Positions 1-38,378 are shown, counted from the stretch's first letter. The stretch is 38,378 bases of DNA from Clostridia bacterium (GCA_022798895.1 JAAWNJ010000009.1:1-38378), one strand, 5' to 3'. Notes: a model not told the origin generated them from the sequence alone. Made by a program: numbers and translations.

Positions 1-1
1 A

Positions 2-2095
2 GTGGGAAAAATTGCAGGAATGATTAATGAGGTAGAAGATACTGAAACACCACTTCAACAAAAATTAAATAAATTAGGAAAAGTATTAGGAATTGCAGCT
101 ATTGTTATTTGTATTGTCATCTTTTTCATTGGTTTGTTATATGGAAAAGATCCAATGGATATGTTTATGACTGCTGTTAGTTTGGCTGTTGCAGCCATTC
201 CAGAGGGATTAGCTGCTGTATCTACAATTGTTCTTGCTATTGGTGTACAAAGAATGGTGAAAAAGCATGCTATTGTAAAGAAATTACCAGCTGTAGAAAC
301 TTTAGGAAGTACTACTGTTATTTGCTCTGATAAAACAGGAACTTTAACACAAAACAAAATGACAGTTAAAAAGGTGTTCTATAATAATCAGCTAGTAGAA
401 ATAGAAAACATGAATACAAATGAAACGATAGAAGAATTAGAAAAATTGGTATATATTAGTATATTCTGTAATGATACAAAAGTAGCATCTGACAGAACTT
501 TAACAGGTGACCCAACAGAAACAGCTTTAATAGACATGGCATTTAATTTAGATTTCCAACCAGCAGTATTAGAGCAATTTCCACGTGTGAAAGAATTACC
601 ATTTGACTCAGAAAGAAAATTAATGACAACTGTTCATAAAATAGAGGATAAGTATGTGGTATATACAAAAGGTGGAGTGGATGAATTATTAGCAAGATGT
701 AATAGTTATGTGATAAGTAACGAAATAAAACAAGATTTAGTAAACTATAAAAAAGAAATTGAAAAGCAAAATGAGGCAATGGCAAAAGATGCTCTTAGAG
801 TACTTGCAATGGCATATAAAGAAATGGACCATGAGCCAACAGATGAAGAGATGAAAGCAATAGAAAAAGACTTAATTTATGTTGGAATGGTAGGAATGAT
901 TGACCCACCAAGGGAAGAAGTAAAAGACGCTGTTGCAAAATGTAAAAGAGCAGGGATTAAAACAGTTATGATTACAGGAGACCACAAAGTCACCGCTATT
1001 GCCATTGCAAAAGCATTAGGTATTTTAGAAAGTGAGGAAGAAGCACTTACAGGAGCTGAACTAGAAGAAATGTCTGATAAAGAGTTAATAGCCAATGTAA
1101 GAAAATACAGTGTATATGCTAGAGTATCGCCAGAACACAAGGTGAGAATTGTAAAGGCATGGAAAGAAAATGGAGAAATTGTAGCTATGACAGGTGATGG
1201 TGTAAATGATGCACCAGCACTAAAAACAGCAGATATTGGTTGTGCTATGGGAATAGTTGGAACTGATGTAGCTAAAGAAGCGGCTGATGTTATTTTAACA
1301 GATGATAATTTTGCAACAATTGTATCTTCTGTAGAAGAAGGAAGACGTATCTATGATAATATTTTAAAGGCAATTCAATTTTTACTATCTAGTAATGTTG
1401 GAGAAATTATCATCTTATTTGTAGCAATACTTATTACACCATTACTTAGTAAATGGTTTCATATTGATGTTAATTTAATTGTACCATTATTACCAATACA
1501 CATTTTATGGATAAACTTAGTAACAGACTCTTTGCCAGCACTTGCCTTAGCAGTAGACCCAGCAGAAAAAGATATCATGGATAGAAAACCTATCAAACCA
1601 AAGCAAGGTGTTTTTACGAAAGGAATGACTTGGAGAGTAATTTACCAAGGCGTTATGATTGGAATAATTACACTTACTGCCTTCATTATTGGTTTAGCAA
1701 CACCAGTAGACCAGCTACCAATGGTAGAAGTGACGGATAGTGAGGGGATGATAAGAACATTATCAGAGGAAGAAGTAAGAGTGGAAATTGGTCAGACTAT
1801 GGCATTTACTGTGCTAGCACTTTCAGAATTGGTTCATGTGTTTAATATTAGAAATAATAAAAAGTCTATTTTTAAAACAGGAATTTTCAGCAATCGCAAA
1901 TTGATTTTAGCCAATTTAGCTTCAGCAGCATTAATGCTAGTGATTTTGTTAGTTCCTAGTTTCAGAAGTATTTTTAGTATTCCAGTATTGCCGTTAATGA
2001 ATATGATTGAAGTTGCTATTTTAATATTTGTTCCAATTGTAGTTGTAGAGTTGTTTAAATTGTTAAAAATTAATACAACAAAAGATGAAGTATAG
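2..2095 (+). CDS. P-type Ca2+-transporting ATPase, C-terminal part (5' end outside window)
   Basis: This is a cation-pumping P-type ATPase of the SERCA/PMCA-like Ca2+ group, acting in the cytoplasmic membrane. The phosphorylation motif SDKTGTLTQ (Asp at about residue 110), the actuator/P-domain motifs TGDPTE and TGDGVNDAP, and the hydrophobic C-terminal helices are all present. The gene is truncated by the window edge. The first codon, GTG at base 2, is internal (the family usually has GKIA..I here), and about 180-200 N-terminal residues with the first two helices should lie upstream. About 697 residues are visible, ending in the usual C-terminal transmembrane bundle (four to six helices). 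No partner gene is adjacent; a hairpin follows the stop, so it probably ends its transcript. Ca2+ rather than another cation is inferred from overall similarity, since the helix-4 ion ligands were not examined residue by residue. Confidence 0.9.
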   Translation: MGKIAGMINEVEDTETPLQQKLNKLGKVLGIAAIVICIVIFFIGLLYGKDPMDMFMTAVSLAVAAIPEGLAAVSTIVLAIGVQRMVKKHAIVKKLPAVETLGSTTVICSDKTGTLTQNKMTVKKVFYNNQLVEIENMNTNETIEELEKLVYISIFCNDTKVASDRTLTGDPTETALIDMAFNLDFQPAVLEQFPRVKELPFDSERKLMTTVHKIEDKYVVYTKGGVDELLARCNSYVISNEIKQDLVNYKKEIEKQNEAMAKDALRVLAMAYKEMDHEPTDEEMKAIEKDLIYVGMVGMIDPPREEVKDAVAKCKRAGIKTVMITGDHKVTAIAIAKALGILESEEEALTGAELEEMSDKELIANVRKYSVYARVSPEHKVRIVKAWKENGEIVAMTGDGVNDAPALKTADIGCAMGIVGTDVAKEAADVILTDDNFATIVSSVEEGRRIYDNILKAIQFLLSSNVGEIIILFVAILITPLLSKWFHIDVNLIVPLLPIHILWINLVTDSLPALALAVDPAEKDIMDRKPIKPKQGVFTKGMTWRVIYQGVMIGIITLTAFIIGLATPVDQLPMVEVTDSEGMIRTLSEEEVRVEIGQTMAFTVLALSELVHVFNIRNNKKSIFKTGIFSNRKLILANLASAALMLVILLVPSFRSIFSIPVLPLMNMIEVAILIFVPIVVVELFKLLKINTTKDEV

Positions 2096-2099
2096 AAAA

Positions 2100-2140
2100 T
2101 ACTCCTTTGTGAATAGTATCTTACTTATTGCAAAGGAGTA
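2100..2140 (+). terminator. Hairpin terminator after the Ca2+ ATPase
   Basis: TACTCCTTTG pairs with CAAAGGAGTA around a 21-nt loop, followed by a short T-rich run (ACTTTTAT). The position directly after the stop codon supports a terminator. The T tract is weak. Confidence 0.6.
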
Positions 2141-2145
2141 ACTTT

Positions 2146-2182
2146 TATCACACTTTACAAATTATGTAAAATGTGATAAAAT
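2146..2182 (+). promoter_or_regulatory. purB promoter overlapped by a long inverted repeat
   Basis: The -35 TTTACA (2154-2159), 17-bp spacer and -10 TAAAAT (2177-2182) make a good sigma-A promoter. The same bases form a 33-bp inverted repeat: TATCACA-C-TTTACA, a 5-nt centre, then TGTAAA-A-TGTGATA. The repeat covers the -35 and the whole spacer and just enters the -10, which is where a repressor would bind. A leader of about 130 nt follows before purB; I recognise no known riboswitch in it. Confidence 0.6.
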
Positions 2183-2324
2183 AGCGAACGAATAACTATT
2201 CAATTTCTAAAGATTTTAGCAACATAGGAAAGACAATAGTTAAATAACTTTTAGAAAGGGGAAATCTTTTATAAGTCAAAATTAGTTCCTAGAAGCCATA
2301 TATGACAGAAAGGAAGTAGACAAC

Positions 2325-3752
2325 ATGCAAAATAAAGAGTTGTTCCAACAGATGAGGGAAAAGGAATTTGCTCAAGTGGCACCGTTTGCTTTATGTCCGC
2401 TTGACGGCAGATATTCGCAAATTGCCCTCAAATTGGCGCCATACTTTTCTGAATATGCCTTGGTGGAAAATCGGGTATATGTTGAGGTGAAGTGGCTCCA
2501 ATTCTTGATTGAGTATTTTAGAAATGAGAGCGAGACCTTGGCAAAGCACAATAACTCGCGTGACCTCAACAGAATTTTGAGCATTTACAAAGACTTCAAT
2601 GATGTTTCTTTTATGGAAGTGAAAGAGATTGAGAAGAAAACCAACCATGATGTGAAGGCTGTTGAACTGTATATAGCAGAAAAATTGCGGAAAGCTGAAC
2701 TGGCAGATTTGGTAAGCTTTATACATTTCGGTTGTACGTCTGAGGACATCAACAATACAGCCTATGCACTCATGATTAAAGGTGGGCTGAAGGAAGTTTG
2801 GCTTCCAGCTGCTAAAGAACTTGTTAATCGGATATACTCGATGGCAGAAAGATATTCTCATATTCCAATGTTGGCACATACACATGGGCAACCTGCAACT
2901 CCCACCACAGTTGGAAAGGAAATGGAAGTATTTGATTTCCGACTGCAAAAAGTTTTGGAGCAAGTAGAAGCAATTGTCAGTGAAGGCATTTGTGCGAAGT
3001 TCAATGGTGCTACCGGTAACTACTCTGCTATTTCAGTTGCTTATCCGAGTGAGGATTGGATTGGACTATCGGAGGAGTTTGTAGAGAACTATTTAGGGTT
3101 GAACTTCAATCCTGTGACAACGCAAATTGAGTCACATGACTATATCTGCGAGCTGGCTGACTGTATACGCCATTTCAATAACATCCTTATGGGAATGGAC
3201 TTGGATATGTGGCTGTATATTAGCATGGAGTATTTCAAACAACTCGCAGTAGAAAGCGAAGTTGGGAGTAGCACCATGCCTCATAAAGTCAATTCGATTC
3301 GGTTTAAGAATAGCGAAGCAAACTGCGACATTTCTAATGCATTGTTGATGACCCTGTCTAACAAGCTAACAAAGTCGCGTATGCAAAGAGATCTGTCCGA
3401 TTCTTCTGCTATGAGAAACATTGGGATGGCACTTGGATACTCTGTCCAGGCGATAGAGCAAACAATTGGTGGACTTGAAAAAGTGGATGTAAACCAAGAG
3501 AAACTTTCTCAAGACCTTAATGAAAAATGGGAGGTCTTAGCAGAGCTCATCCAAACAGTGCTCCGCAAAAATGGGATTCCTGATGCCTATGATCAACTGA
3601 AAGCCCTGACCAGAGGGAAGGGAATTACCAAAGAGGCAATCCAAGAGTTTGTGAAGTCTTTGGAAATTCCTGAAGAAGATAAGGAAGCACTTTTGAAGCT
3701 CACTCCTGCGACGTATATTGGGCTTGCGAAAGAAATTGTAGAAAGATTTTAA
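2325..3752 (+). CDS. purB: Adenylosuccinate lyase, enterobacterial-type (long) PurB
   Basis: Adenylosuccinate lyase catalyses two fumarate-releasing steps: SAICAR to AICAR in purine synthesis, and adenylosuccinate to AMP. The fumarase/aspartase superfamily signature GSSTMPHKVN is present, together with the catalytic-His region HTHGQPATPTTVGKEM and TSEDINN. The sequence follows the E. coli type PurB (about 456 aa) along its length, with about 15 extra residues before the conserved CPLDGRYS. This is not the shorter Bacillus-type PurB common in Firmicutes. The start ATG has an AAGGAAG ribosome site about 7 nt upstream. The gene stands alone, not in a pur operon, with its own promoter and a G/C-richer hairpin behind. 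Codon use differs from the neighbours (CTC, CTG, CGC, GCG and CCG all appear), which suggests transfer from a different lineage. The enzymatic assignment is firm; the origin is inference. Confidence 0.93.
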   Translation: MQNKELFQQMREKEFAQVAPFALCPLDGRYSQIALKLAPYFSEYALVENRVYVEVKWLQFLIEYFRNESETLAKHNNSRDLNRILSIYKDFNDVSFMEVKEIEKKTNHDVKAVELYIAEKLRKAELADLVSFIHFGCTSEDINNTAYALMIKGGLKEVWLPAAKELVNRIYSMAERYSHIPMLAHTHGQPATPTTVGKEMEVFDFRLQKVLEQVEAIVSEGICAKFNGATGNYSAISVAYPSEDWIGLSEEFVENYLGLNFNPVTTQIESHDYICELADCIRHFNNILMGMDLDMWLYISMEYFKQLAVESEVGSSTMPHKVNSIRFKNSEANCDISNALLMTLSNKLTKSRMQRDLSDSSAMRNIGMALGYSVQAIEQTIGGLEKVDVNQEKLSQDLNEKWEVLAELIQTVLRKNGIPDAYDQLKALTRGKGITKEAIQEFVKSLEIPEEDKEALLKLTPATYIGLAKEIVERF

Positions 3753-3764
3753 TTTTTGGCATAA

Positions 3765-3796
3765 AAGAGCCGTGTCCAGTTTTGGATGCGGCTCTT
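3765..3796 (+). terminator. purB terminator hairpin
   Basis: AAGAGCCG and CGGCTCTT form an 8-bp G/C-richer stem, with further pairing of TGTCCA and TGGATG inside. It is followed by CCCC rather than a T run, so termination efficiency is uncertain. The stem is compact and unlike the AT-rich terminators of neighbouring genes. Confidence 0.55.
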
Positions 3797-3832
3797 CCCC
3801 TAAAATTTAAAATAATAATAAAATTCCTTAAA

Positions 3833-3861
3833 TTAACTATTAATTTTTTTCAGAATAGTAT
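3833..3861 (+). promoter_or_regulatory. Possible promoter for the polysaccharide deacetylase
   Basis: TTAACT, a 17-bp spacer and TAGTAT precede the deacetylase start by about 40 bp. Both boxes are imperfect in very AT-rich DNA, so this is tentative. Confidence 0.35.
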
Positions 3862-3899
3862 ATACTATAGAAGAAAATTGTCGATTTAAGGTGTTTTTT

Positions 3900-4802
3900 A
3901 TGATAATATATGACATTGAAAGTTTTGAGAAAAAGAAAAGTAAAAAATGGATTTTTTGGACTATACTGATAGGAATAATTGTTATTGGTATAGCTATTTT
4001 TGGTGGAATAAAAACAGCAGAGTATGTAGCAAATCAAAAAGAGCAAAAAGTAGCCCAAGAGGATAAAAAAGAAGAAAATAATCAACAAAATAAGGATACA
4101 AATAATTCAAATAATGAACAACAAAATACAAATAATCAAAAAGGTTTGACAAAAGAACAATTGAAGGCAATAGATAATATTTATGATAGTAAAGAAAAAG
4201 TAGCTTTTCTTACCTTTGATGATGGACCTTCTAGTAATGTAACTCCAAAGATATTAGATGTATTAAAAAAGGAGAATATTAAAGCGACGTTTTTTGTATT
4301 AGGTACTATGGCAAAAGCAAATCCAGAAGTGTTAAAAAGAGAAAAAGAAGAAGGACACTATATTGCAAATCATAGTTATTCTCATGTTTATCCAAAGGTA
4401 TATGCTAATGAAAATAAACCATTAGAAGAATATAACAAGACAAATAAAATAATACAAGAGGCACTAGGGGATAGTAGTTATCAATCTAATCTTTTCCGTT
4501 TCCCAGGCGGATCAATAGGAGGATATTATGATAAACTAAAACAAAAAGCAAAAAAGAAGTTTCGAGAAAAAGGCATTTCCTCTTTAGATTGGAATTGCTT
4601 AACAAATGATTCAGATGGTGCAGAAACAAAGCAAGCTATTATGCAAAATTTGAAAGATACTAGTAAAGGAAAAAATAGCTTAGTCATATTAATGCATGAT
4701 GCGCCAAATAAAGATTTAACGGCCAAAACATTGCCAGATGTCATAAAATATTTAAAAGGACAAGGTTATAGTTTTAAAAGTATATATGATGTGATAGAAT
4801 AA
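3900..4802 (+). CDS. Membrane-anchored polysaccharide (peptidoglycan) deacetylase, NodB/CE4 family
   Basis: A predicted carbohydrate esterase 4 enzyme that removes acetyl groups from cell-wall N-acetyl sugars, acting outside the membrane. Counted from the ATG at 3900, a signal-anchor helix lies at about residues 18-40. An Asn/Gln-rich, low-complexity linker follows to about residue 90, then the NodB domain. Motif 1 is TFDDGP (T105-P110, metal Asp pair). Motif 2 is HSYSH (H158 and H162 as zinc ligands). Motif 3 is RFPGGS and the C-terminal motif is LVILMHDA. The ORF track starts at a GTG (3891), but AAGG at 3888-3891 fits the ATG at 3900 better (8 nt). The length (300 aa) suits PgdA-like enzymes. 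Peptidoglycan as substrate is inferred from membrane anchoring; other chitooligosaccharide-like substrates are possible. Confidence 0.87.
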   Translation: MIIYDIESFEKKKSKKWIFWTILIGIIVIGIAIFGGIKTAEYVANQKEQKVAQEDKKEENNQQNKDTNNSNNEQQNTNNQKGLTKEQLKAIDNIYDSKEKVAFLTFDDGPSSNVTPKILDVLKKENIKATFFVLGTMAKANPEVLKREKEEGHYIANHSYSHVYPKVYANENKPLEEYNKTNKIIQEALGDSSYQSNLFRFPGGSIGGYYDKLKQKAKKKFREKGISSLDWNCLTNDSDGAETKQAIMQNLKDTSKGKNSLVILMHDAPNKDLTAKTLPDVIKYLKGQGYSFKSIYDVIE

Positions 4803-4861
4803 AAACAAAAAAACGAAATATAGTTATCATTAGATGGATATTATAAAAGGAGTAGAAAAAT

Positions 4862-5710
4862 ATGCTATATGATGTGATTATTGTAGGAAGTGGACCTGCA
4901 GGAATTTCAGCTTCGCTATATGCCAAACGTAGAAAATTATCAGTTCTTGTTATTTCAAAAGGAAAAGGAGCTTTAGGAAAGACTGAGCAAATAGATAATT
5001 ATTATGGATTTTCTAAAGGAATTTCAGGAAAAGAGCTATATCAAAATGGTATAGAACAGGCAAAAACGTTAGGTGTGGAATTAATCGATGATGAAGTAGT
5101 AGCCCTTAGCTATTTAGAAAATTTTGAAGTAGAAACGATTAACTCAAAATATAATGCTAAAGCTGTTATTTTAGCAACAGGGACTAATAGGGTAACTCCT
5201 AATATTAAAGGAATTCGAGAATTTGAAGGGAAAGGAGTTAGCTATTGTGCCATTTGTGACGCTTTCTTTTTTAGAGGAAAAGATGTAGCAGTTCTAGGAA
5301 ATGGAAATTATGCAATTCATGAAATGGAACAATTAAAACCAGTAGTGGCATCAGTATCTATTCTGACAAATGGGGAAGAAATGATAGAAAATAGAGATGT
5401 GGAAGTGGACATAGATAGTAGGAAAATTCGAGAATTTAGAGGAGATGGGAAGTTAGCAGAAATAGAATTTGAAGATAATACTAAAAAACAAGTACATGGA
5501 GTTTTTGTAGCAGTGGGGACTGCTTCAAGTAATGATTTGGCTAGAAAAATTGGAGCGAGAATAGAAAATAATCATATAGTTGTTAATGAAAATATGGAAA
5601 CAACGGTACCTGGACTATTTGCTTGTGGAGATTGCACAGGAGGTCTGTTACAGATTAGCAAAGCAGTTTATGAAGGAGCTAAAGCAGGGTTGACAGTATT
5701 AAAAAAATAG
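4862..5710 (+). CDS. trxB: Thioredoxin reductase (short form)
   Basis: An FAD- and NAD(P)H-dependent disulfide reductase of the low-molecular-weight TrxB family, cytoplasmic, which reduces thioredoxin. The FAD-binding GSGPAG is at residues 9-14. The redox pair is CAIC (C129 and C132) in SYCAICDAFFF, followed by a nucleotide-binding GNGNYA segment. The second FAD motif is GLFACGDC near the C-terminus. At 282 aa it is shorter than the usual 305-320; the nucleotide-binding domain between the redox centre and FACGDC looks trimmed. The gene sits 53 nt upstream of trxA, and the pair probably forms one transcript. Whether it uses NADPH, NADH or ferredoxin/flavin donors, as some clostridial relatives do, cannot be told from the sequence alone. 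Confidence 0.9.
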   Translation: MLYDVIIVGSGPAGISASLYAKRRKLSVLVISKGKGALGKTEQIDNYYGFSKGISGKELYQNGIEQAKTLGVELIDDEVVALSYLENFEVETINSKYNAKAVILATGTNRVTPNIKGIREFEGKGVSYCAICDAFFFRGKDVAVLGNGNYAIHEMEQLKPVVASVSILTNGEEMIENRDVEVDIDSRKIREFRGDGKLAEIEFEDNTKKQVHGVFVAVGTASSNDLARKIGARIENNHIVVNENMETTVPGLFACGDCTGGLLQISKAVYEGAKAGLTVLKK

Positions 5711-5763
5711 AATATTATCATAAAAATAGTATAAAATAATAAAGTGAAAAGGAGAGATGAAAA

Positions 5764-6075
5764 ATGTCAGTGATAACAGTAAACAATGAAAATTTTGAAA
5801 AGGAAATTTTACAATCAAGAATGCCAGTCTTATTAGACTTTTGGGCAACTTGGTGTGGACCATGTAGAATGATGTCACCAGTAGTAGATGAAATTGCAGA
5901 GAGTATGAATACTTCTATTAAGGTAGGAAAAATCAATATTGATGAATGCCAAAATTTAGCTGAAAAATATGGAGTTATGAGTATTCCTACATTTGTAGTA
6001 TTAAAAGATGGAGTAGAAACAGGAAGAACAGTAGGGGTTCAATCAAAAGAAGAAATTGTAAAGCTAATAGGATAA
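5764..6075 (+). CDS. trxA: Thioredoxin
   Basis: Thioredoxin is the small dithiol carrier reduced by the upstream TrxB. The active site WCGPC falls at residues 30-34, inside the FWATWCGPCRMM context. The cis-proline loop MSIPTF follows, and the total of 103 aa is standard. An AAGGAGAG-type ribosome site lies just upstream of the ATG. It is immediately downstream of trxB, so reductase and substrate are encoded together. A strong hairpin 15 nt after the stop ends the unit. Confidence 0.96.
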   Translation: MSVITVNNENFEKEILQSRMPVLLDFWATWCGPCRMMSPVVDEIAESMNTSIKVGKINIDECQNLAEKYGVMSIPTFVVLKDGVETGRTVGVQSKEEIVKLIG

Positions 6076-6089
6076 AATATTAGAATAAT

Positions 6090-6118
6090 AAGAGACTGAG
6101 CAGGAGCTCAGTCTCTTT
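6090..6118. terminator. Bidirectional terminator between trxA and the convergent orphan gene
   Basis: AAGAGACTGAG and CTCAGTCTCTT form an 11-bp perfect stem around a 6-nt loop. A-rich and T-rich flanks occur on both sides. It lies between convergent genes, so it can serve both strands. Confidence 0.85.
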
Positions 6119-6122
6119 GAAA

Positions 6123-6713
6123 TCAAGTGATTTTATGTGCTTCTCTATAGATATTACGTGCTTGGAATAATCTTTGATAAAGTTTTTCGACAGAAGAAGT
6201 ATCAGAATAATGCAGAGTGGATTTAGCTTGTAAAGAGGAAACAATATCATCTGTGACTAAACAGCTACTAATTCCTCTTACGAACGTCCTATCAAATAAA
6301 GCGATTGTAATACCTTCAGCTTTACAAAAATCCTTTTTGGGGAAAGTTGAAAATGCATACTTCATAATCAAGTCAGTTGTTTCTTCATCAGAAAAATTGA
6401 AACTTTTCCGGATGGCCCTTAGATGATCATATTGCCTTTTGACAGACTTCACAGATAAATCCTGAATATCATGATGCTTATAAGCAGCGAGGACCGCTTT
6501 TTGCTCAAGAATATCTACAGTTTTATCATCCACAATGCAATGACTGATAGAAATGGCAATCATAGCTTTAAAAGCATCGATACCAAGCTTACAGTGGCTT
6601 GCATATTGGCGTGAAGAAAAGTCAAAGGGAAGGCTAGAGTATTCGAATACAAAGTTCCAAATTTCTCTACGAGAGTACTTTTGTAGAACTCGATCTTCTT
6701 GTAGCTTACCCAT
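6123..6713 (-). CDS. Orphan protein of unknown function (196 aa), foreign-looking cassette
   Basis: I do not recognise this protein. I place the start at the internal ATG (MGKLQEDR, 6713) because a perfect AGGAGG lies 7-8 nt upstream on the minus strand; the ORF track begins 12 codons earlier at an ATG lacking such a site. The 196-aa product is soluble-looking, largely helical, rich in Lys, Arg and Ser, with scattered Cys and no signal peptide or membrane segment. It has its own consensus promoter and shares a bidirectional terminator with trxA. Codon use (CTC, CGG, ACG, GCG) differs from the AT-rich neighbours, as for purB. Expression looks likely given the strong promoter and ribosome site. 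Function is unknown. Confidence 0.75.
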   Translation of the reverse strand: MGKLQEDRVLQKYSRREIWNFVFEYSSLPFDFSSRQYASHCKLGIDAFKAMIAISISHCIVDDKTVDILEQKAVLAAYKHHDIQDLSVKSVKRQYDHLRAIRKSFNFSDEETTDLIMKYAFSTFPKKDFCKAEGITIALFDRTFVRGISSCLVTDDIVSSLQAKSTLHYSDTSSVEKLYQRLFQARNIYREAHKIT

Positions 6714-6802
6714 ACAAATTCCTCCTTGTAAGTAGAGATGCCATAGCAAATTGTGAGAGAAACAGCTAAATACTTAATTTCAATATACTAAAGATTAGGG
6801 AC

Positions 6803-6831
6803 ATTATAGTAATTTATTTACAAAATGTCAA
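6803..6831 (-). promoter_or_regulatory. Consensus promoter of the 196-aa orphan
   Basis: Read on the minus strand: TTGACA, a 17-bp spacer, TATAAT. This is a perfect match to the sigma-A consensus, about 90 bp upstream of the chosen start. Confidence 0.8.
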
Positions 6832-6882
6832 TGAAAAACATAGAAACTTTTATTAAAAACAATGTATTTTCTAATTGACATA

Positions 6883-6891
6883 TGATATAAT
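6883..6891 (+). promoter_or_regulatory. Extended -10 promoter for the Fic gene
   Basis: TGATATAAT forms an extended -10 element (TGN followed by TATAAT) about 38 bp upstream of the Fic start. No good -35 sits at 17 bp. An alternative reading uses the nearby TTGACA with TAAAAT at a 19-bp spacing. Confidence 0.45.
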
Positions 6892-6928
6892 TAATTGTGT
6901 AAAATGAATAGTAAAAATAGGAGTAAAT

Positions 6929-7687
6929 ATGGATTTGTTAGAAAAAGCAAAGTTTTATCAAGAAAATAAGGATAAGTTAAGTAAAGAATTATTAGAGAAA
7001 GTAGAAAAGGCATTTGATATTGATTATACTTATCATTCAACAACAATTGAGGGAAATACTTTAACATTAATTGAAACGAAAGCAGTTATTGAAGACAATA
7101 TTTCAATTGGAGGAAAAGAATTAAGAGAGATATATGAAGTGGTCAATCATAATAAAGCATTTCAGTATATCAAGAAATGCATACAAAAATCAGAAGAATT
7201 AGAAGAAAACAAAGTGAAAAATATACATGAAATATTAACAGACAATATCATACAAGGTGGAATATATCGTCATACAGATGTACAAATAACAGGAGCAACA
7301 CATACACCACCAGCACCAAATGAAATGTATAAACAACTGCAATTTTTTTATGAGGATTTAAAAGCAAATAAAGAAAAAATGGAACCAATCGAATTGGCAG
7401 CTTGGACACATGCTGAATTTGTAAGAATTCATCCTTTTATTGATGGGAATGGTAGAACAGCAAGATTGATTATGAACTATCAATTAATGAAAAATGGATT
7501 TTTACCAGTTAATATTAAAGTAGAAGATAGAATAAATTATTATAATGCCTTAGACTTATATGCAACCAAAAAAGAAATAAAACCATTTAAAGAATTAATT
7601 GAAGGTTTAGAAGCAAAACGATTAGATGAAATTATAAAATTAATACTTGACTATGATGTGAAAAGCGAGTATAATGGAAATAGTTGA
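6929..7687 (+). CDS. Fic domain protein, class II-like (N-terminal inhibitory motif)
   Basis: Fic proteins typically transfer AMP from ATP to a hydroxyl of a target protein. The core motif HPFIDGNGR is at residues 168-176, giving the catalytic His168 and the phosphate-binding loop. An upstream STTIEG (S37-G42) matches the class II inhibitory helix motif [S/T]xxxE[G/N], whose Glu blocks productive ATP binding, so the protein probably carries its own brake. The length, 252 aa, is compact; after the Fic fold there is a short helical tail but no obvious winged-helix domain. It is monocistronic, with no adjacent antitoxin-like gene. Target and physiological role are unknown. It could be a housekeeping regulator or a retained mobile-element gene. 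Confidence 0.88.
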   Translation: MDLLEKAKFYQENKDKLSKELLEKVEKAFDIDYTYHSTTIEGNTLTLIETKAVIEDNISIGGKELREIYEVVNHNKAFQYIKKCIQKSEELEENKVKNIHEILTDNIIQGGIYRHTDVQITGATHTPPAPNEMYKQLQFFYEDLKANKEKMEPIELAAWTHAEFVRIHPFIDGNGRTARLIMNYQLMKNGFLPVNIKVEDRINYYNALDLYATKKEIKPFKELIEGLEAKRLDEIIKLILDYDVKSEYNGNS

Positions 7688-7699
7688 AATAAGAAAAAC

Positions 7700-7920
7700 A
7701 AAAATGAGAAAGAGTAAAATCAAGGTTATGGAAAGAGAGAATTAGTTACCAGCTGAAAGCTAATTTACAAAAACAGATTTGAAAAACTACCTCATTCGTT
7801 CCTAGCAAAAATCTAGGCGTAAATCTGCGTTAAGGAAAATAAAGTAAAACAAAGGATGGAACCGTGTAAATAAGCACTCCTTTTAACTAAGCGATTAGTT
7901 AAAAGGAGTTTTGTTTTGTT
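7700..7920 (+). ncRNA. T-box leader controlling thrS
   Basis: The T-box sequence AAGGATGGAACCGTG is at 7852-7866. It can form the antiterminator: AAAGGA pairs with TCCTTT and GTG with CAC, leaving TGGAACC as the bulge that contacts the tRNA acceptor end. The competing terminator is a 15-bp stem, ACTCCTTTTAACTAA with TTAGTTAAAAGGAGT, followed by TTTTGTTTTGTT. Stem I lies upstream from about 7700. Threonine codons (ACT, ACC) occur near 7787-7792, but I could not fix the specifier loop with certainty. Uncharged tRNA-Thr should favour read-through into thrS 16 bp downstream. The 5' boundary is approximate. Confidence 0.92.
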
Positions 7921-7935
7921 CCAAAAGGAGGAATT

Positions 7936-9852
7936 ATGGTAAAAGTAGAATTGAAAGATGGATCTAAAATAGAAGTACAAGAAGGTAGCTCCATTTTAGA
8001 AGTAGCTAAACAAATTAGTGAAGGATTAGCGAGAAATAGTTTAGCAGGGAAAGTTAATGGAGAAGTAAAAGATTTAAGAACAAAAATTAATGAGAATTGT
8101 AAATTAGAGATTTTAACTTTCGATAATGATGAAGGGAAAAAAGCATTTTGGCATACAACTTCTCACATTATGGCACAAGCAATTAAAAGACTTTATGGAG
8201 ATAGTGTAAAATTAACAATAGGACCTTCTATTGATAATGGTTTTTATTATGATTTTGATGTAGAAAAACCATTTACCGAGGAAGATTTAGCAAAAATTGA
8301 AGAAGAAATGAAGAAGATTGTAAAGGAAAATTTAGCAATCACAAGATATACACTTTCAAGAGATGAAGCTGTCAAATTAATGGAAGAAAGAAAAGAGCCA
8401 TATAAAGTAGAACTAATTGAAGAATTACCAGAAGGTGAAGAGATTAGTTTTTATGATCAAGGAGAATTTAAAGAATTATGTGCAGGACCACATATTATGA
8501 GCACAGGAAGTGTTAAAGCGTTCAAATTACTAAATTCTTCTTCAGCTTATTGGAGAGGAGATGAAACAAAACAAACTCTTCAAAGAATTTATGGTATTTC
8601 TTTCCCAAAAGCTAGCATGTTAGAAGAATATTTATTCATGCTAGAAGAAGCAAAGAAAAGAGATCATAGAAAATTAGGAAAAGAATTAGATTTATTTTTC
8701 TTTGATGAAACTGCTCCAGGTATGGCTTATTGGATGCCAAAGGGCTTTACAATGATGAATGTTCTAATTGATTTATGGAGAAAAGAACATAAAAAAAGAG
8801 GATATCAAGAGTTTTCAGGTCCACAATTAAATAGTAGTGTTTTATGGAAAACTTCTGGACATTGGGATCATTATAAAGAGGATATGTTTGTATTAACTGA
8901 TAGCGATGGAAATGAACAAGCATTAAAACCAATGAATTGTCCAAACTCTATTAAGATTTATCAAACGAAATTAAGAAGCTACAAAGATTTACCACTTCGT
9001 TTTAGTGACATTGATGTGATTCATAGAAATGAAAAATCAGGTCAATTGAATGGACTATTTAGAGTAAGAATGTTTAGACAAGATGACTCTCATAACTATG
9101 TAATGGAATCACAAATTAAAGATGAAATTAAAGAAATTTTAGAGATTGCGAAAAAGCTATATAGTATTTTTGGTTTAGATTTCATTTTAACTTTATCTAC
9201 TAGACCAGATGATTACATGGGTGAATTAAGCTTGTGGAATAAAGCAGAAGCGGATTTAAAAGATGTATTAGATGAAATTTGTGGTAAAGATAATTATCGT
9301 ATTAATGAAGGTGATGGGGCATTCTATGGTCCTAAAATTGACATTAAGATGAAGGATTGTTTAGGTAGAGAATGGCAAATGGGTACTGTGCAAGTGGACT
9401 TCCAATTACCATTAAGATTTAACTTAAGCTATATTGATACTGATGGAGAAAAGAAAACACCAATTATGATACACAGAGCACTATTTGGTTCTTTTGAAAG
9501 ATTTATTGGTATTTTAACAGAACATTATGCAGGGGCATTTCCAACATGGCTTTCACCGATACAAGTAAGATTACTTCCAATAGCAGATAGTCACAAGGAG
9601 TATGCAAACAAAGTAGCAGAAGATTTAGAAAAGGCAGGAATTCGTGTAGAAGTAGATGAAAGACAAGAAAAGATAGGATATAAAATTCGTGAAGCGCAAC
9701 TTCAAAAAATTCCATATATGTTAATTTTAGGAGATAAAGAAGTTGAGGGAAATAGCGTAGGTGTTCGTTCAAGAGTGGAAGGAGATATTGGTCAAATAGA
9801 AATAGATGAATTTATTAACAAGATTCATAAAGAGATAGAAGAATATAAATAA
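7936..9852 (+). CDS. thrS: Threonyl-tRNA synthetase
   Basis: A class II aminoacyl-tRNA synthetase that charges tRNA-Thr in the cytoplasm. Domain order: TGS domain (residues 1-62), then the editing domain with H73xxxH77 and C182-A-G-P-H186, which hydrolyse mischarged Ser-tRNA. Next is the class II catalytic core, including MNCPN (zinc Cys) and RNEKSG of motif 2, and last the C-terminal anticodon-binding domain starting around LSPIQVRLLPI. The length, 638 aa, is normal. The start ATG follows AAGGAGGAATT. The gene is controlled by the T-box leader directly upstream and ends at a strong hairpin. Confidence 0.98.
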   Translation: MVKVELKDGSKIEVQEGSSILEVAKQISEGLARNSLAGKVNGEVKDLRTKINENCKLEILTFDNDEGKKAFWHTTSHIMAQAIKRLYGDSVKLTIGPSIDNGFYYDFDVEKPFTEEDLAKIEEEMKKIVKENLAITRYTLSRDEAVKLMEERKEPYKVELIEELPEGEEISFYDQGEFKELCAGPHIMSTGSVKAFKLLNSSSAYWRGDETKQTLQRIYGISFPKASMLEEYLFMLEEAKKRDHRKLGKELDLFFFDETAPGMAYWMPKGFTMMNVLIDLWRKEHKKRGYQEFSGPQLNSSVLWKTSGHWDHYKEDMFVLTDSDGNEQALKPMNCPNSIKIYQTKLRSYKDLPLRFSDIDVIHRNEKSGQLNGLFRVRMFRQDDSHNYVMESQIKDEIKEILEIAKKLYSIFGLDFILTLSTRPDDYMGELSLWNKAEADLKDVLDEICGKDNYRINEGDGAFYGPKIDIKMKDCLGREWQMGTVQVDFQLPLRFNLSYIDTDGEKKTPIMIHRALFGSFERFIGILTEHYAGAFPTWLSPIQVRLLPIADSHKEYANKVAEDLEKAGIRVEVDERQEKIGYKIREAQLQKIPYMLILGDKEVEGNSVGVRSRVEGDIGQIEIDEFINKIHKEIEEYK

Positions 9853-9877
9853 ATTATATGACAAAGTAAATATTATA

Positions 9878-9908
9878 AAAGGAGCCACTATTACTAGTAG
9901 GCTCCTTT
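9878..9908. terminator. Bidirectional terminator between thrS and the convergent 93-aa gene
   Basis: AAAGGAGCC and GGCTCCTTT form a 9-bp stem with a 13-nt loop. On the minus strand it runs into TTTTAT, so it probably serves both convergent genes. Confidence 0.8.
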
Positions 9909-9915
9909 GCTTGGG

Positions 9916-10197
9916 TTAGCGATACATGAAGGGAGAAGCCAAGCTGTCCACAAGAACACAAGAGTGCTTACCATGGAAACGATAGTACAATTTTCCATCA
10001 GAGCACAGCTTTTGTTCTGGCTTTCCTCCTTTTTGAGCAACTTGCTCTTTGAAAGTAGAAAGCTGCTCATCAGGTACATTGCAGTAATAAGCTCCCATAA
10101 AAGAGATTTCTGGAATGCGACCGGATTCCGTCCAAATGGTAGCTTGGGAACCATCTGCGTTAAGCCGAGGTTCTGTGAAGAACAAGACTACATTCAT
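9916..10197 (-). CDS. Small orphan protein (93 aa), foreign-looking cassette
   Basis: Unrecognised. The start MNVVLFF is preceded on the minus strand by GGAG at 7 nt. The sequence alternates hydrophobic strand-like stretches with Gly and Pro turns (TEPRLNADGSQATIW, GKLYYRFHGKH), suggesting a small alpha/beta protein. There is no signal peptide; two Cys are present. Composition is visibly G/C-richer than thrS: a hand count gives 25 G+C in line 9961-10020 against 18 in line 9181-9240. It has its own near-consensus promoter with a palindrome just downstream and shares a terminator with thrS, so it looks like an expressed single-gene unit. The competing + strand ORFs (9907..10236) lack a comparable ribosome site. 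Confidence 0.7.
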   Translation of the reverse strand: MNVVLFFTEPRLNADGSQATIWTESGRIPEISFMGAYYCNVPDEQLSTFKEQVAQKGGKPEQKLCSDGKLYYRFHGKHSCVLVDSLASPFMYR

Positions 10198-10223
10198 GTT
10201 ATCACTCCAATCAATAAAATAGC

Positions 10224-10279
10224 TTGTCTATTTTAGACAAAAGCACTACCAGTATACCACATTATGTTAAGAATGTCAA
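10224..10279 (-). promoter_or_regulatory. Promoter and palindromic operator-like site of the 93-aa gene
   Basis: On the minus strand: TTGACA (10279-10274), 17-bp spacer, TATACT (10256-10251). About 10 bp further lies the perfect palindrome TTGTCTA-N3-TAGACAA (10240-10224), covering the expected transcript start. It could be an operator or a 5' mRNA hairpin. Confidence 0.7.
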
Positions 10280-10294
10280 AATTGCTAAAAATTG

Positions 10295-10324
10295 TTGTCA
10301 ATAGGAAGACTTTTATGATATACT
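10295..10324 (+). promoter_or_regulatory. Promoter of the 776-aa gene operon
   Basis: TTGTCA, an 18-bp spacer and TATACT lie about 90 bp upstream of the 776-aa start. This promoter is divergent from that of the 93-aa gene, and the two -35 boxes are only about 15 bp apart. Confidence 0.65.
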
Positions 10325-10415
10325 TTCAAAAGAGATTGGAGATATAAATTATGTATTGAGATTACTCATAATCTCTCTTTGAATAAATAACTAACTAAGA
10401 AGAAAGGACTTACAA

Positions 10416-12746
10416 ATGCCTAAGAATACAGAAGAAAATCAAGAGAAAATGAAAGAAAAATTAACTTATTTAGGGCTTAACTTAACAAGAATACCTAAAA
10501 TCTTAAAAGAATTTACGCCAATTAGCTATAGACCAGCTAAATCTTATGATGACACAAGCTATAAGGTGTATCAATATATTCCAGTTTGTGATATCCAAAT
10601 TTTATTAACGCCCACTCATCGATTAGCAGACTTAAACCAAAAATATAAATTATCTGCACCAATAGGAGCCTACCTAGATACAAAGTCAGAGGAGAACATA
10701 GAAAGATTTGCTACATTTTTAACTATGTTAAATGGAATGAAAGAGGAAAAGGTAGAGGAACTAGAAGAAGAACAAGAAAAATTAAAGCAAATGATTCCTT
10801 ATGAAATTAAATATTCCAACAATTATATTTGGCAAATTTTTTATTCAGAAGTTTCAAAAAAATATTTTATGTTAGTACCAACAAATGAGACAAATAACAA
10901 TGCATTTTTCTATTTACTAAAAAAACAAATAGCATGTAGTAAATCTCGAAAAAAAGACTATATATTTGTACCAGTGATGTATCAAGACTATTCAGGACGC
11001 TACTTGGTACAAAATCAAATAACAGATATTGCAAACTATTTATGGTATTTTACGAAAGAGTGGCCAAATAGTTATGAAGTATATGATACTAAAGGCAAAA
11101 TGACTTTGAAGATAGTAGGAAAAACAAAAGTATATGGAGATATAAAGAGTGATTATGTTATTACTTTAGAAACTAAGGAACAAGCAATAGAATGGTACAA
11201 GTTAATAAAGGCACTGTTTATTTTAGCAACTGGGTTACCAAATGATTATCATTTTCAAACAGCTATTTCAGAACAAGGAGAATTAGAGTTTTTACATAAA
11301 GAAAAAATAAAAATGGAATATACTACTTTACCACTTTTTATTAGAGAACAAGTGGAATTAAAGAAACTTTTAGTGGGAGAAGAAGAACAACAACTGATAG
11401 AGGAACAAGAAAAATTACAAGATTTAAAAAAGATTACAGAAAACCAAACAGAAGAATATTTAACAAAACAGCGTCAAATTGCTACATTTCTAGAATGTAA
11501 AAAAACTTTTTTTGGAAAAATAAAATATTATTTTGGGACTCGCAAAAAACATCAAGGAAGTGTAGAAAGTCACCAAAATAAAATAGAAATAGAAGAAAAG
11601 AAAAGAGAAGAGATTAAACGAGAAATAAAAGAAGATACAAAAGAGAATTATACCATTGAAGATTTGATTGAAATTTGTACAAAACTAGATGGCAGAAAGA
11701 AAATGGTCAAAAATCTACAAATGGATAAAAAAGCAATAGAATTAAAGAAAATAAATTTAGAGAGAAAAATAAAAAATGCAAATATCTATTTAAATGAAAT
11801 TGAACTACATAAAAAAAGCATTTTTGAATTTTGGAAATTTACGAATAAAGATGAACTACCAAGCTTAAATGAGGGGGAAGGAGAAGAAGAAAGCGAAAAA
11901 GAGAAAATAGGAAGAAGTTTTGTATTTGAAGAAGATATGGAAAACTTAGGAAAACAAATGGATGAGTTGCAAAGAAGGAAGCTTTCTAAAAATGAGACTG
12001 ACTCTATTTTTGCTATACAACATGCAATAGATTCTTGCCGAGTCTTGATGAAAACAAAAAGTAAAGATTTAAAACCAAAAGAATTAACTAAAATAAAAGC
12101 AGAATTAGAGAAACTAAAAACAGAATATTCAGAAAATATTGAAACCATTGAGTTAAAAGACTTTAATGTTTTTGGTGGAATGATAGAAGATAGTACAAAA
12201 GTAAAAACATTACACAATGAAAAACATCGTGAGGTAGAAAAAGATAAATATAAAGTATTAAATGTTACACCAAATACAGAAGTAGAAGTGTTTGTAGATA
12301 ATCTAAGAAATAGCTTGAAATTAGTAAAAGAAGCATTTTGTAAAATAACTACACCATTTGAGATGCCTATTTATATGGCAAAAACAAAGCAAGAAGAACT
12401 AGATAATTTAAACATGGCAAACTTAAATGCAACAGAGGAACTATATAAAATGGTAGCAAAAACGCAAGAAGGAGAAAAGCTATACTTTTACACCATACAA
12501 CTACCAAAAAATGCTTCATTAATTTATGATACTAATATTATACAATATGATAACTTTAATCAAACTTTGCCAGTGGGAATGGATGTAACTACACAAGTAT
12601 TGATTAATTTAGAAGATTATAAATTAGTGAATAAAAAAGAAAAGCAAATTTATGTAAATTATCAAGAAGATGAATATATTAATCGAGTGGTAGAAGTGCA
12701 AGTAATAGATTATGAAGCTATACCGCTAAAAAAGAAAACAAAATAA
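10416..12746 (+). CDS. Large cytoplasmic coiled-coil protein of unknown function (776 aa)
   Basis: I do not recognise a family. No signal peptide or membrane helix is apparent. Residues 1 to about 310 look globular, mixing beta and alpha segments with many aromatics (YIWQIFYSE, NYLWYFTKEWPNSYEVY). Residues about 110-135 and about 325-610 are rich in Glu, Lys, Leu and Gln with heptad-like spacing, which predicts long coiled coils. A basic loop (GKIKYYFGTRKKH) interrupts them near residue 375. The C-terminal 170 residues again look globular. The start ATG has AGAAAGGA upstream. A 28-nt gap separates it from the DUF3006 gene, and the promoter lies only before this gene. A joint operon with DUF3006 and the MBL protein is therefore likely, and may be the best clue to function. 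Confidence 0.85.
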   Translation: MPKNTEENQEKMKEKLTYLGLNLTRIPKILKEFTPISYRPAKSYDDTSYKVYQYIPVCDIQILLTPTHRLADLNQKYKLSAPIGAYLDTKSEENIERFATFLTMLNGMKEEKVEELEEEQEKLKQMIPYEIKYSNNYIWQIFYSEVSKKYFMLVPTNETNNNAFFYLLKKQIACSKSRKKDYIFVPVMYQDYSGRYLVQNQITDIANYLWYFTKEWPNSYEVYDTKGKMTLKIVGKTKVYGDIKSDYVITLETKEQAIEWYKLIKALFILATGLPNDYHFQTAISEQGELEFLHKEKIKMEYTTLPLFIREQVELKKLLVGEEEQQLIEEQEKLQDLKKITENQTEEYLTKQRQIATFLECKKTFFGKIKYYFGTRKKHQGSVESHQNKIEIEEKKREEIKREIKEDTKENYTIEDLIEICTKLDGRKKMVKNLQMDKKAIELKKINLERKIKNANIYLNEIELHKKSIFEFWKFTNKDELPSLNEGEGEEESEKEKIGRSFVFEEDMENLGKQMDELQRRKLSKNETDSIFAIQHAIDSCRVLMKTKSKDLKPKELTKIKAELEKLKTEYSENIETIELKDFNVFGGMIEDSTKVKTLHNEKHREVEKDKYKVLNVTPNTEVEVFVDNLRNSLKLVKEAFCKITTPFEMPIYMAKTKQEELDNLNMANLNATEELYKMVAKTQEGEKLYFYTIQLPKNASLIYDTNIIQYDNFNQTLPVGMDVTTQVLINLEDYKLVNKKEKQIYVNYQEDEYINRVVEVQVIDYEAIPLKKKTK

Positions 12747-12753
12747 AAATGGG

Positions 12754-12772
12754 GGCAACCAAGGAGGTTGTC
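12754..12772 (+). promoter_or_regulatory. Hairpin presenting the DUF3006 ribosome binding site in its loop
   Basis: GGCAACC (12754-12760) pairs with GGTTGTC (12766-12772) with one G-U pair. The AAGGA loop plus the first stem bases form the Shine-Dalgarno AAGGAGG, 7 nt before the ATG at 12775. The structure could modulate translation relative to the upstream gene. Confidence 0.45.
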
Positions 12773-12774
12773 AT

Positions 12775-13104
12775 ATGGAAAGAAAAGAAGAGTTAGATGA
12801 AAAAAGGAATACAGATTTAAGTTTAGGAGCAATTGCTCAAAATTGGGTACAGAATTTTTTGAAACAGATTGCAGAAAGGTTAGAGAAAATGGAAGAAGTA
12901 TTAGTAGTAGATAGAATAGAAGGGGATATTGCTGTATGCGAAAATAGGAAGACGAAGGAGATACAGAATATTCCTATAACAAATTTACCAAAAGATATTG
13001 AAGAAGGTAGTATCTTGAAATGGAAAGATGGAAAATATGAGATAGACACTTCAAAAGAAATTGAAAACAGGATAGAACAAAAAATGAAAGATGTGTGGAA
13101 ATAA
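12775..13104 (+). CDS. DUF3006 domain protein
   Basis: The segment VDRIEGDIAVCEN followed by a short beta-rich stretch (IPITNLPKDIEEGSILKW) is characteristic of DUF3006. This small domain is commonly encoded next to secreted ComEC/Rec2-like metallo-beta-lactamase-fold proteins, as here. It has an extra N-terminal helical region (residues 1-42, LGAIAQNWVQNFLKQIAERLEKM) and a charged C-terminal helix. It lacks a signal peptide, so it is probably cytoplasmic. The start is set by AAGGAGG 7 nt upstream. Its stop is 3 nt before the MBL start, implying translational coupling. Molecular function is not established for the family. Confidence 0.8.
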   Translation: MERKEELDEKRNTDLSLGAIAQNWVQNFLKQIAERLEKMEEVLVVDRIEGDIAVCENRKTKEIQNIPITNLPKDIEEGSILKWKDGKYEIDTSKEIENRIEQKMKDVWK

Positions 13105-13107
13105 TTT

Positions 13108-14055
13108 ATGGGAAGAAAAATCAAAAAGCAAAGTAAATTAATCATATATTTGTTATCCATAATTGTCATTACTATTTTATCCTTTATAGGAATAGAATAT
13201 GGGACAACTGAAACAATCGGCAATACTATGCCTATTAATATTGTAAAACCTGAGAACTTGCAGAATATAACTATTAAAACAGGTTCTACCATTACAAAAG
13301 ATTTTCTATCAGAAACAAAGCAAAATTTAAAAGTATACTTTTTTGATGTAGGACAAGCTGATAGTATTTTTGTGATGAATGAAGAGCAAACGATGTTAAT
13401 TGATGCAGGAAATAATGATGATGGGGAAATGTTAGTGCAAAATTTGAAGACATTAGGAATTGCTAAAATAGATTATTTAATTGGTACACACCCACATGAA
13501 GACCATATTGGAGGGCTAGATGACATCATTAAAAATTTTGAAATAGGTACCATTTATATGCCAAAAGTACAAGCAAATACAAAAACTTTTGAAGATGTAT
13601 TAGATGCAGTTAAAGAAAAAGAATTGAAAATTTCTACACCAAAAGTGAAAGACACTTTTCAAGTTGGACAAGCAGAATGCCAAGTTTTAGCAATAGATAA
13701 TAAGTCTAAGAATTTAAACCTTGCTTCTATAGTGATACAAATGAAATTTGATGATATGACTTATTTATTTACAGGGGATAGCGAAAAAGAGGTAGAAGAA
13801 AAAATATTGAAAGAAAATAAAGATATCAAGGCAAATATTTTAAAAGTTGGACACCATGGCTCAGATACGAGTAGTAGTGAAAGGTTTATACAAGCTGTAA
13901 TGCCAGAAATGTCTATTATTTCAGTAGGAAAAGATAATCTTTATGGACATCCTAATCAGGATATTATAACAAGGCTAGAGGAAAAGGGAAGCAAAATCTA
14001 TCGAACAGATGAAGTGGGCAATATATTTATAGAGCAGAAAAAAACTGAAAAATAG
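13108..14055 (+). CDS. Membrane-anchored/secreted ComEC-like metallo-beta-lactamase-fold hydrolase
   Basis: The N-terminal hydrophobic helix (about residues 11-31) acts as signal or anchor. From about residue 73 the MBL fold follows: FFDVGQADSIFV, then the metal-binding motif H128-P-H130-E-D132-H133 in GTHPHEDHIGG. Further ligand motifs are TGDSEKE and GHHGSDTSS, with YGHPN near the end. This is the stand-alone version of the ComEC C-terminal domain, whose relatives are believed to act on extracellular nucleic acid or phosphodiesters. The length, 315 aa, is normal. It is coupled to DUF3006 by a 3-nt gap and followed by a strong hairpin. The substrate is inferred from family only. Confidence 0.88.
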   Translation: MGRKIKKQSKLIIYLLSIIVITILSFIGIEYGTTETIGNTMPINIVKPENLQNITIKTGSTITKDFLSETKQNLKVYFFDVGQADSIFVMNEEQTMLIDAGNNDDGEMLVQNLKTLGIAKIDYLIGTHPHEDHIGGLDDIIKNFEIGTIYMPKVQANTKTFEDVLDAVKEKELKISTPKVKDTFQVGQAECQVLAIDNKSKNLNLASIVIQMKFDDMTYLFTGDSEKEVEEKILKENKDIKANILKVGHHGSDTSSSERFIQAVMPEMSIISVGKDNLYGHPNQDIITRLEEKGSKIYRTDEVGNIFIEQKKTEK

Positions 14056-14062
14056 AATGATT

Positions 14063-14112
14063 ACAAGTATTACAAATTATAACACTTAAAATTTGTAATA
14101 CTTGTTTTTATA
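14063..14112 (+). terminator. Terminator after the MBL gene
   Basis: ACAAGTATTACAAATT and AATTTGTAATACTTGT form a 16-bp perfect stem with an 11-nt loop, followed by TTTTATATTT. It is strong for the + strand and lies between convergent units. Confidence 0.85.
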
Positions 14113-14118
14113 TTTAGT

Positions 14119-14818
14119 CTATTCTTTTATTTCTCTTGCTAGTTTTCCGATAGCTTTGGTTTCAATTCTAGAAACATAGGAACGAGAAATACCCATACTA
14201 TCTGCAATTTCGTTTTGTGTTTGAGGTTTGTGACCTCCTAATCCAAAACGAAGTTCTAAGATAGTTCTCTCACGAGACTTCAAAACATCTTTCATTTTTT
14301 CATAAAGTTGTTTTACTTTGAATTTTAAATCAACTTCATCTTCGATATTTCTATCACTATTTTCTAACACTTCTTGTAAAGTTACAGTATTATCGTCCTT
14401 ATCTTTTCCAATAGGGTCTTCTAGATAAACTTCAGAATTTAATTTCTTCGTGCTACGTAGATACATTAAAATTTCATTATCAATACAACGGGCAACATAG
14501 GTTGCGAGTTTAATTCCTTTGGAATTATCAAAACTATTAATTCCTTTGATTAGTCCAATAGAGCCAATTGAAATCAAATCATCTGGGTCTATATTAGTAG
14601 AACTGTATTTTTTAGTAATATGAGCAACTAATCTTAAATTGTGTTCTATTAAAATATTTCTAGCTTCTTCATTACCACTTTTGAAAAGCTCTAAGTACTT
14701 TTTTTCATCATCACTACTTAGTGGTTCAGGGAATAAAGAATTGTTTGAAATATATCCGAGTTAAACAAACAGCAGACTGTAAAAAAGCAATAAAACCAGC
14801 AAGAGAAAGAACTAACAT
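14119..14818 (-). pseudogene. sigK: Sporulation sigma factor SigK with a +1 frameshift near its N-terminus
   Basis: The main reading frame encodes a sigma-70 family protein of SigK type: NLRLVAHITKKY, DDLISIGSIGLIKGINSF, KLATYVARCIDNEILMYLRSTKK, and region 4 FGLGGHKPQTQNEIADSMGISRSYVSRIE. The ORF track's start (14577) is an internal TTG; the frame really extends back to GYISNNSLFPEPLSS and hits TAA at 14763-14761. A good ribosome site (GGAGG, 7 nt) and ATG at 14818 begin MLVLSLAGFIAFLQSAVCLT in another frame. Dropping one base (C at 14758) joins the two as ...CLT-GYISNN, matching the usual hydrophobic pro-region plus xTGYI pattern of clostridial SigK. This is either a sequencing error, a disabled gene, or a +1 recoding site (ACT followed by the rare codon CGG). 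The full product would be about 233 aa. It normally drives late mother-cell sporulation genes. Confidence 0.8.
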
Positions 14819-14846
14819 AAACATACCTCCAAATCGATATATAAGA

Positions 14847-14873
14847 AGTATATGTTTTGAAAATAGCAATCGT
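14847..14873 (-). promoter_or_regulatory. Possible mother-cell sigma (SigK/SigE-like) promoter of sigK
   Basis: On the minus strand CATATACTT resembles the CATA-type -10 of mother-cell sigma factors, with AC 17 bp upstream (GGCAC context). It is about 30 bp before the sigK start. The match is loose. Confidence 0.25.
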
Positions 14874-14988
14874 GCCTGACCGAAAAAAATAAAATTCTTA
14901 TGAAAAAATATTGCTATTTTTTTATTTTTTTGATATTATGATAAGGTCATAATTTTTCAATGCAATTGAGAACTTCAAATTTGTAAAT

Positions 14989-15071
14989 GCCGATGTGGCG
15001 GAACTGGCAGACGCACTGGATTCAAAATCCAGCGGGAAACCATGTGGGTTCGAGTCCCACCATCGGTACCA
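14989..15071 (+). tRNA. tRNA-Leu (anticodon CAA)
   Basis: A class II tRNA of 83 nt including an encoded CCA. The acceptor arms GCCGATG and CATCGGT pair (one G-U), and the anticodon stem CTGGA/TCCAG encloses TTCAAAA, giving CAA (reads UUG). A long variable arm and the T arm GTGGGTTCGAGTCCCAC are present. Confidence 0.96.
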
Positions 15072-15072
15072 A

Positions 15073-15109
15073 AGTAGTCAATAAAACAAATTGACTGCTT
15101 TTTATTTTA
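15073..15109 (+). terminator. Terminator after tRNA-Leu
   Basis: AGTAGTCAA pairs with TTGACTGCT (one G-U) around a 9-nt loop and runs into TTTTTATTTTA. Confidence 0.8.
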
Positions 15110-15169
15110 CCAAAAAATGAAATTGACAAAAAACGACAGAAATATTACAATAATACTAGGTGAGAAAAA

Positions 15170-16432
15170 ATGAGAAAACAAACCAAAGAAAAGAAGAGAA
15201 ATAGAGTGGTAATATTAGCCGTTTTCTGCATAATAGTAGGAATTTATTTTAGTTCTATGTTAATTCCAAAAATAAGTTATGCAATGGATTTAGAAACACA
15301 AAATGATAGCAAAATAGATGAACAGTTAAATCAAGAACTAGAAGAACCATTAAATTCCACAATGGAATTAGAAAAAAAAGAATTAGATATTAGACAAATT
15401 ATAGCCAACAATAGTCAAAGTATCAGAAAAGAAGAGATTATTACAAAAGAAAAAGACTTAGAATATACTACAAAATACATAGAAAATCCAGAAATTCCAA
15501 AAGGAATGATGCAAGTTATGCAAGAAGGAATTGATGGAAAACAAGAAATATATACCAAGAAGATTTATGAAGGTGAAAAACTAATTTCAAAAGAAGAAAT
15601 CGGAAGTAAAGTAACAAAGTCCTCTGTGAATAAAATGATAGCAATTGGAACTGCTCCATATAGAAGCAGTTATCAAGTAAAAGTAGGAGATAACATATAT
15701 GTTACCTCTAGTTTGCTTGCTGTCAGAATAGAAGCAAATGACAAAGCCAATAAATTAATTTCGTTAAATAGAGATACACAAGTGAAATTGTTAGGAAAGA
15801 AAGATGACTGGTATCAAGTACAATATCAAAGCTACATTGGTTGGGCAAAAGCGGAATGCTTTACATATTTAGATCCTAATAGTAACAAAGAAGAAACAAG
15901 TGGTACAAGCCAATATACCAAACAACAATTATTGAATAAATTAAACTTTAATATGGCACTAAATAAGCCAAGTGGATTATCTTTAGAACAATTTAAGAAG
16001 ATATTTGAAAATGAACCTAAAGATACTAAAAATGTTTTCAAGAACAATGCACAATATTTTTACTATGCAGAAAAACAATATAATGTAAATGGAGTATTTT
16101 TAGCAGCAGTAGCTATTCATGAAAGTGGATGGGGTGGCTCAAGTATAGCAAGTAACAAAAATAACTTATTTGGTTATGGGGCTTATGATAGGAATCCATA
16201 TGAAAGTAGTTACCAATTTAATGATTATTCAGAAGGAATTGACTTAGTAGCTAGGGTATTTGTTAAATATTATTTAAATCCAGCAGGAACTAAAATTTAT
16301 GATGGAAATAGAGCTGCAGGTACTTATTATAATGGTTCAACTTTAACAGGTGTCAATGTTAGATATGCAAGTGATAAAAATTGGGCAAATGGAGTTTATA
16401 CATGGATGAAATATTTATATAAAAAATTGTAG
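15170..16432 (+). CDS. Secreted G5-SH3b-glucosaminidase autolysin
   Basis: A predicted exported cell-wall hydrolase cleaving peptidoglycan glycan strands (GH73-type N-acetylglucosaminidase). A basic N-terminus and hydrophobic signal segment (about residues 13-36, ending near SYA) come first. A charged linker follows, then a G5-like domain at about 82-160 (EEIITKEKDLEYTTKYIENP to GEKLISKEEIGSKVTK). An SH3b domain lies at about 165-235 (LISLNRDTQVKLLGKKDDWYQVQYQ). The glucosaminidase domain covers about 270-420; the catalytic-Glu region is FLAAVAIHESGWG, followed by NNLFGYGAYD. SH3b and G5 probably hold the enzyme on the wall. It stands alone after tRNA-Leu. A role in growth, separation or spore/mother-cell lysis is undetermined. 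Confidence 0.88.
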   Translation: MRKQTKEKKRNRVVILAVFCIIVGIYFSSMLIPKISYAMDLETQNDSKIDEQLNQELEEPLNSTMELEKKELDIRQIIANNSQSIRKEEIITKEKDLEYTTKYIENPEIPKGMMQVMQEGIDGKQEIYTKKIYEGEKLISKEEIGSKVTKSSVNKMIAIGTAPYRSSYQVKVGDNIYVTSSLLAVRIEANDKANKLISLNRDTQVKLLGKKDDWYQVQYQSYIGWAKAECFTYLDPNSNKEETSGTSQYTKQQLLNKLNFNMALNKPSGLSLEQFKKIFENEPKDTKNVFKNNAQYFYYAEKQYNVNGVFLAAVAIHESGWGGSSIASNKNNLFGYGAYDRNPYESSYQFNDYSEGIDLVARVFVKYYLNPAGTKIYDGNRAAGTYYNGSTLTGVNVRYASDKNWANGVYTWMKYLYKKL

Positions 16433-16440
16433 TTTTTTCC

Positions 16441-16469
16441 TTGCTATTTTAAATAGTTTATTGTATGAT
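16441..16469 (+). promoter_or_regulatory. Promoter for the small membrane protein / ParA-like operon
   Basis: TTGCTA, a 17-bp spacer and TATGAT lie 60 bp upstream of the 135-aa gene. It probably drives the 135-aa, 831-aa and 375-aa genes, and possibly ireB-ruvX. Confidence 0.55.
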
Positions 16470-16528
16470 ATATGCTAGTAGAAAAATAGGAATATTATGG
16501 AACAAAATATGGAAGGGGCAATTGAGCT

Positions 16529-16936
16529 ATGAAAAAGGTAATTGCAGTTATATTTATTATCTTAGTAATTTTCGGAACAGTAAGTGTTTATGCTACCAAT
16601 ACAAATAGCAATACATTAACACCAGAGACAGCAACTAGTAATTTAGTAGAACTAAAAGACAAAGCATGGAAATCAATGCAAGATTATCAAGCAGCTTATG
16701 GAAATGATACTTATGGAATGGTAGCATACTTTTTAAATATTGTAAGAATATATAGTATTCCTTTTGGATTTGTAGGAATCGTTATGGCGGCCATTTATCG
16801 TTATGTTATTGGTATTAGAAAACTAGATGTCCAAGACAAAGGTTTTGGAACTCTTGTTGCCATTATAACTGTAATGGTAATTTGCCAAGTATTACCATTG
16901 ATTTTTGCAATCGTTGTTAGAGGTTGGAGGGGTTAA
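16529..16936 (+). CDS. Small exported protein with two membrane helices, VirB2/TrbC-like topology
   Basis: No confident family. It has a cleavable-looking signal peptide (residues 1-23, ending SVYA), then a polar 40-residue stretch. Two hydrophobic helices follow (about 70-91 and about 103-128), separated by a charged loop RKLDVQDKG, and a basic tail RGWRG. This layout resembles VirB2/TrbC-type pilins or other subunits that assemble in the membrane, but sequence similarity is not obvious to me. A GGAAGGGG ribosome site precedes the ATG. The gene lies 5 nt before the TadZ/CpaE-like gene and carries the ribosome site of that gene in its last codons, so the two are translationally linked. An assembled membrane structure positioned by the ATPase-like protein is a hypothesis. 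Confidence 0.75.
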   Translation: MKKVIAVIFIILVIFGTVSVYATNTNSNTLTPETATSNLVELKDKAWKSMQDYQAAYGNDTYGMVAYFLNIVRIYSIPFGFVGIVMAAIYRYVIGIRKLDVQDKGFGTLVAIITVMVICQVLPLIFAIVVRGWRG

Positions 16937-16941
16937 AACGA

Positions 16942-19437
16942 ATGAAAGTATTATTTGCAGTCAATAATGAAAACATTTCTGAGTCAATCATCAAGAGATA
17001 TCAACAAGATTACAAAGAAATTATCTCAGCTAAAAATGTCTATTATTTTAATGCAATTGTGAAAGAATTACAAAGGGATAAGACTTATGATAGAATTGTC
17101 ATAAGCGAAGATTTAGAGCCATTTTCAAATAATAATTATGATGCTATTGATAAGTTCATTTTTGATAAGATGGACAACATTAGTGATGAAGCAACAAATC
17201 AATCTGGAAATGATATTCCAATTATTTTAATTTGTGCAGATAGAAGAGAAAAATCAGAGCCATTACTTGTGAAATTATTTGGTATTGGTGTATATAATGC
17301 GCTTTTAGGAAAAGATAGAAGTATTACAACTGTATGTGAACTTCTTAATAGACCTCGTGGAAAAAAAGAAGCAAAATCTTATTATCGTATTGATGCAGAA
17401 GATGTAGATTATAAGGTAGAAAATGAAGGAGATGTTAGCGAAGCTGAAATTCAAAACATCTTAAATCACTATAAGAAGTTAGGAAAAAATGAAGATAAAT
17501 ATGTAGAAAGTTTTGAACATATTGCTAGTCAATATACAGATGCACAATTAAGATTAATTGCAAAGTTTTTACCTTTGGGAGTAAAAGCAGTATTAGAAGC
17601 AAATAGCCCAAAATATCAAGAAGCAGTTTCTTTTGGTACAGGAACTGCAACTAAAAAGTCAGCAAAGGAACCTAGTTATGGAAATGCACCAAAAAATAGT
17701 AAACCAGATAAAAAAGCAAAAAACGTTTCAGCTAAGAAGGAAGAACCTCAATTGGAATTTATAGAGAAAAACTTAAATCAAAATAGGATCACAGAGCCAG
17801 TGGTTATTCCGTCAGCTATTAATCCGTCTAAGGTAAGAAAAATGGAGGAGCCTATGATACCAATGCCAGAAGAAAATACAGGGGTACAAGGTGTTGATGA
17901 CATTTTAGGAGACATTACAGCACCAGTAGCTACATCACAGCCAGTAGAAGCTCCTATTATAGCTGGATTTGATGATGAAGAGCCAGTACCAGTAGTACCA
18001 CAAGAAAAAATAGAAGAACCACAAGAAGTACTAACAGCACAACCAAAGAAAAGAGGTAGACCTAAAAAGGGACAAGAAGCTCCAGCACCAGTGGCAGAAG
18101 CACCTAAAAAGAAAAGAGGTAGACCTAAAAAGTCAGAAGTAGAAGAAACAACAGTTAATGAGAATGTAATGCCAGAAGCACCTGTTAATTTATTTGAATT
18201 AGGAGAGGAAACAACAGACAGTGTACCTCAAAGTAATAACACAAGCAGTAGCTATTCAGACATGGTTCTACCAGGGTTAGATGATGAAAACATGTACATT
18301 GTGCAGGAGAGCATGAATGAACAAACAGAAATACCACAATCAAGTAATGAATCAATAAATACTTCATCAAATACTATGCTAGAGCCACAGCCAGTGCAAG
18401 TACCTATGCAAGAACCAATACAAACTTCTCAAGAAGTATTTGACCAAGAAAATATTCTAGAACAAACAACACCAAGTTCTATTCCGAACTTTGGAACAGC
18501 TACAACACAAGCAGTACAAAACACAGGAAAATATAACTTAAGTAATACAGATTTAAGTGGATTATTAACTAGAGATAAGAAAGTTGTTGCATTTGTAGGA
18601 ACTTCTAAAAATGGAACATCATTCTTAGTTAATAATTTAGCAGAAATGTTATCTAAAAAAGGTATTAAAACAGCACTTTTAGATTTAACACAAAATAGAA
18701 ATGCTTACTATATTTATACAGAAAATGAAGAGAACCTAAGGCAGATTGCTTATAGCACTATGGCAAATCTAAGAAGAGGTGACCCAAGAGGAATTGAAGT
18801 AAACAAGAATTTAACAGTATATACCACTCTTCCAGGAGAGAATGAAGATATTAATGATTATGCTAATATTCTTGAAACTTTAATTAAAAACTATTCTTTA
18901 GTATTATTAGACTGTGACTTTGAAACCAATTATGGCTATTTTAAAGAAGCACAAGAAATTTATTTAGTACAAAGTTTAGATGTTTTAACAATACAACCAC
19001 TTACTGCATTTTTGAGAGATTTAAAAGCAAAAAATGTATTAAATCCAGAGAAAATTAGAGTGGTACTTAACAAAATAGTAAAAGTAAGAAGTATTACAGA
19101 CAAAATTATTATTGGTGGAATGGCTTACTATAATGACCCAGCAATGTCATTTATGACAGAATTATTTAATAAAGATGCTGTACCATATTGCACAATTCCA
19201 TTCGAAGAACAAGCTTATTCAAGATATTTAGAAGGACTGATTAACTGTAAAATCAGCTTAAGTGGATATTCTAAAAACTTTATGCAAGCATTTGAAAAAT
19301 TAACCAATATGGTATATCCTTTAATTGGAAATGGATCTTCTTCTAATTATGGTGGATATAATAATTATGCAGGTAATCAAACTAGCAATTTTTCAAATGG
19401 TATGAATGATACTTTAAATAGAATGAAAAATTATTAA
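16942..19437 (+). CDS. TadZ/CpaE-like ParA-family protein with central AT-hook linker
   Basis: I start at the ATG at 16942 (MKVLFAVNNE), preceded by GGAGGGG; the track start at 16924 overlaps the previous gene and lacks a site. The product has 831 aa. Residues 1 to about 130 form a receiver-like alpha/beta domain (MKVLFAVNN...IPIILICADRR). A helical segment runs to about 230. A long Pro/Glu/Gln/Ser-rich linker (about 235-530) carries two RGRPKK AT-hook motifs (371-376, 392-397). From about 545 there is a MinD/ParA-like domain. Its Walker A reads GTSKNGTS, lacking both lysines of the usual GKGGxGKT; LVLLDCDF is the Walker B-like strand. A receiver-like domain plus atypical ParA domain is the TadZ/CpaE arrangement used to place pili or secretion machines at cell sites. 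AT-hooks suggest contact with AT-rich DNA. Confidence 0.75.
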   Translation: MKVLFAVNNENISESIIKRYQQDYKEIISAKNVYYFNAIVKELQRDKTYDRIVISEDLEPFSNNNYDAIDKFIFDKMDNISDEATNQSGNDIPIILICADRREKSEPLLVKLFGIGVYNALLGKDRSITTVCELLNRPRGKKEAKSYYRIDAEDVDYKVENEGDVSEAEIQNILNHYKKLGKNEDKYVESFEHIASQYTDAQLRLIAKFLPLGVKAVLEANSPKYQEAVSFGTGTATKKSAKEPSYGNAPKNSKPDKKAKNVSAKKEEPQLEFIEKNLNQNRITEPVVIPSAINPSKVRKMEEPMIPMPEENTGVQGVDDILGDITAPVATSQPVEAPIIAGFDDEEPVPVVPQEKIEEPQEVLTAQPKKRGRPKKGQEAPAPVAEAPKKKRGRPKKSEVEETTVNENVMPEAPVNLFELGEETTDSVPQSNNTSSSYSDMVLPGLDDENMYIVQESMNEQTEIPQSSNESINTSSNTMLEPQPVQVPMQEPIQTSQEVFDQENILEQTTPSSIPNFGTATTQAVQNTGKYNLSNTDLSGLLTRDKKVVAFVGTSKNGTSFLVNNLAEMLSKKGIKTALLDLTQNRNAYYIYTENEENLRQIAYSTMANLRRGDPRGIEVNKNLTVYTTLPGENEDINDYANILETLIKNYSLVLLDCDFETNYGYFKEAQEIYLVQSLDVLTIQPLTAFLRDLKAKNVLNPEKIRVVLNKIVKVRSITDKIIIGGMAYYNDPAMSFMTELFNKDAVPYCTIPFEEQAYSRYLEGLINCKISLSGYSKNFMQAFEKLTNMVYPLIGNGSSSNYGGYNNYAGNQTSNFSNGMNDTLNRMKNY

Positions 19438-19464
19438 TAGAAAGAAAGTAAAAGAGGTGATTTT

Positions 19465-20592
19465 TTGATACTCACGGTTATTCTATTATTAGTACTAATT
19501 ATCGGACTATTGATGGTATATAATATGTCCATACATAAGAAAATACAAAATTTTAATAATTTAAATCAAAAGATAACCAGTCTAAATGTATTACAAGACT
19601 TTATGAATACGGTTAGTGAAGTTACCTCTGTAGATGAGAAATTTCAGAAAATCAATGATATCTTAATTGAAAGATATGAAATAAAATATTCGACTATCGT
19701 TATCTATAATGGAACTGAATATGTAGTAAAAGCATCTAATGTAGACCAAAAACATTGGGATACTTTATGCAATTTGCACAATGAGGAAATCTTTGCAGAA
19801 AGCATCCAAACAGCAACTCCAAAATATGTAACAATAGAAAAAGAAGGGGAAAGATTACCATATCAGAAAATGGAATTTGGCAGAGCAAAATCTGCTATGT
19901 TCTATCCTCTTTATATCGAAAATGTCTATATTGGTTATTGGATTATTGAAGGTAGCAGACCACATGAATTTGATAACATTGATACTACTTTATTAGAAGT
20001 TGTAAAAAATAATATTGTTTCTGTTTTGAAAACAGTAGAAAATCAACAAGTAATAGAAAATATTGTCAGAGATGATTTGTATAGTAGCTTAAAATCTGCG
20101 GAATACTTATATGGAGAAGGCAAAAAAATTATTAATCAATATACAACTTCAACAGTATGCTTATTTAGAATAGCAAACCTAGAAGAAATTAACCAAAAGT
20201 ATAGTAGAGAAGCAGGAAATCAAATTATCATAGAAGTAAGTAGGATGGCAAAACAAAATTTAGCAACAGAATATATCTTTGTAAGATATATGGGGCCTAA
20301 ATTTGCAATTGTATTTTCAGGAATTGATATGAATGCTGTAGCAGATTTTATGAAAGATTTGAAACAGAAATTAGAAGCTAGTCAAGTAAAATTGGTAGGG
20401 AAAACGGTGTTAACAGCTCAAATACTTGAAGAAAATGAAATAAGTAGCGAACAAATAACCAAGGTACAACCTAAAATTAATATAGTGCTATCTACTTATT
20501 ATAAAGGAACTGCACTAGAAGGTCTAACTAAAAAAATGGAAGAGTATTTAGATAATGCTCCAAAGAGTGAAAATACCATTAATTATTTGTAG
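19465..20592 (+). CDS. Membrane-anchored GAF protein with degenerate GGDEF domain
   Basis: A TTG start is supported by AGAGGTGA 5-6 nt upstream; no ATG is better placed. One N-terminal membrane helix (about residues 1-19) is followed by a short coiled segment. A GAF-like domain spans about 45-190 ([21 protein letters not shown] ... [21 protein letters not shown]). A C-terminal diguanylate-cyclase-like fold spans about 210-375. The signature loop, normally GGDEF, reads MGPKF (276-280), so cyclase activity is not expected; it may bind a nucleotide or a partner instead. It is transcribed 27 nt downstream of the ParA-like gene and 11 nt upstream of ireB. A sensory or scaffold role at the membrane is inference. 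Confidence 0.75.
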
Positions 20593-20603
20593 GAGGTAAA
20601 GCT

Positions 20604-20858
20604 ATGATATCTGATGAAACCGTTAATTTTAAAATTGAAAAAGACAAAAATATTAAAGCAAGAGAAATTTTGAAAGAAGTTTACAAGGCTTTAGAAGAAA
20701 AAGGATATAATCCAATTAATCAAATTGTTGGATATATTTTGTCAGGAGATCCAACCTATATTACTAGCCATAATGATGCTAGAAATATGATTAGACAAAT
20801 AGAAAGAGATGAACTATTAGAAAAAATGGTGAAAAATTATATTGGATTAGATGACTAA
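20604..20858 (+). CDS. ireB: IreB family regulatory protein (UPF0297)
   Basis: A small 84-aa protein matching the IreB/YrzL family through its whole length ([61 protein letters not shown]). In Enterococcus, IreB is a substrate of the kinase IreK and affects cephalosporin tolerance. The Thr residues of the [14 protein letters not shown] stretch are retained, and a TVNF Thr lies near the N-terminus. AGGAGG precedes the ATG. It is followed at once by ruvX, the usual Firmicutes order with a DUF1292 gene. Confidence 0.92.
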
Positions 20859-20873
20859 GAATTGGATGTAAAA

Positions 20874-21296
20874 ATGAGAAAATTAGGAATTGATTATGGA
20901 GATAGTAGAGTAGGAATAGCAATTACAGATGAATTAGGAATTACAGCACAAGGTTTAGAAACTGTTCATCACAAGGGAAATGATAAGATTGTGTTAAAAA
21001 GATTGGTAGAACTATTGGAACAATATAATGTAGATACATTTGTGGTAGGAATGCCAATTAATATGAATGGAACAAAAACGGAAAGAGTGGAAGTGACTAA
21101 CAATTTTATACATAAATTAAAGTGTAGATTTCCTAAAGTAGCCATAGAAACAATTGATGAAAGACTGACTACTGTAGCTGCTCATAAAACAATGAATTAC
21201 TTAAATATTAATAAGAACAAGAAAAAAGAGATTGTAGATACGATATCAGCAGTATACATTTTAGAAACGTATATGGGAAAACAGAATAACAAATAA
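20874..21296 (+). CDS. ruvX: Putative Holliday junction resolvase RuvX (YqgF)
   Basis: An RNase H-fold YqgF family protein implicated in Holliday-junction resolution and/or pre-16S rRNA 5' processing. The N-terminal LGIDYGDSRVGIAITDELG carries the first acidic metal-binding residue. TFVVGMPINMNGT and DERLTTVAA supply the other conserved motifs, and a C-terminal Asp region (IVDTISAVYILETY) closes the domain. I prefer the ATG at 20874 because MRKLGIDYG is the usual start; the track begins 4 codons earlier at TTG (20862). Neither has a strong ribosome site, so translation may be coupled to ireB, which ends 15 nt before. The product has 140 aa, normal for the family. Confidence 0.93.
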   Translation: MRKLGIDYGDSRVGIAITDELGITAQGLETVHHKGNDKIVLKRLVELLEQYNVDTFVVGMPINMNGTKTERVEVTNNFIHKLKCRFPKVAIETIDERLTTVAAHKTMNYLNINKNKKKEIVDTISAVYILETYMGKQNNK

Positions 21297-21443
21297 TTTT
21301 TTAGAAGATAGAAAGTCAAAAACAAAATAAAAGAAAAAACAATAGTATAGTTTTAAAAAAAATTGAAATAATAATATTGATATTACTATTGTAGAAATAC
21401 AATAAAAGATATATTAAATAAAATACGAGAGGAGAAAATAAAA

Positions 21444-21764
21444 ATGAGTGAAGATGTAAACAATAACCCAGAAAATCAAGGAGAGGAATTAGATAATGTA
21501 TTAGTTCTTAATGATGAGAACGGAAATGAAGTTGAGTTTGAATTTTTAGATTTAATTGAATATGAAGGAGAAGAATATGTTGTACTTCTACCAGTAGAGG
21601 AAGACGAAACAGAAGAACCAGGAGAAGTAGTTATTCTTAAATTAGAAGATACAGAATCAGAAGAAGAAGAATCTTATGTTAGTGTAGAAGATGAAGAAGT
21701 ACTTAATAAAGTATTTGAAATGTTCAAAGAAAAATTTGAAGATGAATTTAATTTTGTTGACTAG
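21444..21764 (+). CDS. DUF1292 family protein (UPF0473, YrzB-like)
   Basis: A short, very acidic protein (106 aa) with the DUF1292 core NEVEFEFLDLIEYEGEEYVVLLPVE and the C-terminal ESYVSVEDEEVLNKVFEMFKEKF. The family is usually encoded next to ruvX and ireB in Firmicutes, as here, though a 147-nt gap separates it from ruvX. That gap holds CAATAGTA and TACTATTG arms that could form a weak hairpin. GAGAGGAG precedes the ATG. Biochemical function is unknown. Confidence 0.9.
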   Translation: MSEDVNNNPENQGEELDNVLVLNDENGNEVEFEFLDLIEYEGEEYVVLLPVEEDETEEPGEVVILKLEDTESEEEESYVSVEDEEVLNKVFEMFKEKFEDEFNFVD

Positions 21765-21782
21765 AAGATAGGAGGAAAACAA

Positions 21783-22256
21783 ATGAAGAATTTATCGAGT
21801 TGGTTAATTGCCATGTTTGCTTTTATGTTCTGGGCTTTTAGAGTTATGACAACAGTTATGTACTCTTTAGGTTCAGAATTTGCAGCAGTACCAATGGATA
21901 TGACTATGGAAATAGTGCTATTATTTGTTACATTTATATGTATTTGTTTTATTGCAAAAAGGAACTTGGTATCAGCATGCATTTATTTAGTAGCACATGG
22001 CTTGTATTATGGCTATTATTTATATCAAAACATTATGAGTATTGTTAGTGGAGCAGGTTCAATGGAAAGCTATTTATCCCTTTTAATAGCTGTTGTTGGT
22101 GTTATCATACCACTTGCAGCATTCTTTGATGTATTATTAGACAAAAATAGAAAAGCACATCCAGTAGACAAGCAAACAGATTGGTTTTATAAGAATAAAG
22201 ATTTTGATAGAGAAGTAGATGAAAGAGCAGACAGAAATCAATATAGAACGATGTAA
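21783..22256 (+). CDS. Four-helix membrane protein of unknown function
   Basis: 157 aa with four predicted membrane helices: about 7-28, 41-60, 64-85 and 98-120. A hydrophilic, charged C-terminal tail (about 37 residues, DREVDERADRNQ) is probably cytoplasmic. No catalytic motif is recognised. AGGAGG precedes the ATG, 18 nt after the DUF1292 stop, so it is likely the last gene of that unit. It may be a conserved clostridial membrane protein, but I cannot assign it. Confidence 0.75.
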   Translation: MKNLSSWLIAMFAFMFWAFRVMTTVMYSLGSEFAAVPMDMTMEIVLLFVTFICICFIAKRNLVSACIYLVAHGLYYGYYLYQNIMSIVSGAGSMESYLSLLIAVVGVIIPLAAFFDVLLDKNRKAHPVDKQTDWFYKNKDFDREVDERADRNQYRTM

Positions 22257-22286
22257 AATAAAACGAAAAGTATTTTACATAATCTG

Positions 22287-22315
22287 TTGACTATGGAAAA
22301 AATTTATGCTAAAAT
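22287..22315 (+). promoter_or_regulatory. Promoter of the cohesin operon
   Basis: TTGACT, a 17-bp spacer and TAAAAT form a strong sigma-A promoter. It leaves a leader of about 165 nt before the cohesin-dockerin gene, and that leader contains the two hairpins listed next. Confidence 0.75.
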
Positions 22316-22339
22316 AATAATTGTTATGTTTATACAAAA

Positions 22340-22391
22340 GCGATGGTAACAAATTCTAAAAAGCGTAGCTTTAAGAATTTGTAACAATCGC
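22340..22391 (+). repeat. Long hairpin 1 in the cohesin operon leader
   Basis: Arms GCGATGGTAACAAATTCT and AGAATTTGTAACAATCGC match at 16 of 18 positions. The interior AAAGC/GCTTT also pairs, so nearly all 52 nt fold into one rod. No T run follows, so it is not a simple terminator. Confidence 0.7.
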
Positions 22392-22407
22392 AATAACTAT
22401 CTTCTAT

Positions 22408-22447
22408 GTCAATTATGCAAATTGTTAAAACAATTTGTATAATTGAC
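22408..22447 (+). repeat. Long hairpin 2 in the cohesin operon leader
   Basis: Arms GTCAATTATGCAAATTGTT and AACAATTTGTATAATTGAC match at 18 of 19 positions around a 2-nt centre. It lies 17 nt after hairpin 1 and about 40 nt before the start codon. It could shield the mRNA, act as an attenuator, bind a protein, or be a palindromic repeat. Confidence 0.75.
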
Positions 22448-22489
22448 TAGAATATAGAGAAATACCAAAAAAAGGGAGAGATTTAATTT

Positions 22490-23443
22490 ATGAAAATCAA
22501 GAAAACCGTAACAGTTATTTTACTAATGATAATGACGCTATTACAATTTAGTTTTGTAAGTGCGAATACGACACGTACTATGGATGTTACATTAAAATCA
22601 GCAAATGAAGCTGTAGATTTAAGTCAACTAACACCAGGAGCAACTTTTGAATTAGTAGTGCATATGGATAACTTCCAAAATATTGAAAAAGGAATACGTT
22701 ATATGCAAGCACAATTAGACTATGACAAAACTATTTTAGAATATGCAGGAATTATAGCACAAAATGGATGGGAATTAAAAGATGATGCTTTTAACCAAGC
22801 AAATGGAAAATTCGTTGTAGATAGTAATTCACCAGTTACAACAGCAGGAGATGCCTTCAAAATAGCTTTTAGAGTAAAAGCAAGTGTAGAAGAAGAGGTA
22901 TCAACTACAATTAAATTAAAAGGAATTGAAGCTAGTGGTGGTGATGGTCTTATTTTATCAAATGATGCAACAATAGACATTAATGTAGAAATTCCAGAAG
23001 AGCCAGATTTACCGGAATCAATTACTTCTACAAAATATGAAATTGCAAATGGAATGATTGCTAAAATAATTCCAGGAACAACTGTAAAAGATTTTATGAA
23101 AAATGTAACTACAGAAAATGTAGACAATGATGCTATTATATTTATAGACCAAGCAGGAAACACTTTAAATGAAAATGATGTGATTGCAACAGGTATGACA
23201 ATAAAAGTAGGAAAAACTTTAGAGTTTACTGCATCTGTACTTGGAGATGTTGATGGTGATGGACAAATCACAGTAAATGACTTAGCTAAAGTAAAATTAC
23301 ACTATATTGCAGATACTTCATTAACAGGTGCTTACTTAAAAGCAGCCGATGTTGATGGTCAAATGGAAGATAATCAACCAGTTGGTGTAAATGATATAGC
23401 AAGAATTAAATTAGTATTAATTAATTTATTTGAAATAAAATAA
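22490..23443 (+). CDS. Secreted adaptor scaffoldin: cohesin plus dockerin
   Basis: A signal peptide (residues 1-25, ending SFVSA) is followed by a cohesin domain at about 28-167 (TPGATFELVVHMDNFQNIEKG, QLDYDKTILEYAG, FKIAFRVKA). A small beta domain at about 180-250 (YEIANGMIAKIIPGTTVKDF ... ATGMTIKV) is of a type often seen before dockerins. Last is a type I-like dockerin at 252-317 with a calcium loop GDVDGDGQITVNDL and a second, altered loop ADVDGQMEDNQPVGVND. Carrying both binding partners lets it bridge a dockerin-bearing enzyme to another cohesin, such as the next gene's. It is 43 nt upstream of the anchor gene in the same unit. The cohesin-dockerin pairing specificity is inferred. Confidence 0.88.
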   Translation: MKIKKTVTVILLMIMTLLQFSFVSANTTRTMDVTLKSANEAVDLSQLTPGATFELVVHMDNFQNIEKGIRYMQAQLDYDKTILEYAGIIAQNGWELKDDAFNQANGKFVVDSNSPVTTAGDAFKIAFRVKASVEEEVSTTIKLKGIEASGGDGLILSNDATIDINVEIPEEPDLPESITSTKYEIANGMIAKIIPGTTVKDFMKNVTTENVDNDAIIFIDQAGNTLNENDVIATGMTIKVGKTLEFTASVLGDVDGDGQITVNDLAKVKLHYIADTSLTGAYLKAADVDGQMEDNQPVGVNDIARIKLVLINLFEIK

Positions 23444-23486
23444 GAAATGTAGTACAATAAGATAAAAAGTTAAAAGGAGAAGTACA

Positions 23487-24179
23487 ATGAAAAAAGTATT
23501 AAGTTTAGTATTATTATTTTTAATGATGATGAGTATTATGGGAACTGTAAATGCAGCATTTACTTGTAAAGTTAGTATGCAAATGGAGAAAACAGAATTC
23601 AAGAAGGGTGACGAATTTACAGTAGATATTAATATTTCTGATATTCAATCTGAAAGAGGAGTTATTTCTTTAGGAGCTACTTTAGAATATGATAAAGATA
23701 GCTTAACATTAGTAAAAATGGAAGGACAAAATGGGTGGGAAAGTCCATCAGTAGGTTCTTCTTATAATGAAGCTAATGGAAAAATTGCTATTACTAGAAA
23801 TGGTCTTGGAAAAAATAATGAAACTATATTTAAAATTACTTTTAAAGTAAAAGAAGGGGCTAAGAAGAATCTTCTTGTAACATTAAAGAATATTTCATTA
23901 GCAGATGGAACTTCTCCATTAAGTGTGGAAAAGGTATATAAAAATATTACGATACAAGAAGGAACAAATAATCCAGTTCCAAATCCAACACCAGATGATA
24001 ATGATAATACATTACCAGTTATTCCTAACACGAATAACACAGTAACTAATGATACTACCCCAGATAAAAAATTACCACAAACAGGAGTAAGTAATATCAT
24101 TTTAGTAGTTGGAATTGTAGCAACACTAACTGTTGCAGTAATATGTTTTGTGAAAATGCGTGATTTAAATAGAAAATAA
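23487..24179 (+). CDS. Cell-wall anchored cohesin protein (LPQTG)
   Basis: A signal peptide (1-23, ending TVNA) precedes one cohesin domain at about 25-155 (FKKGDEFTVDINISDIQSERG, ATLEYDKDSLTLVKMEG, TIFKITFKVKEG). An Asn/Pro/Thr-rich wall-spanning linker runs about 157-192. Then comes the sortase signal LPQTG (196-200), a hydrophobic helix and a basic tail (KMRDLNRK). Sortase would attach it covalently to peptidoglycan, displaying a single cohesin on the surface. AAAGGAGA precedes the ATG. Gene order places it directly behind the adaptor scaffoldin and before the dockerin cargo, consistent with a three-part surface assembly. No sortase gene lies in the window. The product has 230 aa. Confidence 0.9.
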   Translation: MKKVLSLVLLFLMMMSIMGTVNAAFTCKVSMQMEKTEFKKGDEFTVDINISDIQSERGVISLGATLEYDKDSLTLVKMEGQNGWESPSVGSSYNEANGKIAITRNGLGKNNETIFKITFKVKEGAKKNLLVTLKNISLADGTSPLSVEKVYKNITIQEGTNNPVPNPTPDDNDNTLPVIPNTNNTVTNDTTPDKKLPQTGVSNIILVVGIVATLTVAVICFVKMRDLNRK

Positions 24180-24184
24180 ATTTA

Positions 24185-24220
24185 GAAAAAATGGATAGTT
24201 AGGGAGCTATCCATTTTTTT
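24185..24220 (+). terminator. Terminator after the cohesin anchor gene
   Basis: AAAATGGATAG and CTATCCATTTT form an 11-bp stem with a 9-nt loop, running into a T tract. It separates the cohesin operon from the cargo gene. Confidence 0.9.
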
Positions 24221-24277
24221 GTGTTTGAAATCTTATAGATAATATTTCGAGGAAATGATAAAATTTTATGGAAAATG

Positions 24278-24306
24278 TTTACATAAAATAGAAAAAGTGG
24301 TATAAT
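24278..24306 (+). promoter_or_regulatory. Promoter of the 1445-aa dockerin protein
   Basis: TTTACA, a 17-bp spacer and a perfect TATAAT lie about 49 bp upstream of the start codon. The cargo gene therefore has its own transcription start. Confidence 0.8.
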
Positions 24307-24354
24307 AGTATTATATAGGTGAAAAAATAAAAAAGGAAAAGAAAGGGATTATTT

Positions 24355-27300
24355 ATGTTAAGAAAAAATGTAGAAAACGAAAAAAGTCCAATCAAGTTTT
24401 TGGCAAAAACATTGATATGCTTCTTCGTATTTTTTATGTTATTTTTTATAATTCAAGGAAATGGAACTTTAGCAACTACAGCTAAAATTACTGAAGATCC
24501 AAATAAAGGAGAATACTTACGTTTATCAGACGAACTATCAGAAGATAGTATCCCATATCGTAAGGAATCTCATGCAGGATGGGGAACTATTAAAGTAAAT
24601 CAAGATCTTAATGGAAATAAGCTAGCAATAAAAATTGAGAATGCATTTTATCAATTTGATTATGGTATTTTAGCACATGCATCATCAGAAGTATATTATG
24701 ACGTTAGTGAATATAGCGAAAAATATCCATATTTAACATTATATGTAGGTATGAACCAAACTTCAAGTTCAGGTAATGGTGTTAAAGTATATATTTATAC
24801 ATCTGATAAAGATCAATTTTATCCAAGTGGTGCACAAAACTGGACACTAAAAAACACTGAAACAGCAGATAGGGTAGTTATGCCAGGACAAAATGCAGTA
24901 TTTGAAAAAATAGATATTAGAGGAGCAAAATATATAAGACTTCAAGCATATGATAATGGAAGTAATGGAAATGATCATGTTGCATATGTAGAGCCAATGC
25001 TTATTACAGAAAACTATAAAGAGGATGCAGGTAGTGATATTAACATCAAAACAGTAGCAGAATATGATGAAATATTAAAAAGCAAAGAATTAGCTGAGAT
25101 TACCTCAGGAGAATATGAATTAACATTATTACAAAGAGAATTAGTAAATAAAGTAGGAGAATATGCTTTAAAAAGATATTTGAAAGAAAGTGATGATAAT
25201 CAAGAAACACTTACATGGTTAATGAATGATGTAGACACATTACGTCTTTATATATCAGGAGGAGAACCAAATGGAGCAAGTTATTTTAATTCTTTAACAC
25301 AACTTACTAGACTATTGAAAGCATATAAAAGTGACTTTGATGATAAAACTTCAATATCAGATGCAGGTATCAAACTTTTAGAGAAAAAAGGTTTGAATTG
25401 GGATACAACTAAGGGAAGTTTATATAAAAGAATGGCAATAACACTTTCATTAACACACTCTGCAAGAGTAAATTTATGGATGCAAGCTTCAGAACACAAT
25501 TTATCAGATGCAGTAGATCGTTACAAAATTTATAAAGATTTATATAATAATGGACAATTCAAAGCTACTGATGCAGTCAATATAACACCATGGTTTGAAA
25601 CCTTTAGTATTGAAGAAATGAGATGGGTTTTAGGTACAAATATTGATGATGAAGAAATTGTATGGTTAAATGAATATACTCAATCAAAAATAGATAAAAA
25701 TCCAGGAAGTGCATGGGGATTATTAACTCCACACTCTTATATGGCTTATGTATGGCCTAACTATTCAAATCCAGTTTATTATGATGAGGCAAATAAAGAC
25801 TATTTTAATGAATTATTTGCAGTAGAAAAGAAGAATGCAGATGGAACAGTTACAAAAAAGGGTTTATTTGATTATATACCTTATAGAAATGGTACACCAT
25901 ATACTTACAAATTATGGATGAACTTTAGAAATAAATTTGGTACTGGTGCAGTTTGTGGTGGTATATCAAAATCAGGACATTGTATCCGCGGGGTGCATGC
26001 AATACCATCAGCAGTTATTGGTCAACCAGGGCACGCAGCAATTCTTTACTATACCCAAAATACAGAAGGAAAAGGATATTGGGGAATTGATAATGACGTA
26101 TCTGGATGGAACTACTCAGAAAAAGGTGAAAGAATGCCTTTAGGATGGGGAAATGATAGAACTTATGTAAGGGGTTACAATGTACCATATGTTATATTAG
26201 CCCAAGAAGCATTAAATGATTATGAAAATTTGGAAAAAGCAGAAAAACTTGTAAAATTGGCAGATGTTTATAAAGATGACAAAGCAAAACAAGAACAAAT
26301 TTACAGAGAAGCAATTAAAGTTCAATCTATTAACTTAGATGCATGGGCAGGACTTGCTAAATTATATGTAAATGATGAAACTAAAACAGAGGAAGATTAT
26401 TACAACTTAGAAAAGGAAATGATGGAAGCTTTAAAATATTTCCCATTCCCAATGTATAATTTATCAAACTATATTAAAACAAAAATAACAAGTGTTGAAT
26501 ATTCTTTCAAATTTACAGTATTACAAGCAAAAATATTAAATGAAGCAAAAGATTATAAAGGTTCAGCAGTATTACAACCAAATTTAACAAGAGGATTTGC
26601 AGCACATTTATTAGGTCAAATAGATACTAGTTTAGCAAGTTTCTCATTTGATGGAGAAGATGCAGGAAAAATTGTATTATCAAGTCGTTTTGATGGAAAT
26701 GGTGTTCGTTGGGACTACAGTTTAGATGGAAAACAGACTTGGAATGAAGTTGCATTTGATGCACAAGAAGAACACAAGTTGCAATTAACAACAAAAGAAT
26801 TAAATGATATTACAGCTGAAAATGATATTTATGTTCATATTGTTGGTGCAAATTATAGTGAGGAAAATTTATACAAAATTGATATTTTTGAATCAGCAGG
26901 TTTACCAAGTACTTTATATGCAAATGATTTAGAAAATAAATTAATTGCATCAGTACCTAGTATGCAATGGAAATATAGAGAGGAAGATGACTGGACTTTC
27001 TATAGTGATGAAGAACCAGATTTAACAGGCAATAAAACAGTTATTGTTAGAATGGGAAGAACGGGAACATATTTGGAAAGTAAAACAAGTACAACTTATG
27101 AATTTACAACAAACATTGAGCAAAATGCTAGAAAATATATTCCAATTGAGCATTTATCTATTCATGGTGTTTCAACAGAAGCAACCTCAAATGGAGGCGC
27201 AGCAGTAAATGGTATTGATGGAAATATGAACACAAGATATCACTCAGCATGGAATGGTAGCGATACACAAAGATATATTATTGTAAAGATAGATAGACCA

Positions 27301-28692
27301 GTTTATCTTTCAGCAGTAGAGTATGTTCCAGCAGCTGGTGGAAATGGTAAAATTGTAGATGGAACTATTTGGGGAAGTATGGATGGCGAAAACTGGGAAA
27401 TGTTAACTAGCCAAAAGAACTTAACATACAATCCTTCAAATGTTGCTACAAATGAGCAAGCTAAAGCTAATACAAAACCTTTTGAAATAGAAAGTTTAAG
27501 AAAAGTACAATATGTTAAGATTGTAGCAGATAGAACAAATGGAAATTGGTTTGCTGCGAGAATGTTTAACTTCTATGAAAGTACAGAAGTATCAGCTATG
27601 TTCTCATTTGATGGTGCTAATGCAGGAAAAATTATATTAGCAGATGAATATCAAAATGTAAATTGGCAATATTGTATTGATGGAGCTAACTGGAAAAATG
27701 GAAATGGAGCAAGTTATCAATTATCAAGAGAAGAGTTAGAACAAGTTAATGAAAATGATAATATCAAGATTCGTTTTGATGGAAATCAAGCTGTGCATAC
27801 TATTAACATTCAAAAGGGAAGTGCCATAGAACAAAATGTTTATGTAAATGATTGGGAAAATAGATTAATAGGAATAGCTAACATTGATAGATTAGAATGG
27901 AAATTAGCAAATAGTGAAGAGTGGACATCTTACCAAGAACAAGAACCAATCGTAAGAGGTGAGAATACACTTCTTATTAGAACAAAGGCAACTGGTATTT
28001 ATGCAGCAAGTGATGTTACAGAGTATGAATTTACAGAAGATGCTGATACAGAAACAGCAAAATATATACCAATTAAACATTTATCTATCCATGGATATTC
28101 AAGCCAATCAAAAGACAGTAAAAGACCATTTTATGCACCAAATGCAATTGATGGAAATAGAAATACATTATGGCATACAGATTTTGCAGTATCTATTGAA
28201 GGACAAAGAGCTTATATTACTATCAAATTAGATAGTTCAAAATATATTTCTGCTATGGAGTTTGTTCAAAAGAAATATAAAGTGGATGATCCATGCCTTA
28301 TTCAAAATATGATTGTATCTGTAAGCAGTGATGGGGAAAATTGGATAGAGATTGGTAGAAAAGAAAATTGTGAGCAAGATGAAGAGTTTAAGAGAATTGA
28401 CTTTGCAGAAAGAATGGAAGCTCAATATGTTAAACTAGAAATGGAAACTTATGATATGTTTGCATCACTTGCCATGGTAAACCTATATGAAGATACAACT
28501 AAGATTGAAAAGGTAAAAGGTGACATTGATGGTGATGGAAGATTAACTGTTAATGATATTGCATTATTAAAATTACATTTAATCGATATAGAACTTCTAG
28601 AAGGTGAACAATTAGAAGTAGCAGATATAGACGGAGACGGAAGAATTTCTATTAATGATATGGCTCAAATGAAATTAAAATTACTGGAGTAA
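24355..28692 (+). CDS. Giant secreted dockerin protein: NPCBM, transglutaminase-like domain, TPR-like, two F5/8C modules
   Basis: 1445 aa with a signal segment (about 17-42). An NPCBM-like sugar-binding domain covers about 50-222 (YGILAHASSEVYYDVSEYSEKYPYL). A large helical region leads to a papain/transglutaminase-like core. Its candidate triad is C534 (GTGAVCGGISK), H560 (IGQPGHAAILYY) and D579 (GYWGIDNDV). A TPR-like helical stretch follows at about 625-750. Then come two copies of a roughly 320-residue unit (starting near 756 and 1078), each a beta-rich FSFDGxxAGKI module followed by an F5/8 type C discoidin-like domain (YIPIxHLSIHG). The C-terminal dockerin (1389-1445) has two intact calcium loops, GDIDGDGRLTVNDI and ADIDGDGRISINDM. 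No glycosidase or HExxH motif was seen. It may be a protease, amidase or transglutaminase acting on glycoproteins or wall material; the substrate is unknown. Confidence 0.85.
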   Translation: MLRKNVENEKSPIKFLAKTLICFFVFFMLFFIIQGNGTLATTAKITEDPNKGEYLRLSDELSEDSIPYRKESHAGWGTIKVNQDLNGNKLAIKIENAFYQFDYGILAHASSEVYYDVSEYSEKYPYLTLYVGMNQTSSSGNGVKVYIYTSDKDQFYPSGAQNWTLKNTETADRVVMPGQNAVFEKIDIRGAKYIRLQAYDNGSNGNDHVAYVEPMLITENYKEDAGSDINIKTVAEYDEILKSKELAEITSGEYELTLLQRELVNKVGEYALKRYLKESDDNQETLTWLMNDVDTLRLYISGGEPNGASYFNSLTQLTRLLKAYKSDFDDKTSISDAGIKLLEKKGLNWDTTKGSLYKRMAITLSLTHSARVNLWMQASEHNLSDAVDRYKIYKDLYNNGQFKATDAVNITPWFETFSIEEMRWVLGTNIDDEEIVWLNEYTQSKIDKNPGSAWGLLTPHSYMAYVWPNYSNPVYYDEANKDYFNELFAVEKKNADGTVTKKGLFDYIPYRNGTPYTYKLWMNFRNKFGTGAVCGGISKSGHCIRGVHAIPSAVIGQPGHAAILYYTQNTEGKGYWGIDNDVSGWNYSEKGERMPLGWGNDRTYVRGYNVPYVILAQEALNDYENLEKAEKLVKLADVYKDDKAKQEQIYREAIKVQSINLDAWAGLAKLYVNDETKTEEDYYNLEKEMMEALKYFPFPMYNLSNYIKTKITSVEYSFKFTVLQAKILNEAKDYKGSAVLQPNLTRGFAAHLLGQIDTSLASFSFDGEDAGKIVLSSRFDGNGVRWDYSLDGKQTWNEVAFDAQEEHKLQLTTKELNDITAENDIYVHIVGANYSEENLYKIDIFESAGLPSTLYANDLENKLIASVPSMQWKYREEDDWTFYSDEEPDLTGNKTVIVRMGRTGTYLESKTSTTYEFTTNIEQNARKYIPIEHLSIHGVSTEATSNGGAAVNGIDGNMNTRYHSAWNGSDTQRYIIVKIDRPVYLSAVEYVPAAGGNGKIVDGTIWGSMDGENWEMLTSQKNLTYNPSNVATNEQAKANTKPFEIESLRKVQYVKIVADRTNGNWFAARMFNFYESTEVSAMFSFDGANAGKIILADEYQNVNWQYCIDGANWKNGNGASYQLSREELEQVNENDNIKIRFDGNQAVHTINIQKGSAIEQNVYVNDWENRLIGIANIDRLEWKLANSEEWTSYQEQEPIVRGENTLLIRTKATGIYAASDVTEYEFTEDADTETAKYIPIKHLSIHGYSSQSKDSKRPFYAPNAIDGNRNTLWHTDFAVSIEGQRAYITIKLDSSKYISAMEFVQKKYKVDDPCLIQNMIVSVSSDGENWIEIGRKENCEQDEEFKRIDFAERMEAQYVKLEMETYDMFASLAMVNLYEDTTKIEKVKGDIDGDGRLTVNDIALLKLHLIDIELLEGEQLEVADIDGDGRISINDMAQMKLKLLE

Positions 28693-28708
28693 TTAAGGTT
28701 AGTTAAAT

Positions 28709-28741
28709 AAGGACTGCTAAGAAAATAGTAGTCCTTATTTT
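28709..28741 (+). terminator. Terminator after the 1445-aa gene
   Basis: AAGGACTGCTA pairs with TAGTAGTCCTT (one G-U) around a 6-nt loop and runs into ATTTT. Confidence 0.85.
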
Positions 28742-28819
28742 GAGGCTATAGATTTTTTTTCGGTTATATGATACAATACTAAAATAGAAATTACTTACAT
28801 GATTAAAGGGAATAAACTA

Positions 28820-29215
28820 TTGAAATTTTCACTAGTTAAAGAGGTAAATAAATCGATGGATGAAAATAATGTAAGAGAAAAATATATATAAAATTTAAAT
28901 AAAGAGTATACATTTTCAAAAGATGGTTTTGACGTTACTCTTCCTAATATAGCTAACAATGAAATAAGTATATGCTTTGTAGATGTAAAAGTAGAGAGAA
29001 CTACTTATTGCATACTAGATAGAAGTACTATATTTTATTATATTATTAATGGAGATGGCGAATTTGAAATAGATAGTGATAAAGTAAAGGGTGCAAAAAA
29101 TGATTTAATTGAAATTTTACCAAAACAGAAATATAGTTATAAAGGTAATATGAAAATGTTAGAGATTCAGTCAAATCAATTTGATGAAACTGAAGTTCAT
29201 GAGTTGGAAAAATAG
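28820..29215 (+). pseudogene. Cupin-like protein gene with a premature stop
   Basis: A continuous frame of 131 codons begins at TTG (28820), with AAAGGGA just upstream, and ends TAG at 29213-29215. It is broken only by TAA at 28889-28891 (codon 24). Behind the stop it encodes a small beta-rich protein (TTYCILDRSTIFYYIINGDGEFEID ... NDLIEILPKQKYSYKG), the pattern of a cupin barrel with its G-x-G-x-F segment. The ORF track omits it because no start follows the stop. It is probably inactive unless the stop is an error. It lies just upstream of the RhuM remnant, suggesting local decay. Confidence 0.65.
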
Positions 29216-29283
29216 AGAAAAGATAAAGGTATTCAAGTAAGATATGATAAAGAAACTTTATGGATGATATGGGAGAAGTATAG
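29216..29283 (+). pseudogene. Remnant of a second RhuM-like gene
   Basis: Directly after the cupin frame, KGIQVRYDKETLWM resembles the N-terminal NGIEVRFEDGDLWI of the intact RhuM gene that follows. It then breaks off into the 29-nt repeat. This suggests an older, internally deleted copy. Confidence 0.5.
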
Positions 29284-29295
29284 ATGAGTGAAAAT
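29267..29295 (+). repeat. Direct repeat, left copy, spanning the RhuM start
   Basis: A 29-nt segment containing GGGAG and TATAGATGAGTGAAAAT recurs at 30288-30316 with one mismatch. It includes ribosome site and first codons (MSEN) of the RhuM gene. Confidence 0.9.
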
Positions 29296-30312
29296 TTTAT
29301 GATAAGAAGTACTAGTGCAGAATTTTTAATATTTGATAGACAAATTCATAGAAATGGCATTGAGGTTAGATTTGAAGATGGAGATTTATGGATAACGCAA
29401 AAAGCTTTAGGCGAACTATATAATACTTCTAAACAAGATATTAGTTATCATTTAAAGAATATATTTGATGAATATGAATTGGATGAAAATTCAGTTGTCA
29501 AAAAATATTTGACAACTGCTTCTGATGGTAAAAACTATAAAACAAATTATTATAATCTAGATGCAATTATTTCTGTTGGTTATAGAGTTAATTCTGATAG
29601 GGCAATTCAATTTAGACGATGGGCAACAAATATTTTAAAAGAGTTTTCTATAAAAGGTTATAAAATAGATAAAAAAAGGATGGAAAATGGAACATTTTTT
29701 GATGAGGATTATTTTGAAACACTACTTGCAGAAATAAGAGAAATAAGATTATCAGAAAGAAGATTTTATCAAAAAATTACTGATATTTATGCTACTAGCA
29801 TTGATTATGATAGCAAATCTCCTATTACAATAAAATTTTTCAAAAAAGTCCAAAACAAAATGCACTATGCGATATCCAATCAAACAGCTGCTGAAATTAT
29901 ATATAATAGAGCAGATGCAGAAAAAGAACATATGAATTTAACATCTTGGAAAAACTCTCCTAATGGTAAAATATTAGAAACTGATGTTATAATTGCAAAA
30001 AACTATTTAACAAAAGAAGAGCTAGAAGGATTAGAACTCATTGTTTCATCTTTCTTAGATTTGGCAGAATCAAGAGCAAAAAGAAATATTCCTATGTCAA
30101 TGGAAGATTGGAGTGGTTTGTTAGATAAATATTTATTACTCGATAATAGAGATATATTAAAGGATGCCGGAAAAATATCACATGAAATAGCATGCGATAA
30201 GGCGCTTACTGAGTTTGAAAAATATAGAATAAAACAAGATAAATTATATAAATCAGATTTTGATTTATTATTAGAAGAAACTGAAACATATGGGAGTAGT
30301 ATAGATGAGTGA
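29284..30312 (+). CDS. RhuM family protein
   Basis: 342 aa matching the RhuM (virulence RhuM) family: GIEVRFEDGDLWITQKALGELYNTSKQDISYHLKNIF, then YNLDAIISVGYRVNSDRAIQFRRWATNILKEF and the C-terminal ISNQTAAEIIYNRADAEKEHMNL with YLTKEELEGLELIVSSFLDLAESRA. The N-terminus resembles a DNA-binding Bro/KilA-type helix-turn-helix module, and the family is often found on genomic islands near restriction systems. Molecular function is not established. The gene is flanked by 29-nt direct repeats and overlaps the rbgA start by 8 nt. It therefore seems to have been inserted or duplicated in front of rbgA, providing it with a start site. GGGAG lies 9 nt before the ATG. Confidence 0.85.
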   Translation: MSENFMIRSTSAEFLIFDRQIHRNGIEVRFEDGDLWITQKALGELYNTSKQDISYHLKNIFDEYELDENSVVKKYLTTASDGKNYKTNYYNLDAIISVGYRVNSDRAIQFRRWATNILKEFSIKGYKIDKKRMENGTFFDEDYFETLLAEIREIRLSERRFYQKITDIYATSIDYDSKSPITIKFFKKVQNKMHYAISNQTAAEIIYNRADAEKEHMNLTSWKNSPNGKILETDVIIAKNYLTKEELEGLELIVSSFLDLAESRAKRNIPMSMEDWSGLLDKYLLLDNRDILKDAGKISHEIACDKALTEFEKYRIKQDKLYKSDFDLLLEETETYGSSIDE

Positions 30313-30316
30313 AAAT
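30288..30316 (+). repeat. Direct repeat, right copy, spanning the rbgA start
   Basis: The copy at the RhuM/rbgA junction differs from the left copy at one base (GGGAGT for GGGAGA). It provides the ribosome site and MSEN start of rbgA. Confidence 0.9.
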
Positions 30317-31213
30317 AAAACCAATATTAATTGGTACCCAGGACATATGGCGAAGACAAAAAGACAAATTATAGAAGATTTAAAATTAATTGATATTGTA
30401 GCAGAAATTATGGATAGTCGTATTCCAGTTTCTAGCCAAAATCCTGATATTCAAGAAATAATCAAAGACAAAAAAAGACTTATTATTTTAAATAAGTCAG
30501 ATTTGGCTTGTGAGCAAGAAAATAGAAAATGGATAGAGTACTTTAAAAGTAAAAAAATCCCAGCAGTATTAGTAGATTCAGTATCAGGAAAAGGAATTCA
30601 AGAAGTACTTCAAAAAATAGTAGAGATTTATGACGAAGAGAAATATCAAACAAAAGGAAGAATAGGGAAATCTATTCGAGTGATGATATTAGGAATTCCA
30701 AATGTGGGGAAATCTTCTTTTATTAATCGAATTGCAAAAAGAAATACTGCACAGGTTGGTAATAAACCAGGGGTAACTAGACAAAAGCAATGGATAAAAG
30801 TATCAGAACAAATAGAATTATTAGATACACCAGGTGTATTATGGCCAAAGTTAGGAAATCAAGAAGTAGCTTTGAATTTGGCTTATACAGGAACTATTAA
30901 AGATGACATTTTATCTACTTTGGATATAGGATATGAATTATTAAAAGTACTACAAAGTAACTACTTATCTAATTTACAAGAGAGATATAAATTGCAAGAA
31001 AATGAAATAGAAGATATTTTGAAAAATAGAGATTTAGAAGAAAATGAAAAAATAGTAGAATTCATGAATTTAATTGGAAAAAAACGTGGAGCAGTTATTT
31101 CAGGTGGAGAAATAGATTTAGAAAGAGTTGCTAGCATAATATTAGACGATTTTAGAAGCGGAAAGTTAGGAAGAATTACATTAGAAAGTGTTGGTTTAGG
31201 GACGTATCTTTAA
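30305..31213 (+). CDS. rbgA: Ribosome biogenesis GTPase RbgA (YlqF)
   Basis: A circularly permuted GTPase that helps late assembly of the 50S subunit. The motif order shows permutation: the base-recognition motif NKSD (about residue 58) comes before the P-loop GIPNVGKSS, followed by DTPGVLWPK (G3). The N-terminal NWYPGHMAKT is the family hallmark. The C-terminal region is the usual helical RNA-binding part. The gene overlaps RhuM by 8 nt and uses the start inside a direct repeat. The last nine codons (ESVGLGTYL region) lie inside a mobile-looking inverted repeat, so the natural C-terminus may have been replaced. The length, 302 aa, is slightly above the usual 280-290. Confidence 0.95.
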   Translation: MSENKTNINWYPGHMAKTKRQIIEDLKLIDIVAEIMDSRIPVSSQNPDIQEIIKDKKRLIILNKSDLACEQENRKWIEYFKSKKIPAVLVDSVSGKGIQEVLQKIVEIYDEEKYQTKGRIGKSIRVMILGIPNVGKSSFINRIAKRNTAQVGNKPGVTRQKQWIKVSEQIELLDTPGVLWPKLGNQEVALNLAYTGTIKDDILSTLDIGYELLKVLQSNYLSNLQERYKLQENEIEDILKNRDLEENEKIVEFMNLIGKKRGAVISGGEIDLERVASIILDDFRSGKLGRITLESVGLGTYL

Positions 31214-31296
31214 CTGACGCTTTTAGAAAAATAATAATATGATAGAGTAATTTGAAAAGTGTTGGTTAAAGGTACGTCCCTAAACTGACACTTGAC
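31185..31296. repeat. Inverted-repeat (MITE/REP-like) element overlapping the rbgA 3' end
   Basis: Two arms of about 40 nt (31185-31224 and 31255-31296) are imperfect reverse complements with about seven mismatches. The core TTTAGGGACGTATCTTTAA is opposite TTAAAGGTACGTCCCTAAA with one mismatch. About 30 AT-rich bases lie between. The arm ends (GTGTTGG, CTGAC) repeat in direct orientation. It provides the rbgA stop codon and sits just before mrnC. Confidence 0.8.
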
Positions 31297-31316
31297 GAAA
31301 AGGAGAATTATTTAAT

Positions 31317-31712
31317 TTGGAACTAATAGAAAGAAAAAGAGATATAGATGAAGTAAGGCAAATGTCACCACTAACATGGGCATATGTGGGAGATAGTGTT
31401 TATGAACAATATATTCGTACACACTTAGTGAATACAACAAGATTAAAGCCACATGAATTACATATAAAAGCTATTAAATATGTAAAAGCAAAAGCTCAAG
31501 CAGACATTTTACAAAAGTTAGAAGAAATACTAACAGAAGAAGAAAAGGATATTGTAAGAAGAGGAAGAAATACACAAACACATCATATTGCCAAAAATGC
31601 TTCTGTTCAAGAATATATGTATTCGACAGCATTTGAAGCATTAATAGGATATTTATACTTAACTAAGCAAGATGAGAGACTAAGTGAAATATTAAATAAA
31701 ATTATTGAGTGA
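31317..31712 (+). CDS. mrnC: Mini-ribonuclease III
   Basis: A small RNase III-like nuclease without a dsRNA-binding domain, which matures 23S rRNA ends in Firmicutes. PLTWAYVGDSVYEQYIRTHLV contains the conserved catalytic Asp. RRGRNTQTHHIAKNASVQEYMYSTAFEALIGYLYL carries the family RGRN and the Glu-containing catalytic helix. The start is TTG at 31317 with AAGGAGAA upstream. The length, 131 aa, is typical. It follows rbgA, so two ribosome-maturation genes are adjacent, though the repeat element now lies between them. Confidence 0.95.
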   Translation: MELIERKRDIDEVRQMSPLTWAYVGDSVYEQYIRTHLVNTTRLKPHELHIKAIKYVKAKAQADILQKLEEILTEEEKDIVRRGRNTQTHHIAKNASVQEYMYSTAFEALIGYLYLTKQDERLSEILNKIIE

Positions 31713-31717
31713 AAACA

Positions 31718-31747
31718 TTGACGAAACTACTAAAAATATGGTATAGT
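31718..31747 (+). promoter_or_regulatory. Promoter of tRNA-Glu
   Basis: TTGACG, an 18-bp spacer and TATAGT end 22 bp upstream of the tRNA. Confidence 0.7.
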
Positions 31748-31769
31748 ATTAAAGTAGTTTTGAATATGT

Positions 31770-31844
31770 GGCCCCTTGGTCAAGCGGTTAAGACGCAGCC
31801 CTCTCAAGGCTGAATCATGGGTTCGATTCCCGTAGGGGTCACCA
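31770..31844 (+). tRNA. tRNA-Glu (anticodon CTC)
   Basis: 75 nt with encoded CCA. The acceptor arms GGCCCCT/AGGGGTC pair, and the anticodon stem CAGCC/GGCTG encloses CTCTCAA, giving CTC (reads GAG). The T arm is ATGGGTTCGATTCCCGT. Confidence 0.95.
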
Positions 31845-31852
31845 AATAAAAG

Positions 31853-31892
31853 AAGAAACTGGATTGGCAATGCCTTTCCAGTTTCTTTTTGG
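31853..31892. terminator. Terminator after tRNA-Glu, shared with the convergent 72-aa gene
   Basis: AAGAAACTGGA pairs with TCCAGTTTCTT around a 13-nt loop and runs into TTTTT. It lies between convergent transcripts. A T run on the minus side is less clear. Confidence 0.8.
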
Positions 31893-31900
31893 CTGTTGGT

Positions 31901-32119
31901 TTACTTTTCGATAATAGTGGATGGAGTTTTCTTCTGAGGCTTCTTCTGATGCTTCCTTTGGGACTTTTGCATCAGGGAATAAGCTTTGTAAGCAGTAGTA
32001 CGGGAAGGAACCCGTCCGTTTACTCCAGAAGCCGGAGTCGATGCGTCTTGAACAATTTTGTCAATGATCGATTGGTGGGATGTGCCAAAGATTACCGAGA
32101 GATCTTTCTGAGGATCCAT
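31901..32119 (-). CDS. Small basic orphan protein (72 aa), foreign-looking cassette
   Basis: Unrecognised. I choose the ATG at 32119 (MDPQKDLSV), preceded on the minus strand by GGAGG at 8 nt; the ORF track uses a TTG five codons earlier that overlaps this ribosome site. The protein has an N-terminal half with helix-forming segments (VIFGTSHQSIIDKIVQDA) and a very basic C-terminus (SQRKHQKKPQKKTPS), suggesting nucleic-acid or ribosome contact. That is a guess from charge only. It has its own promoter with a palindrome and a shared hairpin terminator. Codon use (CCG, GCG, GTC, ACC) is unlike the neighbours. It resembles the other orphan cassettes in this window. Confidence 0.65.
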   Translation of the reverse strand: MDPQKDLSVIFGTSHQSIIDKIVQDASTPASGVNGRVPSRTTAYKAYSLMQKSQRKHQKKPQKKTPSTIIEK

Positions 32120-32143
32120 GAAACTAACCTCCAAAATAAAAAT

Positions 32144-32196
32144 ATCACTTATAGTGATGTAATATCTATTATATAAGAAAAATGCAGAAAAGTAAA
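32144..32196 (-). promoter_or_regulatory. Promoter and palindrome of the 72-aa minus-strand gene
   Basis: On the minus strand: TTTACT (32196-32191), 17-bp spacer, perfect TATAAT (32173-32168). The palindrome ATCACT-N3-AGTGAT lies at 32158-32144, at or just after the expected transcript start. Confidence 0.65.
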
Positions 32197-32242
32197 GAAA
32201 AATTCGTACCTACATAAAAAGAAGAAAATTAAAATAAATTAC

Positions 32243-32270
32243 TTGACAAAACATAAATTTGGTATATAAT
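32243..32270 (+). promoter_or_regulatory. recN promoter
   Basis: TTGACA, a 16-bp spacer and TATAAT: both boxes perfect. It lies about 45 bp upstream of recN and divergent from the 72-aa gene promoter. No LexA-like CGAAC site was noticed. Confidence 0.8.
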
Positions 32271-32312
32271 AACAAATATACAAACAATGTTTCGTAAAAA
32301 AAGGAGGGCGTT

Positions 32313-33935
32313 ATGATTACCACTTTACATATTCAAAATATAGGAATTATAGATGATTTATCAATTGATTTTAATGAGGGCTTTAATGTGTTAACAGGTG
32401 AAACAGGAGCAGGAAAAACATTAATTATTGGTTCGCTTGCTATTTTAGCGGGTGGAAGATTTTCAAAAGAGATGATACGTAATGGAGAAAATTATTCTTT
32501 TATAGAAGCTAACATTTATTGTCCAGAAAATGAGCAAGCAGTAGATGACAATATTATTATTTCAAGAGAAATACATAGTAATGGTAGGAGTTCTTGTAAA
32601 ATAAATGGTCGTTTAGCAACAGTAAATGAGTTAAAAGAACTTATGAGCGAAATGATTGATATTCATGGTCAACATGATAGTCAACTTATTTTAAATCCTG
32701 CAAAGCATATTAGTTATTTAGATAGTTTTATTGGTAAAGAAATTGAAGAAGATTTAAGAAGTTATCAAAAGAAATTGAAGGAATATAAAAGCTTAAAGCA
32801 AGAACTAAAAAATACTTATGGAGAAGAGCAAGAAAAAGAAAGAAGATTGGATTTGCTTCGTTATCAAGCAGAGGAGATAGAAAATGCTAAATTAAAGTCA
32901 AACGAAGAAATAGAGTTAGAAGAAAAACATAAAATGATGCAAAATGCAGAGAAATTAAAAGAGAATTTAGCACAAATTGATAATGAATTAAATGATAATG
33001 CAATAGGGGCAATTAGTAATGCTATTCGTAGTTTAGAGAAAATTCAAGATTGTGGAGAGGAATATAGCGAAAAATTAAATATATTAAAAAGCAGTTACTA
33101 TGACATTCAAGAATTAGCTAGAGATTTTAGTGATATGAAAGAAAATGTAGATTTTGATGATGCGGATAGAAACAAAATCGAGAGACGACTTGATTTCATA
33201 TATTCTTTAAAGAGAAAATATGGAAATACAGTAGAAGAGATATTAGCTTATGGAGAAAAAGTGGAAGAAGAAATTCATAAAATTGAAAACTTAGATGAAT
33301 ATCATACAAAGATAAAGAAACAGATAGAACTACTAAAAAAACAAATGCAAGAAATTGCAATAAGAATGAGCAAGCTAAGAAAACAGTCTGCTAAAGTCTT
33401 ATCAGAAGAAATCAATAGACAATTAAAAGAACTAGAAATGCCAAATGCTACATTTGAAGTTCAGATATTAGAAGATAATAGTTTTAATGAAAATGGAACA
33501 GATATGATAGAATTTATGATTTGTACCAATATAGGAGAAGAAATAAAGCCTTTAACTAAAATTGCATCTGGTGGTGAGATGGCAAGAATTATGCTTGCTA
33601 TAAAGAATGTGTTAGCAGATGTAGATGAAGTAGGGACGTTAGTATTTGACGAAATTGATACAGGAATTAGTGGAAAGGCAGGTCAAGCAGTAGGCGAGAA
33701 GATGAAAGAAATTGCTAAAAATCATCAAGTAGTTTGTATTACACATTTACCTTCTATTGCTGCAAAAGGAGATTATAATTACTATATCCATAAACAAACC
33801 AAAGAAAATAAAACTTATACAAATGTTAGACAATTAAATGAAGAAGAAACAATTGAGGAAATTGCTAGAATATCTTCAGGAGAAATTACAGAAATAGCAA
33901 AAGCACATGCTAGAGAGCTTAGAAAGGCTAGTTAG
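32313..33935 (+). CDS. recN: DNA repair protein RecN
   Basis: An SMC-like ATPase acting in double-strand break repair. The N-terminal Walker A is GETGAGKT (residues 29-36) with the family's IQNIGIIDDLSIDFNEGFNVLTG. The Q-loop-containing DIHGQHDSQLILN follows. Long coiled-coil arms span about 145-375. The C-terminal ABC signature is ASGGEMARIMLAIK, Walker B TLVFDEIDTGISG, and H-loop CITHLPSIAA. 540 aa is near normal (about 550-570). AAGGAGGG precedes the ATG. Confidence 0.97.
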   Translation: MITTLHIQNIGIIDDLSIDFNEGFNVLTGETGAGKTLIIGSLAILAGGRFSKEMIRNGENYSFIEANIYCPENEQAVDDNIIISREIHSNGRSSCKINGRLATVNELKELMSEMIDIHGQHDSQLILNPAKHISYLDSFIGKEIEEDLRSYQKKLKEYKSLKQELKNTYGEEQEKERRLDLLRYQAEEIENAKLKSNEEIELEEKHKMMQNAEKLKENLAQIDNELNDNAIGAISNAIRSLEKIQDCGEEYSEKLNILKSSYYDIQELARDFSDMKENVDFDDADRNKIERRLDFIYSLKRKYGNTVEEILAYGEKVEEEIHKIENLDEYHTKIKKQIELLKKQMQEIAIRMSKLRKQSAKVLSEEINRQLKELEMPNATFEVQILEDNSFNENGTDMIEFMICTNIGEEIKPLTKIASGGEMARIMLAIKNVLADVDEVGTLVFDEIDTGISGKAGQAVGEKMKEIAKNHQVVCITHLPSIAAKGDYNYYIHKQTKENKTYTNVRQLNEEETIEEIARISSGEITEIAKAHARELRKAS

Positions 33936-33985
33936 AAAAAAGGTGAAAAAACTATTGCAATTTTAAATGAAGTTAAGTTAGCTGT

Positions 33986-34035
33986 GCGAAATGAAATGAG
34001 CTACAGATAACTTATGCGTAATACAATAGAATAAA
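33986..34035 (+). repeat. Degenerate intergenic repeat, copy 1
   Basis: GAAATGAGCTACAGATAAC followed by TTATGC resembles segments at 34285-34312 and 35754-35812 (GAAGTGAGTTACAAATGAC, TTATGC). About 20 of 25 core positions agree between copies 1 and 3. Confidence 0.5.
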
Positions 34036-34123
34036 CAGCATATGAATAACAAAAAAGACGTGAAAAATAAAAAAAACTTGCATTTTTTTATGAAGTATAG
34101 TAATATTTTATGGGGTGCAAAAA

Positions 34124-34249
34124 ATGACAAAATTTGTAGATGAAAGAAACAAATTAAAAATAGCAAGCCTAAAAGCAATTTTAAAAATTGCTGTATTTGC
34201 AATTGTCTTTTCATCTATGATTTATATAGTTTCAATGATAAAACACTAA
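34124..34249 (+). CDS. 41-aa single-helix membrane peptide
   Basis: Too short for the ORF track. ATG at 34124, TAA at 34247-34249; GGGGTG lies 5-6 nt upstream. The product MTKFVDERNKLKIASLKA... has a charged N-terminus and one membrane helix (about residues 18-37, ILKIAVFAIVFSSMIYIVSM), then KH. A plausible promoter (TTGCAT, 17 bp, TAATAT) precedes it, and a strong terminator begins inside its last codons. The full promoter-ribosome site-terminator set argues for a real gene. Function is unknown. Confidence 0.65.
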   Translation: MTKFVDERNKLKIASLKAILKIAVFAIVFSSMIYIVSMIKH

Positions 34250-34273
34250 TATTTTTATTAGTGTTTTTTTCTT
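34241..34273 (+). terminator. Terminator overlapping the end of the 41-aa gene
   Basis: AAACACTAAT and ATTAGTGTTT form a 10-bp perfect stem with a 6-nt loop, followed by a run of seven T. The stop codon lies in the stem. Confidence 0.9.
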
Positions 34274-34284
34274 AACTCTAGGAA

Positions 34285-34312
34285 CCAAGTGACATAGAGA
34301 TAAGTTATGCTA
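34285..34312 (+). repeat. Degenerate intergenic repeat, copy 2 (upstream of uracil permease)
   Basis: AAGTGACATAGAGATAAG followed by TTATGC resembles copies 1 and 3. It lies about 70 bp before the uracil permease start. Confidence 0.35.
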
Positions 34313-34378
34313 TAGATTTCTTATTTAAACTCATTTTTAGCAAACCAAATAAAAGATAAAATAAGAGGAGGAAATTTT

Positions 34379-35755
34379 ATGAACGAGAGCAAGATGACAA
34401 TTGGCGTAAACGAAAAGCCACCAATTGCAAAATGGATTGTGCTTGCAATTCAACACGTTTTTGCAATGTTTGGTGCAACTATTTTAGTACCAATTTTAGT
34501 AAATGCAGCTGCAGGAGAAACAGTACTTACTATACCAGTAGCATTAGTAGCATCAGGAATAGGAACCTTACTTTATATCTTATGTACAAAAGGAAAATCA
34601 CCAGTATATTTAGGAAGCTCATTTGCATTTATTGCACCATTAGCTGCTGCATACTTAAAAGGTGGAATTTCAGGAGCTATGACAGGAATTATGGTAATAG
34701 GTTTAATCTACATTATAGTTGCTACTATTATTCACTTTGTAGGTAAAAATTGGTTAGATAAATTATTACCACCAGTCGTTATTGGACCAATGATTATGAT
34801 TATTGGTTTAGGCTTAGCGCCTAGTGCCATTTCTCAAATAGGTTTAACTTCAGGAGTAGAATTTGAATGGAAAACTGTACTAGTTGCAGTAGTATCTTTT
34901 TTGGTAACAGCAATTGTTATGATCAAAGCAAAAGGATTTTTAAAGATTATTCCATTTTTAGTAGGAATTGTTACAGGATACATTGTAGCTGTTTGCTTAG
35001 GAATGGTAGATTTTACAGCAGTATTGGAAGCACCATTCTTCAGTGTACCAGAATTTGTTTTCCCATTTGTAAACTATACACCAAACTTTGAAGCATTAAT
35101 TACAATTGCACCAATTGCATTAGTAACACTATGTGAACATATTGGAGACCATACATCATTAAGTAATATTATTGGAAAAGATTTATTAAAAGATCCAGGA
35201 TTAGATAGAACTATACTAGGTGATGGTATTGCAACATTTGTAGCTGGACTATTAGGAGGACCTGCTAATACAACTTATGGAGAAAATACATCAGTAGTAG
35301 GTATGACAAAAGTAGCTTCTGTATGGGTTATAGGGTTGGCAGCCATTTTTGCTATCGTAATAGGATTTTTAGGAAAATTCACAGCATTAGTTTCAACAAT
35401 ACCAAGTGCAGTTTTGGGAGGAGTTTCATTACTTCTTTATGGATTTATTGCAGTAAATGGATTAAAAGTATTAATTCATAATCAAGTAGATTTTGATAAC
35501 CCTAAAAATGTAGTAGTAGGAGCATCTATGCTAGTATTAGGCTTAGGTGGAGCTGCTATTTCTATCATTAGTGGAGATTTATCTATTACAATTTCAGGAA
35601 TGAGTTTAGCAGCAGTTGTAGGAATTTTAATCAATCTTTGCATTCCAGAAAATAAAACAAAAGAACAAAAAGAGAAAATGAAAAAGGAAAAAGAAATTAA
35701 GAAAGCTGAAAAAGTAAAAGAAAAGGAAGCAAAAAAAGATAAGTCAGTTGTATGA
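34379..35755 (+). CDS. uraA: Uracil/xanthine permease (NCS2 family)
   Basis: A nucleobase:cation symporter of the NCS2 family with about 14 membrane segments. The sequence carries LGSSFAFIAPLAAA, then the family motif ALVTLCEHIGDHTSLSNIIGKD with the substrate-binding Glu, and GGPANTTYGENTSVVGMTKV. The C-terminus ends in a Lys/Glu-rich tail of about 40 residues (KEQKEKMKKEKEIKKAEK), unusual but probably just a cytoplasmic extension. AGAGGAGG precedes the ATG. upp lies 104 nt downstream, so uptake and salvage of uracil are linked, which supports uracil over xanthine as substrate. No PyrR-binding attenuator was recognised. Confidence 0.92.
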   Translation: MNESKMTIGVNEKPPIAKWIVLAIQHVFAMFGATILVPILVNAAAGETVLTIPVALVASGIGTLLYILCTKGKSPVYLGSSFAFIAPLAAAYLKGGISGAMTGIMVIGLIYIIVATIIHFVGKNWLDKLLPPVVIGPMIMIIGLGLAPSAISQIGLTSGVEFEWKTVLVAVVSFLVTAIVMIKAKGFLKIIPFLVGIVTGYIVAVCLGMVDFTAVLEAPFFSVPEFVFPFVNYTPNFEALITIAPIALVTLCEHIGDHTSLSNIIGKDLLKDPGLDRTILGDGIATFVAGLLGGPANTTYGENTSVVGMTKVASVWVIGLAAIFAIVIGFLGKFTALVSTIPSAVLGGVSLLLYGFIAVNGLKVLIHNQVDFDNPKNVVVGASMLVLGLGGAAISIISGDLSITISGMSLAAVVGILINLCIPENKTKEQKEKMKKEKEIKKAEKVKEKEAKKDKSVV

Positions 35756-35812
35756 AGCGAAGTGAGTTACAAATGACTTATGCAATGGAGTGCAATGTAA
35801 TGAAACGAAATT
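35754..35812 (+). repeat. Degenerate intergenic repeat, copy 3 (between uraA and upp)
   Basis: GAAGTGAGTTACAAATGAC and TTATGC align with copy 1. Internal TGCAATGGAGTGCAATG words add further symmetry. It overlaps the uraA stop. Confidence 0.5.
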
Positions 35813-35858
35813 GCAAAAAGTAAAATCTTAATCATAAATAGAAAGAAGGAAGAAAGTT

Positions 35859-36485
35859 ATGAAAACAATTGAATTAAATCATCCTTTAATACAACATAAA
35901 TTAGCTATTTTAAGAGACAAAAAAACAGGAACAAAAGAATTTCGTGAATTAATTAGTGAAATTGCTACATTTCTATGTTATGAAGCAATGAAAGATGCGC
36001 AATTAGAAGAAACAGAAATTGAAACACCAATTACAACTATGAAAACAGGAAAATTAAATGAAGATAACTATGCCTTTGTTCCAATATTAAGAGCAGGAAC
36101 AGGAATGCTAGAGGGTGTGATTAGCGTTGTTCCAAATGCAAAAATAGGGCACATTGGAATGTACCGTAATGAAGAAACTTTTGAGCCAGTTAATTATTTC
36201 TTTAAAGTGCCAAAAGATATTGAAAAAAGAGAAGTTATCATTTTAGACCCAATGCTTGCAACAGGAGGTTCAGCAATAGATGCAATTGAACTTTTAAAAA
36301 GCAAAGGCGTTAAGAAAATGAAATTTTTATCTATTATTGGAGCACCAGAAGGAATTGAAAGAGTAGAAAAAGAACATCCAGATGTTCAAATCTATTGTGC
36401 TCATATAGATGACTATTTGAATGAAAATAAATATATTGTTCCAGGTTTAGGTGATGCAGGAGACAGAATTTTTGGAACAAAATAG
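35859..36485 (+). CDS. upp: Uracil phosphoribosyltransferase
   Basis: Converts uracil and PRPP to UMP, in the cytoplasm. The type I PRTase PRPP loop is [14 protein letters not shown]; the [14 protein letters not shown] motif and the C-terminal uracil-binding [16 protein letters not shown] are present. 208 aa is standard. AGAAAGAAGGAAG precedes the ATG. It follows the permease, forming a uracil salvage pair. Confidence 0.97.
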
Positions 36486-36489
36486 AAAT

Positions 36490-36541
36490 TTGCTTTTAGA
36501 AGGAAAATGAGTTATAATATAGATATCGATGCAAATGCATC
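36490..36541 (+). promoter_or_regulatory. Promoter and palindrome of the 72-aa Sm-like gene
   Basis: TTGCTT (36490-36495), 17-bp spacer, TATAAT (36513-36518). The palindrome GATGC-AAAT-GCATC (36528-36541) covers the expected transcript start. Confidence 0.65.
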
Positions 36542-36565
36542 AAAAAATAATAGGAGTGAGGTTTT

Positions 36566-36784
36566 ATGACAGCTTTAGGAAGAGAACAAATGGAAGACTG
36601 GAAAAATAGAAAACAGCGGGTAAGGGTATGCTCGCAAGGCGGAGGAAAAAAGGAAGGACGCATTATTGACTTTGATGACACAGGAATTGTGTTAGAAGAA
36701 GGCGGAGAAGAATATGGTGGATATACAGTGCGAAAAATCTGCCATAACTGGTTTTCCGTTGAAGAGGCGACAGGTTGGGAGTAA
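36566..36784 (+). CDS. Small protein (72 aa), possibly Sm/SH3-like beta barrel, foreign-looking cassette
   Basis: No family recognised with confidence. The core RVRVCSQGGGKKEGRIIDFDDTGIVLEEG has the strand-turn-strand rhythm of an Sm1-like motif (G.I..FD...I.L, as in Hfq/Lsm proteins). It is followed by GGYTVRKICHNWFSV, where an Sm2-like strand would lie. A short charged helix (GREQMEDWKNRKQ) comes first, as in Sm folds. RNA binding is therefore a hypothesis. AGGAGTGAGG lies upstream of the ATG. It has its own promoter with a palindrome and a perfect 20-bp palindromic hairpin behind. Codon use (GGC, CGC, GCG, CGG) differs from upp and the transketolase genes on either side. Confidence 0.75.
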   Translation: MTALGREQMEDWKNRKQRVRVCSQGGGKKEGRIIDFDDTGIVLEEGGEEYGGYTVRKICHNWFSVEEATGWE

Positions 36785-36796
36785 CAGCCAAAACTC

Positions 36797-36836
36797 CAAA
36801 AGACGCATGGAATATTCCATGCGCCTTTCCTTTGAC
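36797..36836 (+). terminator. Terminator after the 72-aa gene
   Basis: CGCATGGAATATTCCATGCG (36804-36823) is a perfect 20-bp palindrome. Outer AAAG/CTTT bases pair as well, followed by CCTTTG. Confidence 0.8.
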
Positions 36837-36850
36837 TTATAAGCAGATAA

Positions 36851-36994
36851 TATAAACAAATAGAACTATAACAACGTTTGTCCTTACGGTCGCTTTCTTC
36901 ATTTTAAATAATATAAATTATAGAAGAAAGCGACAGGCGCTCGCAAACTCGCCTTGCGCGGACAGCACTTTTGTTATAGTTTTATTTGTTTATA
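36851..36994. mobile_element. 144-bp MITE-like palindromic element
   Basis: Terminal inverted repeats of 24 bp (TATAAACAAATAGAACTAT... and its complement ending at 36994) match at 23 positions. Inside are a second perfect inverted pair, GTCGCTTTCTTC and GAAGAAAGCGAC, around an AT-rich loop, and a GC-rich segment (GGCGCTCGCAAACTCGCC). No ORF is present. This fills most of the gap between the 72-aa gene and the transketolase genes. A short target-site duplication was not clearly visible. Confidence 0.7.
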
Positions 36995-37063
36995 AATTAA
37001 TTGAAATTTGTAAATAGTTATGATATAAAGATAGTAGAAATAAAGTGAAAAGAGGGAAAGCTT

Positions 37064-37900
37064 ATGAAAATAACAAAAGTAGAGGCATTAGCCAATATAG
37101 CAAATGAAATTAGAATGGGAGCTATTGAACAAGTCTATGAAGCGCAATCAGGACATCCAGGAGGTGCACTTTCTTGTAGTGATATTTTAGCAGTTTTATA
37201 CTTTAACCAAATGAATATAGACCCAAAACAACCTAACTCACCAGCAAGAGATAGATTTATACTATCAAAAGGACATTGCTCGCCAGCATTATATGCTACT
37301 TTAGCAAAGAAAGGCTACTTTGAGAAAACGGAGCTAAAAGGATTTAGAAAAGTAGAAAGTAATTTACAAGGACATCCAGATATGAATAAAGTACCAGGAG
37401 TAGATATGACGACTGGTTCTTTGGGCCAAGGATTATCAGCAGCAGTAGGAATGGCAATTGGATCTAAAATGGATAGTGCTGGTTGTAGAGTGTATTGCTT
37501 GGTTGGAGATGGAGAAATCGAAGAAGGGCAAATCTGGGAAGCAGCAATGATAGCTAGCAAAAATAAATTAGACAATTTATGTGTCATTGTAGATCATAAT
37601 GGATTACAAATTGATGGAACAGTAGAAGAGGTTGCAGGGTTAGTAGATATTAAAGAGAAATTTGAAAGCTTTGGTTTTTATACAATAGAAATTGATGGAC
37701 ATGATATAGAAGAAATTATTCAGGCTTTCCAAGCAGCTAGACAAGAAAAGGGAAGACCAACAGCAATTATTGCTAATACCATAAAAGGGAAAGGAGTTTC
37801 TTTTATGGAAGGAAAAGCGCAGTGGCATGGAAAAGCGCCTAATAAGGAAGAATATGAAGAGGCAATCAATGAATTAAAGTTACAACAAATTATTGGATAA
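37064..37900 (+). CDS. Transketolase, N-terminal subunit
   Basis: The thiamine-diphosphate-binding half of a split transketolase, moving two-carbon units between sugar phosphates in the non-oxidative pentose phosphate pathway. SGHPGGALSCSDILAVLYF, FILSKGHCSPALYA, MTTGSLGQGLSAAVGMA and the ThDP/Mg2+ motif GDGEIEEGQIWEAAMIASKNKLDNL are present. 278 aa is normal for the N-terminal subunit. GAGGG precedes the ATG. The second subunit follows after 25 nt. Confidence 0.95.
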   Translation: MKITKVEALANIANEIRMGAIEQVYEAQSGHPGGALSCSDILAVLYFNQMNIDPKQPNSPARDRFILSKGHCSPALYATLAKKGYFEKTELKGFRKVESNLQGHPDMNKVPGVDMTTGSLGQGLSAAVGMAIGSKMDSAGCRVYCLVGDGEIEEGQIWEAAMIASKNKLDNLCVIVDHNGLQIDGTVEEVAGLVDIKEKFESFGFYTIEIDGHDIEEIIQAFQAARQEKGRPTAIIANTIKGKGVSFMEGKAQWHGKAPNKEEYEEAINELKLQQIIG

Positions 37901-37925
37901 AAATAAAGGAAAGAAGTGAAGAAAA

Positions 37926-38378
37926 ATGAAAGAAGAGAAAAAAATAGCAACTCGCCAAAGTTATGGAGAAGCTTTAGCGAAACTAGGAGAAAAAAATAAT
38001 GATATAGTAGTATTAGATGCAGATTTGTCGAGTGCTACCAAAACGAATATTTTTGCAGAGAAATTTCCAGATAGATTCATTAATGTAGGAATTGCAGAAC
38101 AAAATTTAATGGGAACAGCAGCAGGACTTGCTGCCTATGGAAAAATACCTTTTGTTAGTACATTTGCTGTATTTGCAACAGGAAGAGCCTATGACCAAAT
38201 TCGTAATAGTATTTGTTATCCAAAACTAAATGTTAAAATATGTGCAACACATGCAGGCTTAACAGTAGGCGAAGATGGAGCAACACATCAAATGTTAGAA
38301 GATTTAAGTTTGATGAGAACACTTCCTAATATGACAGTCATTTCTCCTTCAGATGATACACAAACTAGATGGGCGATA
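37926..38378 (+). CDS. Transketolase, C-terminal subunit (3' end outside window)
   Basis: Absent from the ORF track because it runs off the window. ATG at 37926 opens a frame of 151 codons: [53 protein letters not shown], then [39 protein letters not shown]. These are the pyrimidine-binding domain motifs of transketolase, including the catalytic-Glu region GIAEQN. AGGAAAGAAGTGAAG precedes the start. It is cotranscribed with the N-terminal subunit; about half of the usual 310 aa is visible. Confidence 0.95.

Follow-up and report, generated by a model that had tools for sequence, protein, structure and literature searches.

A cohesin-dockerin locus of an uncultured gut Clostridia bacterium as a likely wall-display station for putative host-protein-cleaving enzymes

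Introduction

Cohesin-dockerin assemblies have been studied chiefly as fibre-degrading machines. The window analysed here, a stretch of 38,378 nucleotides, forms one contig of the draft genome of a Clostridia bacterium (1.93 Mb, 97.7% complete, contamination 3.2%). Its region 22490-28692 contains three genes, encoding a cohesin-X-dockerin adaptor, a single-cohesin anchor with an LPQTG signal and a dockerin-ended cargo protein of 1445 amino acids. An earlier note on this DNA had proposed that the three products form a serial, three-step chain, in which the cargo docks on the cohesin of the adaptor and the adaptor, through its own dockerin, on the cohesin at the wall. Which cohesin is likely to receive the cargo, what the adaptor might then be for, and what kind of protein is displayed are the questions that this locus raises.

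Organization of the locus

The coordinates and reading frames that the earlier note assigned to the three genes proved correct. All are on the plus strand, with the adaptor gene at 22490..23443, the wall-anchor gene at 23487..24179 and the cargo gene at 24355..28692. The same arrangement is kept at 95-97% identity in three further genomes of the genus and is therefore not due to chance; this three-gene form is seen in only four genomes, which are near-identical to one another.

The adaptor gene is separated from the anchor gene by 43 bp. Between the anchor and cargo genes, an intrinsic-terminator-like hairpin is present at 24185..24220 (plus strand), in which a 16-bp stem runs into a T run (-17.2 kcal/mol, z=-5.4). 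It was read straight from the sequence, a pattern scan having overlooked it because the stem absorbs the T run, and it is also present between the corresponding genes of three relatives (L163-L165). Upstream of the cargo gene lies a promoter-like element, TTTACA-17-TATAAT (24278..24306, plus strand; 11/12 match), with a TG ahead of the -10 box, which is identical across the four genomes. Presence of a terminator and a promoter between the second and third genes, both conserved, indicates that the locus probably comprises two transcription units, the adaptor and anchor being co-transcribed and the cargo standing apart.

The wall anchor and the adaptor

The second gene encodes a protein of 230 amino acids with a single cohesin (23577..23915, plus strand; Pfam Cohesin E=3.6e-15), assigned to class I by the class concordance described below. 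Towards its C-terminus an LPQTG sorting motif can be read in the sequence (24072..24086, plus strand), followed by a hydrophobic stretch and a basic tail. These are the features of a ScaE-type wall anchor, and they agree with the earlier reading of this gene as a cohesin with a sorting signal. A search of the genome, which the earlier note had suggested, gave 10 cohesin, 14 dockerin and 12 sortase matches, so that sortases and further dockerin proteins are both present. The motif and the presence of sortases suggest that a sortase would fix the single-cohesin protein to the wall. About a dozen anchors from related loci have LPXAG (LPKAG, LPRAG, LPQAG or LPYAG) where LPXTG is expected, which suggests a sortase of altered specificity. 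On another contig of the same genome (C106; L073:6292-7917), a cohesin protein with a YPQTG signal is directly followed by a sortase gene.

The first gene encodes a protein of 317 amino acids which, according to Pfam and the predicted structure, consists of a signal peptide, a cohesin, an X-type module and a dockerin. The cohesin (22631..22948, plus strand, residues 48-153; Pfam Cohesin E=2.2e-8) is designated 'G-type' from its fold match and group identities. It is followed by an X-type beta module (23021..23230, plus strand), whose strands lie within residues 178-247 in alignment A3 and in the model, and by a class I dockerin (23240..23419, plus strand; VND...KLHYI / VND...KLVLI). The Dockerin_1 match to the latter (residues 251-290, E=1.2e-4) scores 22.6 bits, just below the Pfam cut-off of 22.9, because four extra residues interrupt the second loop (DVDGQMEDNQPVGVND). 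An AlphaFold2 model of residues 27-317 (pLDDT 87.4) resembles PDB structures of cohesins and of Coh-X-Doc (best match 3kcp, E=5e-10), with a TM-score of 0.83 to the C. perfringens cohesin 2vo8. Both modules earlier claimed for this protein are thus borne out by Pfam and by fold, and the objection that the proposed cohesin region might have another fold does not hold for the adaptor. With one cohesin, one dockerin and no catalytic module, the protein has the composition of a ScaC-like adaptor scaffoldin. Cohesins of the 'G-type' also occur in enzyme-cohesin-dockerin proteins and in core-cohesin-dockerin proteins of 2400-2800 amino acids.

The cargo protein

The third gene encodes a secreted protein of 1445 amino acids ending in a class I dockerin (28516..28686, plus strand, residues 1388-1444; Pfam Dockerin_1 E=3.8e-8) with two canonical calcium loops (DIDGDGRLTVND and DIDGDGRISIND), as had been noticed earlier. 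Additional to that description are three modules, an NPCBM carbohydrate-binding module (24562..25002, residues 70-216; Pfam E=2.4e-15) and two F5/8 type C modules, located at 27175..27561 (whole-protein family match, E=8e-24) and 28141..28437 (NedA-like; Pfam), all on the plus strand.

An unannotated conserved core (25000..26200, plus strand) is made up of a helical lobe, a Cys/His/Asp lobe and TPR-like helices, as seen in an alignment of 51 sequences (A2) and in a model with pLDDT 87 and pTM 0.88. Three plus-strand codons stand out, those for Cys534 (25954..25956), His560 (26032..26034) and Asp581 (26095..26097), the residues being unchanged in 51/51 aligned cores. Cys534, which opens a helix in the model, is a candidate nucleophile; His560, immediately ahead of a strand, is a candidate catalytic histidine; and Asp581, which comes after the next strand, is a candidate third residue, replaced by Ser in C80-type paralogues. 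The order Cys-His-Asp is that known from papain- and transglutaminase-type enzymes.

Apart from its TPR tail, the core gave no convincing match in Pfam, NCBIfam or PDB sequence profiles, and Foldseek with the whole core model returned only TPR-like matches (E>0.06). The remark that the cargo is no recognisable glycosidase is upheld. The core has no statistically supported match to any known enzyme family. A search of the phage collection gave no match to the core either. Identification of the core as a transglutaminase was considered and dropped, since none of the Pfam, NCBIfam, PDB and Foldseek searches supports it and hhalign aligned only the Cys stretch with the Transglut_core set (E=0.26).

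Lack of an enzyme match in these searches, together with the many binding modules of the cargo, would suit an adhesin in which Cys and His are structural. However, both residues are invariant not only in the 51 sequences but also down to 23% identity, and their placement, the Cys at a helix start and the His and Asp beside strands, is that of papain- or transglutaminase-type enzymes. We consider an adhesin unlikely and regard the cargo as a putative cysteine hydrolase equipped with NPCBM and F5/8C glycan-binding modules. Its gene company and modules suggest that it might cleave host glycoproteins.

In about 85,000 species genomes scanned, 352 relatives of the core were detected; the 80 retained come from MAGs titled Clostridia, Clostridium, Bacilli, Tenericutes and similar. 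The core is present in 39 of the 145 genomes of the taxonomic family, and represents a widespread unnamed family of gut genomes whose activity is open to direct assay. A remote relative, WP_103301357 (809 amino acids), is encoded on the Enterococcus gallinarum plasmid pEG001 (L293:2702-5131) near a class A sortase gene. It is 23% identical to the cargo core and retains VCG..SK..GQPGH and the TPR-like tail, but carries two Mucin_bdg modules, and no dockerin was detected in it. Similar matches occur on E. faecalis plasmids, and five of the six plasmids are typed as conjugative.

Class matching between cargo dockerins and anchor cohesins

Cargo-family dockerins fall into four classes, defined by the motifs [NT]DLA..KLH and close variants (class I), ATDLLL.KRH (class II), [FL]QDILQ.NKHR (class III) and PTDLADAIQ (class IV). 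Among 46 non-redundant pairs of a cargo-family dockerin and an adjacent anchor cohesin, the four dockerin classes match four anchor-cohesin classes without exception (46/46, 43 through the fixed patterns and three, of class II, on inspection). Dockerin and cohesin distances are correlated with r=0.934 (partial correlation 0.922 when the catalytic core distance is held constant), and dockerin and core distances with 0.39. None of 5000 permutations, counts which leave relatedness in, reached the observed dockerin-cohesin correlation. Correlations within class I are left out of the argument as confounded, because there the core distances are correlated as well (r=0.86). Class has changed at least nine times on the tree built from the cores of the 46 pairs. 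The pairing of cargo and adjacent anchor (46/46, r=0.93) consists of class statistics from sequences, and would bear on the binding of client dockerins.

Most of the 46 loci contain a cargo and an anchor only, the adaptor being absent, and the nearest outside relatives of the window cargo have a class II dockerin and a class II anchor, again without adaptor. In the window, both dockerins, that of the adaptor and that of the cargo, belong to class I, as does the anchor cohesin. Since classes match at 46 loci nearly always without an adaptor, the cargo most likely docks on the anchor without an intermediary; once secreted, the protein would fit the class I dockerin at its C-terminus to the class I cohesin on the wall. 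We think it likely that the locus is a wall-display station of this kind, serving surface enzymes for host proteins or glycoproteins and not fibre. Its probable job would be to keep enzymes that cleave proteins or glycoproteins on the bacterial surface in the gut.

The main caveat is that the dockerin end of the cargo gene adjoins the anchor gene at most loci (the anchor lies downstream in 39/46 pairs and upstream in 7/46), so that joint transfer by recombination of adjacent DNA could explain part of the concordance. Taken to its extreme, the matching would reflect nothing but joint inheritance of neighbouring DNA, and the modules would be mere surface repeats that do not bind each other. This extreme reading is highly improbable. 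Cohesin-dockerin binding has long been established for these folds, and classes match also at the seven loci with the anchor upstream, although all of these are of class I and few are independent. Moreover, one genome (L133) has pairs of two classes, II and III, some 10 kb from each other and both internally matched, and at L228 the class switch of the anchors is shared by the adaptor dockerin but not by the adaptor's own cohesin. These three observations meet the objection of joint transfer only in part.

The M26 adaptor

The same genome encodes another adaptor, on contig C32 (L075:3063-14720), where a cohesin-dockerin protein adjoins an M26 IgA1-protease-like protein of 3561 amino acids, whose dockerin is N-terminal and which has an HExxH motif. 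Giants of the M26 type, again with the dockerin at the N-terminus, adjoin a cohesin-dockerin adaptor at L075, L148, L162, L177, L189 and L284, and at L228/L280 the two are separated by one anchor gene; M26 identity was checked with Pfam for L075 and L280 and assigned at the other loci by shared dockerin and position. At L228/L280 the adaptor dockerin is of class IV, the same as that of the local anchors and cargo. The usual type is kept by the M26 N-terminal dockerin and by the adaptor cohesin there, which shares 50% identity with other M26 adaptors and 27% with class IV anchors. Such a pattern would be expected of an adaptor that holds the M26 dockerin in its cohesin and is itself attached to the anchor through its dockerin. 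A chain of cargo, adaptor and anchor is thus well supported for the M26 giant by this natural swap in a relative, and the ligand of the M26 adaptor cohesin would belong to a class separate from that of the adaptor's own dockerin.

Role of the adaptor in the window

The swap at L228/L280 gives the serial topology a precedent and raises the question of whether the window cargo is held in the same way. Counted by class, the genome's five class I dockerins outnumber its four class I anchors by one, which leaves one dockerin for a further socket, and arrays such as L277, where a cargo with a dockerin lies beside a cargo with cohesin and dockerin, have no anchor in the cluster. Against such a chain, the dockerin of the window cargo falls in the anchor class, and docking in its relatives involves no adaptor; the adaptor and anchor are apparently transcribed together, the cargo from a promoter of its own; and the adaptor cohesin, different in type from that of the M26 adaptors, is unlike the class I anchor cohesins (about 32% identity). 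The three-step chain is possible for the window cargo but, in our judgement, rather doubtful. The components and the surface anchoring described in the earlier note stand, whereas passage of the cargo through the adaptor as an obligatory step is unsupported, given same-class dockerins and 46 loci with a matching anchor, usually without an adaptor.

Direct docking of the cargo on the anchor leaves the adaptor cohesin to be accounted for. Being of the same class, the adaptor dockerin would use this anchor or its class I paralogues at other sites of the genome, and the cohesin of the adaptor, which differs, would then be on offer as an extension socket to one more dockerin protein. That the cohesin is an open socket for a protein encoded elsewhere, with the cargo itself on the anchor, is compatible with the wall-display station and quite conceivable. 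Enzyme-borne cohesins of the adaptor type are more diverse than anchor cohesins (mean identity 0.40 versus 0.59), as would be expected for varied ligands, and the M26 adaptor illustrates that a ligand can belong to a separate dockerin class. However, neither gene neighbours nor class counts pointed decisively to a partner of the window adaptor cohesin, and none stood out among the genome's 14 dockerin matches.

Modes of attachment among relatives

Among non-redundant cores, 45 have a dockerin with an adjacent anchor cohesin, 16 a dockerin without adjacent anchor, seven a cohesin and a dockerin, and six an LPXTG-like signal; another 21 end differently, in most cases with a membrane helix and a basic tail, and 13 are cut by contig or locus ends. 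Mode of attachment has changed at least ten times on the core tree. Because the cargo of relatives ends in LPXTG or a membrane helix, the dockerin and its anchor are, judged from these sequences, a replacement for a built-in anchor, that is, a detachable wall anchor. In some giants (L174, L176, L180, L182, L185, L188 and L273-L277), cargo core, cohesin and dockerin are united in one chain; some of these genes stand in tandem arrays of up to three, and their products could daisy-chain.

Comparison with known systems

All 10 cohesins of the genome are single in their own open frames, and no multi-cohesin scaffoldin was found either here or in the 30 genomes of the genus searched, cohesins being encoded by 29 of them. 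In a Pfam scan, no glycoside hydrolase domain was present in the proteins behind all 14 dockerin matches. Neither feature by which a cellulosome is recognized, a multi-cohesin scaffoldin and dockerin-bearing glycoside hydrolases, was thus found in this genome, and the same is true of the multi-cohesin scaffoldins and dockerin mucin glycosidases that define a mucinolysome (PMC12997984). Other dockerin cargo includes M26, M60 and M6 proteins, in which the HExxH motif is retained, and Transglut_core proteins. A second copy of the cargo family (1608 amino acids, dockerin-bearing) adjoins its own cohesin gene.

In R. flavefaciens, the anchor ScaE and the adaptor ScaC are accompanied by the X-dockerin clients ScaB, CttA and RflaF_05439 (PMC2930009, PMC3573020). 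That system shares with the present one a single-cohesin LPXTG anchor, X-dockerin dyads, an adaptor of cohesin and dockerin, and dockerin-bearing transglutaminase-like and peptidase proteins (PMC2930009, PMC3573020). However, its anchor works for a multi-cohesin scaffoldin with a large repertoire for fibre degradation, and neither a multi-cohesin protein nor a dockerin glycosidase was found here. In contrast to R. flavefaciens, each cargo gene here tends to bring its own matched anchor gene.

The Limousia mucinolysome (PMC12997984, 2026) is likewise a gut cohesin-dockerin system for host glycoproteins, with an LPxTG anchor (cSca5) and some dockerin peptidases. It differs in having multi-cohesin scaffoldins and about 21 dockerin glycosidases, neither of which was found in this genome, and the portions of its description that were covered mention no such core family or M26 cargo. 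The cohesin/dockerin glycosidases of Clostridium perfringens (X82; GH84, GH33, GH31), as described in PMC12997984, resemble the present set in their single cohesins and scaffoldin-free, pairwise assembly, but there the cohesin rides on the glycosidases and here on a wall anchor or adaptor. In the open-licence literature, we found no paper on a scaffoldin-free, peptidase-type cohesin-dockerin set and nothing relevant on a dockerin-borne M26 or IgA1 protease.

Taken more widely, and as a tentative proposal only, uncultured gut Clostridia might possess a dedicated surface protease display, in which matched pairs of dockerin enzyme and wall cohesin take the place of scaffoldins. Its members would be a cysteine-hydrolase family not described before and, held via a socket adaptor, a giant M26 IgA1-protease-like enzyme. 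The system would act on O-glycosylated host targets (mucin, IgA), and would have spread its classes among paralogues by joint swaps. Here a plug and a socket would replace the built-in wall anchor, each anchor serving a single enzyme; the enzymes concerned are putatively ones that cleave host proteins. Dozens of matched pairs, produced by natural switches of class, are available for studying change and insulation of cohesin-dockerin specificity, and L228 adds one three-body swap usable for the same question.

Two other kinds of dockerin locus were observed in the course of this analysis. A recurrent pair (L077:5693-9423, L152:3055-7144, L285:5490-9610) joins a dockerin protein of about 750 amino acids, of class SxDLLxxQRHI and with SH3_3 and Ig-like modules where scanned, to a surface cohesin-type protein of 350-450 amino acids. 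At L279:1596-16108, six dockerin genes follow one another in succession, their dockerins belonging to yet another class (NARDAKLVLQYFNG).
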